Source: Paludibacteraceae bacterium
GTDB taxonomy: Bacteria > Bacteroidota > Bacteroidia > Bacteroidales > Paludibacteraceae
Reading direction: 5' to 3'
Assembly (NCBI GenBank): GCA_017451525.1
Contig: JAFTOD010000002.1
Coordinates: 1 to 64,000 of the forward strand
DNA length: 64,000 nucleotides
The notes beneath the pieces are model-generated. The model saw only the letters and a list, made by a program, of their open reading frames with translations. It had not been told where the DNA came from and made no database searches. Shown here in pieces: positions 1-64,000 of the stretch (position 1 is the first letter of the stretch; each line of letters opens with the position of its first letter). The position numbers and the translations under genes are program-made.

Positions 1-28
1 CTCTAAACACTAAACATTCAACACTCAA
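1..28. repeat. 7-bp micro-tandem array before the 5S rRNA
   Basis: Four heptamers in a row (CTCTAAA, CACTAAA, CATTCAA, CACTCAA) lie just upstream of the 5S gene. The same style of array, in either orientation, recurs at 39191, 42074, 44398 and 45539. No function is known to me. Confidence 0.7.
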
Positions 29-34
29 CTCATA

Positions 35-144
35 TTTAGGTGGTTATAGCGCTGAGGTCCCACCCCTTCCCATTCCGAACAGGGTCGTTAAGCTCAGCAA
101 CGCCGATGGTACTGCGTTTGTGGGAGAGTAGGTAGCCGCCATTT
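35..144 (+). rRNA. 5S ribosomal RNA
   Basis: The segment has the conserved 5S core (CCCATTCCGAACAGGG, GCCGATGGTACTGC, GGGAGAGTAGGTAGCCGCC) and its ends pair to close helix I (TTAGGTGG with the complementary GCCGCC end). It is the large-subunit 5S rRNA. It presumably ends an rrn operon whose 16S and 23S genes lie left of the window. A strong hairpin terminator follows directly. The ends are placed from the closing helix and may be off by a few bases. Confidence 0.93.
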
Positions 145-146
145 TC

Positions 147-179
147 AGAGAGTCTAAGTAACAACTTAGGCTCTCTTTG
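147..179 (+). terminator. rrn operon terminator
   Basis: A 12-bp stem (AGAGAGTCTAAG paired with CTTAGGCTCTCT, one G-T pair) with a six-base loop is followed by a T-rich tail. It sits two bases past the 5S rRNA. An exact copy with its flank occurs at 2851-2883. Confidence 0.9.
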
Positions 180-246
180 TTTATATGTTTTTAGGTGCTT
201 TGTTTATATTCTCCCCTTTACACTTTATACCTTTTTTCATTTAATA

Positions 247-278
247 TTTGTAAATGTCAATAAAAAGCAGTACCTTTG
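247..278 (+). promoter_or_regulatory. Bacteroidota promoter for the TPR/HTH regulator
   Basis: TTTG at 247-250 and TACCTTTG at 271-278 are separated by 20 bp, matching the -33/-7 promoter of this phylum. The stretch 257-280 is identical to 29485-29508, in the promoter of the AAA ATPase gene. Confidence 0.75.
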
Positions 279-305
279 CAGATATAAACAATGTTATTGT
301 GATTG

Positions 306-1784
306 ATGTTGATTAGCAATCGTTACATATTGGCTTTTTGGCAAAGAATACTAACCCTGATTGTATCTGTTGTATTATTACTGTGTTTTTCCTCTTGCAG
401 TTCTTGGCATGAGGCGAAAGCAGTGATAGCTATGGCTGATAGTATTGATCAAACAAAGCATGTGATATATGATGATACGGCTGCATTAGGCAGAACGATA
501 CGCTGCTTAGATAATCCATTTGGTAGGGTGCTGATGAGCAATACACTGGGCAAAGCGTATTATTATATGGGGCGAAACTATAGTTTGTCTAATCAGATTG
601 TAGAAGCTGCTGGGTGCTATATTGAAGCCGATCGATTACAGATAGATGACCCTATCTATCGTGGACGTGTAAATAGCAATATGGCTTACATTTGTGCTCA
701 GAATAATAATGATAGTTTAGCATTGATTTTCTACGAACGTGCAAGCAGCGATTTCAAAGAAAGTGGTAATGAATGGAGATATTCGCAGACACTATTAGAT
801 AGAAGTGAATCTAATATCCTCTTACACAATTATATAGTAGCAGATAGTCTTTTGCAGATAGCGCAATCATATCAATTCGATAGTGCGTATCAAGCACGCT
901 ATTATGAGACATGTGGACTATATTTCTACGAGCAGCAGCAGTACGACACTGCGTTAGTGTATTTTCATAAGGGATTAAATTATTGGCAAAGCGAGGAAGA
1001 AAAGTGCTTTAGCTATTTGAAAATCATGCAATCATATTGGGAGAATATTTCAATAGATAGTACAATGCATTATGCTCATAAATTAATTCTCATATCTAAT
1101 AATCCGAATTATATTTCCAACGCATATTATTGTTTAATGCAAGTAGCTAAAAACAAAAATGACGTAGAACTACTGAGTCAATACTCTCATGCGCGTACAG
1201 ATGCACAGAAACTATTACGTGATAATACTAACCAATATGCAGCAGCTATTCCTAAATTGATAGAGTATTTGCAAAATCCCCACCCATTGCGTTGGGTGTG
1301 GATTATGCGGGTTACTATACTATTGCTTTGCATCATTTTAGCTATAGGTACAGTCGTGTATCGCCAACGCAACCGCATAGCTTATGAGCAGATAGACAAA
1401 CTATCTACCTATGTAGAAAATCAAGAAGCTCTTTTATCTCAAGAGTTGTATTATCGTCAATTTGGAGAACAATTATCTAATATCGTAGATAGATATCATA
1501 CACCACACAAGCGCTGGAAAGAATACAAGACTTTAAAAAGAGATCTTAGTCCTTGGCTACATACATGGATGTGTAAGTTGGATACACTTCCATTGTCAGA
1601 ACGTGAGAAGATCTTTTGTACAATTAGTCTTGTTTACTCACATATGACGGATATAGAAATAGCAGAATATCTATGTTATGACAAACATGGTATCCGTGTT
1701 TTTAAGCAACGAATAGCGAAAAAAATAGGTACAACGTCTGCTGATTTACTTGATTTCTTACGTAATTTACCAATAAACGAATAG
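306..1784 (+). CDS. TPR lipoprotein with C-terminal HTH, membrane-bound regulator
   Basis: The protein is about 492 residues. I start it at the ATG at 306; a TTG lies just before it. The N-terminus is a lipoprotein-type signal (hydrophobic LTLIVSVVLLLCFSSC with the Cys near residue 32). Residues of about 60-310 are helical repeats with the alternating Tyr/Leu/Ala pattern of tetratricopeptide repeats. One membrane helix follows near 330-352 (VTILLLCIILAIGTVVY), then a coiled coil, then a C-terminal domain (LSEREKIFCTISLVYS, then MTDIEIAEYL) that reads as a LuxR-like helix-turn-helix. Bacteroidota have many such TPR-TM-HTH proteins beside surface-protein genes; their ligands are mostly unknown. 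The small lipoprotein gene at 1969 follows with its own promoter. A paralogue with the same layout is at 15976. Family confidence is good, target unknown. Confidence 0.75.
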   Translation: MLISNRYILAFWQRILTLIVSVVLLLCFSSCSSWHEAKAVIAMADSIDQTKHVIYDDTAALGRTIRCLDNPFGRVLMSNTLGKAYYYMGRNYSLSNQIVEAAGCYIEADRLQIDDPIYRGRVNSNMAYICAQNNNDSLALIFYERASSDFKESGNEWRYSQTLLDRSESNILLHNYIVADSLLQIAQSYQFDSAYQARYYETCGLYFYEQQQYDTALVYFHKGLNYWQSEEEKCFSYLKIMQSYWENISIDSTMHYAHKLILISNNPNYISNAYYCLMQVAKNKNDVELLSQYSHARTDAQKLLRDNTNQYAAAIPKLIEYLQNPHPLRWVWIMRVTILLLCIILAIGTVVYRQRNRIAYEQIDKLSTYVENQEALLSQELYYRQFGEQLSNIVDRYHTPHKRWKEYKTLKRDLSPWLHTWMCKLDTLPLSEREKIFCTISLVYSHMTDIEIAEYLCYDKHGIRVFKQRIAKKIGTTSADLLDFLRNLPINE

Positions 1785-1818
1785 TAGCGGTTTTTATAGT
1801 ACGCTAACAATCATTGTT

Positions 1819-1845
1819 GTATTGCATTGATAATCAATGCAATAC
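1819..1845 (+). terminator. 12-bp perfect hairpin after the regulator gene
   Basis: GTATTGCATTGA pairs perfectly with TCAATGCAATAC across a three-base loop, 34 bases past the stop. A C-run, not a T-run, follows, so it may be a transcript-end stabiliser or a weak terminator, not a classic intrinsic terminator. Confidence 0.5.
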
Positions 1846-1875
1846 CCCCCCTATGCTAACAAGTGCCCCAAACTA

Positions 1876-1906
1876 TTGCACACTTCGTTGTATTATTGTA
1901 ACTTTG
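1876..1906 (+). promoter_or_regulatory. promoter for the small lipoprotein
   Basis: TTG at 1876-1878 and TAACTTTG at 1899-1906 have a 20-bp spacer. The expected start of transcription is near 1912, giving a leader of about 57 bases before the ATG at 1969. Confidence 0.75.
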
Positions 1907-1968
1907 CAGCGAAATTTCCAAACAATCACGTCGTGAAAAAATAGTATTAACTTTTAAATGTTAGGATT

Positions 1969-2751
1969 ATGAAAAAGTCTGTTTTATCAATGTTTACATT
2001 AGCAGTCCTATTCACATTTATAGGATGCGAATCCCAAAATCGTCCAAATACTCCAGATAAGGACAAACAAGTATTACTCTCGACAATGGCAAAGACCTCA
2101 TCCATGTTAGGAAAAGACTCCGTGACCATAGACAAACAATTAAAGACATTGGGATTTGTTAGAACGCTGAGTAATCCATATATGCCATCGTCTGATGGTC
2201 AAGTAGATGCAACGATACAGGGCGCTTGCTATACTTATCCTTCGGATTTTTATGCAGATTATGCAGGAAATGATTCCGCTTTTGATGAGTATATAAATAA
2301 TCTCTTGACTAATAAGAAACGGACTGCTATTGTGCTCCATCTTGAATATGAAAATAATCAATTGGGTCTTATGAAAACTTGGACATATGCTGCTACTACA
2401 GAAAGGCCTAATCAAGTGACGATTTTCAACGAAGTGAGTAGTCAATTCTATTCTCTTCTTTCTGAAGATGCCGTTTCTAAAGAATGGAAGGGTATGGTTT
2501 ATTCACCAAACACAGAGGACACTTTCACCGTTCATAACGAGTACTTGGCTGCCTCTGTGAACGCGACGCTTACCAGCGCGGTAGAAGGTGGCTATGCTAT
2601 TTATACAGCTCCATTGGAAGGTATCTGTTATATGGGATTCTGGGAAGATCAAGATTCAACTGCCCTAAATATGTCCTCTTTTTGGGGTATAGCTACTGCT
2701 AAATATATCCATGAGCATCCAGTATTTTGGCCTTTCCTCCCCCAACCATAA
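1969..2751 (+). CDS. small lipoprotein of unknown function
   Basis: The protein is 260 residues, with a clear lipoprotein signal: Met-Lys-Lys, a hydrophobic stretch and a lipobox ending FIGC near residue 20. The mature part is Thr/Ser-rich and probably beta-rich. I recognise no domain or catalytic motif. It has its own promoter and lies directly behind the TPR/HTH regulator, so the regulator may control it or sense its product; this is inference from position only. The gene and its regulator are enclosed between two copies of the 5S tail plus terminator (129-186 and 2833-2890), which suggests they arrived or move as a unit. Confidence 0.7.
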   Translation: MKKSVLSMFTLAVLFTFIGCESQNRPNTPDKDKQVLLSTMAKTSSMLGKDSVTIDKQLKTLGFVRTLSNPYMPSSDGQVDATIQGACYTYPSDFYADYAGNDSAFDEYINNLLTNKKRTAIVLHLEYENNQLGLMKTWTYAATTERPNQVTIFNEVSSQFYSLLSEDAVSKEWKGMVYSPNTEDTFTVHNEYLAASVNATLTSAVEGGYAIYTAPLEGICYMGFWEDQDSTALNMSSFWGIATAKYIHEHPVFWPFLPQP

Positions 2752-2832
2752 TTACTCCATTCTCCTATCAGTGGCATTATGAAGAACGTACTTTTCTAGC
2801 ATTAAACCACTGAATGGATATTTATAGAACAT

Positions 2833-2890
2833 TAGGTAGGCGCCATTTTCAGAGAGTCTAAGTAACAACTTAGGCTCTCTTTGTTTATAT
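2833..2890 (+). repeat. second copy of the 5S rRNA tail and rrn terminator
   Basis: This 58-bp segment matches 129-186 with a single mismatch (TAGGTAGG here, TAGGTAGC in the 5S). It contains only the last dozen or so bases of 5S rRNA, then the complete terminator. The copies are direct repeats flanking the two-gene block 306-2751. The copied hairpin (2851-2883) should also terminate transcription of the lipoprotein gene. The remainder of 2752-3142 holds an 11-bp array and the glnN promoter. Confidence 0.9.
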
Positions 2891-2919
2891 ATACGTTTTT
2901 CTTGGGTTCTATGGGTGCT

Positions 2920-2974
2920 ACGAATAGTGTGGTTATTGTCTGGTTATTGTGCGGTAATAGTGCGGTGCGAGCGG
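2920..2974. repeat. 11-bp micro-tandem array upstream of glnN
   Basis: Consecutive 11-mers are ACGAATAGTGT, GGTTATTGTCT, GGTTATTGTGC, GGTAATAGTGC and GGTGCGAGCGG. The unit resembles, in reverse complement, the array at 46751. The period is exact while the bases drift. Confidence 0.7.
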
Positions 2975-3053
2975 GGAACTTGATATAAATAACTACTCTT
3001 ATAATCGTTTTTATATCTAAACGGCGGAAAAATATGCTAATTATGCATTTTTA

Positions 3054-3085
3054 TTTGGTTGTTTGCAGAAAAAATAGTAATTTTG
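3054..3085 (+). promoter_or_regulatory. glnN promoter
   Basis: TTTG at 3054-3057 and TAATTTTG at 3078-3085 are separated by 20 bp. The glnN start codon is at 3143. Confidence 0.75.
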
Positions 3086-3142
3086 TGGTGATTTTTAAGA
3101 AACAATCCGATTATAAACAAAAAATAGCCTATATTTTCGAAT

Positions 3143-5326
3143 ATGAATGTCCGATTTGAAGCATTGAAAACAGCTTGGGCACATTTGCCCAAGGAAATCA
3201 ACACGACGCATCGTGCAAGCGTGATTTTTTCGCAAAATGTCTTTACACGCGATAAGATGAAGGAGTATATCGCGAGTAATATCGTAGAGGAATTATTTGA
3301 CTTGATGGATAATGAACGAACGCTCAGTCGTGATATTGCCAATAGCGTGGCTATAGGCATGAAGAAATGGGCTATGGAGCAAGGAGCAACGCACTATACT
3401 CACTGGTTTCAACCCTTGACAGGTGGTACAGCGGAAAAGCATGATGCGTTCTTTGATTTTGATGAGGATGGGGCGCCCATAGAAAAGTTTTCAGGGTCTG
3501 TACTTTATCAGCAAGAACCCGATGCTTCCTCTTTCCCCAATGGCGGAATTCGCAATACGTTTGAAGCACGTGGCTATTCGGCATGGGATCCATCTTCTCC
3601 AGCGTTCGTGATAGGTGACCGATTGTGTATCCCGACCATATTTGTAGCCTATACAGGTGAAGCATTAGACTATAAAACACCATTGCTGCGTTCCATAAGC
3701 GCAGTAAGTAAAGCTGCCGTGGAAGTGGCACGCTATTTTGATAAGAATGTGAAACGCGTGTACACCTATTTGGGAACAGAGCAAGAATTTTTTCTCGTAG
3801 ATGAAGCCCTCTACAATGCCCGCCCAGACTTGATGATGACAGGCCGTACTTTGATGGGACACTATGCCAGCAAAAGCCAGCAGCTGGATGACCATTATTT
3901 GGGTACAATCCCAGAACGCGTGTTGGCATTTATGACTGAATTGGAACAAGAATCACTAAAGTTGGGCATACCAATCAAAACTCGTCACAATGAGGTGGCT
4001 CCCAACCAATTTGAACTTGCTCCTATCTATGAAGAAGCTAATCTAAGCAGCGATCATAATCAACTGCTAATGTCGCTCATGGAGCAAGTAGCGCACCATC
4101 ATCAGTTTTGTGTACTATTTCACGAGAAACCTTTTGGAGGAGTGAATGGTAGTGGTAAACACTGTAATTGGTCGCTAGGCACTAATACGGGTGTGAACCT
4201 ATTGGCACCTGGTAAGAATCCTTATCAGAACTTGCAATTCGTGACATTCTTAGTAAATGTATTGATGGCAGTGCATCGACATAACGGTTTGTTGAAAGCC
4301 TCTATAGCTTCAGCCACCAATGCGCATCGTTTGGGAGGACATGAGGCCCCTCCTGCGATAATATCGGTGTTTCTGGGTGCGCAAATCAACGACGCATTGG
4401 ATCAGATCGAACAGGCTGATATGGATAAGGGCATCATTATTAATGCAAAGAAAGAGATGAAATTGGGAGTGGGCAATATCCCAGAAATATTGTTGGATAA
4501 TACCGATCGTAATCGTACTTCTCCTTTCGCATTTACAGGTAATCGGTTTGAATTCCGTGCGGTAGGTTCGTCAGCAAACTGTGGCGCCTCGGTGTTGGCA
4601 CTAAATGCCGCAGTGGCAGAGCAACTGAATTGTTTTCACGAAGAAGTGGATGCGTTGATTACTCAAGGAGAGGCAAAAGAGCGTGCGTTGCTGAGTGTAA
4701 TCAAACGCTGTTTGGTGGAATGTCGCGATATTCGCTTTGATGGCAATGGCTATAGTGAGGAATGGCAACACGAAGCTCAGCGTCGCGGTTTGGATACCGA
4801 AACAAGCGTGCCATTGATGATAGATCAGTACTTGAAAGATTCAAGCGTGAAGATGTTTGGCTCAACAGGTGTGTTCAATCAGGCAGAACTGCTCTCTCGA
4901 TGCGAAGTGAAATGGGAGAACTATTCTATGAAACTTCAAATAGAATCGCGTGTGTTGGGTGATTTGGTGATTAACCATATTATTCCTGCAGCAAAGCGCT
5001 ATCAGACCGTGTTGCTGCAGAATGTGTTGAGCGTGAAACAGGTGTTTAGCGAGGAAGAGGCAGAAATACTCAACAAACAAGATCTGCTACTGATTCGTAG
5101 AATAGAAAACCATGCGAGTGCTATCGTGGCAAGGGTAGATGAAATGAACAAAGAACGAGCACATGCTAACCATATAGATCAGCAACGTGAGCGTGCTATT
5201 CAATTTCACGATTATGTAGTACCGCTGATGAACGAAATCCGCGACCATGTAGATGATCTTGAAATGGTGATTGACGATCAGCTTTGGCCACTACCTAAGT
5301 ATCGAGAATTATTATTTATACACTAA
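3143..5326 (+). CDS. glnN: glutamine synthetase type III
   Basis: The 727-residue length is that of the GSIII family. GSIII makes glutamine from glutamate, ammonia and ATP in the cytoplasm and is the main ammonia-assimilating enzyme of many Bacteroidota. Visible family signatures are GGTAEKHDAFFDF near residue 93, FEARGYSAWDP near 138, EQEFFLVD near 214, the ATP-binding VNGSGKHCNW near 333, and the glutamate/metal-binding block GNRFEFRAVGSSANCG near 468. The C-terminal ~100 residues are helical and charged, as is usual for the family. The gene is single, with its own promoter. Its last four bases overlap the convergent rmuC gene, so the two transcripts collide at their ends. No truncation or missing motif is seen. 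Confidence 0.95.
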   Translation: MNVRFEALKTAWAHLPKEINTTHRASVIFSQNVFTRDKMKEYIASNIVEELFDLMDNERTLSRDIANSVAIGMKKWAMEQGATHYTHWFQPLTGGTAEKHDAFFDFDEDGAPIEKFSGSVLYQQEPDASSFPNGGIRNTFEARGYSAWDPSSPAFVIGDRLCIPTIFVAYTGEALDYKTPLLRSISAVSKAAVEVARYFDKNVKRVYTYLGTEQEFFLVDEALYNARPDLMMTGRTLMGHYASKSQQLDDHYLGTIPERVLAFMTELEQESLKLGIPIKTRHNEVAPNQFELAPIYEEANLSSDHNQLLMSLMEQVAHHHQFCVLFHEKPFGGVNGSGKHCNWSLGTNTGVNLLAPGKNPYQNLQFVTFLVNVLMAVHRHNGLLKASIASATNAHRLGGHEAPPAIISVFLGAQINDALDQIEQADMDKGIIINAKKEMKLGVGNIPEILLDNTDRNRTSPFAFTGNRFEFRAVGSSANCGASVLALNAAVAEQLNCFHEEVDALITQGEAKERALLSVIKRCLVECRDIRFDGNGYSEEWQHEAQRRGLDTETSVPLMIDQYLKDSSVKMFGSTGVFNQAELLSRCEVKWENYSMKLQIESRVLGDLVINHIIPAAKRYQTVLLQNVLSVKQVFSEEEAEILNKQDLLLIRRIENHASAIVARVDEMNKERAHANHIDQQRERAIQFHDYVVPLMNEIRDHVDDLEMVIDDQLWPLPKYRELLFIH

Positions 5327-6648
5327 TCATTGTCTTGATTAGTCTCAAGGATGTCCGCACCATAAGACTCGGGTAGCGCCTTCTTGGTCTTAACGCCCAT
5401 ATCACGTAGGCGATAGCCTGTATCGAGTACACTGCGGGAGCCAACCATCAGCTGGTGGTTGGCTTCTTCATATGCTTTGGTGGCTTGTTGTAGCGTCTTC
5501 TCTACCTTGCCAAATTTCTCGATGAAACCGTTAAGTCTATCCAATAATAGACCTACTGTTTGGAAAACTTTGGTGTAACTCTTGTTTTGCTCAATCTGAC
5601 GCCAAGTGACATTCACAATACGCAGCGCCGCGTACAGATTCATCTCACTTACAATGAAGATACGGTCTTTGAGAAAAGTATCGCGCCATAGATTCTTCTC
5701 GTGCGCTAAAGCCACTTGCATTGCACCCTCATTAGGAATAAACATAAACACGAAATCGGCTGATTTTCTGCCATTTTCTATATAAGCCGAATAGTTGGCG
5801 CGGCGCAATTCGTTGATGTGATTATGGATACTGGTCAGAATCTCTTTGGCGTATAACTCGCGTTCCTCATCGGTCTTGGCATGAACATAATTGTCGTAGG
5901 ACGTGATGGTCATCTTGGAGTCAATGATGACATCTTCTTTCTCATCCAAGTGCAAAATAAAGTCGGGACGCATCTGCTTGTTGGTTTCTTCATTTCGCAA
6001 GGTTTGCCCCTTTTCGTCGCGTAAAGTGGGTTGATAGACATAGTGAATACCTTCCTTAAGTCCCTGGCTCTCCAACATCTCCTTCACTACTAATTCGCCC
6101 CAATCGCCTTGCGACTTAGGTTGATAGAGTAGTGTCTCTACTAAACGGTCGGCACGATTGCCGATGGATTCGGTCTTTTCAACCAGATTTTTAATACTTT
6201 GCTCAAGGCGAGTGGTAGTATTGCCGTGTTGCGTCTGAGTATCCTTCATCTCCTTCTCCAATTTAGAAATAGTCTCCTTGAGTGGATCGATGATGGAGGA
6301 CATTTGTGCCTTGTTGGTTTGCTCAAGTTTTTCGCTACGAACATCCAATAGTTTTTGAGTGGTGTTAGTCAGTTCTGCTTGCAAAAAACGAATCTGCTCA
6401 GCCAGTTTCTCATCGGCTTGTTTACGACTTTGCTCGTTCTTTTCTTTCTCATACTTGAGTTCTAATTCTTTTTGCGAAAGTTGCAGTTTGGATTCTTGCA
6501 ATAGAGTTTGTTCTGTGGCTAATGCTTGCTCGGCAGAAGTTAGTTGAGCACTCATTCTATTGATTTGTTGGCGCATAAGCCAATAAACCAGAACTCCCAC
6601 CGCTGCTGCGAGGAAGATGCCGATGATGGATGCAATAATAATTTCCAT
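5323..6648 (-). CDS. rmuC: DNA recombination protein RmuC
   Basis: The 441-residue protein begins with a membrane helix (residues about 3-25). It continues as a long coiled coil rich in Gln/Glu/Lys (about 28-165) and ends in the RmuC nuclease-like domain (about 175-400). That domain includes SQGDWGELVVKEMLE, RPDFILHLDEKEDVIIDSKM (Asp-Ser-Lys core of the endonuclease fold) and FMFIPNEGA. RmuC limits inversions at short inverted repeats in E. coli and, in other work, acts in envelope-associated phage restriction. It stands alone: convergent with glnN (4-bp overlap) and separated from the upstream glycosidase gene by a perfect hairpin. Confidence 0.92.
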   Translation of the reverse strand: MEIIIASIIGIFLAAAVGVLVYWLMRQQINRMSAQLTSAEQALATEQTLLQESKLQLSQKELELKYEKEKNEQSRKQADEKLAEQIRFLQAELTNTTQKLLDVRSEKLEQTNKAQMSSIIDPLKETISKLEKEMKDTQTQHGNTTTRLEQSIKNLVEKTESIGNRADRLVETLLYQPKSQGDWGELVVKEMLESQGLKEGIHYVYQPTLRDEKGQTLRNEETNKQMRPDFILHLDEKEDVIIDSKMTITSYDNYVHAKTDEERELYAKEILTSIHNHINELRRANYSAYIENGRKSADFVFMFIPNEGAMQVALAHEKNLWRDTFLKDRIFIVSEMNLYAALRIVNVTWRQIEQNKSYTKVFQTVGLLLDRLNGFIEKFGKVEKTLQQATKAYEEANHQLMVGSRSVLDTGYRLRDMGVKTKKALPESYGADILETNQDND

Positions 6649-6660
6649 AGTTGTAAAATA

Positions 6661-6696
6661 ATATAAAATGGAGCGACTGTTCGCTCCATTTTATAT
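6661..6696. terminator. bidirectional-looking terminator hairpin
   Basis: A perfect 16-bp stem with a CTGT loop lies between the rmuC start and the 3' end of the glycosidase-like gene. On the minus strand it ends the esterase/glycosidase transcript. The A/T-rich outer part of the stem supplies the T-tract. Confidence 0.85.
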
Positions 6697-6706
6697 GTTG
6701 AATGAA

Positions 6707-7897
6707 TTATTTTCTTGGAGCAGGTACGTAAGTAGGGTAGAATACTTGTTGCAAACTATCCACCAAGTTGTGATGATTCTTTAGCAATACATTCGATGGG
6801 AAATAGCACTCACCTGTGATACCTGGAATAGTGCGGTTGAGGCGCAGCTGACGGCAGATCTCGTTGCCATCGTTCCATGCTGCTGCCGCTTTAGGATTGC
6901 CCATATGGTATGGAGCCATACCAATATACACACGGCATTTGTCAGTAGCGTGTTGTGCCCACCAGTATGCGAGCGTCTTGTAATCAGCTACTTTCTTGCC
7001 AATCTCCCAATAGAGTTGTGGAACAACATAGTCAATCCAACCTTTCTCCATCCAGAGGAGAATATCGGCATAGAGTTGATCGTAGTTTTGCAGTCCGTTG
7101 GTCTCGCTACCACGTGGGTCGTTGGCCTTATTGCGCCAGATACCAAAAGGAGATATACCAAACTGTACGTGTGGCTTGATACTATTGATGGTGTTGCGCA
7201 CTTGCTCGATAGCCAAGTTCACATTGTCACGACGCCAATCACCTACATTGTCAAATCCACGTGGGTCTTTAGCAAACGCTTCAGCATCAGGAAACTCCTC
7301 CCCTGCAACAGGATAAGGATAGAAATAGTCATCCATATGGATGGCTTCTATATCATAGCGAGTAACGAGGTCTGCCACCACTTGGCAGAGGAAGTCACGT
7401 GTTTCTTGCAAATGAGGAGCAAAATACCATTGTGTACCATATTTCAAGAACCACTCTGGGTGCTTGTGGTAAACGTGATTAGGTGCAAGGTCTTCAATCT
7501 TGCCGCCACCACCCGTCACGCGATAAGGGTTAATCCACACGTGAACATCAATACCACGTTTGTGTGCTTCTTTGCAAACAAACTCCAGTGGGTCGTAGGT
7601 GGCTGCTTCACCTTGTTTGCCAGTGAGCCAAGCGCTCCATGGTTCTAACTCTGATTTGTACAAGGCATCAGCCGTTGGGCGCACTTGAAAAACAATCGCA
7701 TTGAGATTCATCTTTTGGAATTCATTCAACATAGCAACCATATCAGCTTTCTGTTGCTCATAATTTCCAATCGCAGCTTTGGTTGGGAAGTCGATGTTAG
7801 CTACTGTGCTCACCCATGTAGCACGAAAATATGGCTCCGATGCAAACGACAAACATGCACAAACCACAAATAGGGATATTAAAAATGTCTTTTTCAT
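6707..7897 (-). CDS. secreted family-10-like glycosyl hydrolase (DUF187/GHL10)
   Basis: The protein is 396 residues with a signal peptide ending near SFASEP (residue 20). The rest is a single TIM-barrel-like domain of the GHL10 type (PF02638). Typical motifs are FRATWVSTVANIDFP, NAIVFQVRPTADALY, DVHVWINPYR, IEAIHMDDYFYPYP (barrel acidic residues) and ISPFGIWRN. Some family members cleave peptidoglycan-like or bacterial glycans, but the substrate here cannot be read from sequence. It lies 30 bp behind the esterase gene and is probably co-transcribed with it from the promoter at 8821-8851. No T9SS tail is seen, so periplasmic location is the simplest reading. Confidence 0.88.
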   Translation of the reverse strand: MKKTFLISLFVVCACLSFASEPYFRATWVSTVANIDFPTKAAIGNYEQQKADMVAMLNEFQKMNLNAIVFQVRPTADALYKSELEPWSAWLTGKQGEAATYDPLEFVCKEAHKRGIDVHVWINPYRVTGGGGKIEDLAPNHVYHKHPEWFLKYGTQWYFAPHLQETRDFLCQVVADLVTRYDIEAIHMDDYFYPYPVAGEEFPDAEAFAKDPRGFDNVGDWRRDNVNLAIEQVRNTINSIKPHVQFGISPFGIWRNKANDPRGSETNGLQNYDQLYADILLWMEKGWIDYVVPQLYWEIGKKVADYKTLAYWWAQHATDKCRVYIGMAPYHMGNPKAAAAWNDGNEICRQLRLNRTIPGITGECYFPSNVLLKNHHNLVDSLQQVFYPTYVPAPRK

Positions 7898-7927
7898 GTA
7901 ATGTAGTTATGATTAGTTAATTCTCAA

Positions 7928-8779
7928 TTAGAATATACGCTGTGCGAATATTTTCAGGTAGTCCATCCAGTTCTGCCATGAGTGTCCCCCTGCGGATTCG
8001 TGATACTCATATGGATATTGCTTTTCATCCAGATATTGGCGATAAACCACGTTGTCCTCGTATAGGAAATCTTCCACACCACAAGCAATCCAATATAGTT
8101 GTGGTGGATTGGCAAACTGCTGTGCGAGTAGTGCTTCTGTTTGTTGGTACGCAGGTTTGTCGGAGAGTGCCAATGCGCTTATATCTATAGTGCGCTCAGC
8201 GTGAGGTTGTTTTGTATGTGGCACATATAGTGCGGAGAAGATACCCACATAGTCAAAATTCTGGTTGAGCAATGCCGCTGTGTGCATCGTATGGAATCCG
8301 CCCATAGATAGTCCCGCAATAGCGCGATGCTGTTTGTCATTGATGGTGCGGTAGTGTGATTCTGTCCACGCAATGAGTTGGCTGAAGTTCTCTTCGAAAG
8401 TGCTTTCCATCCAGAGGCGTGATTCGGGAGCATAGCATTTCCCCGTTTGCTCCAGATAGCCATTGGGCATAACCACAATCATAGGCGGGCATAATTCGTT
8501 GGTAATCAACGAGTCGAGAATTGCTTTGGCACAACCTTTGGTCATCCAACCAGTCTCATCATCGCCACTGCCATGCAATAGATAAAGCACTGGATAATCT
8601 TCTTCGGAGGTGGTATATCCTTCTGGCAAATAGACTGCCACACCTGCCTCTCCGATGCTGGAAGGATAGGATGTTACGATTACTTGACTTGGTTCAATGG
8701 CTTGTTTTGCCTTAGGGCTGCATCCTGCGCATGCGATAAGCAGTACGAGTACGAGGATATTCAAAGATTTGTTTTTCAT
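7928..8779 (-). CDS. lipoprotein esterase, alpha/beta hydrolase (esterase D-like)
   Basis: I start the gene at the ATG at 8779, giving 283 residues. Longer in-frame starts at 8851 and 8845 lie in or upstream of the promoter, and 8806 would leave almost no leader. The chosen start gives a clean lipoprotein signal (KNKSLNILVLVLLIACAGC). The domain is a PF00756-type alpha/beta hydrolase: YPVLYLLHGSGDDETGW (oxyanion region), nucleophile elbow AGLSMGGFHT, and C-terminal His in GGHSWQNW. Such enzymes remove acyl groups (for example feruloyl or acetyl) from plant glycans, though enterochelin-esterase-like roles are also known. It leads an operon with the glycosidase-like gene. Confidence 0.85.
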   Translation of the reverse strand: MKNKSLNILVLVLLIACAGCSPKAKQAIEPSQVIVTSYPSSIGEAGVAVYLPEGYTTSEEDYPVLYLLHGSGDDETGWMTKGCAKAILDSLITNELCPPMIVVMPNGYLEQTGKCYAPESRLWMESTFEENFSQLIAWTESHYRTINDKQHRAIAGLSMGGFHTMHTAALLNQNFDYVGIFSALYVPHTKQPHAERTIDISALALSDKPAYQQTEALLAQQFANPPQLYWIACGVEDFLYEDNVVYRQYLDEKQYPYEYHESAGGHSWQNWMDYLKIFAQRIF

Positions 8780-8820
8780 GATGTTTAGCGATTTGTTTTC
8801 TTTCATACATAAATATGGTG

Positions 8821-8851
8821 CAAAGATACTATAAAAAATGCACATATACAA
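8821..8851 (-). promoter_or_regulatory. promoter of the esterase-glycosidase operon
   Basis: On the minus strand TTG (8851-8849) and TATCTTTG (8828-8821) have a 20-bp spacer. Transcription would start near 8815, which decides the start codon at 8779. It is divergent from the promoter at 8878-8909. Confidence 0.7.
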
Positions 8852-8877
8852 GTATGGGCATAATTTTTAAGAAAAAA

Positions 8878-8909
8878 TTTGCTTATTTGCAAACTTTTTT
8901 GTACTTTTG
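8878..8909 (+). promoter_or_regulatory. promoter of the Fe-S scaffold/GGGtGRT operon
   Basis: TTTG at 8878-8881 and TACTTTTG at 8902-8909 have a 20-bp spacer. The leader is about 75 bases. Confidence 0.75.
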
Positions 8910-8988
8910 CACCCGATTATGGGATATTGTGTATTCTCACTAAATTGAAACTTTTAAAACAATTATAACTTTTTAAACTTATAACAAC

Positions 8989-9690
8989 ATGATTTACAGC
9001 AAAGAGGTACAGGAAATGTGCCAAGTAGCTAAAGGACCTAACCACGGTCCAGCTCCAATCCCAGAAGAGGGTAAGTGGGTGAAAGCCAAAGAGATTGCTG
9101 ACATCTCTGGTATGACTCACGGTATTGGTTGGTGCGCTCCACAACAAGGTGCGTGCAAACTTAGTTTGAATGTAAAGAACGGTATCATCGAAGAGGCATT
9201 GGTGGAGACCATCGGTTGCTCTGGTATGACTCACTCTGCTGCTATGGCAAGCGAGATCCTCGTAGGTAAGACTATCCTTGAGGCACTCAATACCGACCTC
9301 GTATGCGATGCTATCAATACTGCTATGCGCGAGTTGTTCCTCCAAATCGTTTACGGTCGTACACAATCTGCTTTCTCTGAGGGCGGTTTGGCTATCGGTG
9401 CTGGTTTGGAAGACTTGGGTAAGGGTCTTGTATCTCAAACAGGTACATTGTTCTCTACCAAGGCAAAAGGTGCTCGTTACCTCCAACTCACCGAGGGTTA
9501 TATCACCAAACAATACCTCGATGCAGACAACGAGACTTGCGGTTACGAGTTCGTTCACATGGGTAAGTTCATGGACGCTATCAAGAAAGGCGTACCAGCA
9601 GACGAGGCCCTGAAGAAAGTTACTGGTACCTACGGTCGTACCACCGCAGAGCAAGGTGCAGTTAAATTTATTGACCCACGTCATGAGTAA
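8989..9690 (+). CDS. NifU-like iron-sulfur cluster scaffold protein
   Basis: The protein is 233 residues. It has the Bacteroidota/Firmicutes 'iron-sulfur cluster assembly scaffold' pattern: IGWCAPQQGACKL, then VETIGCSGMTHSAAMASEIL, with the spaced cysteines of a NifU-N fold, and a further Cys in DNETCGYEFVH. It is followed after 18 bp by the GGGtGRT gene; this two-gene unit is conserved across anaerobes. The pair is thought to act in Fe-S or related metallocluster handling, but I know of no firm biochemical role. Codon use is strongly biased, as in highly expressed genes. Confidence 0.85.
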   Translation: MIYSKEVQEMCQVAKGPNHGPAPIPEEGKWVKAKEIADISGMTHGIGWCAPQQGACKLSLNVKNGIIEEALVETIGCSGMTHSAAMASEILVGKTILEALNTDLVCDAINTAMRELFLQIVYGRTQSAFSEGGLAIGAGLEDLGKGLVSQTGTLFSTKAKGARYLQLTEGYITKQYLDADNETCGYEFVHMGKFMDAIKKGVPADEALKKVTGTYGRTTAEQGAVKFIDPRHE

Positions 9691-9708
9691 TCAGAAAGGA
9701 GCAAAATT

Positions 9709-10719
9709 ATGATACGTCCAGTTCAATTTGAATCACAAAACCGCCGCGAGGCACAAGTTCTCGCTGCGCTTAACGCACATGGTATTGCTTCTATCGAAGA
9801 GGCTAATCAAATTTGCGAGCAATACGGTTTGGATCCTTACATGACTTGCGAGGAGACCCAAATGATTTGCTTCGAGAACGCTAAGTGGGCTTACGTTGTA
9901 GGTTCTGCTATCGCTATTAAGAAAGGTTGCAAGAACGCTGCTGATGCTGCTGAGGCAATCGGTATCGGTTTGCAAGCATTCTGTATTCCTGGTTCTGTAG
10001 CTGATGACCGTCTTGTAGGTATTGGTCACGGTAACTTGGCAGCACGTCTGCTCCGCGAGGAGACCGAGTGCTTTGCTTTCTTGGCAGGTCACGAGTCTTT
10101 CGCTGCTGCTGAGGGTGCTATCAAGATTGCAGAGATGGCTAATAAAGTGCGCCAAAAACCACTTCGTATTATCCTCAACGGTCTCGGCAAAGACGCTGCT
10201 ATGATTATCAGCCGTATCAACGGTTTCACCTACGTACAAACAGAGTTCGACTACGCTACTGGCGAGTTGAAGGTAGTTCGTCAAAAACCTTATAGCAACG
10301 GTCCACGCGCTAAGGTGAACTGCTATGGTGCTGACGATGTACGCGAAGGTGTGGCTATCATGTGGCACGAGAACGTAGATGTTTCTATCACAGGTAACTC
10401 TACCAACCCAACTCGCTTCCAACACCCAGTAGCTGGTACCTATAAGAAAGAACGCGTGTTGAAGGGCAAGCCATACTTCTCTGTAGCATCTGGTGGTGGT
10501 ACAGGTCGTACCTTGCACCCAGATAACATGGCTGCAGGTCCTGCTTCTTATGGTATGACCGATACATTGGGTCGTATGCACTCTGATGCTCAATTTGCTG
10601 GTTCTTCTTCAGTTCCTGCACACGTTGAGATGATGGGCTTCCTCGGTATTGGTAATAATCCAATGGTAGGTTGCACCGTAGCTTGCGCTGTGAACGTAGC
10701 GTTGGCATTGAGCAAGTAA
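9709..10719 (+). CDS. GGGtGRT protein
   Basis: The protein is 336 residues and carries the signature that names the family, SGGGTGRTLHPD, near residue 262. The upstream sequence has an unusual clear ribosome site for this phylum (AAAGGAG, about 7 bases before ATG), consistent with high expression. Other conserved-looking parts are ICEQYGLDPYMTCEETQMIC, GIGHGNLAARLL and GFLGIGNNPMVGCTVACAVN, which are Gly/Cys-rich. The molecular function of the family is not established; linkage to the Fe-S scaffold suggests a metallocluster role. A terminator follows at 10739. Confidence 0.9.
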   Translation: MIRPVQFESQNRREAQVLAALNAHGIASIEEANQICEQYGLDPYMTCEETQMICFENAKWAYVVGSAIAIKKGCKNAADAAEAIGIGLQAFCIPGSVADDRLVGIGHGNLAARLLREETECFAFLAGHESFAAAEGAIKIAEMANKVRQKPLRIILNGLGKDAAMIISRINGFTYVQTEFDYATGELKVVRQKPYSNGPRAKVNCYGADDVREGVAIMWHENVDVSITGNSTNPTRFQHPVAGTYKKERVLKGKPYFSVASGGGTGRTLHPDNMAAGPASYGMTDTLGRMHSDAQFAGSSSVPAHVEMMGFLGIGNNPMVGCTVACAVNVALALSK

Positions 10720-10738
10720 TTCTATTACTATCCAACTA

Positions 10739-10769
10739 AAGGGACACGCCATAAGGAGTGTCTCTTTTT
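10739..10769 (+). terminator. terminator of the GGGtGRT operon
   Basis: AGGGACAC pairs with GTGTCTCT (one G-T pair) across a ten-base loop and is followed by a T-run. Confidence 0.8.
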
Positions 10770-10770
10770 G

Positions 10771-10902
10771 ATTGGATACCTCTGCGGTCCTCCAATGATG
10801 GCAAAGACAGTGCTTGAATTGCTCCACTCATTGGGCGTTGAGGAGGACATGATTATGTTTGATGATATTGGCAGTAACTGCCAATACGCTTTCGGCTGTT
10901 AG
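10771..10902 (+). pseudogene. duplicated 3' end of nqrF (fragment)
   Basis: Reading from 10771 gives IGYLCGPPMMAKTVLE, continuing to a stop at 10900-10902. This is the C-terminal NADH-binding end of NqrF. The 86 bases 10777-10862 differ from the resident nqrF (20923-22194, opposite strand) at only five positions, three of them silent. After that the two diverge, and the fragment ends with a Cys-containing tail not found in NqrF. No start codon or upstream domain is present, so it should be a non-functional remnant. The rest of 10903-11106 holds only a hairpin at 10953. Confidence 0.88.
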
Positions 10903-10952
10903 GGGGAACGATTACACGATAGGATGCCTTTACAGTTTCACGGTAATACAAA

Positions 10953-10982
10953 ATACACACGCACACCTATGTGCGCGTGTAT
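10953..10982 (+). terminator. hairpin, probable terminator
   Basis: A 13-bp stem with one mismatch (ATACACACGCACA with TGTGCGCGTGTAT) and a four-base loop precedes an A/T-rich tail. It lies between the nqrF fragment and the convergent small acidic gene. Confidence 0.6.
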
Positions 10983-11106
10983 TTATTATATAGTCTCTGC
11001 GAATCTCTTTCTGGTTCTACGACTTCATCCTAAATTATGTCCCTTGAAAATTGGGGAGAAATCCTAGAAAAGAAAAAGAGAAGAAACTGCGTGTTGGTTT
11101 GAGGCA

Positions 11107-11313
11107 TTAGAAATCATTATCATCATACGCATCGAAACCTGACATGCCATCGTCGTCATAGTCGCCACAGTCCCAGTCTTCACGAGAAGTCCAGTTACCA
11201 GAACCGCCTGCGCGGTGGCGGCGATCTTCACTCATACTGCGATAATTCTCAAAGTCAAACAATCCATTGGTTGAGCTCTCATCGGAGCCAAAAAGAAAAT
11301 CAAATAGTCCCAT
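11107..11313 (-). CDS. small acidic protein, unknown
   Basis: The 68-residue protein begins MGLFDFLFGSDESS and ends in a run of Asp-rich residues (DCGDYDDDGMSGFDAYDDNDF). It is strongly acidic, with no signal peptide or membrane helix. Small proteins beginning MGLFDFLFG are, as I recall, common in this phylum without known role. I see no clean promoter upstream. It could be spurious, but the amino-acid composition and regular start favour a real gene. Confidence 0.55.
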   Translation of the reverse strand: MGLFDFLFGSDESSTNGLFDFENYRSMSEDRRHRAGGSGNWTSREDWDCGDYDDDGMSGFDAYDDNDF

Positions 11314-11386
11314 AGTAGTAATTTTGAATTAGAAGTAATACGAAAACATTTTAATTAAGATCCAAAGAACAATTTCTTATATTCAA

Positions 11387-12247
11387 CTATTGCATTTTTT
11401 GCAACAGTTCGCTGGTCTGCATCTCCATGCGGTTGAAGGCGAACCACTTTTTGCCGAGGTCTTTGATGCTGGCACCAAGGTGATAGACTGTCTCGTCGAT
11501 GCAGAGGAAGCGGTCGTGTGAGCGGTCGAACTCTACGACACTTATCGGCGGATACTGCACATTGTGTTTCTGGATGTCTAGTTGCAATTGTACGGATGGT
11601 TTCTTCGTGTAGATGGTAGCAGTCACCTTGTCTGCTCGTTTGGATAGTATGGTTAGCACGCTATCGTCAATGTAATTGTCAATGAGAATGATGCGCGTGG
11701 TGGCTTCGCGTATGCGGTCGTTGATGAAGGTGTAGGCATCGAAGATTTGCCCATCGTAGAAGATACCTTGGTGAGGAGGTAGGCTTGTACGGACGAAGAA
11801 GTCGATTTTTTGTTCTACATTTTCAATGCGTTGTTCATGTGCACGTAAGCGTTTGTCGAAGTATTCTTCTACATATACAATTCGCTGATTAACTGCATAA
11901 CCACGGAGCATATATTCTTTTAAAACTTGATTTGCCCAACGGCGGAATTGTACACCACGTTGACTCTTCACACGGTAACCAACCGAAATAATCACATCTA
12001 GATTATAAATAGCTGTTGGCTTATATTTTGATAAAGTATTATGCAAAATTTGCATATTACTCTCCTTGTCTAATTCACCTTCTTTGAAAATATTAGCTAT
12101 GTGACGTGCTATAACGGACTGATCTTTTTGGAATAACTCTGCTATTTGTGCTTGTGTTAGCCAGACTGTTTCATTTTCTAATGTTACATTAATTTGTGTT
12201 TGATTGTCAGCAGTTTGATAAACTACGATTTGGTTGTTGGTGCCCAT
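11387..12247 (-). CDS. RhuM-family protein with PLD-like C-terminus
   Basis: The protein is 286 residues. The N-terminal half is the RhuM (virulence_RhuM) domain: VWLTQAQIAELF, VIARHIANIFKEGEL, YNLDVIISVGYRVKSQRGVQFRRWA and VLKEYMLRGYAVN. The C-terminal part (about 170-286) includes IILIDNYIDDSVLT and SHDRFLCIDETVYHLGASIKDLGKKW. This resembles a phospholipase-D-like half site (His-x-(x)n-Asp after a beta strand). RhuM proteins sit in pathogenicity and defence islands and near toxin-antitoxin loci; their role is not settled. A TACCTTTG box lies on the minus strand at 12283-12276 but without a good upstream element. It ends the AT-rich accessory segment that contains the NACHT operon. Confidence 0.85.
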   Translation of the reverse strand: MGTNNQIVVYQTADNQTQINVTLENETVWLTQAQIAELFQKDQSVIARHIANIFKEGELDKESNMQILHNTLSKYKPTAIYNLDVIISVGYRVKSQRGVQFRRWANQVLKEYMLRGYAVNQRIVYVEEYFDKRLRAHEQRIENVEQKIDFFVRTSLPPHQGIFYDGQIFDAYTFINDRIREATTRIILIDNYIDDSVLTILSKRADKVTATIYTKKPSVQLQLDIQKHNVQYPPISVVEFDRSHDRFLCIDETVYHLGASIKDLGKKWFAFNRMEMQTSELLQKMQ

Positions 12248-12371
12248 AATTTTGCATGTTTTTTGAAATCTGCTGCAAAGGTACTACATCAAACTGCTAA
12301 AACTTGTCAGTTTGTCAAAGAATTTTACAAAAAAATGCACTTTTTTTATCCAAGGAGGGTCATTACTGTTG

Positions 12372-12428
12372 GCTTGCTCCTTTTTTATCTCAGCGAAGTG
12401 CGTTTTTGAAATAAAAAAAGGAGCAAGC
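12372..12428. repeat. inverted repeat in the 12.25-12.75 kb gap
   Basis: GGCTTGCTCC plus a T-run (12371-12388) pairs with an A-run plus GGAGCAAGC (12411-12428) across a 22-base loop. The rest of the 505-base gap between the RhuM and RelA/SpoT genes shows no gene I can support; it may hold decayed sequence. Confidence 0.5.
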
Positions 12429-12752
12429 TATGGATGAAGTGAAGAGAGAAAAGGAACTTGGTGTCTTCAAAAGATGAAAAAATGCAGCACCGTGTGAGGG
12501 TGCTGCTGGGGGGGGAGTGCATTCGCAAAAATGCGAACGAAGTGCAGGATTGGGGTGATTTATTGCTTAGTTGTGATTTTGAGGATGCGCAGGGAGTTGT
12601 CAATCTCAATTCTACCGAGGCGTTAGAAGACGGTTTGGTTGAGCAGAAGAGATACCGTTTGTGTATCTACTACAGAGACGTGTCCATCATGGAAGGTAAA
12701 TTTGTCAAACTTAATCTTCTTGAGGATGATAGTAGCACCTACAAGTATTGCG

Positions 12753-13694
12753 CTAAAGGCTACTTGACAACTCTTTGCGCTTATTTTTGTGCCATTTATT
12801 TTCTTTTGGAGACCCGAATAAAGATTGCATTTCTTCAATCAAAACATTATCTGCTAGTTGTAAAAGTTCCCTATTCCCAACCTCAATATAATTTATCACA
12901 TGGGCGATAGTATCATATGTAAGAGGGAAAGAGAATCTTTTCTCTAACATTAGCCTCATTACTTTATCTCTATTTGCCCGAAAAATACTTTTTGCAATTT
13001 CCTTATTAGTATTTAGGAACTTTATAAGATCTTCAGAAAAAGATTTATCTCTAAACCTTAATCGCATTTTATTGCGCATCATACTATTCCAATTCCCATT
13101 TTTATAATAAGAATATGACAATCTATCAAATAAAGCAGACATTGACCATTCTGCACTTTCTAAGGTCGCATATATACCATTTAATAATCTTGACTCCTCA
13201 TCATAATCTATCCATTCTTCCTGACACTTATATCTCAAATCATGTTCAACTTCGTGCCAGCCTTCTGACAATATAGTTCTAATTTGCACCTCATATGTAT
13301 CATCTATTAAATCTTTATAAGATGTTTGAGCTAACGCAACCTTCATATCCTCTTTTTTATTATCCGGAATCCGCAAAATTATATTAAGTCGTTTGGGGTG
13401 AAACCTATCCACTTCCGCGGCATCTACAGATTCATCCACATAATTAGATTGATTTTTGAAATATTGGTGTACAATTTCTACATCGTCATTAAAATATAAC
13501 GTAATACGTAAGGCTAGGAAATCCTGCATTTTTTTACCATTATTCCTATACGAATCCGCCTTTTTTGCCATCTTTTTTTCTATAGAATCAATACTTTTGA
13601 CACGAGAAAAGATATGAAACATCAAACCGCTCTTTATTAGATTGGTCTCTAACTGGCTCTCTATAGTTTTCAATATACTTTCTGCTGCACTCAT
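12753..13694 (-). CDS. RelA/SpoT-domain protein, putative toxin of a NACHT operon
   Basis: The protein is 313 residues. Residues of about 25-160 are a RelA/SpoT nucleotidyltransferase domain (PF04607): RVKSIDSIEK (31-40), DFLALRI (58-64), then EVQIRT (135-140) and GWHEVEHDLRYK (145-156), which matches the E-x-Q-I-R-T...W...E-H...Y-K core. The usual NGYRSLH block that stacks on the guanine is replaced by RFHPKRLNIILRIP. The acceptor may therefore not be GDP/GTP. The C-terminal half is helical and basic. The start codon is two bases after the NACHT stop, so the two are translationally coupled. By analogy with toxic small alarmone synthetases it may be the effector of the upstream NTPase; this is inference. 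Confidence 0.85.
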   Translation of the reverse strand: MSAAESILKTIESQLETNLIKSGLMFHIFSRVKSIDSIEKKMAKKADSYRNNGKKMQDFLALRITLYFNDDVEIVHQYFKNQSNYVDESVDAAEVDRFHPKRLNIILRIPDNKKEDMKVALAQTSYKDLIDDTYEVQIRTILSEGWHEVEHDLRYKCQEEWIDYDEESRLLNGIYATLESAEWSMSALFDRLSYSYYKNGNWNSMMRNKMRLRFRDKSFSEDLIKFLNTNKEIAKSIFRANRDKVMRLMLEKRFSFPLTYDTIAHVINYIEVGNRELLQLADNVLIEEMQSLFGSPKENKWHKNKRKELSSSL

Positions 13695-13696
13695 AA

Positions 13697-15826
13697 TTAT
13701 CTATTTTTGTGATAATATGTGATTCCTGCTTGTGTAATGAAAGAGCCATTACCACTAGTTTGAATCATTCCACTTCTCCTTAATTTTTCAAATACATCGT
13801 ACATTTCATCTATTTCCATAACATCAAATTCTGTTTTTAAATGAGAAATGTATTTCATCTTTGTTGATTTTCCATCTACTTTAAAATATTTACTTAAAAT
13901 CTTCAACTCCCATGCTTGTTGCTTTTCCTCAGGAACGACTATTTGAGCGTCTGCTTTAAACTGTTTTATAAAATCACTCGAATAATCTTCACACCCATAA
14001 CAATATACATGGTTACTTTCTCCTGAATAATTTGAATTAGAAATCTGACAATCAATAAATCTACATCCAGTAAATGTTACTTGATTAAAAGTTTCATATT
14101 CAAAGGTACATTCTTCAAATACAATATCAACGAATGAGACATTTTCAAATGAACATGTTTCTCTTCTAAATGCAACTTTTTCAAATCTATATGAATTTAA
14201 GCCGATCTCCTTGTAATCCCCATATATTGCTCCTTGCAATACACCATCTAGCAGCATTGCATGCTTGAGCGACATTTTATTTTTTAGAACAGATAGCTTT
14301 TTCCATAATTTTTCTCGATTGTCTTTCTTCGAAAAACGAAAAGCCATAATCGCAAATTCCAATAAATCCTCGGGGAGATTTTGTTCTTTCTGTAAAAATC
14401 CAATGTTTTCTTTTTCTAAGGATTTACCTAATAAATAGCCAAATACAAATTCATTCACAAAACCCACATAGTCAGTATTACCTATTCTATCTAATAAGGC
14501 ATGATTTGTTAATGTATCCGCTAATTCTTCTATTGACTGTTTAGTTGGAGATAACTCTCTATAATACAATAATTTTGAGCGATTGTACTCCACGATAAGT
14601 TCCTTGACAAAGGTTCTTTTATCCCCTGTTATATTAAACTCTAAAAACATTTTAGCCAGATTCTCAAAGATAATCATCTGGTCCCTATACGGAATTATTA
14701 GATCTTGTCTCTCTTGCTCTCGGTTTAATAAATACTCAAAATACTTTTCAGTTATTGTTTCTGGTTCTTGTATTAACTTGACGAACTCTTCTTGGTTTAC
14801 ATTTCGCAAATATGTAAGAAGTACAGGATTTGATATATACTCCAATGGTACATTATTAGCTGTAAGCAAGTCATATCTTTCTGGCTTAAGCCATTGTTGA
14901 ATATTGGGTTTCCCTAATTGAAAACGAACCACATCAAAATTCCCATTGTATGACTCCACCCATTCAGAGAACTCAGAGCCTGCAAATATAGCAGTACGTC
15001 GAGATGTTAATATAATTTTGGCATCTTCAGTCAATAGCTCCCCTATAGTTGACAACATTGTTTCCACTTGTTCAAATTCATTAAGCGTACCCACATTGCC
15101 TGGATCAATATCTTTTGATAATAATTCATCAAAACCATCTATAATTAAAGGAATACGACCTTTTCTAATATTATAGATAACTAAATCATTACCTATTGTT
15201 GATTTGTACTCGTTATCAATTTCACTAAGCAGCACATATTTAAATAGTCTAGCTTCACGATTTCTAGATAATTCTGTGAATAAAGGTTTAGCATCTTCAC
15301 TAAAACGCTGGAAGGATTTGTAAATTTCAAAAGCAGTACACGTCTTTCCATATCCAGCGGCTGCCTCAATAATTATCAAATGGGCACCTTTCTTATTGAT
15401 AATATCATTAACCGACTTTACGATATTATCTCCTTGCATTGCCAAATCTTTATCCTCAGAATAAATGGAATAAGGAGCGTTAATATATTCGTATTTGATA
15501 TGAGGATTCGCATAATGCTTAATTTGTTTTTGTGCAAATTCTTCATATCTATGTTGTATGGCGACAGTCGTATATCCTGTTTTAAAGAAACCTTTAAACA
15601 AATACGACTCCGCTTTTTTTACATCGGCAAAATGCTGAACTTTGGCAGAATATCCTAATCTCGAATATCTCTTTTTTGTTTCAGTAGCATCTGATTCATC
15701 CAGCATTATTATCTCTGCACCATAATACATTCCTTGGTGTAGAAGATATACTCGATATGATGAAGTATGTTCCTTCAATTCATATCCATATTGACAAAAT
15801 AATGAATCTAATTGATCAATATTCAT
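13697..15826 (-). CDS. NACHT-type NTPase with pentapeptide repeats (bacterial NLR-like)
   Basis: The protein is 709 residues. Residues 1-100 form an N-terminal domain I do not recognise. The P-loop EAAAGYGKT (154-162), Walker B PLIIDGFDELL (226-236) with an acidic DE pair, and the sensor-like IILTSRRT near 275 define a NACHT/STAND NTPase. Helical regions follow. A short stretch of pentapeptide-like repeats (FENVSFVDIVFEECTF and onward, about 560-605) and a C-terminal winged-helix-like segment (about 645-709) come last. Bacterial NACHT proteins detect phage products and activate a toxic partner. The promoter at 15873-15843 drives this gene and the coupled RelA/SpoT gene. The region is visibly AT-rich compared with glnN or nqr, a sign of transfer. 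Confidence 0.87.
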   Translation of the reverse strand: MNIDQLDSLFCQYGYELKEHTSSYRVYLLHQGMYYGAEIIMLDESDATETKKRYSRLGYSAKVQHFADVKKAESYLFKGFFKTGYTTVAIQHRYEEFAQKQIKHYANPHIKYEYINAPYSIYSEDKDLAMQGDNIVKSVNDIINKKGAHLIIIEAAAGYGKTCTAFEIYKSFQRFSEDAKPLFTELSRNREARLFKYVLLSEIDNEYKSTIGNDLVIYNIRKGRIPLIIDGFDELLSKDIDPGNVGTLNEFEQVETMLSTIGELLTEDAKIILTSRRTAIFAGSEFSEWVESYNGNFDVVRFQLGKPNIQQWLKPERYDLLTANNVPLEYISNPVLLTYLRNVNQEEFVKLIQEPETITEKYFEYLLNREQERQDLIIPYRDQMIIFENLAKMFLEFNITGDKRTFVKELIVEYNRSKLLYYRELSPTKQSIEELADTLTNHALLDRIGNTDYVGFVNEFVFGYLLGKSLEKENIGFLQKEQNLPEDLLEFAIMAFRFSKKDNREKLWKKLSVLKNKMSLKHAMLLDGVLQGAIYGDYKEIGLNSYRFEKVAFRRETCSFENVSFVDIVFEECTFEYETFNQVTFTGCRFIDCQISNSNYSGESNHVYCYGCEDYSSDFIKQFKADAQIVVPEEKQQAWELKILSKYFKVDGKSTKMKYISHLKTEFDVMEIDEMYDVFEKLRRSGMIQTSGNGSFITQAGITYYHKNR

Positions 15827-15842
15827 ATGTACAATTTTTCTG

Positions 15843-15873
15843 CAAAATTACAAAAAATATTTTATTCCGCAAA
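15843..15873 (-). promoter_or_regulatory. promoter of the NACHT-RelA/SpoT operon
   Basis: On the minus strand TTTG (15873-15870) and TAATTTTG (15850-15843) have a 19-bp spacer. The start of transcription would lie only about 10 bases before the ATG at 15826, giving a very short leader. Confidence 0.65.
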
Positions 15874-15975
15874 AAAAAATTACGGCACAAAATGAGTTTT
15901 TTATTAAAAATTCATTCTTTAGTTACTTTATTCGTAGCAATAGGTATACCAAATGATGGAAAATGTTGCGAATGT

Positions 15976-17670
15976 TTACACAAGGTGGTGGAGGATGTCG
16001 TCGGCTTCGGGGATGGAGAGTTTTTGACGGATTTGAGTCTTACGCTGGTAAATTGTTTGAAGACTTTGACGAGTGAGCATGTTTATCTCCTTTGTCGAAA
16101 AATTTGCCTTAAGTAAACAACATAATTGAATCTCCTTTTCATTCAAAATGCCTGAATACCGATTATTCAATTGTGTGTAAAAACCATCATAAACAAGGTC
16201 TATCATTTGAAATATATTCTGCCAATCAATTAATACATTTGCCTTGTTCTCGTTCAAAGCCATAAGTCGCGATAACAAGTGTTGATTGGCTTCGGTTGGT
16301 ATGCTAACAATTGTTTTGATAATACCTAATTGTTGCAACATCAATTTTTTGACATTCTCTTTTCCCTCTTCTTGGCTTGAAGAAATATTTGCAAATATTT
16401 TACGCAATGTTTCTATTTCCTCTTCCTTTTCAATAAGCATATTTTTACGACGCCTATATAAATAGATTGAAAAGGCAGACAAACCAATCATAATAAATAT
16501 CATAACAACAATAAGTGTAATTTGGCGTTGGCGAGATAGGGTTTGTCTGAGTATCTGTTCGCGCAAATCACGCTTTTGTTGCTCACTAGCTGCACTAATT
16601 GCATTGTTAAGATGTATTGATTCCTCTAATTCATTATTATATTGCCATAGATAGCTCATAAGAAGCTTGCCAGTTATAGCATAATCAAGTATCTGCCTAT
16701 AAGCTAACATGTTGCCACGAACTGATTGATAATCACCTCTACTCTCATAATCTTTTAATGAAGCCTCTGCTTTTCTCATTAACTCTTGTGCTCGCTTTTT
16801 ATCTCCTTTTAATAAGTATAGGCGAGATAATGAGCAATAACTCTCACCTAAAGGATAGATCCCCTCATCAGAATAATATTGCAACAATTCTTTGTGCATA
16901 TTGATAGCTCTGTCATAATGCCCCAATTCTCCTAAAAGATCTGCATAATTACGACGTACAATAGTTTGTACTAACAATGTGTCACGTTCTGTTTGGGCAC
17001 TTTGGATTGCTTGCTCAAAGTATTTTTCCATTGCATCATAATCTCCCAAATTGTAACAAGCAACTGCTATTCCGTTATACACTGTAACTATTTCATCCGA
17101 ATGTATCGCATTCTTTGAATCTGAATTTAGAAGTGCTTCTCCATATTCACGAACATGTTGAAAATCGTGATCTGACAAACTGATTTGTAATGCCAAACGA
17201 AAAGGCATGATCATCCAAGAACTATCATTTATCTCTTGGGCGATTGATTGTGTATCTTCTAAATATTTGTATGCTGTTTCTTTTTCATTTATCCACCAAT
17301 AATAAAATACTTTCAGCATTTGTGCTTTCATCATTCGTTTAGTGAGTAAAGATGTGCGTTCGTTTTGGGGTACATCCTGCCATGCGTTCAGATAGAAATC
17401 GGCAGACCAACAGACCATCGAGTCTTCTGAGAGCGACTGATGTAGATTACTATGTATATTAGCAATACTAAGCCAATAAAGTGCTTGTGCAGAATCTGGT
17501 AATAAATGGGGATTTACCACTTCACGCAGCATTATCATTGCCGAATCAGGATTCGCAACAATCATTTTTTCTGCTTCTTGTATTTTCGAAGCATCTCTAT
17601 TTGAACACGCACTCAAAGTCAAAACAAAGACTGATAGAATGGCTAAAAAAATGCGAAAAGGATAGTTCAT
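15976..17670 (-). CDS. TPR lipoprotein with C-terminal HTH, membrane-bound regulator
   Basis: The protein is 564 residues with a lipoprotein signal (LAILSVFVLTLSAC, Cys near 22). Tetratricopeptide-like repeats cover about 30-330 (clear units such as YNGIAVACYNLGDYDAMEKY and RNYADLLGELGHYDRAINMH). One membrane helix is near 393-417 (ITLIVVMIFIMIGLSAFSIYLY), followed by a coiled coil and a C-terminal HTH-like domain (LNEKEIQLCCLLKANFSTKE, then QSLQTIYQRKTQIRQKL). The layout equals that of the protein at 306. It is divergent from the outer-membrane protein gene at 17907, with both promoters in the 236-base gap, so that gene is its likely target. Signal input is unknown. Confidence 0.8.
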   Translation of the reverse strand: MNYPFRIFLAILSVFVLTLSACSNRDASKIQEAEKMIVANPDSAMIMLREVVNPHLLPDSAQALYWLSIANIHSNLHQSLSEDSMVCWSADFYLNAWQDVPQNERTSLLTKRMMKAQMLKVFYYWWINEKETAYKYLEDTQSIAQEINDSSWMIMPFRLALQISLSDHDFQHVREYGEALLNSDSKNAIHSDEIVTVYNGIAVACYNLGDYDAMEKYFEQAIQSAQTERDTLLVQTIVRRNYADLLGELGHYDRAINMHKELLQYYSDEGIYPLGESYCSLSRLYLLKGDKKRAQELMRKAEASLKDYESRGDYQSVRGNMLAYRQILDYAITGKLLMSYLWQYNNELEESIHLNNAISAASEQQKRDLREQILRQTLSRQRQITLIVVMIFIMIGLSAFSIYLYRRRKNMLIEKEEEIETLRKIFANISSSQEEGKENVKKLMLQQLGIIKTIVSIPTEANQHLLSRLMALNENKANVLIDWQNIFQMIDLVYDGFYTQLNNRYSGILNEKEIQLCCLLKANFSTKEINMLTRQSLQTIYQRKTQIRQKLSIPEADDILHHLV

Positions 17671-17708
17671 ACCTCCAAATAATTACTACAGTTATTCTAA
17701 AAACGATG

Positions 17709-17740
17709 CAAAATTACTTATTCTTTGGGAGATTTGCAAA
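17709..17740 (-). promoter_or_regulatory. promoter of the 15976 TPR/HTH regulator
   Basis: On the minus strand TTTG (17740-17737) and TAATTTTG (17716-17709) have a 20-bp spacer. Confidence 0.75.
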
Positions 17741-17833
17741 TTTATATAAGCCACAAAAGGGGAAATATAATATTTTGTTTTGATAACTAATTGTTTTCCT
17801 GTGTATTACAGAATGGAAATATAAATCCTAAAA

Positions 17834-17866
17834 TTTGTATATAAGTGTGTTTTTGTAGTAATTTTG
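17834..17866 (+). promoter_or_regulatory. promoter of the outer-membrane barrel gene
   Basis: TTTG at 17834-17837 and TAATTTTG at 17859-17866 have a 21-bp spacer. It is divergent from the regulator promoter at 17709-17740. Confidence 0.72.
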
Positions 17867-17906
17867 CACAAATTTTCAACGGTTTAACAATGACAAATAA
17901 AAGTTT

Positions 17907-20231
17907 ATGAAAACAAAAATTTTTATCATGCTAATGGTTTATATGAGTACAATACCATTAGTGGCAAGTAACAAAATTATTGGAACTATCCAAGATGCAA
18001 CAGACAAATCGGCACTAATAGGTGTAAATATTTGTCTAAAACAAGGTGATCAACAACTTGCGGGGGTGATTACGGATTCACATGGAAAATTTACTTTAGA
18101 AATGGCAGATGGTGAATACATTTTGGAATGCTCTTATGTTGGTTACGAAGCAATCTTGATGAGTTTAAACGTTAGCGAAAGTACTAATTTAGGTACTATC
18201 GAAATGCACGAGGCTGTTACAGAATTAGGCGAAGTAAAGGTAGAAAGCAACGCTGTTATTCAAAAAGTGGATAGACAAGTGCTTTTGCCGAATAAGGAGC
18301 AAGTGGCAGCCGCTTCCGATGGTGTATCATTATTACAAAATTTACAGATACCACGTATCGTGGTGAATCCTATTGAGAGTTCCGTAAAAACACTCGCAAA
18401 TGAAGCAGTACAATTGCGTATCAATGGAATAGAAGCGACTAATGCAGAAGTTATGGCAATTAACCCCAAAGATGTTATACGTATAGAATACCATGATCAA
18501 CCAAGTGTTCGCTACAATGGTGCAGCTGCCGTTATTGATTATATTGTGAAGCATCGTGATGCGGGTGGTTCTTTGATGCTTAGTGGTTCTAATGGTGTCA
18601 CGATGTCAGGTTGGGGAGAATACTTTTTATCTGGGAAAGCGCACTTTGGAAAGTCCTCTATCCAATTAATTGGGCAATATCAACCTCGAGATCTATATTG
18701 GGTACGCACCAATTCAGAAACATATAACTTTTCAACGGGAAAAATAGAAAATAACGAGGTCGGAGAACCTACTCGCATGAAATATGATCCAATAAATCTG
18801 GGATTGACATATAATTGGATTAATGGCGAAAAAAATATGCTACAAATAACTTTGCGTGACAATATGGTGTTTACTCCCCACGCACATAGTAATCGTGATT
18901 CGTATATCTATCAATCTACTGATACATTTGAAATACATGATCATACAAGTAGTTCTTCAATATCGCCATCATTAGATATTTACTATCAACACAAATTACC
19001 TAAACAACAATATATCTATTTAGATATCATAGGGACATATATCAATAGTAGTAATGACCGTCGCTTTCAACAAATACCTATAGCAGGCACTTTGGGCGAT
19101 ACAACTGATGTGATTTCTTCGGCTAAGGGTAGCAAATACTCATTTATTGGAGAAGCCATATATGAAAAATACTGGGAAAATATAATGTTAACGATTGGTG
19201 CAAAACATAATCAGCAATGGGTTGAAAATAGTTATTTGGGTGATATTGATGAGGTGGTTAATATGCAAACTGCGGAAACATATGCTTTTGCAGAAGTTCA
19301 ACAACGATTAGGTAAGTTTGCCTATGCAGCAGGTATTGGTGCTATGCACACATACATCGAACAAGGGAATCAAAAACAATCGAATTGGATAGCTCGTCCA
19401 CAATTAACTATGAGTGTAGATTGTGGTAAAGGAGTATTCTGGAAATATAAAGGATATATATCTGGTTATCAACCATCTCTATCAGCGATGAGTAACATTG
19501 CCCAACAAATAGATAAATACCAGATTCGTGTGGGTAATCCAAACCTGAAGCCAGTAATGTTTGTTGCTAATCAAATGCAACTGACATGGCAGTCAAAGCA
19601 TGTAAATTTGAATATTTGGACAAACTATTCGTATGATCATAAACCAATTATGGATGAAACTTACGAACAAATCATTGATGGTAGAGCAATGGCAGTACGT
19701 TCCTATGATAATCAGCGTGGTTTTCATCGTTTGCAAATATCTCCGAGTATTCAAGTGCGAGTACTTGATAATAAATTAAATTTTACAGTTGCACCTTTTA
19801 TGAATTATTTTGTTTCTTTGGGCAATAACTATACACATACCCACTTTAATCCAGGTGTTCGTGCAAGTGTTGTGGGGATGTACAAAGGTTGGCAATTTAG
19901 CGCAGATATTACAACGCGTTATAATAATCTTTGGGGAGAAACATTAGAGTATGGAGAATTTTATCACACAATTGGTATTGGTTATAATGAGGACAAATGG
20001 GGATTCCGTGCAATGATGTTATATCCATTTTCAACTAAAGGATATAGTCGAGATACAAAAGATTTATCCAATCTAGCTCCTAATACACAATATGCTGTAA
20101 TGAAAGATTTTCACCAGACATTAGTTCTAAACTTTCATATGAATCTTGATTTTGGTACAAAACGCGGAGATAAAGAAAAACGAATAAACAATGAAGATAA
20201 AGACAATGGTATATTAAGCGGTGCAAAATAA
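17907..20231 (+). CDS. outer-membrane beta-barrel protein, TonB-receptor-like
   Basis: The protein is 774 residues with a signal peptide to about residue 21. Residues 23-100 are a carboxypeptidase-regulatory-like beta sandwich (ALIGVNICLKQGDQ, GKFTLEMADGEYILECSYVGYE). A reduced plug region follows (about 120-210, with LRINGIEATNAEVMAINPKD and VIRIEYHDQPSVRYNGAAAV). The remainder alternates aromatic and polar strands of a barrel of the OMP_b-brl_3 / TonB-dependent type. Such proteins import or bind large ligands at the cell surface. No TonB box is evident and no SusD-like partner is next to it. The very C-terminus is charged instead of ending on an aromatic strand. The divergent TPR/HTH gene probably controls it. 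Confidence 0.8.
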   Translation: MKTKIFIMLMVYMSTIPLVASNKIIGTIQDATDKSALIGVNICLKQGDQQLAGVITDSHGKFTLEMADGEYILECSYVGYEAILMSLNVSESTNLGTIEMHEAVTELGEVKVESNAVIQKVDRQVLLPNKEQVAAASDGVSLLQNLQIPRIVVNPIESSVKTLANEAVQLRINGIEATNAEVMAINPKDVIRIEYHDQPSVRYNGAAAVIDYIVKHRDAGGSLMLSGSNGVTMSGWGEYFLSGKAHFGKSSIQLIGQYQPRDLYWVRTNSETYNFSTGKIENNEVGEPTRMKYDPINLGLTYNWINGEKNMLQITLRDNMVFTPHAHSNRDSYIYQSTDTFEIHDHTSSSSISPSLDIYYQHKLPKQQYIYLDIIGTYINSSNDRRFQQIPIAGTLGDTTDVISSAKGSKYSFIGEAIYEKYWENIMLTIGAKHNQQWVENSYLGDIDEVVNMQTAETYAFAEVQQRLGKFAYAAGIGAMHTYIEQGNQKQSNWIARPQLTMSVDCGKGVFWKYKGYISGYQPSLSAMSNIAQQIDKYQIRVGNPNLKPVMFVANQMQLTWQSKHVNLNIWTNYSYDHKPIMDETYEQIIDGRAMAVRSYDNQRGFHRLQISPSIQVRVLDNKLNFTVAPFMNYFVSLGNNYTHTHFNPGVRASVVGMYKGWQFSADITTRYNNLWGETLEYGEFYHTIGIGYNEDKWGFRAMMLYPFSTKGYSRDTKDLSNLAPNTQYAVMKDFHQTLVLNFHMNLDFGTKRGDKEKRINNEDKDNGILSGAK

Positions 20232-20273
20232 TCAGGAGAATTTTTTATCAGATGTAAATAGCAGACTATATAA

Positions 20274-20304
20274 AGAGAGTTGCTGGTTTCAGCAGCTCTC
20301 TTTT
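20274..20304 (+). terminator. terminator of the beta-barrel gene
   Basis: GAGAGTTGCTG pairs with CAGCAGCTCTC (one G-T pair) with a four-base loop and a following TTTT. Confidence 0.85.
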
Positions 20305-20355
20305 GCAAATTCTATCGTTAAAATCTTAATAAAAAGCACTTTTTGGTGGTTGGGA

Positions 20356-20399
20356 GTTCTTTGGGTGTTCCTTGGTTCATCTTTGGTTCTTCCTTGGTC
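20356..20399. repeat. 11-bp micro-tandem array
   Basis: Four 11-mers are consecutive: GTTCTTTGGGT, GTTCCTTGGTT, CATCTTTGGTT, CTTCCTTGGTC. Two near-copies of an AATCTTAATAAAA-containing segment flank it (about 20322 and 20438). The remainder of the 20232-20922 gap holds hairpins and no gene I can support. Confidence 0.65.
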
Positions 20400-20472
20400 T
20401 TTAACCCGAGGGGGATTGGGTAGGTGCAAGGGAAGGGAAATCTTAATAAAAGTGCTTTTTTTGGAAAAAGCA

Positions 20473-20489
20473 CCCGCATGAAATGCGGG
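20473..20489. other. 7-bp perfect hairpin
   Basis: CCCGCAT and ATGCGGG pair across a GAA loop. It lies in the gene-free 20.3-20.9 kb segment. No function can be assigned. Confidence 0.5.
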
Positions 20490-20821
20490 AGTAATAGACA
20501 AAGAATGCATCTCTGAAAGCAGATGCTGCGAACGAAGAGCGCAATATGGTATTGGCAGTCGATAGTTGCTTAATCACGCGAACGGAGTGAGCGAACTTTG
20601 AAGAGTCGGTAATCTAGATAAAAAGAAGCACAAATGACCATAAAATATAACGCACGCGCATGCGTGTGCGCGTGGATTATCCGCCAAAGTTCGGACGCCG
20701 CCTTTGTGAGAAAATACTGCGTATTTGCTCACAAATTCCCCCGAAATTCGATCCGCTCACTTTTGCGCATACAGCGTTTGCTCATTTCACCACCTACCTA
20801 TCGGTAGGGCATTATAATAAA

Positions 20822-20864
20822 CCACTCGGTCTTTTTATGTGCAAGCACCTATCAGACCGAGTGG
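20822..20864 (-). terminator. probable nqr operon terminator
   Basis: A perfect 11-bp stem (CCACTCGGTCT with AGACCGAGTGG) with a 21-base loop lies about 60 bases past the nqrF stop. On the minus strand it is followed by an A/T-rich tail. Confidence 0.7.
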
Positions 20865-20922
20865 CTTATTTATAATGGGCTAAAGCCCGTTGTGAAATTT
20901 CGCATTAACGCTGTATGCGTCC

Positions 20923-22194
20923 TTATCCTCCGAAATTGTCAAACATGATCATGTCGTCCTCAACGCCCAATGAGTGGAGCAAGTCAAGCACTGTCTTTGC
21001 CATCATAGGAGGGCCGCAGAGGTAGTACTCGATGTCCTCTGGAGCGTCGTGTTGCTTGAGGTAGGTGTCGCCCAAGACTGGAGCAATGAAGCCAGCAGTA
21101 TATTTAACACCCAAAGCGTCTGCCTTAGGATCTGGACGGTCCAACGCCAAGTGGAAATGGAAGTTAGGATACTCCTTCTCCAATGCCAAGAAGTCCTCCA
21201 TGAAGAATACCTCATCAATAGCACGAGCACCATAGAAATAGTGCATCTCGCGGTCGCGAGTGTGCAAAGTCTTCAACATGTGCATGATCTGTGCACGCAA
21301 TGGAGCCATACCAGCACCACCACCGACCCAAATCATCTCGCGCTTGCTATCGAAGATAGGATGGAAGTCACCATAAGGACCTGACATAGTCACCTTATCA
21401 CCTGGTTTGAGGTTGAAGATATAGGTAGAAGCGATACCACATGGTACATCCATGAAGCCAGGACCTTGCTCTTTTGGTTTGAATGGAGGAGTAGCGATAC
21501 GTACAGTCAAGGTGATGATATCACCCTCGTCTGGGTAGTTAGCCATAGAGTATGCACGCACAGTAGCCTCAGTATTCTTTTGCTTCAAGCCAAAGAGTCC
21601 GAACTTTTCCCATGCTGGTACATACAAATCACCAATCAACTCGCGGTCGAAATTGTTGTAATCGATATCGTACTCAGGGATGAGGATTTGTGCATACGAA
21701 CCAGGCACGAAGTCCATGTGCTCGCCTGGAGGCAATTGCACTTTGAACTCCTTGATAAAGGTAGCCACGTTGCGGTTGCTGATAACGGTACACTCCCATT
21801 CCTTAACGCCGAGGACAGACTCGTCCACCTTGAGTTGCATATCGCCTTTCACTTTCACTTGGCAACCAAGACGCCAGTGGTCTTTTTGTTGTTTGCGGGT
21901 GAAGTGTACTGTTTCAGTAGGGAGGATCTCGCCACCACCTTCGAGCACTTGGCACTTACATTGACCGCAAGAACCCTTACCACCACAAGCAGATGGCAAG
22001 TGTACACCTGCCTCACCCATAGCGCCGAGCAATGTGCCACCAGCAGGGATATGATATTCCTTATCACCGTTGATAACCACTTTCACGTCGCCCGAAGGAA
22101 CGAGGTATTTCTTAGCTACCAAGAGAATCACTACTAACAGGAGAATCACAGCAAGGAAAACTCCTACAGAATATAAAATTGCTAACATATTCAT
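20923..22194 (-). CDS. nqrF: Na+-NQR subunit F, NADH-oxidising flavoprotein
   Basis: The protein is 423 residues with one N-terminal membrane helix (about 3-27). A ferredoxin-like domain carries the [2Fe-2S] ligands in CGGKGSCGQCKCQV and the later LGCQVKV. The FAD-binding RAYSMANYP and the NADH-binding WVGGGAGMAPLRAQ and YYLCGPPMM follow. NqrF is the entry point: it takes hydride from NADH and passes electrons through FAD and the 2Fe-2S centre to the membrane subunits. It is the last gene of the operon, 15 bp after nqrE, with an AGGAGG ribosome site on the minus strand, unusual for this phylum. A near copy of its last ~86 coding bases is at 10777-10862. Confidence 0.97.
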   Translation of the reverse strand: MNMLAILYSVGVFLAVILLLVVILLVAKKYLVPSGDVKVVINGDKEYHIPAGGTLLGAMGEAGVHLPSACGGKGSCGQCKCQVLEGGGEILPTETVHFTRKQQKDHWRLGCQVKVKGDMQLKVDESVLGVKEWECTVISNRNVATFIKEFKVQLPPGEHMDFVPGSYAQILIPEYDIDYNNFDRELIGDLYVPAWEKFGLFGLKQKNTEATVRAYSMANYPDEGDIITLTVRIATPPFKPKEQGPGFMDVPCGIASTYIFNLKPGDKVTMSGPYGDFHPIFDSKREMIWVGGGAGMAPLRAQIMHMLKTLHTRDREMHYFYGARAIDEVFFMEDFLALEKEYPNFHFHLALDRPDPKADALGVKYTAGFIAPVLGDTYLKQHDAPEDIEYYLCGPPMMAKTVLDLLHSLGVEDDMIMFDNFGG

Positions 22195-22209
22195 ACTTCT
22201 TTCCTCCTA

Positions 22210-22818
22210 TTAAATGTTAAGACCACTGAAACACATAAACGCCATAGCCATCAGACCTACTACGATGAAGGTGATACCCAATCCTTGCAAAGGACGTGGC
22301 ACGTCGTTGTACTCCATTTTCTCGCGGATACCTGCAAGGCAGACGATAGCGAGCAACCATCCGATACCAGAACCTAATGCGTAAGCAAAAGCATCACCGA
22401 GGTTAGCAATTGCTTTTACGTTCTCTGGCTCGAGCAAGATACGTTGTTGCATAAAGAGCGAACCACCCATGATAGCGCAGTTTACAGCAATCAGAGGCAA
22501 GAAAATACCCAATGAAGCATAGAGCGATGGAGAGAACTTCTCAACCACCATCTCCACGAGTTGCACCATCGCTGCAATCACCGCAATAAAGAGGATGAAG
22601 GACAAGTAACCCAAGCCAAGTGGGTTGAGCACATGCACTTGCAACAAGTAGTTTACAGGCAAGGTGATCGCCAACACGAAGATGACTGCTACACCCAAGC
22701 CAGCACTTGTTTTTACATTCTTGGACACAGCCAAGTATGAACACATACCCAAGAAGTATGCGAAAATCATGTTGTCAGCAAAAATGCTGCGAACAAATAA
22801 ACTAATAGCGTGTTCCAT
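22210..22818 (-). CDS. nqrE: Na+-NQR subunit E
   Basis: The protein is 202 residues and highly hydrophobic, with about six membrane helices. Diagnostic stretches are [21 protein letters not shown] with its Cys, and INCAIMG-like [13 protein letters not shown]. NqrD and NqrE are homologous inverted membrane subunits that hold a 2Fe-2S centre between them and line the Na+ path. The gene begins one base after the nqrD stop, so translation is coupled. Length and motifs are normal for the family. Confidence 0.96.
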
Positions 22819-22819
22819 A

Positions 22820-23449
22820 TTACTTCAACTCCTTATTATAGCCACGATGAGCCCAGATTATACATGCTACGAGAATCAGTGCCATAGCTGGCATCATCAT
22901 CATACCGCAGTTTTCATAGAAACCTCCGTTAGCTACATACCAACTCTCTGGTATGATACGGAAACCAAGCAAAGTGCCAGCTCCCAGCAACTCACGGAAG
23001 AATGCTACAATCACAAGGATGATAGCATAACCGAAACCGTTGCCAAGACCATCGAGGAAAGAATCCCACACTTTGTTGGTCATAGCAAACGCCTCAAGAC
23101 GTCCCATGAGAATACAGTTTGTAATAATCAAACCGATATATACACTCAATTGCATAGCCACATCATAAGCAAAAGCCTTCAGCACCTCACTTACGAGAGT
23201 TACCAACGCTGCTACTACCACCAATTGGATGATAATACGGATTCGCATTGGGATAGTGTTGCGAATGAGTGATACAATTACGTTCGCCATAGCCACGATG
23301 ATAGTAACGGCAATACCCATTACCAACGCTGGCTTCAGTTGCACGGTCACAGCCAATGCAGAACAGATACCCAACACTTGAACAACCACTGGGTTGTTAA
23401 TGTTCAGAGGGCCAAACAACACCTCTTTTGTTTTTTGAGATAATGCCAT
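22820..23449 (-). CDS. nqrD: Na+-NQR subunit D
   Basis: The protein is 209 residues with about six membrane helices. Diagnostic parts are [18 protein letters not shown] and [17 protein letters not shown], the latter with the conserved cysteine that mirrors NqrE. It forms the inverted-repeat pair with NqrE in the membrane core of the sodium pump. It starts three bases after the nqrC stop. Confidence 0.96.
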
Positions 23450-23452
23450 AAC

Positions 23453-24376
23453 TTATTCCGACTTTTTAGTTGTTATTACAATTGCTCCTTCTTTAGCAGC
23501 CTCACCATAGGTCGCAATAGCAGCAGAGTCCTTCAATACGGTGATATGCTCGATGGTATTAGGATCAATAGCATCAAGGTCACCTTCGTAAACAACTCCG
23601 TCCAAAAGAACAAAAGCAGTTTTTACATATACGTTAGAATCTTCATTCAAGAATTCAGCATACTCAGCGAGGTTGGTAGCAATCATGGTGCTAACGCCGT
23701 CGCAAGTGATAGTTGCACCAGAGAGTGCATCTACTTGCTCTTGACCATCAGCCACTTTGCCTGCTTTCAACACAGCCACTGAAACTACTTCGCCAGCAGC
23801 ATTGCGGATATGCTTGCCAGGGAACTGACTGCGGAACTTCTCTGTTACGATCTCAGCACCCAAACCTGGAGTCTCACTTTCGTGGTTGAAGTTGATACCG
23901 TAGATAGTGTTCTTATCAGCATCCAAAGCCAAATAACCACCAATACCGCCCCAAAGACCAGCACCGTGGAGCTTGAGTACATACTTGGTATTACCCTCGA
24001 TATTAGCCACGAATACAGGAGCACCGTTCACGTCGATGGTATCGTTGACCAAAGAGAGATACAATGCAGCAGGGTCGGTGTTGTCGTAGTTTTGGTTGAG
24101 GGCTACGAGGATTTGCTTTTGTTGGTCAAGCAAGCGGTTAGCCTCTTGGCGAGGACTGAGCACTTGGCTTACCAAAGCGAGCAATACAGCCACGATAACT
24201 ACGATGATAGTAGCATAGATAACGGTGTATGCGTTGCTGTTGGTGTCCAGACCTTTTTTCTTCTCTTCTACAAAGACGCCAGATTGCTTGCATTGTGGGC
24301 AAACCTCAGGTGCCTTATCGCCGTTGTGAACATAGCCACAAACGGAACATACAAATTTCTTCTGTGCCATATTCAT
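23453..24376 (-). CDS. nqrC: NqrC fusion: rubredoxin-like + NqrC + TonB-plug-like tail
   Basis: The protein is 307 residues, longer than an ordinary NqrC. Residues 8-31 form a rubredoxin-like knuckle pair (C10xxC13 and C26PQC29, with VCGYVHNGDKAPEVCPQC). A membrane helix is near 48-70. The FMN-binding NqrC domain follows, with HESETPGLGAEI and the flavinylation motif SGATIT (Thr near 222). The last ~55 residues (about 252-307; VLLDGVVYEGDLDAIDPNT, IEHITVLKDSAAIATYGE and GAIVITTKK) read like the plug motif of TonB-dependent receptors or the similar tail of BlaR/TonB-type proteins. NqrC carries covalent FMN in the Na+ pump. ATG overlaps the nqrB stop by one base (an alternative ATG is at 24370). 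The extra ends are unusual. Confidence 0.93.
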   Translation of the reverse strand: MNMAQKKFVCSVCGYVHNGDKAPEVCPQCKQSGVFVEEKKKGLDTNSNAYTVIYATIIVVIVAVLLALVSQVLSPRQEANRLLDQQKQILVALNQNYDNTDPAALYLSLVNDTIDVNGAPVFVANIEGNTKYVLKLHGAGLWGGIGGYLALDADKNTIYGINFNHESETPGLGAEIVTEKFRSQFPGKHIRNAAGEVVSVAVLKAGKVADGQEQVDALSGATITCDGVSTMIATNLAEYAEFLNEDSNVYVKTAFVLLDGVVYEGDLDAIDPNTIEHITVLKDSAAIATYGEAAKEGAIVITTKKSE

Positions 24377-25581
24377 TAAATTTTAGCGCGTTTCATACGT
24401 TTCTTAATATTCACTTGCACTACGCACCAGTCGATGAGTGGAGCAAAAGCGTTCATGAGCAGGATAGCGAGCATCATACCCTCTGGATAACCAGGGTTGA
24501 GTACGCGAATCACTACAGCCATGAAACCGATGAGCAGACCATAGATCCACTTACCGCACTCGGTACGAGCAGAGGTAACAGGGTCAGTAGCCATGAAGAC
24601 AGCACCGAACATGAAACCACCTGTAACGAGGTGCATGTACCATGGGTAGTTAGCCGCAGCAGTCTCTGCACCAAATTGGTTGAAGAGCCAAGCGGTGAGT
24701 GCACCACCAGCGAAGATGCTAAGCATAGTCTTCCAGCTGGCTACGCCAGTTACGATGAGCAATGCAGCACCGAGCAAGATAGCCCAGCAGCAAGTCTCGC
24801 CAATAGAACCAGGAATCAAACCGTTGAAGGCAGTCCAGAAGTCCACTGGCATGAGGTTAGCTTCGGTAGAAGTAGCGAGTTGGGTGAGTGGGGTAGCACC
24901 AGAGAAACCATCCACGAGGGTTTGTCCGTTGTCCCAGCCCCATGTACCTTCGGTACGAACGAAGCACTTGTCACCAGTCATGTGGGTAGGATAAGCAAAG
25001 AAGAGGAACGCGCGCGCGATGAGAGCGACGTTGAAGATGTTGTAACCTGTACCGCCGAATACCTCTTTTGCAAAGATGACCGCAAAAGCAGTAGCCACAG
25101 CCACCATCCAGAGAGGAGTGTTGATTGGCACGATCAAAGGAATAATCATACCTGATACGAGGAATCCTTCTTGGATTTCTTCTTTCTTCCATTGTGCTAC
25201 GGTGAACTCGATACCGAGACCTACACCATAACTAACGATGATATATGGCAACACAGCCAATGCACCAAAGCCAAAGCTCTTCCAGAACAATGCCCAAGTC
25301 ATAGCACCACGCACCAACTCGCCAGTAGCGAGGAAGTGTTGGTAACCTACGTTGAACATACCGAAGAGCAGTGCTGGAACGAGTGCCATTACCACAAGAA
25401 TCATTGTTCGCTTGCTATCCGAACCATCGTGGATCTGCGAACCTACGCGCTTAGCGGTGGTGTTTGGGGTGAAGAGGAAAGTCTCGAAACCGTCAAACAA
25501 CGAGTGCAGCGCGGACAACTTGCCACCCTCTGAGAAGGTAGGGCGAAGTTTCTCTACTATGTTATGTAATTTCTTTAGCAT
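24376..25581 (-). CDS. nqrB: Na+-NQR subunit B
   Basis: The protein is 401 residues. I start it at the ATG at 25581, which overlaps the nqrA stop as TGATG; a GTG one codon earlier is less likely. About ten membrane helices are visible. The covalent FMN site is in GFSGATPLTQL (Thr near 230). NqrB holds riboflavin and FMN and is the main Na+-translocating membrane subunit where quinone is reduced. Conserved blocks such as FVSGMIIPLIVP-like LVSGMIIPLIVPINTP and MATDPVTSARTECGKW are present. Normal length. Confidence 0.96.
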   Translation of the reverse strand: MLKKLHNIVEKLRPTFSEGGKLSALHSLFDGFETFLFTPNTTAKRVGSQIHDGSDSKRTMILVVMALVPALLFGMFNVGYQHFLATGELVRGAMTWALFWKSFGFGALAVLPYIIVSYGVGLGIEFTVAQWKKEEIQEGFLVSGMIIPLIVPINTPLWMVAVATAFAVIFAKEVFGGTGYNIFNVALIARAFLFFAYPTHMTGDKCFVRTEGTWGWDNGQTLVDGFSGATPLTQLATSTEANLMPVDFWTAFNGLIPGSIGETCCWAILLGAALLIVTGVASWKTMLSIFAGGALTAWLFNQFGAETAAANYPWYMHLVTGGFMFGAVFMATDPVTSARTECGKWIYGLLIGFMAVVIRVLNPGYPEGMMLAILLMNAFAPLIDWCVVQVNIKKRMKRAKI

Positions 25582-26933
25582 CACTCAATCTCCTTTTTTA
25601 AGTTATCCAATGCGGCACGAACGATAGCTTGCAATGGCATCTTACTTGTACATACATACTCGCAAAGCGCAAAGTCCTCTGGTGCCACTTCGTAAGCACC
25701 GAGTTGCTCCATGCTGTCGAGGTTACCTGCAATCATTGCCTTAATCAAATACTCAGGATAGATATCCATTGGGAATACTTTGTCATACTCACCGCTCACG
25801 ATGATAGCACGGCGACCACCCTTGAGGCGAGCGTCCCAGTTGTATTTCTTCTTACCGAAGAGCCACTCCATGAGTCCGCAGTTCACCATCTTAGCAGGGT
25901 CGGTCTTGCCTGCATTGAAGCTATTGAAGCGAGGCATGATCCATCCCATGAACTCGTGTGTCTCGTCACCTTCAGGGAGTACGGTGTATTGGTTGTCGTA
26001 GATGCTAACCATCTCATCAGCGCATACTTGGTGGCCAGAGAGCACGTTGCCTGCTACGAGGCGAGCGTTGCAGCCCTTGTAGATGTTGCTGGTGAAGATG
26101 GCACTGAGTGGCATGCCTGGCAATACGTTGTAGTATTGTGCACCGCTGGCGAGAGGGCCTGTGAGCGCCACTTTCTTTTGCATGTCCACGATACCTTTGG
26201 TAAAGAGGCGACCGATGAGTGCGAGGTCTTGGATGTTGATGGTCCAAACGGTCTCGCCCTTAGCGATAGGAGCCACGTGGTTGATTTGTACACCTACGTT
26301 GCCTGCTGGGTGAGGACCTTTAACCTCGTATTTCTCGCAGTTGGTCAAGCCACGGAAAACAGGTGCGCTTGCGCAACATTTGATACCTACGTACACAGGT
26401 GCGATAGTAGCCAGTGCATTTACCGCAGCTTGCAGCACTGCACCTTGTCCATTGAGAACCCACTCGTAGTTTGGTGCTACAGGAGCGGTGTCGAAGGTAG
26501 AGATGAAGATGGCCTTAGGTTGCTTGCTTGGGAGAGCGATGCAATCGTAAGGACGTTGCTTAATGAGTGCCCAAAGACCCGATTGCAGCAAGAGGGTTTT
26601 AGCGTCTTGCTTGAGGTCGAAGGACTCATACTCAATCGTAGCATCGGCTTCGATGTCGATGGACATCACCTTGCGGCGCTCGCCACGTACAATGGCTACC
26701 ACCTTACCGCTAACAGGCGATGTGAAGAGCATCTCAGCAAATGCCTTGTCGTGGAAGAGGGGTGAACCTGCTTTCACGCTGTCGCCTTCGCGGACCAAGA
26801 GTTTTGGGGTCACGCCAGCGAAATGGTCTGGGACGATGTGGAAGACCACAGGACGATTCACACTACCGAGTGTGAGGGCTGCTGCTCCATCAAAAGGAAT
26901 GTCCAAACCACGTTTCAGTTGGATCTTTTGCAT
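25581..26933 (-). CDS. nqrA: Na+-NQR subunit A
   Basis: The protein is 450 residues, soluble, starting MQKIQLKRGLDIPFDG as the family does. It has the RnfC/NqrA-like barrel-sandwich region (KLLVREGDSVKAGSPLFHDK) and the FVYDNQYTVLPEG-like region near residue 320. NqrA is the peripheral subunit of the pump that contacts quinone. It is the first gene of nqrABCDEF, preceded by a promoter at 27130-27099 and a leader of about 160 bases that contains an 11-bp array (27001-27044). The six-gene order is canonical and all junctions are tight. Confidence 0.96.
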   Translation of the reverse strand: MQKIQLKRGLDIPFDGAAALTLGSVNRPVVFHIVPDHFAGVTPKLLVREGDSVKAGSPLFHDKAFAEMLFTSPVSGKVVAIVRGERRKVMSIDIEADATIEYESFDLKQDAKTLLLQSGLWALIKQRPYDCIALPSKQPKAIFISTFDTAPVAPNYEWVLNGQGAVLQAAVNALATIAPVYVGIKCCASAPVFRGLTNCEKYEVKGPHPAGNVGVQINHVAPIAKGETVWTINIQDLALIGRLFTKGIVDMQKKVALTGPLASGAQYYNVLPGMPLSAIFTSNIYKGCNARLVAGNVLSGHQVCADEMVSIYDNQYTVLPEGDETHEFMGWIMPRFNSFNAGKTDPAKMVNCGLMEWLFGKKKYNWDARLKGGRRAIIVSGEYDKVFPMDIYPEYLIKAMIAGNLDSMEQLGAYEVAPEDFALCEYVCTSKMPLQAIVRAALDNLKKEIE

Positions 26934-27000
26934 GATGTTACTAGTTTTTATTGTTTTGTTTTATGTCAATTTTTAAGATTTTTATCGTTTTAAGAACTCT

Positions 27001-27044
27001 TTGTCTTCGGCTTATCTTCAGGGTATCTTTGGGGTATCTTCGGG
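27001..27044. repeat. 11-bp micro-tandem array in the nqr leader
   Basis: Four units are consecutive: TTGTCTTCGGC, TTATCTTCAGG, GTATCTTTGGG, GTATCTTCGGG. It lies between the nqr promoter and nqrA, so it is transcribed as part of the leader. Confidence 0.75.
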
Positions 27045-27098
27045 ATAAATGAAGATGGAAGAAAAGGTGTCGATTCTTAAGAATCCATAAAAAGCCTG

Positions 27099-27130
27099 CA
27101 AAATTACGAAAAAAAAATGAGATATACAAA
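27099..27130 (-). promoter_or_regulatory. nqrABCDEF promoter
   Basis: On the minus strand TTTG (27130-27127) and TAATTTTG (27106-27099) have a 20-bp spacer. No other promoter is apparent within the operon. Confidence 0.8.
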
Positions 27131-27248
27131 TTTATTTGTAAATTCTCTGTGCTTTAACACAATTTTAATAAAATATGCCAACCTTACTTTTCAAATTCTT
27201 CTTTCTCAACTCATAATTCATAACTCCCCCTACCTTTCCCTTTTCATT

Positions 27249-27292
27249 TACGTACCATATACGTAGGATATACGTAACATATACGTAAGATA
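27249..27292. repeat. TACGTA array with 11-bp period
   Basis: The palindrome TACGTA occurs four times at exact 11-bp steps (27249, 27260, 27271, 27282), separated by CCATA, GGATA, ACATA and AGATA. Sites would face one side of the helix. Confidence 0.85.
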
Positions 27293-27363
27293 ATCGGGTT
27301 AATAACAAGGGATCCCCCTATCTTTATCCCGCCTTCTATATGCTTCTTTCCCGCTATCTTTCT

Positions 27364-27407
27364 CGAAACCACACCGTTATCATCTCGTTACCACTTCATT
27401 GCCATCC
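27364..27407. repeat. 11-bp micro-tandem array
   Basis: Four units are consecutive: CGAAACCACAC, CGTTATCATCT, CGTTACCACTT, CATTGCCATCC. It lies about 55 bases before the promoter of the structured leader at 27460. Confidence 0.55.
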
Positions 27408-27459
27408 AATACTTTCCCCGTACTCTCCAACTATTTTTTATATTTTTTCCCTCTTCCTC

Positions 27460-27490
27460 TTGCGCAAATCAAAAAAATGTAGTAATTTTG
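27460..27490 (+). promoter_or_regulatory. promoter of the structured leader / T9SS-FISUMP operon
   Basis: TTG at 27460-27462 and TAATTTTG at 27483-27490 have a 20-bp spacer. Transcription would begin near 27497, about 325 bases before the first start codon. Confidence 0.72.
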
Positions 27491-27500
27491 CAACCGCAAA

Positions 27501-27748
27501 CCCAAAGTTTGCAGACATATTATTAAAAGCGTTTATTAGCGCTTGTTTTAGAGATTCGAAATCCTGCAAAATTTCATCCTATCTAAAACAAGAAGGCAGT
27601 AAACGCCCTTTGGGATATGACTATCCCGCCCACAGAGCATCCTTTATTGGATTGCTCTGTTTGGTGGCATTCATATTCGGCGTGGGCGTTCGTTGCTTAT
27701 TCTTATAGGATAGGGTCTTGCAGGAACCTCGAATCTGAGAATAAGCAA
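27501..27748 (+). ncRNA. candidate structured RNA leader, family not recognised
   Basis: Nested stems are CCCAAAG (27501-27507)/CTTTGGG (27608-27614), GCGTTTA (27529-27535)/TAAACGC (27600-27606) and CTTGTTTTAGA (27542-27552)/TCTAAAACAAG (27582-27592). Further hairpins are GGGATA (27612-27617)/TATCCC (27622-27627), CAGAGCA (27633-27639)/TGCTCTG (27653-27659) inside CGCCCAC (27627-27633)/GTGGGCG (27682-27688), and TTGCTTATTCT (27693-27703)/AGAATAAGCAA (27738-27748). The big loops 27553-27582 and 27705-27735 are complementary to each other in three ordered 7-base blocks. It has a good promoter and lies before a surface-protein operon. It lacks the hallmarks of tmRNA, RNase P RNA and SRP RNA. It could be a switch-like leader or a separate small RNA. 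Confidence 0.7.
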
Positions 27749-27822
27749 AGGTAAGGTTCCACGCTTTTCTTTTATATTCACGGGTCGTTTGGAGCCGACT
27801 TCCCACAAATCATTCAATAACA

Positions 27823-28314
27823 ATGAAGAATAAGTTTATTCTCATTTGTGCCTTGCTTTGTTCTTCACAGGCGTGGGCTGTTATACCCAGTCTGGTAGTC
27901 AAACCCCTAAGTGGCAAAGAGTGTATCACGGCATTAGGCAACATCGGCAAGGTAGTGTATTCGGGCGACTCGCTGTATGTATATGACGCAGCCCAGAATG
28001 TGGTGTTCAGCGACTTGCTCGCCAACGTGCAACATATCCGTTTCTCGGATGAGCAGCCAAGTACGCCAAACAGTGTAGAGAATACACAGGGTAACAATGC
28101 CTTGCAAGTAAAAGTGTATCCCAACCCTACGCAAGACATTTTAATGGTGGAGCATGCGCAAAGCGAAGTGTTGCGATTGTACTCTATGGATGGTCGTTTG
28201 GTGGTAACACAGGCAGTAGAGAGCGGTTCTGCGCAAGTGGATATGGCAGAGTTGCCCACAGGTAACTACTTACTACTCAGTGGCAATCAATCTTTCCAAG
28301 TAATTAAACAATAA
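27823..28314 (+). CDS. secreted protein with T9SS C-terminal signal
   Basis: The protein is 163 residues: signal peptide to about residue 20 (LICALLCSSQAWA), then a short beta-rich domain (about 21-85) I do not recognise. A T9SS type A sorting domain closes it (VKVYPNPTQDILMVEH, LRLYSMDGRLVV and LPTGNYLLLSGNQSFQVIKQ). It would be exported by the type IX system and attached to, or released from, the cell surface. It begins about 325 bases after a promoter, behind the structured leader at 27501-27748, and is followed after 13 bp by the FISUMP gene, so the two form an operon. Confidence 0.82.
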   Translation: MKNKFILICALLCSSQAWAVIPSLVVKPLSGKECITALGNIGKVVYSGDSLYVYDAAQNVVFSDLLANVQHIRFSDEQPSTPNSVENTQGNNALQVKVYPNPTQDILMVEHAQSEVLRLYSMDGRLVVTQAVESGSAQVDMAELPTGNYLLLSGNQSFQVIKQ

Positions 28315-28327
28315 AACTTATAATGAT

Positions 28328-29365
28328 ATGAAAAAACTTTTCTTTTTACTGGCTTGTGTAGCCATGAGTGTATTATCTTTTGGTCAAGACAATCAATTGG
28401 TATGGGCAAATGGTCATTTGCTGTATGGTACTCCTATTGAGAGTATTGATAGTTTAACCTACGATGAGATGCAGGATATTGATACTTTGCATTTACTCCT
28501 CCCTCGCACATTGATTAAGGTGGTACATGATACGGTGTATATTCACGACACAGTATATGTAGAAACAGGTTGTGGAGATGAAGATGATACTCCTTCCGCA
28601 GGCATAGGTATGTTCTCTGTTTCCGCAGATAAACAAGTGACCTTCTCTAAAGGTAACTTACAATATACCCAATCAACTAATACATGGTCTTTTGCGAGTG
28701 CTCAGTGGGAAGTGATAGGTACAGATAATGTAATTGGTGGCAGTGTGTCTTCTGACCCAACTTATGGTGATTCTAAATCAGGAACTGCATTGGCAGATAA
28801 GGTTGATTTATTCGGTTGGAGTACGAGTTTGACAAATTTCGGTGTAAGTACTTCTACTAATTATGAAACTTATTATGGTAGTTTCGTTGATTGGGGTAAG
28901 AATAAGATTGGTAATGATGCTCCTAATACCTGGCGTACACTATCTAAGGATGAGTGGGAATATCTATTAAAGACTAGAGAGAATGCATCTTCTCTCAATG
29001 GTGTCGCTCAGGTCAATGGTGTGAATGGTTTAATTTTCTTGCCTGATAATTGGGTATGTCCAGCGGGTGTTACCTTTAAGTCAGGTTTCCATAGTAACGA
29101 TGGTGTTGATTATTATGCAGCTTACCAAACCTTCACGGCTGATCAATGGTCTTTACTCGAGGCGGCAGGTGCAGTCTTCCTGCCTGTCGCGGGCTACCGC
29201 GACCGCTCGCTTGTGCGCCATGTGCAGAACGGCGGCTACTATTGGTCTGCCACTGAGAGCGGTGACTACAACGCGAGCTACCTCTACTTCTTCTCGGACG
29301 TGGCGCGCATGAGCCACAACTATCGCTACTACGGTCGGTCAGTCCGTCTTGTCAAGGATCTATAG
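28328..29365 (+). CDS. FISUMP-domain surface protein with mosaic 3' end
   Basis: The protein is 345 residues: signal peptide (to about SFGQD, residue 21), linker with DTVYIHDTVYV-type repeats (about 60-80), then a Fibrobacter-succinogenes-major-paralogous (FISUMP) domain of C-type-lectin fold (about 95-345). Its motifs include FSKGNLQYT, FGWSTSL, WRTLSKDEWEYLL, LFLPVAGYRD-like FLPVAGYRDRS, GGYYWSATES and YYGRSVRLVKD. Base composition changes abruptly near 29158: I count 61% G+C in 29161-29360 against 42% in 28981-29160, with a matching shift to codons ending in C. The C-type-lectin tail is where diversity-generating retroelements act in other proteins, but no reverse transcriptase is in this window. 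A terminator follows at 29430. Confidence 0.85.
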   Translation: MKKLFFLLACVAMSVLSFGQDNQLVWANGHLLYGTPIESIDSLTYDEMQDIDTLHLLLPRTLIKVVHDTVYIHDTVYVETGCGDEDDTPSAGIGMFSVSADKQVTFSKGNLQYTQSTNTWSFASAQWEVIGTDNVIGGSVSSDPTYGDSKSGTALADKVDLFGWSTSLTNFGVSTSTNYETYYGSFVDWGKNKIGNDAPNTWRTLSKDEWEYLLKTRENASSLNGVAQVNGVNGLIFLPDNWVCPAGVTFKSGFHSNDGVDYYAAYQTFTADQWSLLEAAGAVFLPVAGYRDRSLVRHVQNGGYYWSATESGDYNASYLYFFSDVARMSHNYRYYGRSVRLVKDL

Positions 29366-29429
29366 TAAGCACCAAAATTTTGTTCGCAGGCATAGCCACG
29401 ACAAAATCAAAACCTAAAAAATACTCCAA

Positions 29430-29456
29430 AAGGTGGCAACCCAGCCACCTTTTTAA
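29430..29456 (+). terminator. terminator of the T9SS-FISUMP operon
   Basis: AAGGTGGC pairs with GCCACCTT across a six-base loop and continues into a T-run. Confidence 0.88.
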
Positions 29457-29475
29457 CACTATTTTATACAAACAC

Positions 29476-29506
29476 TTGCATATATCAATAAAAAGCAGTA
29501 CCTTTG
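29476..29506 (+). promoter_or_regulatory. promoter of the AAA ATPase gene
   Basis: TTG at 29476-29478 and TACCTTTG at 29499-29506 have a 20-bp spacer. The 24 bases 29485-29508 are identical to 257-280 upstream of the TPR/HTH regulator. Confidence 0.75.
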
Positions 29507-29510
29507 CACC

Positions 29511-29538
29511 GCAAATTGCATAATGCAAATTGCATAAT
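29511..29538. repeat. two 14-bp direct repeats in the ATPase leader
   Basis: GCAAATTGCATAAT occurs twice back to back. The ATTGCATAATGCAAT centre can also fold as a short hairpin. It lies directly after the expected start of transcription. Confidence 0.7.
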
Positions 29539-29555
29539 TTTATAATATATTTATT

Positions 29556-30683
29556 ATGAAAGAGTTATCTAATCCTTTTTTGGTATATGGCTATGATAGC
29601 CCCCGCTATTTTTGCGACCGAGAAGCAGAAACACAAGAACTATTAGAGGCAATACAAAATGGTAGAAACGTCAGTTTGATTAGTCCGCGTAGAATGGGTA
29701 AAACGGGTTTAATTCACAATCTGTTTTATCACTTCCAAACGCAAAACGCTGACATTGCATGTATCTATATTGATATTTACGCCACCAAAAGTTTAGCAGA
29801 TTTTGTGCGTCAATTAGCGCGCGAAATCATTGGCAAGTTTGATTCGCCTCTGCAACAAATGGGCAATAATATCAGCCAATTATTGCGAGGACTGAAACTA
29901 ACAATGGAGTTTGACCCCATTACCAATAATCCGCAATGGAGTGTTGGTTTTCAGCCACAAGAATCGGAGCAAACCTTAGACACAATCTTTCAATATGTCA
30001 AAGACTTAGATAAGAATCTCGTCATTGCCATTGATGAGTTTCAGCAGATAAATGAATACCCAGAAAAGAATGTAGAAGCACTATTGCGCACCTATGTGCA
30101 AAACCTTCATAATGTGCGGTTTATCTTTTCGGGCAGCAAACAACACCTGATGATGCAAATGTTTGATTCGCCCAAACATCCATTCTACTCCAGCACCCAA
30201 CGCCTGCATTTGCGACCAATAGATGAGCACATCTACTATCTATTTGTGCAACAGCACCTGCAATCCAAAAACTTGACCATATCAGAAGACTTATTCCATA
30301 CCATTTACACCACAGTAGATGGGGTAACGTGGTATGTGCAATCCATTCTCAATAAGTTGTACGGGCTTTATAATGACCAACAACTCACAGAAGAAGATTT
30401 TCGCCAATGCCTGCAAGCAATAGTATCTTCGCGTGCGGATGATTACAATCGCTTGTATCAATTATTGACTTCTAATCAAGCCACACTGCTCACTGCCATA
30501 GCTAAAGAACATTGTGTACAATCGCCTACAGCAGGTGGATTTATGCAGAAATACCACTTGAAAGCAGTCGGAAGCGTGCAGCGAGCCATACAATACTTGT
30601 CGGAAAACGAATATATTTATCCTACAGAGAAAGGATATATTGTATATGATCGTTTCTTAGCATTTTGGCTGAGAAGAAAATAA
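29556..30683 (+). CDS. AAA ATPase of the archaeal-ATPase (DUF234-associated) type
   Basis: The protein is 375 residues. Near the N-terminus are FCDREAETQELLEAI and the P-loop SPRRMGKTGL (about 46-55). Walker B is LVIAIDEFQQI near 155, followed by sensor FIFSGSKQHLM near 193. The C-terminal third is helical with winged-helix character (residues about 280-375, ending YIVYDRFLAFWLRRK). Bacteroidota carry many such stand-alone ATPases; their role is unknown, with proposals ranging from mobile-element functions to defence. It has its own promoter and lies between two secreted-protein genes to which it has no evident link. Confidence 0.85.
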   Translation: MKELSNPFLVYGYDSPRYFCDREAETQELLEAIQNGRNVSLISPRRMGKTGLIHNLFYHFQTQNADIACIYIDIYATKSLADFVRQLAREIIGKFDSPLQQMGNNISQLLRGLKLTMEFDPITNNPQWSVGFQPQESEQTLDTIFQYVKDLDKNLVIAIDEFQQINEYPEKNVEALLRTYVQNLHNVRFIFSGSKQHLMMQMFDSPKHPFYSSTQRLHLRPIDEHIYYLFVQQHLQSKNLTISEDLFHTIYTTVDGVTWYVQSILNKLYGLYNDQQLTEEDFRQCLQAIVSSRADDYNRLYQLLTSNQATLLTAIAKEHCVQSPTAGGFMQKYHLKAVGSVQRAIQYLSENEYIYPTEKGYIVYDRFLAFWLRRK

Positions 30684-30715
30684 ATTAGTATCTTTCCTCA
30701 TAACACCACTTCCCC

Positions 30716-32062
30716 ATGCTACTCGCGTTTCTCTTTTCCATTCTAACAGCCACATACTCACTCTCTTCCACCACTTCCGTCGATGCAAGTGGCGTACTGC
30801 CCGAGAGCTCAACCTACACCTACGAGCGTAGTGCCACCACGGGACAAAAAGGGCAGATGACCGCAGGCAACTCTACACGCCTTTACCTGACTGGTTGGGA
30901 AGGCTGCACCATACGTACCGTCACACTCTCCATGCGCTCCAACAAGTCTGCTGGCGCAGGATCACTGAAGATGTTGATTGGAAAAGAAGTCGTGTGGCAG
31001 ATTGATGACCAATCGTTTGCCGATGCTGCATGGGCAGAAACATTTACCACCGACTGGGTGGATATTGTAAAGAATATGAATGTAGAGGTTCGGTCGGGCG
31101 AAGCAGTAGAAATCATCATTTCTGCTACTCAAAATAGTCTATATATCAATAGTTATACCATCAACTACGAAGCGCCAGTGTCTAGGTGCTATTCTGTAGA
31201 ATTTGTAACGGGATTAGATACCATATTGCCTCCCATTATGCAAGCAGCAATAGGCGAGCCTATTCTTCTGCCAGCTTGGCAAGATACCGCTATTTGGCAT
31301 TTTATCGGGTGGAGTGAAACGGAGGTTGAAGATGCTCAATGGGCACCTTCCATATTACCCGCAGGCACCCAATACCTCCCCACTCATGATACCAAACTCT
31401 ATGCAGTCTATTCATCTGGGGATAAGGTGCTATCGTCATCGAAAAACGTTTCGGGTGAATATGTTATGGTGCAACGTAATGCATATACAGAGCAGTTGTA
31501 TGGCATAAGCATGGGTGCTGCTTTGTTGGGTAAAGTCCACGAAGGTAGTCTATTTACTTCTCCTGCATCAATTGTTTATACAGAAGAAGCGCAGTCTGTT
31601 CTTTGCTCCATGGTAGATAGCAATGCAATCTACGATATTCATTTTCTAACTGATTCTACATTGACCATTCAACATGTCATAAGTGGCGAATACATTGGTT
31701 ATCATCGCACATCTTTGACCAACGATGTGTCGGAATGGCGTTATCGTCTGCTGCAAGATGGCTCATGGGTGTTTTATTATGAACATAATGCTAGCACATA
31801 TGCGCTCTACATTGGTGCGGGTACTGATGATATATTCAATAGTGTTGATGGATATGTACAGCATATGAATATCAGCGTATTAGAGAATAATGTCATGTGG
31901 CTGTATCCATATGTTGAGGCAGAATATACTTCTTGGCCATTTGGTAAATTCTATTCCGTAGAAAATGTAGATGTGGAACGAGGCAAAAATGTCCACCATG
32001 TGCATTTCGGGAACTATGATTTGTGGATTATTGATGGTAAGAAATATGTGCATCTCAAATGA
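30716..32062 (+). CDS. secreted protein with InlB-like repeat, unknown role
   Basis: The protein is 448 residues with a short signal-like start (LLAFLFSILTATYSLS). Residues of about 25-155 look like a beta-sandwich (RLYLTGWEGCTIRTVTLSMR, VEVRSGEAVEIIISA). A Listeria-Bacteroides (InlB-type) repeat follows (about 160-235, with FIGWSETEVEDAQW and TKLYAVYSS), then a second beta-rich domain. The end (VHFGNYDLWIIDGKKYVHLK) resembles the short hydrophobic-Asp-Gly-Lys terminal motif of the giant protein at 57791, perhaps a non-standard sorting signal. Related modules occur in the two large proteins at 52794 and 57791. The start codon is 32 bases after the ATPase stop, so they may be co-transcribed. 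Confidence 0.68.
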   Translation: MLLAFLFSILTATYSLSSTTSVDASGVLPESSTYTYERSATTGQKGQMTAGNSTRLYLTGWEGCTIRTVTLSMRSNKSAGAGSLKMLIGKEVVWQIDDQSFADAAWAETFTTDWVDIVKNMNVEVRSGEAVEIIISATQNSLYINSYTINYEAPVSRCYSVEFVTGLDTILPPIMQAAIGEPILLPAWQDTAIWHFIGWSETEVEDAQWAPSILPAGTQYLPTHDTKLYAVYSSGDKVLSSSKNVSGEYVMVQRNAYTEQLYGISMGAALLGKVHEGSLFTSPASIVYTEEAQSVLCSMVDSNAIYDIHFLTDSTLTIQHVISGEYIGYHRTSLTNDVSEWRYRLLQDGSWVFYYEHNASTYALYIGAGTDDIFNSVDGYVQHMNISVLENNVMWLYPYVEAEYTSWPFGKFYSVENVDVERGKNVHHVHFGNYDLWIIDGKKYVHLK

Positions 32063-32075
32063 TTTTCTACAAAAA

Positions 32076-32107
32076 TTTGGTAGAATGCGAAAAAAGCAGT
32101 ATCTTTG
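32076..32107 (+). promoter_or_regulatory. promoter of the dipeptidyl peptidase gene
   Basis: TTTG at 32076-32079 and TATCTTTG at 32100-32107 have a 20-bp spacer. It supports the start codon at 32185 over the longer reading frame from 32137. Confidence 0.75.
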
Positions 32108-32184
32108 CAGCGTAAAATAACAGAAAGAAGGTTCTGGTGCTGAGATGGCGCAAAATACCTTTGCACGATTTTTTTGCAAGCGAT

Positions 32185-34263
32185 ATGAGAAAGATAACAC
32201 TGATACTCTGCTTAATGCTCACGTCCATGTGGCTGTGTGCCGATGATATGATGCATATCCTACGCGGTGGCTACGACGCTAAGACCCTAACTGCTGACAC
32301 ACTACAATACATTGTCAATCAAGGACAAAACAGCGAACGCTATCGTTTGGAGTACGAGAATAAGCAGCAACTGTTTCGCCATTCCTTTATGGCGGATTAC
32401 TACTTGGTAGATACCCAAAAGAACACTCGCACTCGCCTGAGCGATGTGCCTGTGCGCGATGCCCAACTATCGCCTAATGGCAAGTATGTGGTATATGCCA
32501 AGGCAGATAATAATCTATATATCTACAAAATTGACTTCAAGACCGAAGTGGCACTCACAACGGGCGAAAACACCGAAATCTTCAACGGCATCTCCGATTG
32601 GCTATACGAAGAGGAGTTTGCTGTTACCCGCCTCTTCGCTTTCTCACCCGATAGCAAACAGGTGGCTTTTGTTCGTTTAGACGAGACCGAAGTGCCTACT
32701 TTCGAATGGCAGACGTTCTTGCCAGACAGCGGAAGTGTGGAATATACCAACGGAATATATCCGCAGTCCCACACACTCCGCTACCCCAAAGCAGGCGCAG
32801 CCAACGCAAAAGCCTCCATATGCGTCTACGACATCCACTATAAGACCATCCGTCAAATGCAGTTGCCGTCGTATATGGATAGCTACATCCCACGCATCAC
32901 ATGGACACCGCTGACCAAGCCTACCAAGAAGGATGAGCAACCTACCAGCGATTTGGTTATCCTCCACATGAACCGCGACCAAAATAGGATGGATGTGGTC
33001 AAAGGTAATCCGAAATCTACTGTATGCCATCCGTTCTATAGCGAACAAAGCAAGAACCACTATGTGGACTTCTCCCTCTTCGACCAATGGCAGTGGCTGT
33101 CAGATGGTCGTGTGATTGTACTCAGCGAGAAAGGTGGCTACAGCCAAGCCTATCTCTACTCCTCGCAAGGCATCGAGCAGAAGCTCCTTACGCCTCAGCA
33201 GCAGGATATCACCATGCTATATGGCTACAACGAGCAACTGCAAACCCTCTACTACCAAGCAGCCAACACCCCTATGACGCGCCAAGCCTATGCGCTCAAT
33301 CTCAAGAAGAACACCACAACCTGCCTCACCCAAGGCGAAGGTACACACACGCTGACTTTCTCCCGCGACCTCACGCGTTACATCGACTGCTACCAATCCC
33401 TCAACCTCCCACAACGCTATACATTGCACACAGTCGGAGGTGCGTCCGAGTTGATATTAGACAACGATTCGGTACTGCAAGCATGGAACGCCAGCGGTTT
33501 GCCTAACAAGGAGTTCTTCACCATCACCACCGAGCGTGGCGACGTGCTCAACGCATGGCGTATCTTGCCAAAGAACTTCGACGCTACCAAGCGCTATCCT
33601 GTCGTCATGATGCAATACAGTGGTCCAGGAAGTCAAAAAGTGACCGATACATGGCGCAAACGCTTTGGTCATTACTTGGCATCGCAGGGGTATCTGGTGG
33701 TGAATGTAGATGGTCGTGGTACGAATGCTCGCGGTCGTGATTGGCGCAATGCCACTTATATGCAGTTGGGCGTGAAAGAAGCCGAAGATCAGATAAGCGC
33801 AGCTAAATACTTGAAGACTTTGCCATATGTGGACGGCAATAGAATGGCTATATGCGGTTGGAGCTATGGTGGCTACCAAACACTCATGTGCCTCAGCAAA
33901 CAGGGCGGGGAAAACATATGGCAATGTGGTATTGCCATAGCGCCAGTCACTTCATGGCGACTCTATGACTCTGCCTACACCGAGCGCTACATGCGTCGTC
34001 CGCAGGTAAATAGCATGGGATACGACAAGGCAGATGTGATGCGTTTGGCTGCCGACTTACAGGGGCAATTGCTATTGGTTCACGGTTTGGCTGATGATAA
34101 CGTACATGCACAGCAGTCGTGGCTATATGTGGATGCACTCGTGCAAGCGGGCAAGCAGTTTGAGATGCAGTTCTATCCCGACGACAACCACTTCCTCCGC
34201 AACCGCTCCAACTACGAGCACCTCCACCGTCGCATCATGCTCTTCCTCGAAAAACAACTTTAA
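32185..34263 (+). CDS. dipeptidyl peptidase IV-like S9 serine protease
   Basis: I start the gene at the ATG at 32185, which gives a proper signal peptide (RKITLILCLMLTSMWLCAD) and 692 residues; a 16-residue extension is possible but lacks a signal. The N-terminal half is the DPPIV beta-propeller (DVPVRDAQLSPNGKYVVYAK, EEFAVTRLFAFSPDSKQVAF with the Glu-Glu pair that binds the peptide N-terminus). The C-terminal half is the S9 hydrolase: GWSYGGYQT (Ser560), HGLADDNVH (Asp638) and DDNHF (His669). It removes X-Pro or X-Ala dipeptides from peptides in the periplasm, feeding amino-acid uptake. All catalytic residues are present. The next gene begins after a 10-bp repeat array. Confidence 0.93.
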   Translation: MRKITLILCLMLTSMWLCADDMMHILRGGYDAKTLTADTLQYIVNQGQNSERYRLEYENKQQLFRHSFMADYYLVDTQKNTRTRLSDVPVRDAQLSPNGKYVVYAKADNNLYIYKIDFKTEVALTTGENTEIFNGISDWLYEEEFAVTRLFAFSPDSKQVAFVRLDETEVPTFEWQTFLPDSGSVEYTNGIYPQSHTLRYPKAGAANAKASICVYDIHYKTIRQMQLPSYMDSYIPRITWTPLTKPTKKDEQPTSDLVILHMNRDQNRMDVVKGNPKSTVCHPFYSEQSKNHYVDFSLFDQWQWLSDGRVIVLSEKGGYSQAYLYSSQGIEQKLLTPQQQDITMLYGYNEQLQTLYYQAANTPMTRQAYALNLKKNTTTCLTQGEGTHTLTFSRDLTRYIDCYQSLNLPQRYTLHTVGGASELILDNDSVLQAWNASGLPNKEFFTITTERGDVLNAWRILPKNFDATKRYPVVMMQYSGPGSQKVTDTWRKRFGHYLASQGYLVVNVDGRGTNARGRDWRNATYMQLGVKEAEDQISAAKYLKTLPYVDGNRMAICGWSYGGYQTLMCLSKQGGENIWQCGIAIAPVTSWRLYDSAYTERYMRRPQVNSMGYDKADVMRLAADLQGQLLLVHGLADDNVHAQQSWLYVDALVQAGKQFEMQFYPDDNHFLRNRSNYEHLHRRIMLFLEKQL

Positions 34264-34270
34264 ACCACAT

Positions 34271-34310
34271 TGAACAATGTTGAACAACGTTGAACCATTT
34301 TGAACAACAA
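34271..34310. repeat. 10-bp micro-tandem array upstream of the MFS gene
   Basis: Four consecutive decamers are TGAACAATGT, TGAACAACGT, TGAACCATTT and TGAACAACAA. They end 27 bases before the MFS start codon. Confidence 0.75.
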
Positions 34311-34337
34311 TATAAACAACAAAAACAATCTAATGTT

Positions 34338-35591
34338 ATGAGTAACAACAAATCCAACATCCTCCCTATCGTAGTGATGTTCTTATTGTTCTTTATGATT
34401 GCCTTCGTTACCAATTTTGCAGGTTCGATGGGCGTAATCGTAAAAACACAGTTTGGCGCCAGCAACGCGATGGCGCAGTTAGGTACATTGGCTAACTTCA
34501 TTGCGTATGCAGTGATGGGTGTGCCAGCAGGTATCATTTTGAAACGTAAAGGTTATAAATTCACCTCTCTATTGGCGGTATCTGTGGGCTTTATAGGTGT
34601 AGGTGTACAATGGTTGAGCGGATATGCCGAGAGTTTCGGCGTGTACGTATTGGGCGCATTCATTGCAGGTTTCTCCATGTGCTTGCTCAATATCGTAGTC
34701 AACCCAATGCTCAATACCCTTGGTGGCGGTGGCAAACGCGGTAACCAATTGATTCAATTCGGTGGCTCGTGTAACTCCATCGGTGGTACCTTGGCTCCAA
34801 TCATTTTGGGTTATCTGATAGGTGGTAGCGCTGCTGCGGCACAAGTAGGCGATGCGGCTCCTGCTATGTTGGCAGCAATGCTCATCTTCTTGCTGGCATT
34901 TGTGATTATCTCCTTGACCAAGATTCCTGAACCACATATCGAGACGCCAGAACAACGCGCTGCTGCCAAGGCAAATAAAGACCAATATAGCCCACTTAGC
35001 TTCCGTCACTTTGTGTTGGGTGCTATCGCTATCTTCTTCTACGTGGGCGTTGAGGTAGGTATTCCTAACACAGCCAACCTATATATGTCCAACAACCCTG
35101 CTGTAGGTCCTGCCATTGCAGGTACCGTAGTGGGCTTATATTGGCTAATGATGATGTGTGGTCGTCTATTGGGCGGTGCTATCGGTGGTAAGGTGAGCAG
35201 CAAGGCTATGTTGGTAGCGGTATCTTCATTGGCAATTGTGATGTTGCTTTGCGTGATGTTCTTCCCAGAGACATGGGTGGTAGCCTTCAAAGGTATCGAA
35301 TTGCCAGTGAGCATGATTCTGATGTTCCTATGCGGTTTGATGACCAGTGTGATGTGGGGCGCAATCTTCAACCTCGCAGCCGAAGGATTGGGCAAATACA
35401 CCCCAGCAGCCAGTGGTATCTTCATGGCATTGGTTTGCGGTGGCGGTATCTTGCCATTCTTCCAAAACCTCTTGGCTGACCATACCAACTACCTCATTTC
35501 CTACATCGTACCAATCGCAGGTTTGCTCTACATTCTCTTCTATGCCCTCATTGGTAGCAAGAACGTAAACAAAGATATTCCTACAGAATAA
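34338..35591 (+). CDS. MFS sugar transporter (FucP/glucose-galactose type)
   Basis: I start at the ATG at 34338, giving 417 residues; an upstream TTG would add a Gln-rich stretch made of the repeat array. About twelve membrane helices are visible. Family traits include FVTNFAGSMGVIVKTQFG near the N-terminus, GVPAGIILKRKGYKF (the MFS loop 2-3 motif), MCLLNIVVNPMLNTLGG and FFYVGVEVGIPNTANLYM. The protein should import a hexose with H+ across the inner membrane. The ROK kinase gene follows after 39 bp, which fits import followed by phosphorylation. In Bacteroidota this pair usually serves glucose or mannose-type sugars; the exact sugar is not readable. Confidence 0.88.
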   Translation: MSNNKSNILPIVVMFLLFFMIAFVTNFAGSMGVIVKTQFGASNAMAQLGTLANFIAYAVMGVPAGIILKRKGYKFTSLLAVSVGFIGVGVQWLSGYAESFGVYVLGAFIAGFSMCLLNIVVNPMLNTLGGGGKRGNQLIQFGGSCNSIGGTLAPIILGYLIGGSAAAAQVGDAAPAMLAAMLIFLLAFVIISLTKIPEPHIETPEQRAAAKANKDQYSPLSFRHFVLGAIAIFFYVGVEVGIPNTANLYMSNNPAVGPAIAGTVVGLYWLMMMCGRLLGGAIGGKVSSKAMLVAVSSLAIVMLLCVMFFPETWVVAFKGIELPVSMILMFLCGLMTSVMWGAIFNLAAEGLGKYTPAASGIFMALVCGGGILPFFQNLLADHTNYLISYIVPIAGLLYILFYALIGSKNVNKDIPTE

Positions 35592-35625
35592 TTCATCATT
35601 CAAAATTCATAATTCATAATTAACT
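35591..35625. repeat. 7-bp micro-tandem array before the ROK kinase
   Basis: Five heptamers are ATTCATC, ATTCAAA, ATTCATA, ATTCATA, ATTAACT. They fill nearly the whole 39-base gap between the MFS and kinase genes. Confidence 0.75.
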
Positions 35626-35630
35626 AAGTT

Positions 35631-36590
35631 ATGCAAAAGAAACCTTATGTATTAGGCCTTGATATGGGTGGCACAAACTCCGTATTGGGCGTTGTAGATG
35701 CACGTGGCCATGTATTGGCACGTACTTCCATCAAAACACAAGCTTATCCAAACATCAATGACTACGTGAATGCACTGTACGACGAAGCAATCAAAATCGT
35801 TGATTCAGTAGGCGGTATGGATTTGATTCGCGGTATTGGTGCAGGTGTACCAAACGGCAACTACTATACTGGTATGATTGAGGGCGCTATGAACTTGCCT
35901 TGGCAATCTGTACCATTTGCTCAACTCATGACCGACCGCTTCGGTGTCCCATGTAAGATTACCAACGACGCCAACGCTGCGGCTATGGGTGAGATGACCT
36001 ACGGTGCTGCTCGTGGTATGAAGAACTTCATCATGATTACTTTGGGTACAGGTGTAGGTTCGGGTATCGTTGTAGATGGCAAAGTGGTGTATGGTCACGA
36101 CGGTTTTGCGGGCGAGTTAGGTCACACATGCGCTGTGCGTGGTGAGGAGGGTCGTCCTTGCAACTGCGGCAAGAAGGGCTGCCTTGAAGCGTATGCTTCG
36201 GCTACTGGCGTAGCGCGTACAGCTAAAGAGATTATATCTTCTACCACCAAGGAAACCGTGCTTCGCAATCTTGACATCGATGCTATTACCTCAAAAGACG
36301 TATATGATGCTGCTGAACAAGGTGACGAAGTAGCCAAGGAGATTTTTGACTACACAGGCACTATTCTGGGTCAGCAATTGGCAGATTTCATCGCTTTCAG
36401 TGCACCAGAGGCAATTGTGATGTTTGGTGGCTTGACCAAGTCTGGTCATTGGATCAAAGACCCAGTAGAGAAGGCTATGAATGACAACGTGCTTCCTTTG
36501 TGGCGCAACAAGGTGCAAGTGCTCTTCTCTGATTTGAAAGAGGCAGATGCTGCTGTATTAGGTGCGTCAGCATTGGCTTGGGGAGATTGA
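35631..36590 (+). CDS. ROK-family sugar kinase (glucokinase-like)
   Basis: The protein is 319 residues. The phosphate-binding GLDMGGTNSVLGVVD is at the N-terminus. The substrate loop is GVPNGNYYTGMIEGAMNLPW, and the catalytic-base region is ITNDANAAAMGEM. The ROK signature with zinc ligands is in GELGHTCAV and CNCGKKGCLEAYAS. ROK kinases phosphorylate glucose, mannose, N-acetyl-hexosamines or fructose. No HTH domain is present, so it is an enzyme and not a NagC/Mlc-type repressor. It follows the sugar transporter gene and probably traps its substrate inside the cell. Confidence 0.93.
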   Translation: MQKKPYVLGLDMGGTNSVLGVVDARGHVLARTSIKTQAYPNINDYVNALYDEAIKIVDSVGGMDLIRGIGAGVPNGNYYTGMIEGAMNLPWQSVPFAQLMTDRFGVPCKITNDANAAAMGEMTYGAARGMKNFIMITLGTGVGSGIVVDGKVVYGHDGFAGELGHTCAVRGEEGRPCNCGKKGCLEAYASATGVARTAKEIISSTTKETVLRNLDIDAITSKDVYDAAEQGDEVAKEIFDYTGTILGQQLADFIAFSAPEAIVMFGGLTKSGHWIKDPVEKAMNDNVLPLWRNKVQVLFSDLKEADAAVLGASALAWGD

Positions 36591-36613
36591 TGATTATTTA
36601 GATCAGCACAGCG

Positions 36614-36673
36614 CTCTCCAGCGAAGCGCTCTACAACAAAGTGCTCTTCAGCGAAGCGCTCTACAACAAAGTG
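36614..36673. repeat. 30-bp in-frame tandem duplication at the deacetylase start
   Basis: Two 30-base units (36614-36643 and 36644-36673) differ at one base. As 30 is a multiple of three, it repeats the peptide SEALYNKV in the frame of the following gene. Confidence 0.85.
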
Positions 36674-37294
36674 ATCTGTAAACTATTATATCAATTCCCT
36701 ACGTGGCTACAACGCCTCTATAGTGGCGTTGTATGGCGAATGAATCCATCATCGAAGGTCGTCTATCTGACCTTCGATGATGGACCTATTCCTGAATGTA
36801 CGCCTCAAGTACTGAAAATACTGGCGCAGTATGGTGTGAAAGCTACATTCTTTATGGTAGGTGAAAATGCAGAACGCTATCCTGAACTATTAGCACAAGT
36901 TCGTGCAGCAGGACATGCGATAGGCAATCATACCTACCATCACTTAAAAGGGTATAAAACCTGTACCCATACTTACGTGCAAGATGCTGAGCGAGCGAAC
37001 AACATCTTGCAGACAACCTTATTCCGTCCGCCACATGGACGCATGAAATATTCGCAAAAGAAAGCACTCCGTTTAGCGGGGCAGACTATTTATTTGTGGG
37101 ATGTACTCACACATGACTACAATCCATGCTATAGCGTAGAGAAAATGCTGTCAGTAGTACAGCGATGCACGCGCAACGGCAGTATTATTGTCATGCACGA
37201 CTCCCTGAAGGCTAAAGATAGGATGTTGCTACTACTGCCTTTGGTCATTGAATGGCTGCAACGAGAAGGATACCAATTAGGAGTGTTAGATTAA
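36641..37294 (+). CDS. polysaccharide deacetylase (NodB-like, CE4)
   Basis: The protein is up to 217 residues. The NodB domain begins at VVYLTFDDGP (catalytic and metal Asp pair) and continues with IGNHTYHHL (metal His pair), FRPPHGR and IIVMHDS. It removes N- or O-acetyl groups from a polysaccharide such as peptidoglycan or another cell-surface glycan. The start is uncertain: there is no ATG before residue 34, and the likely starts are the GTG codons at 36641 and 36671, each within the 30-bp duplication. There is no signal peptide, only a short amphipathic N-terminus, as in many Bacteroidota homologues. The Ig-like lipoprotein gene follows after 12 bases. Confidence 0.88.
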   Translation: MLFSEALYNKVICKLLYQFPTWLQRLYSGVVWRMNPSSKVVYLTFDDGPIPECTPQVLKILAQYGVKATFFMVGENAERYPELLAQVRAAGHAIGNHTYHHLKGYKTCTHTYVQDAERANNILQTTLFRPPHGRMKYSQKKALRLAGQTIYLWDVLTHDYNPCYSVEKMLSVVQRCTRNGSIIVMHDSLKAKDRMLLLLPLVIEWLQREGYQLGVLD

Positions 37295-37306
37295 ATTGGC
37301 TTGAAA

Positions 37307-39190
37307 ATGAATAGAATATCTACATATATATACGCATTATTGGTTGGAGCAATACTGTCATCATGCGCCAATCGCGGTCAAGGTCCACAAGGTGGACCGC
37401 GCGACACCATTCCTCCTACTGTTCTCAAAGAGGTACCGCTCAATGGCACATTGCACTTCACGGGCAAAGAGGTGCAAGTGTATTTCGACGAGTATATCCA
37501 ACTTGATGATGTAGCCAACAAAGTACTCATATCCCCTCCTCAGCAGAATCCGCCAGAGGTCAAGGCCATTGGCAAACACCTTTCAGTAGTCTTCATGGAG
37601 GACTTACAAGACTCTACCACCTACACCATCGACTTCGGGTCTGCCATCTGCGATTACAACGAGAAGACGCCACTCACTGGTTATGTCTTCTCTTTCTCCA
37701 CAGGCGATGTCATTGACTCGCTTTCCATCTCAGGCACCATCTACGATGCCTCTAACCTAAACCCCGTACCCGATGTGCTGGTAGGTATCCATCGCAATCA
37801 TCACGATTCAGCGTTCTCTACCCTGCCTTTCACGCGCATCACACGCGCCAATGCAGAGGGTGAATTCACCATTCACAATATCCAGCCAGGCACCTATCGC
37901 ATCTATGCGCTCAACGACATTAGCCGCGATTTCCTCTATCAACCAGGCGAGGCTTTTGCTTTTGCCGATTCACTCATCACGCCTTATTGCACCGTCGATA
38001 TCCACACCGACACCATCTGGCGCGATACGCTTGGCATCGACTCTATCTCGGGCGACACACTCTTCACACGCCTTGTGGACTCCACCTTTGTTCATCCAGT
38101 CACGCATTTCTATCCCGACTCACTCTTGCTATGGTATTTCGAAGAGGCCAAGCAACGTCAGTATTTCCAGAAGATCTCGCGCGAGGAGCAACATGCTTTC
38201 ACCCTCATCTTCGCTGCGCCACAAGACTCCATGCCGCTCATTCGCGCCTTGCGACCATCTGAAGTAGATTCGCTGGGCAACGATTCTGCTTGGGTCAATT
38301 GCCTCGACTATGCCCTCTTGCAGACTTCTACGCATTTCGACACCATTACCTATTGGCTCACCGACTCGCTTGCCATATCCCAAGATAGTATCTATCTGCA
38401 AATGCAATATATGGTTTCCGACTCGCTCTATAATCTTGTCCCTCAGACAGATACCCTTCTTGCCGTATATCGCCATCCACGCCTCTCGGAGAAAGCTCGC
38501 GAGGCATATATGCGCAACAAACTCTCGCGCAAACTCGAACTCAAGTCCAATGCTTCGTCCAAGTTCGAGATATACGACACCCTTCGTATCATTTCCGCAT
38601 TCCCATTGGATTCTGTGCATGAGGAGATGTTCCATCTTTCACAGAAGGTAGATACTCTTATGCAGCCTATTCCTTTCCAACTCATCAAATGCGATTCTAT
38701 CGCTATGAACTACTACGTTGTTGCAGCACTACAACCCGAGCAGTCCTACCACCTAACCATTGATTCTGCGGCTGTGCGGGATATCTATGGCGTTTGCAAT
38801 GATAGCACCGATATGAAGATTCGCCTTAAGGCACTCAACGAATACGCTTCATTAACCGTCAAACTCACGCATTTCGACCCTCAGGCACGTATCCAATTGC
38901 TCAACGAGAAAGATGTTGTGGTGCGCGAACTGCCCGCATTGCCAGAAGGCACCAAGTTCGAATACCTCGCAGCTTCTACATTCTATCTCCGTATGTATAT
39001 CGACCGCAATGGTGATGGCAAATGGACGACTGGAGATTGGTTGCTACATCGTCAACCAGAGCCCGTTTACTACTACCCATCCAAACTCAAACTGCGTGCT
39101 AACTGGGATTTCGAGGAGAACTTCGACCACCTTGCCATTCCGCAAGTACAGTCCAAACCAAAATCCCTCACAGGCAAACCAAAAAAATAA
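37307..39190 (+). CDS. Ig-like (Big_5) lipoprotein
   Basis: I start at the ATG at 37307 (627 residues); a TTG lies two codons earlier. The lipoprotein signal is ALLVGAILSSC. Residues of about 35-135 form the Big_5 Ig-like domain (DTIPPTVLKEVPLNGTLHF, VQVYFDEYIQL, TIDFGSAICDYNEKTPLTGY). A carboxypeptidase-regulatory-like domain follows (ANAEGEFTIHNIQPGTYRIYAL). The rest is a large beta-rich part with several Asp-Ser-Leu motifs. The C-terminus is a conserved block (YIDRNGDGKWTTGDWLLHRQPEPVYYYP, shown here only as landmarks). This architecture is common and essential-looking in Bacteroidota, with no assigned role; an envelope or gliding/T9SS-related function has been guessed. Confidence 0.8.
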   Translation: MNRISTYIYALLVGAILSSCANRGQGPQGGPRDTIPPTVLKEVPLNGTLHFTGKEVQVYFDEYIQLDDVANKVLISPPQQNPPEVKAIGKHLSVVFMEDLQDSTTYTIDFGSAICDYNEKTPLTGYVFSFSTGDVIDSLSISGTIYDASNLNPVPDVLVGIHRNHHDSAFSTLPFTRITRANAEGEFTIHNIQPGTYRIYALNDISRDFLYQPGEAFAFADSLITPYCTVDIHTDTIWRDTLGIDSISGDTLFTRLVDSTFVHPVTHFYPDSLLLWYFEEAKQRQYFQKISREEQHAFTLIFAAPQDSMPLIRALRPSEVDSLGNDSAWVNCLDYALLQTSTHFDTITYWLTDSLAISQDSIYLQMQYMVSDSLYNLVPQTDTLLAVYRHPRLSEKAREAYMRNKLSRKLELKSNASSKFEIYDTLRIISAFPLDSVHEEMFHLSQKVDTLMQPIPFQLIKCDSIAMNYYVVAALQPEQSYHLTIDSAAVRDIYGVCNDSTDMKIRLKALNEYASLTVKLTHFDPQARIQLLNEKDVVVRELPALPEGTKFEYLAASTFYLRMYIDRNGDGKWTTGDWLLHRQPEPVYYYPSKLKLRANWDFEENFDHLAIPQVQSKPKSLTGKPKK

Positions 39191-39225
39191 CTGTCAACTC
39201 TCAACTGCCCCCTGTCAACTGCAAA
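39191..39225. repeat. 7-bp micro-tandem array before pnuC
   Basis: Five heptamers are CTGTCAA, CTCTCAA, CTGCCCC, CTGTCAA, CTGCAAA. They begin right at the previous stop codon. The pnuC reading frame stays open through part of it. Confidence 0.65.
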
Positions 39226-39253
39226 ATTCACATATCCCTTCCTCATTCTTGGC

Positions 39254-39862
39254 TTGTTGATTCAGGTCATCACTTTCGTGCTCATGCCCGACAATCCGTG
39301 GTCGTTGGTTAGCGGTATGTTAGGAATCTGTTCGGTGGTATTGAGCGCACAGGGCAATATCCTCACTTTCCTCTTTGGCTTTGCGCAAGTAGGCACCTAC
39401 ACCTACCTCTGCTGCTTAGAGCGCTTCTATGCCGAGATTGCGCTCAATGTGTTCTATTTCCTAACAATGATTTATGGTGTCTTTGTTTGGCATCGCCGTC
39501 TGCAAAAGCAGTCCTTGCAAGTGCATACGCGTGTTATATCTCCGCGCTGGATGCTAATCATATCCATTGCTCTTTTGCTGCTCTCTTTGCTCACGGGCTG
39601 GCTGCTACAGTGTTTCACCGACGACCCTCAGCCCTACCTCGATGCCTTCACTACCGTCCCAGCCATACTCGCACAAATATTGATGGTACTTGCTTATCGC
39701 GAGCAGTGGTATTTATGGCTCTTTGTCGATATCTTGGCTACAATCATGTGGCTCCGTGCAGGTAACTACTGCATGGCTGCCCAGTACGCCTTCTGGTGCG
39801 CCAACTGTGTGTATGGTTATATCCAATGGACTCGTTCATTGGAGCCACAACCCGATAAATGA
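39254..39862 (+). CDS. pnuC: nicotinamide riboside transporter PnuC
   Basis: From the TTG at 39254 the protein is 202 residues with about seven membrane helices. Family motifs are NPWSLVSGMLGICSVVLSAQG, FLFGFAQVGTYTYLC, FYAEIALNVFYF and YLWLFVDILATIMWL, with the tryptophan/asparagine residues that bind nicotinamide riboside. PnuC takes up NAD precursors by facilitated diffusion. The start is unclear: the frame is open further upstream (TAKFTYPFLILGL would complete helix 1) but offers no ATG. A CTG at 39212 inside the heptamer array is a candidate. The gene is in a run of same-strand envelope genes. Confidence 0.88.
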   Translation: MLIQVITFVLMPDNPWSLVSGMLGICSVVLSAQGNILTFLFGFAQVGTYTYLCCLERFYAEIALNVFYFLTMIYGVFVWHRRLQKQSLQVHTRVISPRWMLIISIALLLLSLLTGWLLQCFTDDPQPYLDAFTTVPAILAQILMVLAYREQWYLWLFVDILATIMWLRAGNYCMAAQYAFWCANCVYGYIQWTRSLEPQPDK

Positions 39863-39926
39863 TAACACGTCATTTTTAAATATTTCTTGCGAGCTTTTTA
39901 CAACTATTCAAATTTTGAGAACCTTC

Positions 39927-41144
39927 ATGAAACATATCCATCTTCTCCTCCTCGCCTGCTTCATACTCTCCCCCGCGTGGGCATGTACCTCTTTTATCAT
40001 ATCTGGCAAAGCTACGCCATCGGGGCGTCCTATGATGTTCAAGCATCGCGATACCGACGAACTGAACAACCGTATTGCCTATTTCCAAGGCGAGAAATAT
40101 GCCTTCATCGGACTGATGAACGCGCCCACTTTGGGTGGTGAAGTATGGTCTGGTGTCAACGAAGCGGGCTTTTGTATCATGAATACCGCTTCATACAACC
40201 TGCGCGAAGATACACTCCAATGTCAGATGGACCGCGAAGGTGAACTCATGTATCACGCTCTCGCGTCGTGTGCTACGATTGCCGATTTCGAACAATGGCT
40301 CACCACATACCCCCAGCCGTGGGGCGTGGAAGCCAACTTCGGCATTATTGATGCACAGGGTGGGGCAGCATACTACGAGATGAACAATACCCACTATATC
40401 AAATACGATGTCAATGCCGAGCAATCGGGCTATCGAGTAGTTACCAATTTCTCTTTTGCAGGGCGTTACGAAGATTACGAGGGCTACGAACGTTACCTCA
40501 CCGCTTCTGCCATCATGCAGGAGGCATTCTCACCTCAGCGGGAGTTTTCAGCTACGGAGGTGCTTAACCGCTTTTCGCGTCAGTATCGTCATGAGTTGCT
40601 GGGAGTTAATATCTCTGCCAACAATGCACCTGACTATATGGTGGACCAAGATTTTATTCCACGTCGCATCACCTCTGCCATGATTGTTTTCGAAGGTGTG
40701 AAAGCAGGCGATGACCCCTTGCACACCGTCATGTGGACTGCTCTGGGGTATCCTGCTTGCGCGGTGGCTATTCCGCTGCTTGTGCATAGTGCGCACCTTC
40801 CTCATTATATGCTCGCGCGCGATGCCGATAATCTCCATAGCGAGATGTGCGATGCTTCTTTAGCAATCAAAAATCAATGGGCTTTCCCGCTGCATATCAG
40901 CAATGGCAACCGCTATATCGCAACCCAAACTATCTTGCGTGGCACAGCCGACAAACCTGCACTGCTTACCTGTACCCAGCAGGTGGAGCAAGTCATCCAT
41001 TCAGACTTCCTTCCGCTATACCAGCAATGGACCACGGGCGCCATCTCTGACCAAGCCTTTTGGCAGTCATACGACCAAATGGCAACTTCGTGGATGCAAC
41101 AATACTACCAAACTTTCCAGCCGTATCTGCCAAATGCGAAATAA
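39927..41144 (+). CDS. secreted Ntn-type amidase (C45/choloylglycine hydrolase-like)
   Basis: I start at the ATG at 39927 (405 residues), outside pnuC; the signal peptide ends at SPAWA. Cleavage there would expose Cys20 (CTSFIISG), the expected N-terminal nucleophile of this amidase superfamily. The sequence has no lipobox (Trp at -2). Supporting motifs are MFKHRDTDELNN, WSGVNEAGFCIMN and VEANFGIIDAQGGAAYYEM. Relatives hydrolyse linear amides such as bile-salt conjugates, acyl-homoserine lactones, penicillin V or N-acyl amino acids; the substrate here is open. It stands alone between pnuC and the yceD-rpmF unit. A periplasmic location is likely. Confidence 0.8.
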   Translation: MKHIHLLLLACFILSPAWACTSFIISGKATPSGRPMMFKHRDTDELNNRIAYFQGEKYAFIGLMNAPTLGGEVWSGVNEAGFCIMNTASYNLREDTLQCQMDREGELMYHALASCATIADFEQWLTTYPQPWGVEANFGIIDAQGGAAYYEMNNTHYIKYDVNAEQSGYRVVTNFSFAGRYEDYEGYERYLTASAIMQEAFSPQREFSATEVLNRFSRQYRHELLGVNISANNAPDYMVDQDFIPRRITSAMIVFEGVKAGDDPLHTVMWTALGYPACAVAIPLLVHSAHLPHYMLARDADNLHSEMCDASLAIKNQWAFPLHISNGNRYIATQTILRGTADKPALLTCTQQVEQVIHSDFLPLYQQWTTGAISDQAFWQSYDQMATSWMQQYYQTFQPYLPNAK

Positions 41145-41166
41145 TTTCTAAAAAATCGCACAAAGA

Positions 41167-41198
41167 TTTGCGTATTTCAGAAAAATGTAGTACCTTTG
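41167..41198 (+). promoter_or_regulatory. promoter of the yceD-rpmF transcript
   Basis: TTTG at 41167-41170 and TACCTTTG at 41191-41198 have a 20-bp spacer. The start codon at 41228 follows closely. Confidence 0.75.
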
Positions 41199-41227
41199 CA
41201 TGCTGATTTTGCAGAATTGTGTTCGTA

Positions 41228-41662
41228 ATGAGCGAGAAAACACCGCATACCATCCTGTTGGATAAATTGGAGTTGGGTGAGCATCTTTTTGATTTTCAGT
41301 TGGATAGCTCATATTTTGCTACCATTGATGGCTCCGAGTTGCTGGGCGGATTGGTGGATGTGAAGGCGCGTCTCTTGCTGCATGAAGACGATTTTGAGGT
41401 GGACTTGGATATCGTAGGGCAGGTGCAAGTGACCTGCGACCGTTGTCTCGATGCGATGGACGTAGAGGTGGATATCTACGAAGAGAACATCGACTTGGAG
41501 GAAGATACCAAGCAACTTGACCTCGCATGGTTGGCTTACGAATTGATTATTGTGAATCTCCCGCTGGTGCATAGTCACCAAGATGGTGGTTGCAATCCCG
41601 AAATGGATGCACTTCTCCAAGACCACCTCTGCGCCGAGCTGGATGATGACAGTGATATATAA
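41228..41662 (+). CDS. YceD/DUF177-family protein
   Basis: I start at the ATG at 41228 (144 residues); the GTG three codons earlier is less likely. The DUF177 core shows in VDVKARLLLHEDDFEVDLDI and VQVTCDRCLDAMDV (Cys-x-x-Cys pair), then CNPEMDALL with a last Cys. YceD proteins precede rpmF across bacteria and are linked to 23S rRNA or ribosome assembly, though the exact act is not clear. Here rpmF follows after 100 bases, the usual order. Confidence 0.88.
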   Translation: MSEKTPHTILLDKLELGEHLFDFQLDSSYFATIDGSELLGGLVDVKARLLLHEDDFEVDLDIVGQVQVTCDRCLDAMDVEVDIYEENIDLEEDTKQLDLAWLAYELIIVNLPLVHSHQDGGCNPEMDALLQDHLCAELDDDSDI

Positions 41663-41762
41663 TCGGGTGGAAAAGATACTGGACAGTCGTTCTGCGTGGC
41701 TGAGCCGATAGAATGGAAACCCTATACTACAATTAAAATAACTAATAAAACAATAAACAACT

Positions 41763-41948
41763 ATGGCACATCCAAAAAGAAGACAATCGCACACCAGACA
41801 AGCGAAACGTCGTACTCATGACAAAGCTAAAATGCCAGCTTTGGCACTTTGCCCTAACTGTGGCGCTCACTACATCTACCACACTATTTGCCCTACTTGC
41901 GGATACTATCGTGGTAAATTGGCTGTAGAGCAAGCTGCTGAGGCCTAA
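41763..41948 (+). CDS. rpmF: ribosomal protein bL32
   Basis: The 61-residue protein begins AHPKRRQSHTRQAKRRTHDK and carries two CPxC pairs (CPNCGAHY, CPTCGYYRGK) that form a zinc ribbon. It is a large-subunit ribosomal protein and so should be essential or nearly so. It follows yceD. In many genomes plsX and fabH come next, but here a pseudouridine synthase gene follows, behind a hairpin terminator. Confidence 0.97.
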   Translation: MAHPKRRQSHTRQAKRRTHDKAKMPALALCPNCGAHYIYHTICPTCGYYRGKLAVEQAAEA

Positions 41949-42006
41949 GTGTTGCGATTCGGCGTATGGCGTCGAGAGACGTACATGCCCCATTGACCCA
42001 ACAGTC

Positions 42007-42035
42007 ATAGGCTCTGAGCAATGCTTAGAGCCTAT
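42007..42035 (+). terminator. terminator-like hairpin after rpmF
   Basis: ATAGGCTCT and AGAGCCTAT pair around an 11-base loop that can itself close further (GAGCA with TGCTT). The tail is only weakly T-rich. Confidence 0.65.
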
Positions 42036-42073
42036 GGTTTGAAATACCACCAAGACCTTTCTTGAAAATCAAT

Positions 42074-42101
42074 CTTTAAACACTAAACACTCAACACTAA
42101 A
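42074..42101. repeat. 7-bp micro-tandem array before the pseudouridine synthase
   Basis: Four heptamers are CTTTAAA, CACTAAA, CACTCAA, CACTAAA, ending 10 bases before the ATG. The unit is the reverse complement of the arrays at 44398 and 45539. Confidence 0.78.
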
Positions 42102-42111
42102 CAAGATTATT

Positions 42112-43167
42112 ATGTTTGATCCAAACAATCGCACCCCACGTCGTCAGGGTGGCTACCGTCAGGATGAGAATCCGCGTGAGCAAAATGGCGCAACCATGTC
42201 GGCAGACGGAGCTTCTATTCGTCCTCGTTTTAATCCATCTTTCACACCCGCTGAAGGCGGTCGCAAACGTCAGCGTTTCACCCGTACTGCGGGAGCTACA
42301 CGTGCTGAGAAAGTAGAGCCAAGGCGCAATGCTTTTCGCCCTGATGGAGAACAATCTACCGAGCGCAACTTCCGTCCACGTCCAAAGCATAATGCAGGTG
42401 TCTATTCGCAACGCAAGCGTCAAGAATATCAAACCAAGTACGAAGATCCTACCAAGCCTATTCGCTTGAACAAATACCTCGCCAATGCAGGTATCTGCTC
42501 ACGTCGTGAGGCAGATGATTTCATACAAGCAGGTGTCATTTCTGTGAATGGTGAGGTAGTGGATAACCTAGGAGCTAAGGTACTGCCTACCGACAAGGTG
42601 ATGTTCCATGACCAGCCAGTTCGTCGCGAGCGCAAAGTATATATTCTGCTCAATAAACCTAAAAACACCGTCACCACTACCGACGACCCTGAAGAGCGTC
42701 ACACGGTGATGGATATCGTGCGCAATGCATGCGCCGAGCGTATCTATCCTGTAGGTCGTCTCGATCGCAATACTACGGGTGTATTGCTTTTGACCAACGA
42801 TGGTGATTTGGCGGCCAAACTCACTCACCCTAAGTTTGGCAAGAAGAAGATCTATGCTGTCACCCTCGATCGTGATTTTGACGAGGCTGACGAGGCACTA
42901 TTGCGCGCAGGTGTCATCCTCGATGATGAGAAGATTGTGCCCGATGCACTCGAGTTCCCACAAGAGGACCGCAAGCATATTGGTCTTGAGATTCACTCTG
43001 GGCAAAACCGCGTAGTGCGCCGTATGTTTGAGAAGGTGGGCTACAAGGTGACCAAACTCGACCGTGTGTCCTTTGCAGGACTCACCAAGAAGAATGTTGC
43101 ACGTGGCAAATACCGCTTCCTTACCCCCAAGGAGGTAGCTATGCTTCAAATGGGCGCATTCGAATAA
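42112..43167 (+). CDS. RluB/RsuA-family pseudouridine synthase
   Basis: The protein is 351 residues. Residues 1-115 are Arg/Pro/Asn-rich and disordered, an extension common in Bacteroidota. An S4 RNA-binding domain follows (IRLNKYLANAGICSRREADD). The catalytic domain has VYPVGRLDRNTTGVLLLTND-type sequence, with the essential Asp in GRLDRNT near residue 225, and GQNRVVRRMFE. The enzyme turns a specific uridine of 23S (RluB/RluE-like) or 16S (RsuA-like) rRNA into pseudouridine; the large-subunit role is more likely given the disordered tail and bL32 next door. A terminator follows at 43175. Confidence 0.88.
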   Translation: MFDPNNRTPRRQGGYRQDENPREQNGATMSADGASIRPRFNPSFTPAEGGRKRQRFTRTAGATRAEKVEPRRNAFRPDGEQSTERNFRPRPKHNAGVYSQRKRQEYQTKYEDPTKPIRLNKYLANAGICSRREADDFIQAGVISVNGEVVDNLGAKVLPTDKVMFHDQPVRRERKVYILLNKPKNTVTTTDDPEERHTVMDIVRNACAERIYPVGRLDRNTTGVLLLTNDGDLAAKLTHPKFGKKKIYAVTLDRDFDEADEALLRAGVILDDEKIVPDALEFPQEDRKHIGLEIHSGQNRVVRRMFEKVGYKVTKLDRVSFAGLTKKNVARGKYRFLTPKEVAMLQMGAFE

Positions 43168-43174
43168 TATCTTA

Positions 43175-43216
43175 CACAGGCGCAGGGCAAACTGCCTTAC
43201 GCCTGTGCTTTTTTTT
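43175..43216 (+). terminator. terminator of the pseudouridine synthase gene
   Basis: CACAGGCG (43175-43182) pairs with CGCCTGTG (43200-43207), with an inner AGGGCA/TGCCTT pairing, and runs into eight T residues. Confidence 0.92.
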
Positions 43217-43233
43217 GAAATAATTTGTCAAAC

Positions 43234-43269
43234 GACCTTAAAGTCCTTAATGACCTTAAAGTCCTTAAT
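43234..43269. repeat. 9-bp micro-tandem array before the first SGNH esterase
   Basis: GACCTTAAA and GTCCTTAAT alternate twice, giving four 9-mers or two 18-mers, ending 9 bases before the ATG. Confidence 0.8.
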
Positions 43270-43278
43270 TTTAATTCT

Positions 43279-44397
43279 ATGAAAAAATCGTTATTCTTGG
43301 CTTTATGCCTCATCGCTTTCTCGTCTCTTCGCCTGATGGCTGAGACGATTCCTGCTACTGATTCTCGTATCACTTTTGTTGGTCGTACCGCTGTAGAAGG
43401 CACATCCGTGTCATTCGACTGGACTGCCACCTATTTCCGTATCGCTTTCTCTGGTCAATCATTGACCATGAAGGCTTCCGACACCCACCGCAACTACTAC
43501 AATGTGTGGATTGACTCTCCTACCAGCGCTGAACCCCACCGCGTGATTGCTGTTGCTGGTACCGACACCGTAATCGAACTGGTGGACCCTGCATATCTGA
43601 AAAAGTCACGTCGCTCGGTGCACGAGGTCATCGTGCAAAAACGTACGGAAGGTGAACAAGGTACTACCACCATTCATGAGTTTTCCGCATCCAAAGGCCA
43701 GTTCTTCCCTGCTATGCCATTGGCTGAGCGTCAATTGGAGTTCATTGGTGATAGCTACACCTGTGGCTATGGCATCGATGCCAAGAGCCGTCTGGAGAAG
43801 TTCACACCTGAGACCGAGAATGCTTCACGCTCCTATGCAGCTATCGTATCACGCTATTTCGGAGCTGACTATGTGGCAATAGCTCACTCGGGTATGGGTA
43901 TTGCGCGCAACTACAACTCCAAGTTCAAAAACTGGTGGATGCCTGATCGCTATCTTCAGACCTTTGATATGGACTCCACTCAGGCCACTCGCTGGGATGC
44001 TACCAAATCGGACTTCCATCCTGCAATGACCATCGTGTATCTTGGTGCAAATGACTTCTCTACTGCTTTAGCACCGCGCTACGAGGATTTCCGCAAGCAT
44101 TACTATCGCCTCTTCAGTTATATCAAAGCCAACTATGGTGAGGATCATCCTATCCTTTGTGTGGCTACCAAGACCCATGAGTACCTATTCAACTACGTGC
44201 GCGACTTGGTCAACAACTGCGGCTTGGAAAATGTCAACTACCTCGGCTATTGTCCTGCTCAGCACCTTCACACCGATGAGGACTTGGGTGCCGATGTGCA
44301 TCCTAACTACAATGGTCAGCAGAAGAAAGCATACTCCATCATCCCTTATATCGCCACTATCACTGGCTGGGGCTTGCAGGATATGCCAGTTAAGTGA
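43279..44397 (+). CDS. secreted SGNH/CE2-like carbohydrate esterase, copy 1
   Basis: I start at the ATG at 43279 (372 residues) with a signal peptide ending LMAE. Residues of about 22-135 are the beta-sandwich N-domain of CE2 esterases. The SGNH domain has EFIGDSYTCGYG (nucleophile Ser), VAIAHSGMGIARN (Gly), YLGANDFS (Asn) and ADVHPNYNGQQK (His). CE2 enzymes remove acetyl groups from xylan or other plant polysaccharides, often with a Ser-His dyad. This is the first of three tandem paralogues (43279, 44429, 45563) which share leader peptides and the terminal TGWGLQDMPVK. Secretion to the periplasm is expected. Confidence 0.88.
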   Translation: MKKSLFLALCLIAFSSLRLMAETIPATDSRITFVGRTAVEGTSVSFDWTATYFRIAFSGQSLTMKASDTHRNYYNVWIDSPTSAEPHRVIAVAGTDTVIELVDPAYLKKSRRSVHEVIVQKRTEGEQGTTTIHEFSASKGQFFPAMPLAERQLEFIGDSYTCGYGIDAKSRLEKFTPETENASRSYAAIVSRYFGADYVAIAHSGMGIARNYNSKFKNWWMPDRYLQTFDMDSTQATRWDATKSDFHPAMTIVYLGANDFSTALAPRYEDFRKHYYRLFSYIKANYGEDHPILCVATKTHEYLFNYVRDLVNNCGLENVNYLGYCPAQHLHTDEDLGADVHPNYNGQQKKAYSIIPYIATITGWGLQDMPVK

Positions 44398-44425
44398 GTT
44401 TAGTGTTTAGAGTTTAGTGTTTAAA
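44398..44425. repeat. 7-bp micro-tandem array between SGNH copies 1 and 2
   Basis: Four heptamers (GTTTAGT, GTTTAGA, GTTTAGT, GTTTAAA) fill the whole gap between the stop of copy 1 and the ATG of copy 2. Confidence 0.85.
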
Positions 44426-44428
44426 GAA

Positions 44429-45538
44429 ATGAAAAAGATTATTTTCTTGGCTCTTTGCCTCATCGCCTTATCGCCTCTTTGCCTGATGGCTGAGACCGTT
44501 CCTGCTACCGACTCTCGTATCACTTTTGTAGGTCGCTCGGTGATGGAGAACGACTCCTATCGCTTCGACTTCCCTTCTACCTACTTCCGCGTAGCGTTCA
44601 CGGGCAAGACCCTTGCCATGCGTGTCACGGATACCAAACGCAACTTCTATGCTGTTTGGCTGGATTCGCCTACCAGTGCCTCTCCAACGCGTGTCATTGA
44701 GGTCAAGGGCAATGATACCATCATTGATTTGGTGTTGCCTGCCGACCTGAAGAAGTCAAAGCTCAAAGAGCATCAAGTGGTTATCCAACGCCGTACAGAG
44801 GCTAATTGTGGTACCACCACCGTGCATGCTTTTATCACTGATGGCAAGTTCCTGCAAGCGGCTCCTCTCAAGGAGCACCAGATTGAGTTCATCGGCGATA
44901 GCTACACCTGTGGCTATGGCGTAGATGCTCCTGGTCGCAGAGATCCTTTCAAGGATGAGACGGAGAATGCTTCGCGCACCTATGCCAGTATCGTGTCGCG
45001 CTATTTCAATGCCGACTACTTCACCATTGCGCATTCTGGTCGTGGTATTACGCGCAATGCTGGCTCCAATATCCCATGGGAGGTAATGACGGATATTTAT
45101 CAATACACTCTTGACCGCGATTCTACATCTCGCTGGAGTGTGACTGATTCCGACTTCCGTCCTGCAATGACTGTGATCTATCTCGGTACCAATGACTTCT
45201 CGTCATATATGATGCCTGATTACAATAAGTTCCGCAAGGACTATATGCGTCTGTTGGGCTATGTCAAAGCCAATTACGGCGAAGAGCATCCTGTGCTCTG
45301 CGTGGCTTCTAAGTCCAATGAGTATCAGTTCACCTATGTGCGCAATGTAGTCAACAGCTGCGGATTGAAGAATGTACATTATCTTGGATACTGCCCATCC
45401 CAACACCTTTCTACCGATGAGGACCTTGGTGCAGGATGGCATCCAAACTACAATGGTCAACAAAAAATTGCATATTCCATCATCCCTTATATCGCCACTA
45501 TCACCGGCTGGGGTTTGCAGGATATGCCAGTTAAGTGA
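44429..45538 (+). CDS. secreted SGNH/CE2-like carbohydrate esterase, copy 2
   Basis: I start at the ATG at 44429 (369 residues); the GTG four codons earlier belongs to the heptamer array. The signal peptide (KKIIFLALCLIALSPLCLMA) is nearly identical in DNA to that of copy 3. Catalytic motifs are EFIGDSYTCGYG, TIAHSGRGITRN, YLGTNDFS and GAGWHPNYNGQQK. The Asp before the His seen in copy 1 (ADVHPN) is Gly here. That is tolerable if the enzyme uses the Ser-His dyad known for CE2. It should deacetylate a polysaccharide, with a substrate differing from its neighbours. The 31-base gap to copy 1 implies co-transcription. Confidence 0.87.
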   Translation: MKKIIFLALCLIALSPLCLMAETVPATDSRITFVGRSVMENDSYRFDFPSTYFRVAFTGKTLAMRVTDTKRNFYAVWLDSPTSASPTRVIEVKGNDTIIDLVLPADLKKSKLKEHQVVIQRRTEANCGTTTVHAFITDGKFLQAAPLKEHQIEFIGDSYTCGYGVDAPGRRDPFKDETENASRTYASIVSRYFNADYFTIAHSGRGITRNAGSNIPWEVMTDIYQYTLDRDSTSRWSVTDSDFRPAMTVIYLGTNDFSSYMMPDYNKFRKDYMRLLGYVKANYGEEHPVLCVASKSNEYQFTYVRNVVNSCGLKNVHYLGYCPSQHLSTDEDLGAGWHPNYNGQQKIAYSIIPYIATITGWGLQDMPVK

Positions 45539-45559
45539 GTTTAGTGTTTAGTGTTTAAA
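45539..45559. repeat. 7-bp micro-tandem array between SGNH copies 2 and 3
   Basis: Three heptamers (GTTTAGT, GTTTAGT, GTTTAAA) fill the gap to the ATG of copy 3, a shortened version of the array at 44398. Confidence 0.82.
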
Positions 45560-45562
45560 GAA

Positions 45563-46717
45563 ATGAAAAAGATTATTTTTTTGGCACTTTGCCTCATTGC
45601 CTTATCGCCTCTTTGCCTGATGGCAGAGACCATGCCTGCTAGCGACGCACGCGTTACTTACGTAGGTCGTACTCTCGTGGAGGGCACTGATGTGTCTTTC
45701 GACTGGACGGGCGTGTATTTCCGCCTCTCTTTCTCAGGCAAGTCTTTGACCATGCGTGCCTCCGATACCAAGTGGGCGGAAAGTCCCGAATGGATGGCCA
45801 AGCGTCATAATTACTACAATGTCTGGATCGACGCCCCTATGAGCGACGACCCTCATCGCATCATCGAGGTGGCAAGTACCGATACGGTTATCGAGCTCAT
45901 CGACCCAGCTTATCTCAAGCAATCCAAACTCAAGCAGCATACTGTCATCGTACAAAAGCGCACTGAGGGCGAGCAAGGCAAGATGACCATCCATGAGTTT
46001 GCTACGGATGCCAAGGGGACTTTCTATCAGGCAGAGCCTATTCGCCAACGCCAACTCGAGTTTATTGGTGCAAGCTATGATTGCGGCTATGGCATAGATG
46101 ATACCAGCCGTTTTGCTAAGTTTACGCCCGAAACCGAGAATGCTTCGCGTTCGTTCTGTGCGATTATTTCGCGCTATTTCGATGCGGACTATGTGGTCGT
46201 AGCGCACTCGGGTATGGGTGCCGCACGCAACTACAACTCCAAGTTTGATGGCTATCATATGCCTGACCGCTACCTCCAGACCTTTGATATGGATTCAGCG
46301 CAAGCCACTCGTTGGAACGCTGCGGAGTCGAATATCCGTCCTGCATTGACATGTATCTACTTGGGTGGTAATGACTTCTCTGTCGCTTTGCAACCATCCT
46401 ACGAGAAGTTCCGCGATGGCTATTACCGCCTCATCCGCTCTATCAAAGACAATTATGGTGAGGACCATCCTGTCCTGTGTGTATCTTCCAAGGCACATAG
46501 CACTTTGCTCGATTATATGCGCGATATGGTGAAGTTTTGCCCAATGCCTAATGTGCACTTCATGGCATGCTGCCCTACGCTGCATTTGGGTACAGATGAG
46601 GATCTGGGTGCGGCTATGCACCCCAACTATCTTGGTCACCAGAAGTTCTCTTATGCCTATATCCCCTATGTGGCTACGATTACTGGCTGGGGCTTGCAGG
46701 ATAACCCTGTGAAATAG
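45563..46717 (+). CDS. secreted SGNH/CE2-like esterase, copy 3 with altered GDS motif
   Basis: I start at the ATG at 45563 (384 residues). The signal peptide matches copy 2. The N-domain has an insertion relative to the others (WAESPEWMAKRHNYYNVWID). The nucleophile block is EFIGASYDCGYG: the Ser is kept but the Asp of the usual G-D-S is Ala. The Gly and Asn blocks (VVAHSGMGAARN, YLGGNDFS) are intact, and the last block is AAMHPNYLGHQK with His but no Asp. The enzyme is probably active or has shifted specificity; loss of activity cannot be excluded. It ends the three-gene array, followed by an 11-bp array and a shared terminator. Confidence 0.86.
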   Translation: MKKIIFLALCLIALSPLCLMAETMPASDARVTYVGRTLVEGTDVSFDWTGVYFRLSFSGKSLTMRASDTKWAESPEWMAKRHNYYNVWIDAPMSDDPHRIIEVASTDTVIELIDPAYLKQSKLKQHTVIVQKRTEGEQGKMTIHEFATDAKGTFYQAEPIRQRQLEFIGASYDCGYGIDDTSRFAKFTPETENASRSFCAIISRYFDADYVVVAHSGMGAARNYNSKFDGYHMPDRYLQTFDMDSAQATRWNAAESNIRPALTCIYLGGNDFSVALQPSYEKFRDGYYRLIRSIKDNYGEDHPVLCVSSKAHSTLLDYMRDMVKFCPMPNVHFMACCPTLHLGTDEDLGAAMHPNYLGHQKFSYAYIPYVATITGWGLQDNPVK

Positions 46718-46750
46718 GTCTAATGGTGCTTTTTTCCGACTACGGTAGGC

Positions 46751-46794
46751 ACCGCACTATTACCGCACAATAACCGCACAATTCATGGCGGTTA
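46751..46794. repeat. 11-bp micro-tandem array after the SGNH cluster
   Basis: ACCGCACTATT, ACCGCACAATA and ACCGCACAATT are consecutive, followed by the related CATGGCGGTTA. In reverse complement the unit matches that of the 2920-2974 array, 44 kb away. Confidence 0.8.
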
Positions 46795-46837
46795 TAGAAC
46801 CCCGCGAAAAGCAATAGATAACACGGATATATATCAG

Positions 46838-46868
46838 CAATCCATCGCTTGTTGGCGATGGATTGTTG
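46838..46868. terminator. shared terminator of convergent genes
   Basis: A perfect 11-bp stem (CAATCCATCGC with GCGATGGATTG) and six-base loop lie between the SGNH cluster and the convergent PHP fusion gene. T-rich sequence follows on the plus strand. Confidence 0.8.
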
Positions 46869-46885
46869 TTATATGGCGTATGTGT

Positions 46886-49800
46886 TTAGTCTTTGATAAA
46901 CTTGCCTGTGCGGCTGCCTGAAGTCACCAGATAAATGCCCGAACTCAGATGTCCTACGGGTAGGGTAGTCAGTGCGCCGTCCACCGATTGGCTTAGCACT
47001 TGTTTGCCCTCTATGTCATATACTCGAATCACGTCCATTGTATTGGCTTCGTTCATCATCACCGATATTTCTTCCGTAGCGGGGTTGGGGAATACAAACA
47101 GTTTCAATTCGCCATCAGTATGGATATTCTCCACATTGGTCAGTGTGCTGTCGATAAAGCCAAATGGTTGTGTACATGTCTCGCCGTAGGCATTGGTGAT
47201 GAATGCGCGCACGTATGCTCCTTGATAGCCGTTGTAGTGGAATGTCTTGCCGATACCCACCACGCTACTGCGTGTAGAAGAGGCTGCGCTGGAGGTCTTG
47301 TCGGTACCATAGATCCAATAGACCAGTCCGTCGGTTTCAATGGTGATGGTCTTAGTGGCTTCATCCACTTCAATCTCGCTAATGCGTGGTGCCTTGCCCT
47401 CGCCACTGCCCTTTGGCTCGTAGCAGAAGTAGGTCTCGCCTTTGCGCATGGCATCTTTCAACTCCTCTATGGTAAGGTCTTCCATCAACATGAAGTTGTA
47501 GTTGCGGAATAGTTGGTCATCATTGTGCGCATCATCACATGAGTAACCAAACACAGGTCTTTCGGGCATGGTACGCTCCAATATTTGATCCCATAATATA
47601 CGGTCATTCGGACGGCGATTGCCCTGATTATATACTTCCAATCCTATCAATGATGGGTATGTCTTGAAGTTCGTCGCATGCCAACCAGGACCATCTTTCT
47701 GCGTTTCGCTGTAGGTGTTGTCGATGCTCCAGTATTGTCCTGGGTGGTTGATAATCTGCATACCACCGAGTGCGTAAGTATAAGCATATGACTCTTGCAA
47801 CGATGCAAACTCCTGTCCTTGACGACCTGTAAAGAAGTCGTTATGGTGATTGAATTGTCCACCTGTACGCTCGCTCCAACTGTTGGTGTTATCCTTGCTC
47901 AGCTCGTTGCCCGGTACAGCCAACATGCCCAATGCAGCAGGATCGCGTGCGGGTACGCTACTCATATATTGTGAGAATAGCTCCCATGGATATGGGTTGT
48001 AGTCGTGGTCAGTAAGCGAAAGAATCTTATAGCCTGCTGCATGGTATCTATCCACAACGTATGCGGTAGTAAAGCCATCGCTGGCATCGTTAGATTGGGT
48101 GGTATGCGTGTGGAAATTGCCCTTATATTGGTTCACGCTTGCCCAATCGATGGCTTGATAAGGGTTGTTGTGGAGTACAGGGGCTATTGTTTCTCCATCC
48201 ACTACTTTCACATACACCGCGCGGTGCGCCTTGGTGGTAGTTCCGCCTTGCTCTATATCTAAATAGAAACCATAGATGCCGCTCTGAGGCGATGCGATGG
48301 TATATACCTCCTCGCCGTTGCTGCCTGGGCTGAGTGTGATAGCCGACGATGGTTGATTGTTCTGGTTCATGCGGAAGTTGACGTTATAGCCATTCTTGCT
48401 GGTAATCTTCACATGCAGTGTCACAGGTGTTCCTACGCGCACTACTGCGGGCTCCACATACATATACTCCAAATCAATATCCGAGCTACCGAAGCCGACC
48501 TCTTCCACGGTCAGCTGATTAGTCAGATATGAGTATCTTACATTGGCTTTCAAGCAATTGTCCGATGCGGTGGTGCTGACCAGTTCGCCCATATCGCTAC
48601 CCGAGTTCACACTACCATAGTGCACTGAGATGGTTTTGTCGTCAGTGAGTGATATGGTGGCTGTAAGTTCGTAGTTGTTGCCGATGGTCATGGTGGTGCC
48701 ATTCACTTTGAAGTGTTCTGATGAAGCAGCCGATTGCTCGTAGCTGCCGTCTGCAAACACTGCCACGCGTTGCCATGAGGTGGTCTTGCGCGTGTTCTTA
48801 AAGCCAATATCTTTAGGCGAGGATAGCAGCAACTCACCATCGCAGTTGCTACCACTGTTGAGGTTCCAATAGTAACTATATTTCTTGCTATCCACAGGAA
48901 TCTCCTTCACAATGACCTGTGCTGCGGTAGGCGTTTTGCCATCGGTGTAGAAATAGCCCTTCTGCGTAGGTGTACCATCGCAAGTGAGCGACGTAGTACC
49001 TTCGCCTTTCATAAAATACCAAGTAATATCCGCATTATTCGAGGCTTGTTGCACAGATTGTTTGTTGGTATTGCTGATATACTCTGGCTCCTCACTCAAC
49101 ACATTTTTAAATGCCTTTCCCCAAGTACGATCATCGTGTGCTCCATCAATCTCCCAATGAGAAACGAGATAGCCCTTATCGTACAACCACGAACCATAAT
49201 ATGCTATTTCATCAGTTGTCCAATCGGTATCAGCAGATGTCTGTACAAAGCCGAAATGATTATCTGTAGAGGTAATGTGAAGCGAATTGACATAGTCACG
49301 CAATTCAGCTTGATTATACCAAAAGGCGGGAGAGAATAGCACACACTTACCAAACTTATCTATATGATTCAGTGTAGCATAGAAAGCAAATAGTCCTGCT
49401 ACATCTGCACCCATGATAGTGCATGCTGCTTTCTCTGAGCGGATATGGTATTTCTGCTCAAAGGCAGGCTTAAAGTCTTCTACAAAACCTTTGAGGAAGG
49501 CGTCGGCTTGACCAGTACCCATATATTCCTCGTTTGCCCAAGGAGTAAACTCGGGCAGTTGGGCATAGATGACTGCGATGATACCTACCTCTGTGCCATT
49601 CTTCTCCAATTCTGCTACTGTAGTAGCTACATCCCATGAATCGGAATAGAGCATACGGTCGCCCATTTCGGTATCGGAACCTGCATCGCGGTAGCGTTGG
49701 TGGCGACCGAACATATAGGTCACGTTGTACTGCTTCGTTTGGTCGTAGTTGCTGGGTAGAAGTATCTGAATAGGGTAGTTCTTGCCCGCGATAGTCCAGT

Positions 49801-50188
49801 TCTCTACGATACCGATGGCGGTATATACATTTCTCCATTTGGCTACTACGTCGGGATTGCCCACCGTCTTGCGGTTAGCCATCTCGCCGTCCGAAGCGGT
49901 TACTTCTACGTATTTCCAGTCTGGACCGCACACATACTTGTAGCCGTCTGATGCGCTCACATCGCTGGCACTGATGCCTGCTACGGTAACTACGAACTGA
50001 TTTTGACCTTCTACCTTGGTCATGGCTACACCTGCACCAGCAGCCCAACTGCTCAGTTCGGGTAGTGCGCCTACCACGTAGCAATGTTGTGTACCATCAG
50101 GCACGTTTACGCGAAATGTGACGTCTGCCCATGCAGTTGATATACTACAAGTAAGTCCAATAAAGAAAAAGAGTAATGATTTTTTCAT
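46886..50188 (-). CDS. secreted pseudo-esterase/PHP phosphoesterase fusion with T9SS tail
   Basis: The protein is 1100 residues: signal peptide (to about STAWA, 21), a starch-binding-like (CBM20-type) domain (22-115), then an esterase-D-like alpha/beta hydrolase fold (about 125-370). Its nucleophile elbow reads TIMGADVAGLF, so the expected G-x-S-x-G serine is missing although the late His (DGAHDDRTW) remains. Beta-rich linkers follow (about 380-680). A PHP metal-dependent domain comes next (about 690-960: NFHTHTTQSNDASDG, LSLTDHDYNPY, VPGNELS, INHPGQY, YSCDDAHN), which keeps the His/Asp metal ligands. The C-terminus is a T9SS type A signal (LFVFPNPATEEISV ... SGSRTGKFIKD). PHP domains cleave phosphoesters; the substrate is unknown. 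The promoter is at 50246-50215. Confidence 0.85.
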   Translation of the reverse strand: MKKSLLFFFIGLTCSISTAWADVTFRVNVPDGTQHCYVVGALPELSSWAAGAGVAMTKVEGQNQFVVTVAGISASDVSASDGYKYVCGPDWKYVEVTASDGEMANRKTVGNPDVVAKWRNVYTAIGIVENWTIAGKNYPIQILLPSNYDQTKQYNVTYMFGRHQRYRDAGSDTEMGDRMLYSDSWDVATTVAELEKNGTEVGIIAVIYAQLPEFTPWANEEYMGTGQADAFLKGFVEDFKPAFEQKYHIRSEKAACTIMGADVAGLFAFYATLNHIDKFGKCVLFSPAFWYNQAELRDYVNSLHITSTDNHFGFVQTSADTDWTTDEIAYYGSWLYDKGYLVSHWEIDGAHDDRTWGKAFKNVLSEEPEYISNTNKQSVQQASNNADITWYFMKGEGTTSLTCDGTPTQKGYFYTDGKTPTAAQVIVKEIPVDSKKYSYYWNLNSGSNCDGELLLSSPKDIGFKNTRKTTSWQRVAVFADGSYEQSAASSEHFKVNGTTMTIGNNYELTATISLTDDKTISVHYGSVNSGSDMGELVSTTASDNCLKANVRYSYLTNQLTVEEVGFGSSDIDLEYMYVEPAVVRVGTPVTLHVKITSKNGYNVNFRMNQNNQPSSAITLSPGSNGEEVYTIASPQSGIYGFYLDIEQGGTTTKAHRAVYVKVVDGETIAPVLHNNPYQAIDWASVNQYKGNFHTHTTQSNDASDGFTTAYVVDRYHAAGYKILSLTDHDYNPYPWELFSQYMSSVPARDPAALGMLAVPGNELSKDNTNSWSERTGGQFNHHNDFFTGRQGQEFASLQESYAYTYALGGMQIINHPGQYWSIDNTYSETQKDGPGWHATNFKTYPSLIGLEVYNQGNRRPNDRILWDQILERTMPERPVFGYSCDDAHNDDQLFRNYNFMLMEDLTIEELKDAMRKGETYFCYEPKGSGEGKAPRISEIEVDEATKTITIETDGLVYWIYGTDKTSSAASSTRSSVVGIGKTFHYNGYQGAYVRAFITNAYGETCTQPFGFIDSTLTNVENIHTDGELKLFVFPNPATEEISVMMNEANTMDVIRVYDIEGKQVLSQSVDGALTTLPVGHLSSGIYLVTSGSRTGKFIKD

Positions 50189-50214
50189 GGTTATATGTAT
50201 TTAGTAAAGTGCTG

Positions 50215-50246
50215 CAAAATTACAATAAAAAGTTCATATATACAAA
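50215..50246 (-). promoter_or_regulatory. promoter of the PHP fusion gene
   Basis: On the minus strand TTTG (50246-50243) and TAATTTTG (50222-50215) have a 20-bp spacer. The -33 element lies in the base of the groEL terminator hairpin. Confidence 0.78.
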
Positions 50247-50274
50247 AAAATCGCACATTTCGTGCGATTTTTTT
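50244..50274 (-). terminator. groES-groEL operon terminator
   Basis: A-run plus ATCGCAC pairs with GTGCGAT plus T-run across a five-base loop. On the minus strand it lies about 130 bases past the groEL stop and ends in T residues. Confidence 0.88.
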
Positions 50275-50319
50275 ATTCTTGCCTATCACCTATAGCCGCT
50301 TGCGGCATAGGCGAAACGC

Positions 50320-50363
50320 CGTCCCATAGGGCTCTGCCCGTCCCATAGCGAAGCGTCCCATAG
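50320..50363. repeat. three CGTCCCATAG copies downstream of groEL
   Basis: The decamer occurs at 50320, 50339 and 50354 in the stretch between groEL and its terminator. A GCCGC/GCGGC hairpin lies near 50294. Confidence 0.65.
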
Positions 50364-50383
50364 CCCCATAGAGGGGGCGTCCA

Positions 50384-50405
50384 GTAATGCGCCCTAGCGC
50401 ATTAC
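50384..50405. other. hairpin over the groEL stop codon
   Basis: GTAATGCGC pairs perfectly with GCGCATTAC across CCTA. The stem contains the groEL stop codon. Confidence 0.65.
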
Positions 50406-52030
50406 ATCATCCCTCCCATGCCGCCTGCAGGCATAGCTGGCGCAGGATTTTCTTCCTTGATGTCGGTAATCACGCACTCGGTGGTGAGGAACATACCTGC
50501 GATGCTGGCAGCGTTCTCCAGTGCTACGCGAGTTACCTTGGCTGGGTCCACCACGCCTGCGGCTTTCAGGTTCTCATACACATCCTTGCGAGCGTTGTAG
50601 CCGAAGTCTGCTTCGCCTTGGCGTACTTTATCTACTACTACAGCACCCTCTTTGCCTGCGTTGGCTACGATTTGGCGCAATGGCTCTTCTACTGCGCGAC
50701 GGATAATCTCAATACCTGTTTGCTCATCCTCGTTCTCGCCCTTGAGGCCTTCCAAAGCAGCTTGCGCACGGATATATGCCACACCACCGCCGGCTACGAT
50801 ACCTTCTTCAATCGCAGCACGAGTTGCGCTGAGGGCATCATCCACACGGTCTTTCTTCTCCTTCATCTCTACCTCGGAAGCAGCGCCTACATTCAGTTGT
50901 GCTACACCGCCAGCGAGTTTAGCAAGACGCTCTTGCAGCTTCTCTTTGTCGTAGGTGGACTTGGTAGCAACGATTTGTGCTTTGATTTGTCCCACGCGAG
51001 CAGCGATGGCCTCTTTGTCGCCTGCACCGTTCACGATAGTGGTGTTGTCTTTGTTCACGGTCACGCTCTCTGCTGTACCGAGCATGTCGATGGTTGCTGC
51101 CTCCAGTTTGATACCCTTCTCTTCGCTGATCACGGTACCGCCTGTGAGAATAGCGATATCCTCCAACATCTCTTTGCGGCGATCGCCAAAGCCAGGAGCT
51201 TTCACAGCGCAAATCTTCAATTGTGCACGCAAGCGGTTAACAACCAAGGTGGTCAATGCTTCGCTATCCACATCTTCTGCGATTACGAGCAATGGACGAC
51301 CACTTTGTACGGCTGGCTCCAATACTGGAAGCAACTCCTTGAGGTTACTGATCTTCTTGTCGTAGAGCAAGATATATGGGCGGTCCATCTCCACCTCCAT
51401 GGTCTCGGTGTTGGTCACGAAGTATGGGCTGATATAGCCGCGATCGAACTGCATACCTTGTACCACGTCAATGGTGGTATCCATACCTTTGGCTTCGCCA
51501 ATGGTGATGACACCATCCTTGCTTACCTTGCGCATCGCGTCAGCAATGAGTTTGCCGATCTCTGCGTCGTTGTTCGCAGATACGGTAGCCACTTGCTCGA
51601 TTTTATCGAAATCGTTGCCTACCTCCTCGCTTTGTGCTTTGATATGGGCTACAATAGCGCTCACAGCTTTGTCCATACCGCGCTTTAGGTCCATAGGGTT
51701 AGCACCTGCGGTTACGTTTTTCAGACCTACGCTCACGATAGCTTGGGTGAGGACAGTAGCGGTAGTAGTACCGTCACCTGCTTGGTCGCCAGTCTTGCTG
51801 GCTACCTCTTTCACGAGTTGTGCGCCGAGGTTCTCTGCTGCATCTGCGAGCTCAATCTCTTTAGCAACACTCACACCATCTTTGGTGATATGTGGAGCAC
51901 CAAACTTCTTGTCGATGATTACGTTACGACCTTTAGGGCCGAGGGTTACTTTTACTGCGTTGGCCAATTGGTCCACGCCACGTTTGAGGGCATCACGCGC
52001 CTCTACGTTATAACTGATATTCTTTGCCAT
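50402..52030 (-). CDS. groL: chaperonin GroEL
   Basis: I start at the ATG at 52030 ([20 protein letters not shown]), giving 542 residues, the normal length. The ATP-binding block [14 protein letters not shown] and [10 protein letters not shown] are present, as are [12 protein letters not shown] near 405 and the Gly-Gly-Met tail (AGGMGGMM). GroEL forms the double-ring folding chamber with GroES. It lies 166 bases after groES on the same strand, an unusually long and structured spacer. I see no CIRCE element in front of the operon, in line with other Bacteroidota. Confidence 0.98.
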
Positions 52031-52196
52031 ATCGTCGGGCATGGGCTTGTCGCATGACCGACGCCAGTTGACGTCGTTGGGCGACCGCCATCCCTCCTCT
52101 TAACTCGGACTCACGAAGTCCTCGTTAGTTTTTTTCGAGAGTTGAGTGAGGAGAGCCCTCCATGCCTAAGAGGGGATAATAGTTGATTTAATTTAC
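52031..52196 (-). other. structured groES-groEL spacer
   Basis: The 166-base spacer has several short inverted repeats, including GAGGACT/AGTCCG around TCGTG, GACG/CGTC near 52060, and a CCTCACTCAACTC / GAGTTAAGAGG pairing. It may form RNA hairpins that set the relative yield of the two proteins; this is inference. No coding sequence is seen. Confidence 0.5.
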
Positions 52197-52472
52197 TTAT
52201 TTCAAAATTGCCAACACGTCGCTTTGACGCATGATGAGGTATTTCTCGCCGTCGTATTCGAGTTCGGTGCCAGCGTATTTGCCGTATAGTACGGTGTCGC
52301 CCTCTTGGAGGAGCATTTTCTCATCTTTGGTTCCCTCGCCTACGGCGATTACTTCGCCACGAAGTGGCTTCTCTTTTGCGCTATCAGGGATGATGATACC
52401 GCCGATAGTCTTCTCTTCTGCCGCCATTGGTTTTACCAACACGCGGTCTGCTAATGGTTGAATTTTACTCAT
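52197..52472 (-). CDS. groS: co-chaperonin GroES
   Basis: The protein is 91 residues with [19 protein letters not shown] at the N-terminus, the mobile-loop [15 protein letters not shown], and [18 protein letters not shown]. GroES caps the GroEL chamber. It is the first gene of the operon. Its upstream region holds a tandem 23-bp repeat array, and I find no standard TAnnTTTG promoter there. Confidence 0.97.
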
Positions 52473-52508
52473 AGTATGTTTTTTTTAGTTCGTTTTACTC
52501 ACGTTGTT

Positions 52509-52599
52509 GGCTCGCTTCGCTCACGAAAGTGGCTCGCTGTCGCTCACGAAAGTGGTTCGCTGTCGCTCACGAAAGTGGCTCGCTGTCGCTCACGAAAGT
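52509..52599. repeat. four 22-23-bp tandem repeats upstream of groES
   Basis: Units run 52509-52530, 52531-52553, 52554-52576 and 52577-52599, nearly identical, each containing CTCACGAAAGTGG (a CAC-GAAA-GTG tetraloop hairpin). More degenerate relatives continue to about 52700. No unique spacers exist, so it is not a CRISPR array. Apart from this and the terminator at 52736, the 52473-52793 gap shows nothing. Confidence 0.88.
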
Positions 52600-52735
52600 G
52601 GTTTCGCGTAGCCATTGTTCGTGCCCTGAGCACCATTATTCGTCGCTTGCGATCACCTTTCGTGCTATCAGCACCATTTTTTCGCGACTCTGCCGCCATC
52701 GTTCGCTGTTTTATGTACAAACTTCGTGCCAAAGA

Positions 52736-52768
52736 CTAAAAAGACTGCCAAAGTGGCAGTCTTTTTAG
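52736..52768. terminator. terminator of the M6 protease gene
   Basis: A perfect 14-bp stem (CTAAAAAGACTGCC with GGCAGTCTTTTTAG) with loop AAAGT lies 26 bases past the stop of the minus-strand protease gene. Confidence 0.9.
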
Positions 52769-52793
52769 TGGTAGTTTAGGGAATCCAATTATC

Positions 52794-55700
52794 TTACTTC
52801 GCTTTATACACGGCGTAGTAGGTGATGTCGGCGGTAACTTTTTTTCCGTCTGGGCTATTGAACAAGTCGGCAGGTGGGCAGAATGGGTTTTGATAATCCT
52901 TGATAGCTGTCCAGCCTACAAACTCTTTGCCATTGGTACCACCAACTTCGGTGCTTGGCATCTTGAGTCCTTCGCCAGAAGTATAGCGATAAGTAGCTTC
53001 AGCATCGGTCAATACGACGCCGTCGGCAATCCATGTGACACCCAATTTGCCATCGCTAACCATCTCCGAACTTACATATACCATGTATGTCGCAGTAGCG
53101 GTCTCGTAGGTGGCTGTTTGAGCGAGAGTAGCAGTGATGGTGGTGAAACCAGCAGATACACCCAATACTTGTCCTGTGACGGGATCTACCGTAGCAATTG
53201 CAGGGTCAGCACTGGTGTATGCCACCTCACCATCGTGCTCGCCTTTGTCCACCACAACTGTTTGGGACTCGCCTGTCTTTAAGTCTATTTGTGCTTCAGC
53301 AAAGCTTGGAGTCGCTTTCTTGCGCACAACGGTGATGTTGTAAGATGCAGTGGCTGCACTATATTGCTCTGCTACTGCGGCTACAGCTACGGTGATGGTG
53401 GTGTTGCCTGCTGCCAAGGCAGTCACTTGACCATTGGTCTCATTTACTGTAGCTACATTCACGTCGCTACTGGTGAAGGTCTGTGCACCAGTAGAGTTGC
53501 ATTCCAAGTCGTTGGTATAGGTATCACCAATGGTCAGTACCTTATTGGCATCAGCAAATTCAAGGGTAGGTGCAGTAGTCAAATCAATAGTGCCATCGCA
53601 ATCGGTAGAGTAGTACATATAGGTGGTAGCAGTACCTGCGGTGTAGGTGACCTCCAGTCTGTTGAGGTAGAGGCGCGAAGAAGTGGTTGTTCCTTTGCAA
53701 GTGAACAGTACGCTGCTGGCATCGAGTCCCGACTTGGTGAATGTACCATTTGCACTAATGGATTGTGCCGCACTGGTGCTACCTGCATCTGCCTTGTAGG
53801 TAACAGAGGTAGCCATGCTGGAACCGATAGTAATGGAGTTAATCTTTGCACCTGTTTTGGCAGTGACAGTCAGTGTACCACCATTTTGATAGATACGGAT
53901 TTCACCATTGTTGATGGCAGGAGGGGCAGTAGCTGTACCTTGCGCTGCGGCATAGGAGATATAGGTATCCATATTAGCCGATGTAGCGGTAAAGTTGGTC
54001 ATTGTGGTGGTAACTACATTGGCGCTACCTGTTTTCTCCAAAGCATATACGGCATAGTAGGTGGCATTGGCTGTCACTTCCTCGCCCGCAGTGATAAACT
54101 CTGGTGCTTGGGTGTCGTGGTGATAGTCGTTGGTAGCAATCCATCCAACAAACTGCTTGGTATTGGAACATGCATCAGGGGTTTCGGTAGGCAATGCCAG
54201 TTTATCGCCTTCGGTGTAGGTGACCTTTGCAAACTGGCTGCCATTAGCCATCCATGTGACGGTGTATTTCGCCAAATCTGTAATAGTCAGTTGGTATGAC
54301 GCGCTGGCAGCATTATTGTATGTGCCTTCTGCCACAGAAGCGGTGATGGTGACGGTACCTGCCTTGTTAGGGGTGACTACGCCACTGCTGTTGACGGTAG
54401 CAGTCTCATCATCGGATGAGGAGTAGGTGATAGTACCATAGGTGGTAGTAGCAGGGTTAGAGAATGGCTGGTTGACCTTAGTAGTTTGGTTGCCTGCTTT
54501 GCTAAAGGTAATTACAGGATCTTGCTTTACGATTTCGCCTGTTTGGCTCACGTAGAGGTACAGTCCCTTTTGTGCCGAAGTATAGGTGCGGAAGCGAGGG
54601 CTGCTTGCATTGTATTGCAGCAGTGTACCATCTGCCTTTAATCCTATTTGCGTCTTGCCGTCGGTACCTACAGCGATAGTCCAAGTATAGTTGGTATCAT
54701 CCCATTTCAGTGCAGAAGTTGTACCTGATAGTTTCTTACCTTCGCTGTTGGTCAGTGTCCATGCGCCTGCGCTTTCTCCCAAGGTGAAGATAGAGATATC
54801 GGTATTGGTCTTTTGGGTAGTGATCTCAGTGCCGTTGACGGTGAAGCCTTCGGTGACGCTAGCTAGATAAGTGTTGCTCATTAATTGTCCTGCTACGGCT
54901 GGTGTTTCGGCATATACCAGAATACACTTTGCACCTACTTGCAACATCGCTGTATTGGTCAATCGCGTAAATGTGATGGCGTTCTCAGGGTCAATCTCTG
55001 GCATGATGTAGATAGCCACATCGCCCGTTACATTAGGAATGGTGAGGGTGGTGCCGCTATAGGTAAAGTCTTTTGCTACTCCTCCTATCTCTACCTCAAT
55101 ATTTTCTTCGGTCAGCACATATCCCAATGCAGGCGTTACGGTGAGGGTGATTGTACCTCCTTTGGCTACTGCACCTGTTTCGCTGCTGACGGTAGCGTTT
55201 TCGTATAGCACCTCGTATGTCCATCGCGCTTTGGCGGCAGTAGCCGTGATGGTGATGGAGTTGCTGGCATTGCCAGTGATAGCTGTGCCCTTGATGGTGA
55301 TGAACTGATTGTTGTTGGATAGGGTGAAATCCGTGCCATTGGTCAAAGTGGTAGCGCCTAACTTCACGCTGACGGATGTAATATCGTAGCTGGCATCAGT
55401 AGGAATGATATTGGCGGTGAGTGTCGCGCCATTGGCCACGCAGTCGCTGCTTGGGGTGATGGTACATTCAGTACCATTGGTGAGAACACTATGGCATGCG
55501 GCATTGTCGATATAGGTGAGTGTGATAACGCCACCGCTCTCGGTGATGTCCAACAATGGCTTACCGCTCACGCCTTCCCAACGGGTAACTTTCTTGGTAC
55601 CAGGGAATGGGTCGGCGCCTGTACCAATGCCTGTAGTCTTGCCCGAAGCAGAGACTATTGCATAGCGTATAGTGCCGTCGGTATCGTTCGGACCATTGGC

Positions 55701-57728
55701 TTCCCAAACACTTTGGTCATACATAATCTTCCAAATCACCAATCCGTGTCCGGGTAGGTAGGCATCCCAACCCGATTGTTGGCGGTTCTCTATATAATAT
55801 ACGGTGTTGGTGGAGGTGGCGGTGAGCAATGAGTTGCTTGTAGCAATCTGATACCCTTGGAATCCGCTGGTACCTGCTGCTTGCAGGGTCAATGTCTGTG
55901 CGGTATTGTCTGGGTTGACGGGTGTTTTCCAGCCGAGGAAGTACTTATCGTAGATAGTGTAGTTAGGTGGAGTTCTACCTTCGTTGTTGTAACTTCCGCC
56001 ATCCATGATGTGCCATGCGCCCGGTGTAGCTTCGTCCTCGTAGTTCTGACCATAGTCGATGTCGTATAGGTCAGGCAGACCTATTACGTGTCCAAACTCG
56101 TGTGCGATAGTACCTATACCTGCTCGTTTACCTGATGAGCCATCCAGCTCACCAGAGCAGGCATAGTTGTTGATGGTTTTGCCATCGAATTTGCGTTGGC
56201 TGGTGGAGTAGGAGCAGTTGTCGTAGTAGTATGCGCTGGCAAGATCCCAGTTGTGCGGCCATATGGTATTGTCCGCACCGCCGTCGGCTTCGCCTTTGCC
56301 CGCATAGACGATATATACGAAGTCCACATAACCGTCATCATCGTTGTCGTATTGGGTGAAGTCCACACCATAGCTGGCATTTGCGATACTACATGCTTCT
56401 ACTACCATGTCGCCAGGTAATACGTCGTTGCCACTGGCGTCGTTGCCGCCGTAGTGGGCTACGTTATATTCAAGTGTGACAGGACCTATTACATCAAAGT
56501 CGGGTTTGTATTGTCCGTCGGACTGGTCAGAGAAGAACTGGCGTACCGAACCTGTAGCGCCATTGTAGGTGTAGTTGTCGCTATTCATGAGTTCGTTCAT
56601 AGCAGCTTGGTTGTTGGCATTGGCAAACTTACTATTGTTGAAGTTCACCAAGATGACCAATCCTCGTGGTGCGAGGTTGACGCTGCCTACTGCTTTGTTG
56701 GGGCGCGATTGCAGCATACGCGATGCTTGGCGGCGTGCCTTGATGGTGGCAGGAGTAGGTTGGCTCTCCACCACGCGCCAGTAGCCCAGTGAGTCGCATT
56801 TGACCACGTTGCCGCTGCGGTCTTGCCAGTAGTGGTAGAACTCATCACCCGTGAGTCGCACCTCAATGGTAGTGCCGTCGGGTTGCGTTTTGGTTTGCCA
56901 TCCTGGTCTTGCAGGTACGGCATAGGATGCGGTGGCTATTATGCAGAGCATAAATAGGGTAGCTATGCGCTTGCGGAATCTCAGCAAGGCATATGCAAGG
57001 GACATGCATAGGATAAATAGCCAAGGCACATCGCCCACTGGGGTACCTGGTTCGATTGGGTTCTCTGGTAAGGTACCGCCACCGAATGGGTCGCCCGCAT
57101 TGCGGCGGTTGGTGATTTGGCTCATGCCACCATTGATGCTATATCCAGGGTCGTAGGTGGTGGTAGCTAATGGAGCTACTGAGGCATCAGCCGAAGTGGA
57201 GCGACCTGCCGAGCGCATAGGCAATGCGTGGGCAGTGTAGGTGGTAGCGCCACTATGTTGCTGCGCAGCAGCAGCTTGGTGGTCGTTGGTGCGATGGGTG
57301 GTAGCGTGGCTATTGCGCTTAGGCATAGGCATGCTGACCGCCAATGCGGTGGTAGGGTTGCTGACTGGTGCCGCGTGGAAAAGCTGTGTAGTGCCATCGG
57401 TATAGCCGTAGCCAGATTCACCAAAAGTGGTGACAGCGGGCTGATGGAACACACGGTCGGAATATACGCTACCGCCATTCGACTGCTGTACAGGCGCAGC
57501 ATACGCTGCGTGTGCAGGGTTGGGGTGCTCTACCATGTATCGGGGTGTCACCGATTGGAAAGTGGTGCCAAAGTCCAATAGCGATGGAGATGCTGAATGG
57601 TGGTATGTACTGAAGGTGGCTTCGCTATATACGATATTGTTGGTATCGCGAACAACATAGGTGATACATGCAACTGCCAACACGCAAGCGAGGATAACTA
57701 AGAATGGTATATAATTTTTGATATTCAT
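52794..57728 (-). CDS. giant M6-family metalloprotease with Ig/InlB repeats and fused N-terminal module
   Basis: The protein is 1644 residues. Residues 1-240 are a membrane segment plus a Ser/Thr/Ala/His-rich low-complexity region and PVGDVPWLFILCMSLAYALL. Residues of about 242-272 look like a second, internal signal peptide (RKRIATLFMLCIIATASYA). The M6 (immune-inhibitor-A-like) protease follows: LVILVNFNNSKF, GATGSVRQFFSDQSDGQY, QYDNDDDGYVDFVYIVYAG and the zinc site HEFGHVIGLPDLYD (His543, Glu544, His547). Beyond are Ig-like Big_2 domains, beta-sandwich segments and InlB-type repeats ending in AVYKAK. It would be a surface or secreted endopeptidase. An in-frame ATG at 57005 could start a normal M6 precursor. 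It lies 62 bases after the giant gene at 57791. Confidence 0.85.
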   Translation of the reverse strand: MNIKNYIPFLVILACVLAVACITYVVRDTNNIVYSEATFSTYHHSASPSLLDFGTTFQSVTPRYMVEHPNPAHAAYAAPVQQSNGGSVYSDRVFHQPAVTTFGESGYGYTDGTTQLFHAAPVSNPTTALAVSMPMPKRNSHATTHRTNDHQAAAAQQHSGATTYTAHALPMRSAGRSTSADASVAPLATTTYDPGYSINGGMSQITNRRNAGDPFGGGTLPENPIEPGTPVGDVPWLFILCMSLAYALLRFRKRIATLFMLCIIATASYAVPARPGWQTKTQPDGTTIEVRLTGDEFYHYWQDRSGNVVKCDSLGYWRVVESQPTPATIKARRQASRMLQSRPNKAVGSVNLAPRGLVILVNFNNSKFANANNQAAMNELMNSDNYTYNGATGSVRQFFSDQSDGQYKPDFDVIGPVTLEYNVAHYGGNDASGNDVLPGDMVVEACSIANASYGVDFTQYDNDDDGYVDFVYIVYAGKGEADGGADNTIWPHNWDLASAYYYDNCSYSTSQRKFDGKTINNYACSGELDGSSGKRAGIGTIAHEFGHVIGLPDLYDIDYGQNYEDEATPGAWHIMDGGSYNNEGRTPPNYTIYDKYFLGWKTPVNPDNTAQTLTLQAAGTSGFQGYQIATSNSLLTATSTNTVYYIENRQQSGWDAYLPGHGLVIWKIMYDQSVWEANGPNDTDGTIRYAIVSASGKTTGIGTGADPFPGTKKVTRWEGVSGKPLLDITESGGVITLTYIDNAACHSVLTNGTECTITPSSDCVANGATLTANIIPTDASYDITSVSVKLGATTLTNGTDFTLSNNNQFITIKGTAITGNASNSITITATAAKARWTYEVLYENATVSSETGAVAKGGTITLTVTPALGYVLTEENIEVEIGGVAKDFTYSGTTLTIPNVTGDVAIYIMPEIDPENAITFTRLTNTAMLQVGAKCILVYAETPAVAGQLMSNTYLASVTEGFTVNGTEITTQKTNTDISIFTLGESAGAWTLTNSEGKKLSGTTSALKWDDTNYTWTIAVGTDGKTQIGLKADGTLLQYNASSPRFRTYTSAQKGLYLYVSQTGEIVKQDPVITFSKAGNQTTKVNQPFSNPATTTYGTITYSSSDDETATVNSSGVVTPNKAGTVTITASVAEGTYNNAASASYQLTITDLAKYTVTWMANGSQFAKVTYTEGDKLALPTETPDACSNTKQFVGWIATNDYHHDTQAPEFITAGEEVTANATYYAVYALEKTGSANVVTTTMTNFTATSANMDTYISYAAAQGTATAPPAINNGEIRIYQNGGTLTVTAKTGAKINSITIGSSMATSVTYKADAGSTSAAQSISANGTFTKSGLDASSVLFTCKGTTTSSRLYLNRLEVTYTAGTATTYMYYSTDCDGTIDLTTAPTLEFADANKVLTIGDTYTNDLECNSTGAQTFTSSDVNVATVNETNGQVTALAAGNTTITVAVAAVAEQYSAATASYNITVVRKKATPSFAEAQIDLKTGESQTVVVDKGEHDGEVAYTSADPAIATVDPVTGQVLGVSAGFTTITATLAQTATYETATATYMVYVSSEMVSDGKLGVTWIADGVVLTDAEATYRYTSGEGLKMPSTEVGGTNGKEFVGWTAIKDYQNPFCPPADLFNSPDGKKVTADITYYAVYKAK

Positions 57729-57790
57729 AATCGTATAGTTTTAAATGATTTACTTTCTTGTTTTCACTGTTTGTTATCAGTTTCGATGTT

Positions 57791-60700
57791 TCACATTTTC
57801 TGTCCCATTCCGTTATATACATTGCCATCTCGCAAGATATAGAGGTGGTCGTTGTAAATCACTTTTCTCACTTCCTCATCGCTACCGATAGCGTTAGGCA
57901 AGTCGGTAGGAGCATTCTGCCGTGGTACGGCATAGATGGCGAATCGTGAGTTGGATTGTGTACGCTCGCTATAGAAGGTATAGTCGGTGTAGAGCAGGTT
58001 GGTGAGTTCGCCTGTCTGGTAGTCCACCAAGACGAGTTGCTCATACTGCTCGTTCAAGAGGTCGATGCTGGAGGTAGCTTCGTTGAGGCGGAAGGTATAT
58101 TCACCTTGCTCTGGTGCACGGTAGCCTACAGGTATCACTTGCATGCTGCTGCGGATAGCCAATGCTTGGAAGGCGAGTGGGGTGTTATCCTCCATCAGGG
58201 TATATACGCTGAGGTTGTATGCCGAGCCGAAGAGTTTCTCCAAGTCGCGTCCAATCTCGTATGCATCGCTGTAGCGGTCGCAGATGATGATACCTGTTTG
58301 GTCGGAGTTGTGGTTGTCGCTGAGGATAAGGTCCACGTCCATCTTCACTGGTCGCTCTTCGGCATTGCGAGCTGCTATGCTTGCTGGTGCCTGCTGGCGA
58401 CCTGCGGTGGTGAAGTTCATCGTGCCGCCAGTGCCTACTTGCACGAAGAAGCTCCATTCTGGGCTGAGCTTCACTTCGCTGAGCTTGTGTTGGCTATAAT
58501 ATGCGAAGTCGTATGCAGGTACGGTTACGTATGGCACTTCTTCGTCGGTATATTCATAGCCACCTTCTATAATCAATTCACCGTTGATATAAGCCAAGCC
58601 GCCATCGTTAGCTACATTGCCTCCAGCAAAGCTGGTGAGGTATGGGTTGGCTACGAAGTTCCATCCTGCGTGACGTTGGTGCTCGGTGGCAGCTGCGCCT
58701 GCGTGAGCAGTCACGGCGATGGTGTTGCGTACGGTGGTGCCTACTTCGGCTTGCTCGCCGTTTTGGAACCACGTATTAGGTACGGTCATCGGGATACGGA
58801 TAGTAGCGGTGTCTTTGTCTGGATAGGTGAGTGCTGTGATGATGTATCCTACGCCCGGTTGTAGCGTTGAATCGCGCAAGACTCTTACCCAGTTATTCGT
58901 TTTGTCTTCGCCTACTTTAGCGCGGCGTGCACCGTCGTAGGTTTTGATTGCGAAGTGCGTACCGTAGGTGGATGCTGCTGCTAATACAGGATCCAGATAC
59001 TCTACATACTGATTGTTCTTCGTTGCAAATGGTACAGCGAATGGGTAGTAAGTCTTGGCATTGACAATCAAGTCGAGGTTGATCTTGTTGCTATTTCTTA
59101 CCAAGGTAGCACCTTCAGGCACCCATACGGTAGGCATCTTATAGCTACCATCTGCTTGGAGACCGCCCTTGAGAGTGAGGGAGTTGATGGTGGTAGTGCC
59201 TGGTTGGATATTCAGGGTTGTTCCGCCATATACATAGATGTCGGTACCTGCCAAGTCTTCGATGTCGGTAGGTAGGGTGGTGACATCGCTGGTGGTTTCC
59301 ATTTTCCATTGTGCGTAGAGGGTGGTGTCCTGAGTAAGGATGAAAGTGTCACCTGGCTCGAAGGTGTGTCCACCGTGTGGTTGGGTCATCCAAATATTTA
59401 GGAACTCGCGACCGAGGTTGGTATGATCTTTCACTACGTCGCCGCAGTTAGGTACGGTATGCAATGAGTTGACAGGCAATACGATTGTTCCATCGCTGCT
59501 GCATGAGGTAGAGTAGCCCCCATGGAAACCGTAGTAGGTAATGGTGTACTCCGCGCAACCAGTGGTATAGTCGGTAATGTCGGCATCTCCGTCTTTATTG
59601 GCAGTAACATAGAACTGCATATCGAAGTCACCATTATCGTTTGCTTCTAAGTAAGGAACGAAACCAATATACCTTTCACCTTCATCGTACTTACTATCAG
59701 TATGGTCAAACCATTCTACATAATGGCTAGTATTGCCACTTTGCATATGGTAGGTTTTGTCTTTTCCTCCTACAGGAGAAAGTGTCCAATAGTCTTTTGT
59801 GGTTTCTAACAAAAGTCTTCTATATCCATTATTAACCGCACGAATGTATTTTCCTCCTTGTTCAAATACTATTCCTCCACCTTCTTTTGTTAGGGTCCAA
59901 ATACATGTGCTATGAGGCGTATTGATTGTTTCATCGAAAATAGATACTTCGTCTCCAGAAAGACCAATTACTCCTTGTGATGTAATAGAGATAGTGCGAG
60001 ATGAGATAGCTTGACCTGCTCCTCCACTTGCGTCCATTGATGCGACTGCTACAATAACAACTTTTGAACCGCTCTCTATGTCTTCAATTGCAGCTTGTGT
60101 TGAGAAGTTATTGATTGTAGCAAATACGGCGTAGTAGGTGGTATTTTTGGTTGGTACGGTTTCTTCTGTGATATATACAATGCCTTTACCGTCGGAAGGC
60201 ACGATATTGCTCTCGGTCCAACCCATAAAGGTCTTGCCTGCACATGCGACAGGAACCTCTGGTACAGGGAGTGTGCCGATGGCAGAGTTCTTGGTTACAG
60301 AACGAGGACCTAAGCCCGTGTTGGTTTTGCCACTGACGTTCCATGTAAGTACCCATGCGTTGTCAAGAGGTTTGACGGTGATTTCATATGTTGCAGTTGC
60401 TCCCATATAGGTGACAGTGACTGTGTATGTACCTACTTCATTCATGTTATAGCCAGAGAAATGTGCGAGAGCAGTCACATCTTGTGGTTCACCTTCATCG
60501 AAATGGGCTGTGACAGTACCACCGAATGCAAATTCATCTGTAACGAAGAACTCGGTTGTGTAGTTAGCAATCTCAATGCTTTCTACAGTTTGGCAAATTG
60601 TGGTATAGTCGCTGTGAGCATCACTACCGCTACCAAATTCAATGTCGAAGTAGGTCTCGTTTCCTGCCGTTAGGTTGCTTGTCGCATAGGCTTTGAACGC

Positions 60701-63700
60701 GTTTGCTTCTGCACTATAGGATAGGGCACGGGAGTTATCTTTGTCTGATGTAATGCGCCATGAACCATTAGCGCCTGCGGAAATAGTCCATGTACTGGCT
60801 GTAGTTGACAAATCTGTCTTACTGCTGTGTCCTATAGCATTTGTTCCTTGTTTAATAGTATATGAGCCATCTGCATAGGTCAATATATAATCTGAGGCAG
60901 TAAGAATATCGGTAGTACTACTAAGTTTACTGCTACTTACGCCACCTTGTGCATAATGGTTTGTGCCATCTACATTGGCGTACATCTTGAATGTACCGCT
61001 TTCGCCGAGCACAAACTCTGTACCGCCTGCACCTGGTGTGGCGAAGACTGCGTAGTAAGTGGCAGTAGCAGTGACTGGAGTAGTTTTGGTAGTAAAGATG
61101 TCATCTGGTGCTGTGGTGGCGTGGTAATAACCGCTATGAGTGGTCCAGCCCACAAACTCTTTCACACCATCGCAAGATGCTGGAGCAGTAGGTACTACGA
61201 GTGCATCTCCGTGGTTATATGGTACTCCTGTTTCTACACCATTGTTGCTCCAAATCACGGTGTAGATGTTGGGCTGCCATACTGCGGTGAGGGTGATGTC
61301 GGTGGTTACATTCTCAATAACATCGCTTGGGTTATACGTGTTTACGCCATCTGACCAGTGGAGGAATGTATTTCCATCTTTTGTAGGTGCTTCATCGCAG
61401 ATAGTGTAGTCGCTGCCTCCCTCTACGCGTGTATCGGTACAGTGTCCACCATCGCCATCTGCAAAATCGTAGGTGATAGAGTAGGTTGGAATACAAGAGG
61501 TAGAGTAGGCTGTGTAGCCTCCACCGCCAGTAGCGTACTTTTGGAGATAAGTAGCAGATTGTCCTGACGTATAGCAAGCAAAGATAGGACTTCCGCTATT
61601 GGCGTTGTAGCGGAGGATGTTGCGAGATGCTTTTCCTGTACAAGTAATGACTGCATTTTTATTAATGGCATCAAATGAAATACTGAATACAGAATAAGCA
61701 TCTGCGGTTGTTACTGCTTTTAAATAGTTGTTGCTTGTTGTCGACGCTGCAGTTAAAAATCGATCATTATATGTACCACCATCTGCGATTTGGAATGTCC
61801 ATGCGCCTGCAGAACCTCCTAAGATAAGGGGGCATATGATAGAAGTAGAACCAGGGAAATTATTGCCTCCATCCCATGTGGATAGATATGTACCCTCGGT
61901 CGCTGCGCTACTGATAGCGTAGGTGGCACCAGCTTCGAGGTCAGAGGTAGATGTAACGGCTGTCCATCCTTCTCCGCCACCGCCACTACCTGCTGCGAAG
62001 ACAGCATAGAAGGTTTGGGTTGCTGCGAGGGTGACTTCTGCGCCGAGTTCGTAGTAGTTAGATGTTGGTTTCGTATCAGTCTCAGCCACTTCTACGGTGC
62101 TCCATCCTACCAATTGCTTGCCGTCGCACGATTGCGATGAGGTAGTAGGTAGAGTGTACTGGTCACCGACAGAGTAAGTATCAATTGTGGAGGTTACGCC
62201 CAATTGAGAGAGTGTAATAGTGGCTGGAGATGCAGCTGCACTTGTGGTGAATACATCGGATACTGCTTGAATACTATTGGTGTATGTAATGCCATCACCT
62301 ACAGCAACAACGCCGAATAAATAATTAGTTTCTGGGTCTAAATCAGACACAGTTTTAGTAATTTCAGTTAGTCCTGGATATTCTGCTATAACTTCATCAT
62401 TTTCACCATAAACAGAAACAGTATAACTACTTGCATTTGCAACTTCGCCCCATGAGAGAGTTGCAGAGGTAGAAGTGATGTTTGTAACATTCAATCCAGT
62501 TGGTGTCGCTAATTGGCTCGGTTCTGTGCTACCGCAATCAGGAGTAGAATGGTAGTAGGTGGTGGAAGAACTGCCGCCACCAGAGGTTGTGTAGATGACT
62601 TCGATAGCAGTAATACGCACTTGGCCATTTGTTTCACCTCCCGTATTTCCTACACCAAAAGTAGCTGATGTAGCATTTATAGTAGTTGCAGTACCTGAAC
62701 TTACATCATCTTCATTATAGGTCAAAACACCTGTCTTGCTAACCGAATATGTGACCTTTACCGTTTTTATCGTACATCCTGTAGCTGCTGAAAGAGTGAG
62801 GGTAGCATTTTCAGTTTGATAAAAACGCCAGTTGGTACCGCTTGTATAGTATTTACCTGTATTAGTTCCGGTACTTGCAGTTGCAGTTATATTTTCATCA
62901 ATTGTAACTGACGTGTATTTCGTATCATTATTCCAACTATGCGCAGTTGCATAGTCAGCAATAGAAACTTCCGCTGTTGCTTCTCCACCACCTCCGCCAC
63001 CACTGGTGGTTACTGTTCGTTGATAAACAGCGTAGAGGGTGATGTCGGATGTTGGTGAGTATGCACCAGCAGCGATAAGGGTTGGCTCTGTCGTTGTTTC
63101 TGTAGTAACTGCAGAAGTTGTTTTCCAACCAGCGAACTCCCAATCACCACAATCCAATGTAGGTGTAGGCAATGTGACACCTGCACCAGCAGATGCTTCT
63201 GTTACGGATGCAGCACAAGTGCCAGAACCTGCATTGAGGGTGACGGTGTATTTAGGAAGCTCTAATGTTTTGAAATTAGTTTGTGTTCCATAAGCGGTAC
63301 CATTGCCGTTAGTTGCATAAGGGCGAACATAGTAGGTTGTATTAGCCGTTAGACCAGTAAGTTCCTTAGTGAAGGCAGTACCTGTAGTTGTGTATGTTGT
63401 ACCCACTTGCTCTTTGGTATTGCTAATCGTAGGATTACTACTTGTTCCATATACAAAACCATAGCTTTCAATAGAACATCCTGCAGAACCCAGCGAGGTT
63501 ATACCACCTGAACAAGATACTGTCGCTGTAGTAGTTGTAACACTGCTGTTGCTACCCGCAGAAACAGTTGGGTTTGTGGTACAAGTTGAAGCTACATCTG
63601 ATTTATAATAATCTACCTGTGAAATTGTGATCAAACCATTGCTTGAACCTTGGGTACAAACAACCTCAATCTTGTAAAAAAGATTAGCAGTAGGTGATGC

Positions 63701-64000
63701 GAGCGTTACAGTTTGTGTGCCTGTTGCTTTAGTAAAAGTTCCAACAGAAGTATATGTGCCGTTACTAGAAGTCGCTGTTTTTAGAGTAATACTTGTAATC
63801 TTACTCGTAGTAATTGCATCAATTGTAAGCGACACTTTCGTTATGGCAGCATCAATCTTGGCATTAGTAGTGATTGTGCCTGTTGAAGCAGCATTTTTAC
63901 TGCCCATTTTGATATATGACCAACCATTTTGATTGTTATTTGCATTAACAATATCCACCCTAAAACCATTGTATGTGGAATACCAAGAACTTGTGTAAGA
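57791..64000 (-). CDS. giant secreted repeat protein (Ig/fn3/InlB), 5' end outside window
   Basis: The reading frame is open to the window edge (SYTSSWYSTYNGF precedes the first in-window GTG), so the gene starts beyond 64000 and at least 2069 residues are visible. It is a string of modules: Thr/Ser-rich beta-sandwiches, a fibronectin-III-like domain (PTGLNVTNITSTSATLSWGE), and many Listeria-Bacteroides InlB-type repeats recognisable by GWT or GWS followed by TYYAVFA or LYAVYQ. A final domain (about the last 400 residues) carries AYDFAYYSQHKLSEVKLSP. It ends VRKVIYNDHLYILRDGNVYN, a short terminal motif frequent in Bacteroidales secreted proteins and perhaps a sorting signal. No catalytic motif is seen; adhesion or glycan binding is likely. 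It is probably co-transcribed with the M6 protease gene. Confidence 0.8.
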   Translation of the reverse strand, partial: SYTSSWYSTYNGFRVDIVNANNNQNGWSYIKMGSKNAASTGTITTNAKIDAAITKVSLTIDAITTSKITSITLKTATSSNGTYTSVGTFTKATGTQTVTLASPTANLFYKIEVVCTQGSSNGLITISQVDYYKSDVASTCTTNPTVSAGSNSSVTTTTATVSCSGGITSLGSAGCSIESYGFVYGTSSNPTISNTKEQVGTTYTTTGTAFTKELTGLTANTTYYVRPYATNGNGTAYGTQTNFKTLELPKYTVTLNAGSGTCAASVTEASAGAGVTLPTPTLDCGDWEFAGWKTTSAVTTETTTEPTLIAAGAYSPTSDITLYAVYQRTVTTSGGGGGGEATAEVSIADYATAHSWNNDTKYTSVTIDENITATASTGTNTGKYYTSGTNWRFYQTENATLTLSAATGCTIKTVKVTYSVSKTGVLTYNEDDVSSGTATTINATSATFGVGNTGGETNGQVRITAIEVIYTTSGGGSSSTTYYHSTPDCGSTEPSQLATPTGLNVTNITSTSATLSWGEVANASSYTVSVYGENDEVIAEYPGLTEITKTVSDLDPETNYLFGVVAVGDGITYTNSIQAVSDVFTTSAAASPATITLSQLGVTSTIDTYSVGDQYTLPTTSSQSCDGKQLVGWSTVEVAETDTKPTSNYYELGAEVTLAATQTFYAVFAAGSGGGGEGWTAVTSTSDLEAGATYAISSAATEGTYLSTWDGGNNFPGSTSIICPLILGGSAGAWTFQIADGGTYNDRFLTAASTTSNNYLKAVTTADAYSVFSISFDAINKNAVITCTGKASRNILRYNANSGSPIFACYTSGQSATYLQKYATGGGGYTAYSTSCIPTYSITYDFADGDGGHCTDTRVEGGSDYTICDEAPTKDGNTFLHWSDGVNTYNPSDVIENVTTDITLTAVWQPNIYTVIWSNNGVETGVPYNHGDALVVPTAPASCDGVKEFVGWTTHSGYYHATTAPDDIFTTKTTPVTATATYYAVFATPGAGGTEFVLGESGTFKMYANVDGTNHYAQGGVSSSKLSSTTDILTASDYILTYADGSYTIKQGTNAIGHSSKTDLSTTASTWTISAGANGSWRITSDKDNSRALSYSAEANAFKAYATSNLTAGNETYFDIEFGSGSDAHSDYTTICQTVESIEIANYTTEFFVTDEFAFGGTVTAHFDEGEPQDVTALAHFSGYNMNEVGTYTVTVTYMGATATYEITVKPLDNAWVLTWNVSGKTNTGLGPRSVTKNSAIGTLPVPEVPVACAGKTFMGWTESNIVPSDGKGIVYITEETVPTKNTTYYAVFATINNFSTQAAIEDIESGSKVVIVAVASMDASGGAGQAISSRTISITSQGVIGLSGDEVSIFDETINTPHSTCIWTLTKEGGGIVFEQGGKYIRAVNNGYRRLLLETTKDYWTLSPVGGKDKTYHMQSGNTSHYVEWFDHTDSKYDEGERYIGFVPYLEANDNGDFDMQFYVTANKDGDADITDYTTGCAEYTITYYGFHGGYSTSCSSDGTIVLPVNSLHTVPNCGDVVKDHTNLGREFLNIWMTQPHGGHTFEPGDTFILTQDTTLYAQWKMETTSDVTTLPTDIEDLAGTDIYVYGGTTLNIQPGTTTINSLTLKGGLQADGSYKMPTVWVPEGATLVRNSNKINLDLIVNAKTYYPFAVPFATKNNQYVEYLDPVLAAASTYGTHFAIKTYDGARRAKVGEDKTNNWVRVLRDSTLQPGVGYIITALTYPDKDTATIRIPMTVPNTWFQNGEQAEVGTTVRNTIAVTAHAGAAATEHQRHAGWNFVANPYLTSFAGGNVANDGGLAYINGELIIEGGYEYTDEEVPYVTVPAYDFAYYSQHKLSEVKLSPEWSFFVQVGTGGTMNFTTAGRQQAPASIAARNAEERPVKMDVDLILSDNHNSDQTGIIICDRYSDAYEIGRDLEKLFGSAYNLSVYTLMEDNTPLAFQALAIRSSMQVIPVGYRAPEQGEYTFRLNEATSSIDLLNEQYEQLVLVDYQTGELTNLLYTDYTFYSERTQSNSRFAIYAVPRQNAPTDLPNAIGSDEEVRKVIYNDHLYILRDGNVYNGMGQKM

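What the first reader, a model, noticed from the sequence alone, without database searches (positions are those of the whole stretch)
27497..27822. Leader RNA with two hairpin loops complementary to each other over ~30 bases
A Bacteroidota promoter (27460-27490) is followed by about 325 non-coding bases with at least six perfect stems of 6-11 bp. The loop of one hairpin (27553-27582) is complementary to the loop of a second (27705-27735) in three ordered blocks: GATTCGA/TCGAATC, CCTGCAA/TTGCAGG and ATCCTAT/ATAGGAT. Chance is a poor explanation for three 7-base blocks in antiparallel order. Either the loops kiss as a large pseudoknot, or two folds exclude each other, as in a switch. It lies before a T9SS + FISUMP surface-protein operon. 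I do not recognise it as tmRNA, RNase P, SRP RNA or a riboswitch class I know.
Basis: partly seen in the sequence, partly recalled or inferred. Interest (0 to 1): 0.78.

Follow-up and report, generated by a model that had tools for sequence, protein, structure and literature searches.

The report
Leader RNA with matched hypervariable loops
Gut bacteria of the order Bacteroidales carry a large family of mRNA leaders, not found in the RNA-family library searched, in which two hairpins appear to hold each other through three short stretches that differ from copy to copy yet stay complementary, next to what looks like a transcription stop switch.

Summary
The leader at 27497-27822 is one of 29 copies in its own genome (E<=0.001); the family is in 59 of 61 genus genomes, 76 of 120 family genomes and 52 of 198 order genomes. 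Rfam shows no match. The three blocks differ between copies but stay paired: block 1 pairs 6/6 in 103 of 111 distinct copies against 190 of 12,210 swapped pairs; blocks 2 and 3 covary too. Linkers pair inside their own hairpin, which favours two hairpins joined loop to loop over one rod; the rod's outer flank does not covary, its inner flank does weakly. Below lie a conserved stem followed by a U-rich tract (116 of 117 scored copies) and a competing pairing. A gene of at least 100 codons starts within 110 nt in 104 of 136 copies, against 24.6% of random places. Best reading: a 5'-UTR transcription attenuator locked by a three-block, possibly paranemic, loop-loop complex. The structure is well supported; switch and signal are inferred. 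No within-genome avoidance of cross-pairing was found.

The parts
27460..27490 (+). Bacteroidota-type promoter (TTG ... TAATTTTG)
   Evidence: sequence; same pattern upstream of 25 of 29 own-genome copies, expected 0.06 per stretch searched
27496..27512 (+). 5' hairpin GCAAAC/GTTTGC at the presumed transcript start; sequence differs between copies
   Evidence: copies, by eye
27514..27519 (+). conserved GACATA
27525..27535 (+). segment 1 (AAAAGCGTTTA): can pair with segment 2 or segment 4
   Evidence: 1:2 paired in 99.6% of cells, 1:4 in 98.0%, both almost without double changes
27542..27552 (+). arm a of hairpin 1
   Evidence: a:a': 83.5% of cells paired, 4 of 10 pairs with double changes; cognate -12.6 vs non-cognate -7.8 kcal/mol
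27552..27557 (+). variable block V1
   Evidence: 103 of 111 distinct copies 6/6 paired with V1'; helix 3
27558..27575 (+). inner hairpin alpha (GAAAT ... ATTTC) carrying V2 (27563-27569) in its loop
27576..27582 (+). variable block V3
27582..27592 (+). arm a' of hairpin 1
27600..27608 (+). segment 2 (TAAACGCCC): pairs with segment 1 or segment 3
   Evidence: 2:3: 90.6% of cells paired, 3 of 7 pairs with double changes
27609..27679 (+). variable apical domain between segments 2 and 3
   Evidence: length and sequence differ between subfamilies
27680..27690 (+). segment 3 (GCGTGGGCGTT): pairs with segment 2 or segment 4
27693..27703 (+). arm b of hairpin 2
   Evidence: b:b': 97.3% of cells paired, 5 of 11 pairs with double changes
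27705..27711 (+). V3' (pairs with V3)
27713..27729 (+). inner hairpin beta (GGGT ... ACCT) carrying V2' (27718-27724) in its loop
   Evidence: innermost pair T-A 53, C-G 51, T-G 6, other 1 of 111
27731..27736 (+). V1' (pairs with V1)
27738..27748 (+). arm b' of hairpin 2
27759..27773 (+). segment 4 (CCACGC) and U-rich tract: terminator-like 3' end
   Evidence: 3:4 paired in 99.8% of cells, one pair with double changes; at least 5 T in 8 nt in 116 of 117 scored copies
27782..27804 (+). short hairpin before the start codon, seen in copies of the window's subfamily
   Evidence: by eye; not tested
27823..28314 (+). downstream gene: exported-looking protein with a T9SS C-terminal sorting domain

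Best explanation
A 5'-untranslated leader RNA of a large family in Bacteroidales. SHOWN by comparison: two hairpins, each made of an outer stem, an internal loop (V1/V3 or V3'/V1'), a small inner stem and a terminal loop (V2 or V2'), with complementarity kept between the hairpins in V2:V2' (as in a kissing loop) and in V1:V1' and V3:V3' (internal loop to internal loop). The blocks differ from copy to copy but stay complementary within a copy. Four conserved segments below the hairpins can pair in two ways: 1:2 with 3:4, where 3:4 is a GC-rich stem before a U-rich tract, or 2:3 with 1:4 (1:4 is the weakest of these). INFERRED: 3:4 plus the tract is an intrinsic transcription terminator in front of the gene, and 2:3 is the antiterminator. 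The hairpin-hairpin complex forms as hairpin 2 leaves the polymerase and holds segments 2 and 3 together, so the gene is transcribed. An unknown signal (metabolite, protein, other RNA or temperature) that weakens or strengthens the complex sets the output. Because inter- and intra-hairpin helices alternate in short segments, the contact could be paranemic (side by side, without threading); this topology is inferred.
For: V1 pairing 103/111 vs 190/12,210 swapped. Alignment A2, 72 chosen sequences: a:a', b:b', V1, 1:2 and 3:4 together have 358 double-change cells against 106.5 in shuffles, 0/500, and at most 80 when slid; V2+V3 246 against 69.1, 0/500; 2:3 with 1:4 50 against 12.4, 0/500, 47 of the 50 from 2:3. 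Alignment A3, 48 sequences: 3:4, b:b' and beta 68 against 26.6, 0/500. The rod's outer flank a:b' shows nothing beyond shuffles: 94.0 vs 93.6% paired. The beta innermost pair covaries. Cognate beats the mean non-cognate pairing among order-level copies in 25/28 for 2:3, 22/28 for 3:4, 21/29 for 1:2. U-rich tract in 116/117, including all 26 scored with an A-run of two or fewer in segment 1 (at least two of these mis-scored). Gene of at least 100 codons within 110 nt in 104/136 against 986 of 4,000 random places. G-U exceeds A-C in every outer and lower stem, so one strand is selected. Promoter upstream of 25/29 own copies.
Against: No expression or termination data. Without pseudoknots the minimum of the window copy is the rod (-104.5), 6.8 kcal/mol below the two-hairpin fold (-97.7) and 12.2 below the cloverleaf fold (-92.3), loop-loop energy not counted. 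The rod's inner flank a':b covaries weakly: 46 double-change cells against 29.0, 1/500, and its crude duplex comparison favours cognates (-16.0 vs -10.6). 1:4 is nearly invariant, and cognate beats non-cognate in only 14/29. A simple scan reports no terminator at 27759-27773 (its stem is interrupted by hairpin 2) but two terminator-like sites elsewhere in the leader. Covariation cannot show that all helices exist at once. Downstream genes share no evident pathway.
Confidence: 0.55

Rival explanations
1. A rod-shaped long hairpin: the two loops are the middle of one extended helix (a:b', V1, V2, V3, a':b). It could also be a later state of the same RNA.
For: It is the minimum free energy fold without pseudoknots. 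Its inner flank a':b covaries weakly, 46 vs 29.0 double-change cells, 1/500, and cognate duplexes are stronger, -16.0 vs -10.6, in windows that also contain other pairing segments.
Against: Its outer flank a:b' does not covary beyond shuffles and is barely better in cognate than non-cognate combinations, -8.3 vs -6.6. The linkers are partly mismatched across the rod but complementary within each hairpin, and the beta innermost pair covaries (the search pattern fixed part of the linkers, not this pair).
Confidence: 0.15
2. A structural leader that protects the mRNA 5' end or controls translation, without transcription attenuation.
For: Close to the start codon; strong structure; the window's subfamily has a further hairpin just before the ATG (by eye).
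Against: The U-rich tract after a GC-rich stem is kept in 116 of 117 scored copies, also where segment 1 has no long A-run, and segment 3 keeps two competing partners.
Confidence: 0.23
3. A stand-alone small RNA gene whose loops act on other RNAs, with the downstream gene incidental.
For: Own promoter and terminator-like end.
Against: A gene follows at short distance far more often than at random places (104/136 vs 24.6%). In the own genome the three-block pattern of the window copy occurs only in its own two loops (exact matches, this copy only). V1 and V3 leave no constant seed.
Confidence: 0.08
4. A single-stranded DNA recombination site (attC-like) or mobile cassette end whose hairpins guide integration of genes.
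For: Leaders appear to be exchanged between genes, downstream genes are diverse, and paired but variable hairpins recall attC sites (recalled).
Against: Promoter, U-rich tract and short spacing to a gene are kept, which a DNA site would not need. The G-U/A-C asymmetry shows that one strand is selected but does not by itself exclude a strand-specific DNA hairpin. No match in phage records or, with one exact pattern, in viral contigs.
Confidence: 0.05

Closest known systems
Intrinsic-terminator attenuators and riboswitch leaders (terminator/antiterminator type)
   Same: 5' leader between promoter and gene, GC stem plus U-rich tract, competing upstream pairing
   Different: Terminator stem is interrupted by a whole hairpin; a three-block loop-loop complex of variable sequence takes the place of a known sensor; no ligand known; 29 copies in one genome before unrelated genes
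Riboswitches with loop-loop contacts (purine L2-L3, cobalamin L5-L13; recalled)
   Same: Two hairpins held together by loop pairing
   Different: One contact there; here three ordered blocks of about 6-8 bp that differ in most copies
Antisense kissing systems (RNAI/RNAII, CopA/CopT; recalled)
   Same: Complementary hairpin loops
   Different: Intermolecular there; both partners lie in one leader here
Designed paranemic (PX) RNA motifs
   Same: Alternating intra- and inter-hairpin helical segments
   Different: Designed; [quoted passage not shown] That the natural contact is paranemic is inferred; the original RNA design paper was not held
FopS/GibS sRNAs of Bacteroides (PMC11697453, passages)
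   Same: Multicopy paralogous RNA family in Bacteroidales (12-15 FopS copies in the species named)
   Different: FopS are about 65-70 nt sRNAs with a shared seed acting on susC-type mRNAs

Membership tests
Any Rfam 15 family | covariance-model score at the curated threshold | tested here: not met
   Window: only 5S rRNA elsewhere, five weak sub-threshold hits near the element; 13 related loci: one SAM-II in L161, away from the leader; L271 none up to E 1
Transcription attenuator leader | 5' leader of a co-directional gene | tested here: met
   133 of 136 by a loose rule that 65.2% of random places also pass; by a strict rule 104 of 136 against 24.6%
Transcription attenuator leader | GC-rich stem followed by U-tract | tested here: met
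   3:4 99.8% of cells paired; at least 5 T in 8 nt in 116/117 scored copies; uninterrupted T-run of 5 or more in 110 of 136; not reported by the simple scan
Transcription attenuator leader | alternative pairing exclusive with the terminator stem | tested here: met
   2:3 covaries and overlaps segment 3; in the window's subfamily the overlap is partial (shared GG); in four compact copies it looks complete by eye
Transcription attenuator leader | regulated RNA 3' ends at the U-tract | not testable with these tools
   no RNA-seq available
Riboswitch | a ligand that changes the fold | not testable with these tools
   downstream genes suggest no single pathway
Paranemic (PX-type) contact | short inter-hairpin helices alternating with intra-hairpin helices | tested here: met
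   each helix is supported on its own: V1/V3 and V2 between, alpha/beta and outer stems within hairpins
Paranemic (PX-type) contact | all helices present at once without strand threading | not testable with these tools
   needs a 3D structure
FopS/GibS sRNA family | about 65-70 nt sRNA with shared 5' seed | tested here: not met
   leader core about 190-370 nt with variable blocks; paper passages
Integron attC site | folded single-stranded DNA with integrase boxes, acting in recombination | tested here: inconclusive
   one strand is selected, which a strand-specific DNA hairpin could share; integrase boxes not tested; attC features recalled

The most novel reading that the evidence does not exclude
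A natural paranemic RNA lock: within each leader two dumbbell hairpins are held side by side by three short helices without strand threading, and the lock drives a four-segment helix exchange (a branch-migration-like swap between 1:2 + 3:4 and 1:4 + 2:3) that decides transcription termination. Each leader carries its own sequence key, and tens of such locks work in one cell.
Probability: 0.3. Interest if true: 0.9.

Novelty: new variant of a known kind. Interest (0 to 1): 0.8.

Why it matters
If right, this would be an abundant structured leader RNA of gut Bacteroidales that is absent from Rfam, and it would put many genes, often for exported-looking proteins, under one RNA-based control. Its loop-loop complex offers a natural series of matched sequence sets for one architecture (93 different V1 hexamers in 111 distinct copies): a test bed for kissing and paranemic RNA design, for RNA structure prediction and for how RNA partners coevolve. 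The search for its signal is directly testable in laboratory Bacteroides strains.

Tried and rejected
Rod fold: favoured by nested energy and weakly by its inner flank (this check, made last, raised the rod rival from 0.12 to 0.15), disfavoured by its outer flank and by the linkers.

Guide or target role of the blocks: the three-block pattern of the window copy occurs in the own genome only in its two loops; a looser two-block pattern gave one other place, G000:C7:136806-136842, not followed. Only this copy's blocks were searched.

Orthogonality: I expected V sets in one genome to avoid each other; the test was negative (V1 at least 5/6 in 8.3% of 956 within-genome and 9.2% of 10,134 between-genome swaps; 6/6 in 1.6% and 1.2%; identical V1 in 3 of 481 and 17 of 5,084 pairs).

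Rate of change: V1 differs as much in copies 0-4% diverged elsewhere as in distant ones, but the other columns are constrained and are no clock. With four-fold sites as clock (16 pairs that I chose from those) I cannot separate conversion of whole leaders from point changes in the blocks.

1:4 pairing: cognate better than non-cognate in only 14/29. Terminator scan: none at the proposed site. Phage DNA search: no match; viral contigs: none with one exact pattern.

Literature: no natural paranemic RNA and no matching leader seen in the listings; these cover open-licence papers only.

Full report
WHAT IS THERE. The stretch 27460-27822 holds a Bacteroidota-type promoter and a leader in front of a gene for an exported-looking protein with a T9SS sorting tail. 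The leader folds 7.5 standard deviations better than shuffles. Rfam 15 gives no match in it at threshold and only five weak sub-threshold hits.

IT IS A FAMILY. A DNA search of the own genome found related copies. A covariance model of the 3' half (R1, 20 sequences) finds 29 copies at E<=0.001 in the own genome (32 matches at E<=0.05, two of them antisense to known copies). It is in 59 of 61 genomes of the genus with up to 31 matches per genome, in 76 of 120 of the family and 27 of 33 genera, and in 47 of 198 of the order. A broader model (R2, 48 sequences) finds 52 of 198 order genomes, 42 of 151 genera. Large calls use stricter filters, so these are lower bounds. In the phylum samples 4 of 296 (R1) and 5 of 247 (R2) genomes match at E<=1e-5, the own genome included. 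Four genomes outside the order matched in all, and I read all four: compact copies in which V2 and V3 are paired, V1 fully in three and 4 of 6 in L273 (by eye). Of 40 named loci found with one exact pattern, 34 are titled Paludibacteraceae MAGs, from ruminant guts.

THE BLOCKS COVARY. I had 136 copies: 29 own, 7 of G014, and 100 picked from high-scoring rows, so not a random sample. The script found both cores in 124, dropped 6 without any block-2 match and merged duplicates, leaving 111. The 5' core was chosen with help of block 2, so block 2 is not independent; blocks 1 and 3 are. V1 pairs 6 of 6 in 103 of 111; of the eight misses three look like register shifts of my pattern and the rest have real mismatches (by eye). 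Swapped pairs reach 6 of 6 in 190 of 12,210. The longest V3 run averages 6.37 against 3.81; 18 of 111 have a V3 run of 4 or less in the offsets allowed. No permutation of 300 reached either sum. 93 different V1 hexamers occur. V2 has a Watson-Crick run of at least 7 in 104 of 111, but a smaller set of sequences.

In an alignment of 72 copies that I chose (without those with a 35-nt insert and without the compact ones), five of the eight V1 pairs use all four Watson-Crick pairs and 98.3% of V1 cells are paired. a:a' and b:b' have 4 of 10 and 5 of 11 pairs with changes on both sides, with 83.5 and 97.3% of cells paired. V2 and V3 together have 246 double-change cells against 69.1 in shuffles; some rows are misaligned there, and 86.7% of cells are paired. 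G-U makes up 3.0, 0.0 and 4.0% of V1, V2 and V3 cells but 4.9-24.9% of the other stems, and G-U exceeds A-C in every outer and lower stem. So one strand is under selection, and the V helices prefer strict pairs, as loop-loop contacts should (inference).

TWO HAIRPINS RATHER THAN A ROD. GAAA and TTTC in hairpin 1 pair with each other around V2, and AGGY and RCCT in hairpin 2 pair around V2'. The innermost beta pair is T-A 53, C-G 51, T-G 6 and one other of 111; the patterns fixed part of the linkers but not this pair. Cognate a:a' and b:b' duplexes are stronger than non-cognate ones (-12.6 vs -7.8; -15.0 vs -8.2), a:b' hardly (-8.3 vs -6.6); a':b is also stronger (-16.0 vs -10.6), in windows that contain other pairing segments. 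Counted by column, the rod flank a:b' has nothing beyond shuffles (94.0 vs 93.6%), while the flank a':b has weak covariation (46 double-change cells vs 29.0, 1 of 500; 79.1% paired). That flank may reflect a rod state or an extension of the 2:3 helix. Segments of about 6-8 bp between hairpins alternate with segments of about 3-5 bp within hairpins, which would permit a paranemic contact; closing 20 bp between two closed 30-nt loops would otherwise need threading (inference).

THE SWITCH BELOW. Segments 1 (AAAAGCGTTTA), 2 (TAAACGCCC), 3 (GCGTGGGCGTT) and 4 (CCACGC + U-rich tract) can pair as 1:2 + 3:4 or 2:3 + 1:4. 1:2 and 3:4 are paired in 99.6 and 99.8% of cells, with changes mostly on one side and one 3:4 pair with double changes. 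2:3 is paired in 90.6% and has three pairs with double changes; 1:4 is paired in 98.0% with three double-change cells. In the 48-sequence set two 3:4 pairs have double changes. Explicit 3:4 counts give 101 of 101 paired at five of seven positions, 94 and 99 at the others; 10 of 111 copies did not fit the pattern, and the pattern itself fixes several letters. Among order-level copies cognate beats the non-cognate mean in 25/28 (2:3), 22/28 (3:4), 21/29 (1:2) and 14/29 (1:4), so 1:4 is not supported by that test, although single copies show compensation, such as GAAATGCG with CGCATTTC in G313:C39:97379. At least five T within eight bases follow segment 4 in 116 of 117 scored copies (1 of 118 not scored; the pattern required two T), and in all 26 scored with an A-run of two or less in segment 1, at least two of which were mis-scored. 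An uninterrupted run of five or more T is present in 110 of 136. I read this as an intrinsic terminator with a competing antiterminator. A generic scan did not report it and reported two other terminator-like sites in the leader.

CONTEXT. 133 of 136 copies have a co-directional open frame of at least 50 codons within 300 nt, median 56 nt; the other three lie near contig ends. That rule is loose: 65.2% of 4,000 random places in the window pass it. By a stricter rule (at least 100 codons, start within 110 nt) 104 of 136 leaders and 24.6% of random places pass. 95 of 133 have a hydrophobic N-terminus by a crude rule, against 15 of 39 open frames of 200 aa or more in the window, spurious frames included. 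Of 20 proteins scanned, 11 have a Pfam hit at E<=0.001 (T9SS tail, FISUMP below its cut-off, MBOAT, two BspA-type repeat proteins, caspase-like, GtrA, subtilase, ubiquitin-like, C10 protease, DUF805) and 9 none. The promoter pattern stands upstream of 25 of 29 own copies; three of the four without it are copies of one subfamily (E) that may lie inside operons (inference).

EVOLUTION. Some homologous downstream genes carry leaders of different subtypes: G014:L048 vs G074:C63 (four-fold sites 8 of 75 different, non-V leader positions 24.7%) and G055:C89 vs G074:C40 (8 of 53, 36.3%), so whole leaders appear to be exchanged. Other pairs keep the leader type but change the blocks on both sides: two MBOAT leaders of the own genome have V1 5 of 6 changed on each strand, non-V 4.9%, four-fold 59 of 178; G041:C48 vs G055:C79 have V1 3 of 6 changed at 1 of 60 four-fold sites. 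In 4 of the 16 chosen pairs V1 is unchanged (four-fold divergence 2, 4, 11 and 19%; two of these leaders have no non-V difference either). Cross-pairing within genomes is not avoided more than between genomes.

KNOWN OR NEW. Rfam has no match in the leader, in 13 related loci apart from a SAM-II elsewhere in one, or in a distant copy. Earlier surveys list Bacteroidetes candidates (Table 1 of PMC2864571, passages; PMC8040213, passages); I recognised none of the names as this RNA, and their supplements could not be opened. The FopS sRNAs (PMC11697453, passages) differ in size and design. A designed paranemic RNA is described as without natural homologs (PMC10168427, passages); the review PMC10376919 was seen in passages. 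Searches behind the statement that nothing was found in print.

VERDICT. The two-hairpin structure and the matched blocks are well supported. The attenuator function is the best reading, at about 0.55 together with the structure. The paranemic lock is the boldest reading not excluded, at about 0.3.

Noticed in passing
G000:C2:121527-121626 (L145) and L056 (G014:C18:38207-38275): Reduced copies: one lacks the 5' half with hairpin 1, the other keeps only the closing arms and the 3' hairpin, yet both still precede an open frame.
   Followed up: partly
L156:1643-3100, gene after G000:C4:286334: Exported-looking protein with a ubiquitin-like domain near its N-terminus and an InlB-type repeat domain.
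   Followed up: no
window about 27330-27425 and upstream of L008, in part L002 and L003: A pyrimidine-rich block of about 90 bases is shared, by eye, upstream of several leader copies of the own genome; it could help recombination between leaders.
   Followed up: no
own copies L058, L132, L133, L135, L136: An insert of about 35 nt that can form a hairpin lies between segment 1 and arm a in some copies.
   Followed up: no
L161 2051-2110: SAM-II riboswitch near one leader copy in a related genome.
   Followed up: no
L161, L089, L090, L216 (G063:C42), L224 (G055:C36): Proteins that start with a Tat-like ELQSRREFFK stretch follow leader copies in four genera, so this leader-gene link seems conserved.
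   Followed up: partly
window 36-144: 5S rRNA gene at the window start.
   Followed up: no
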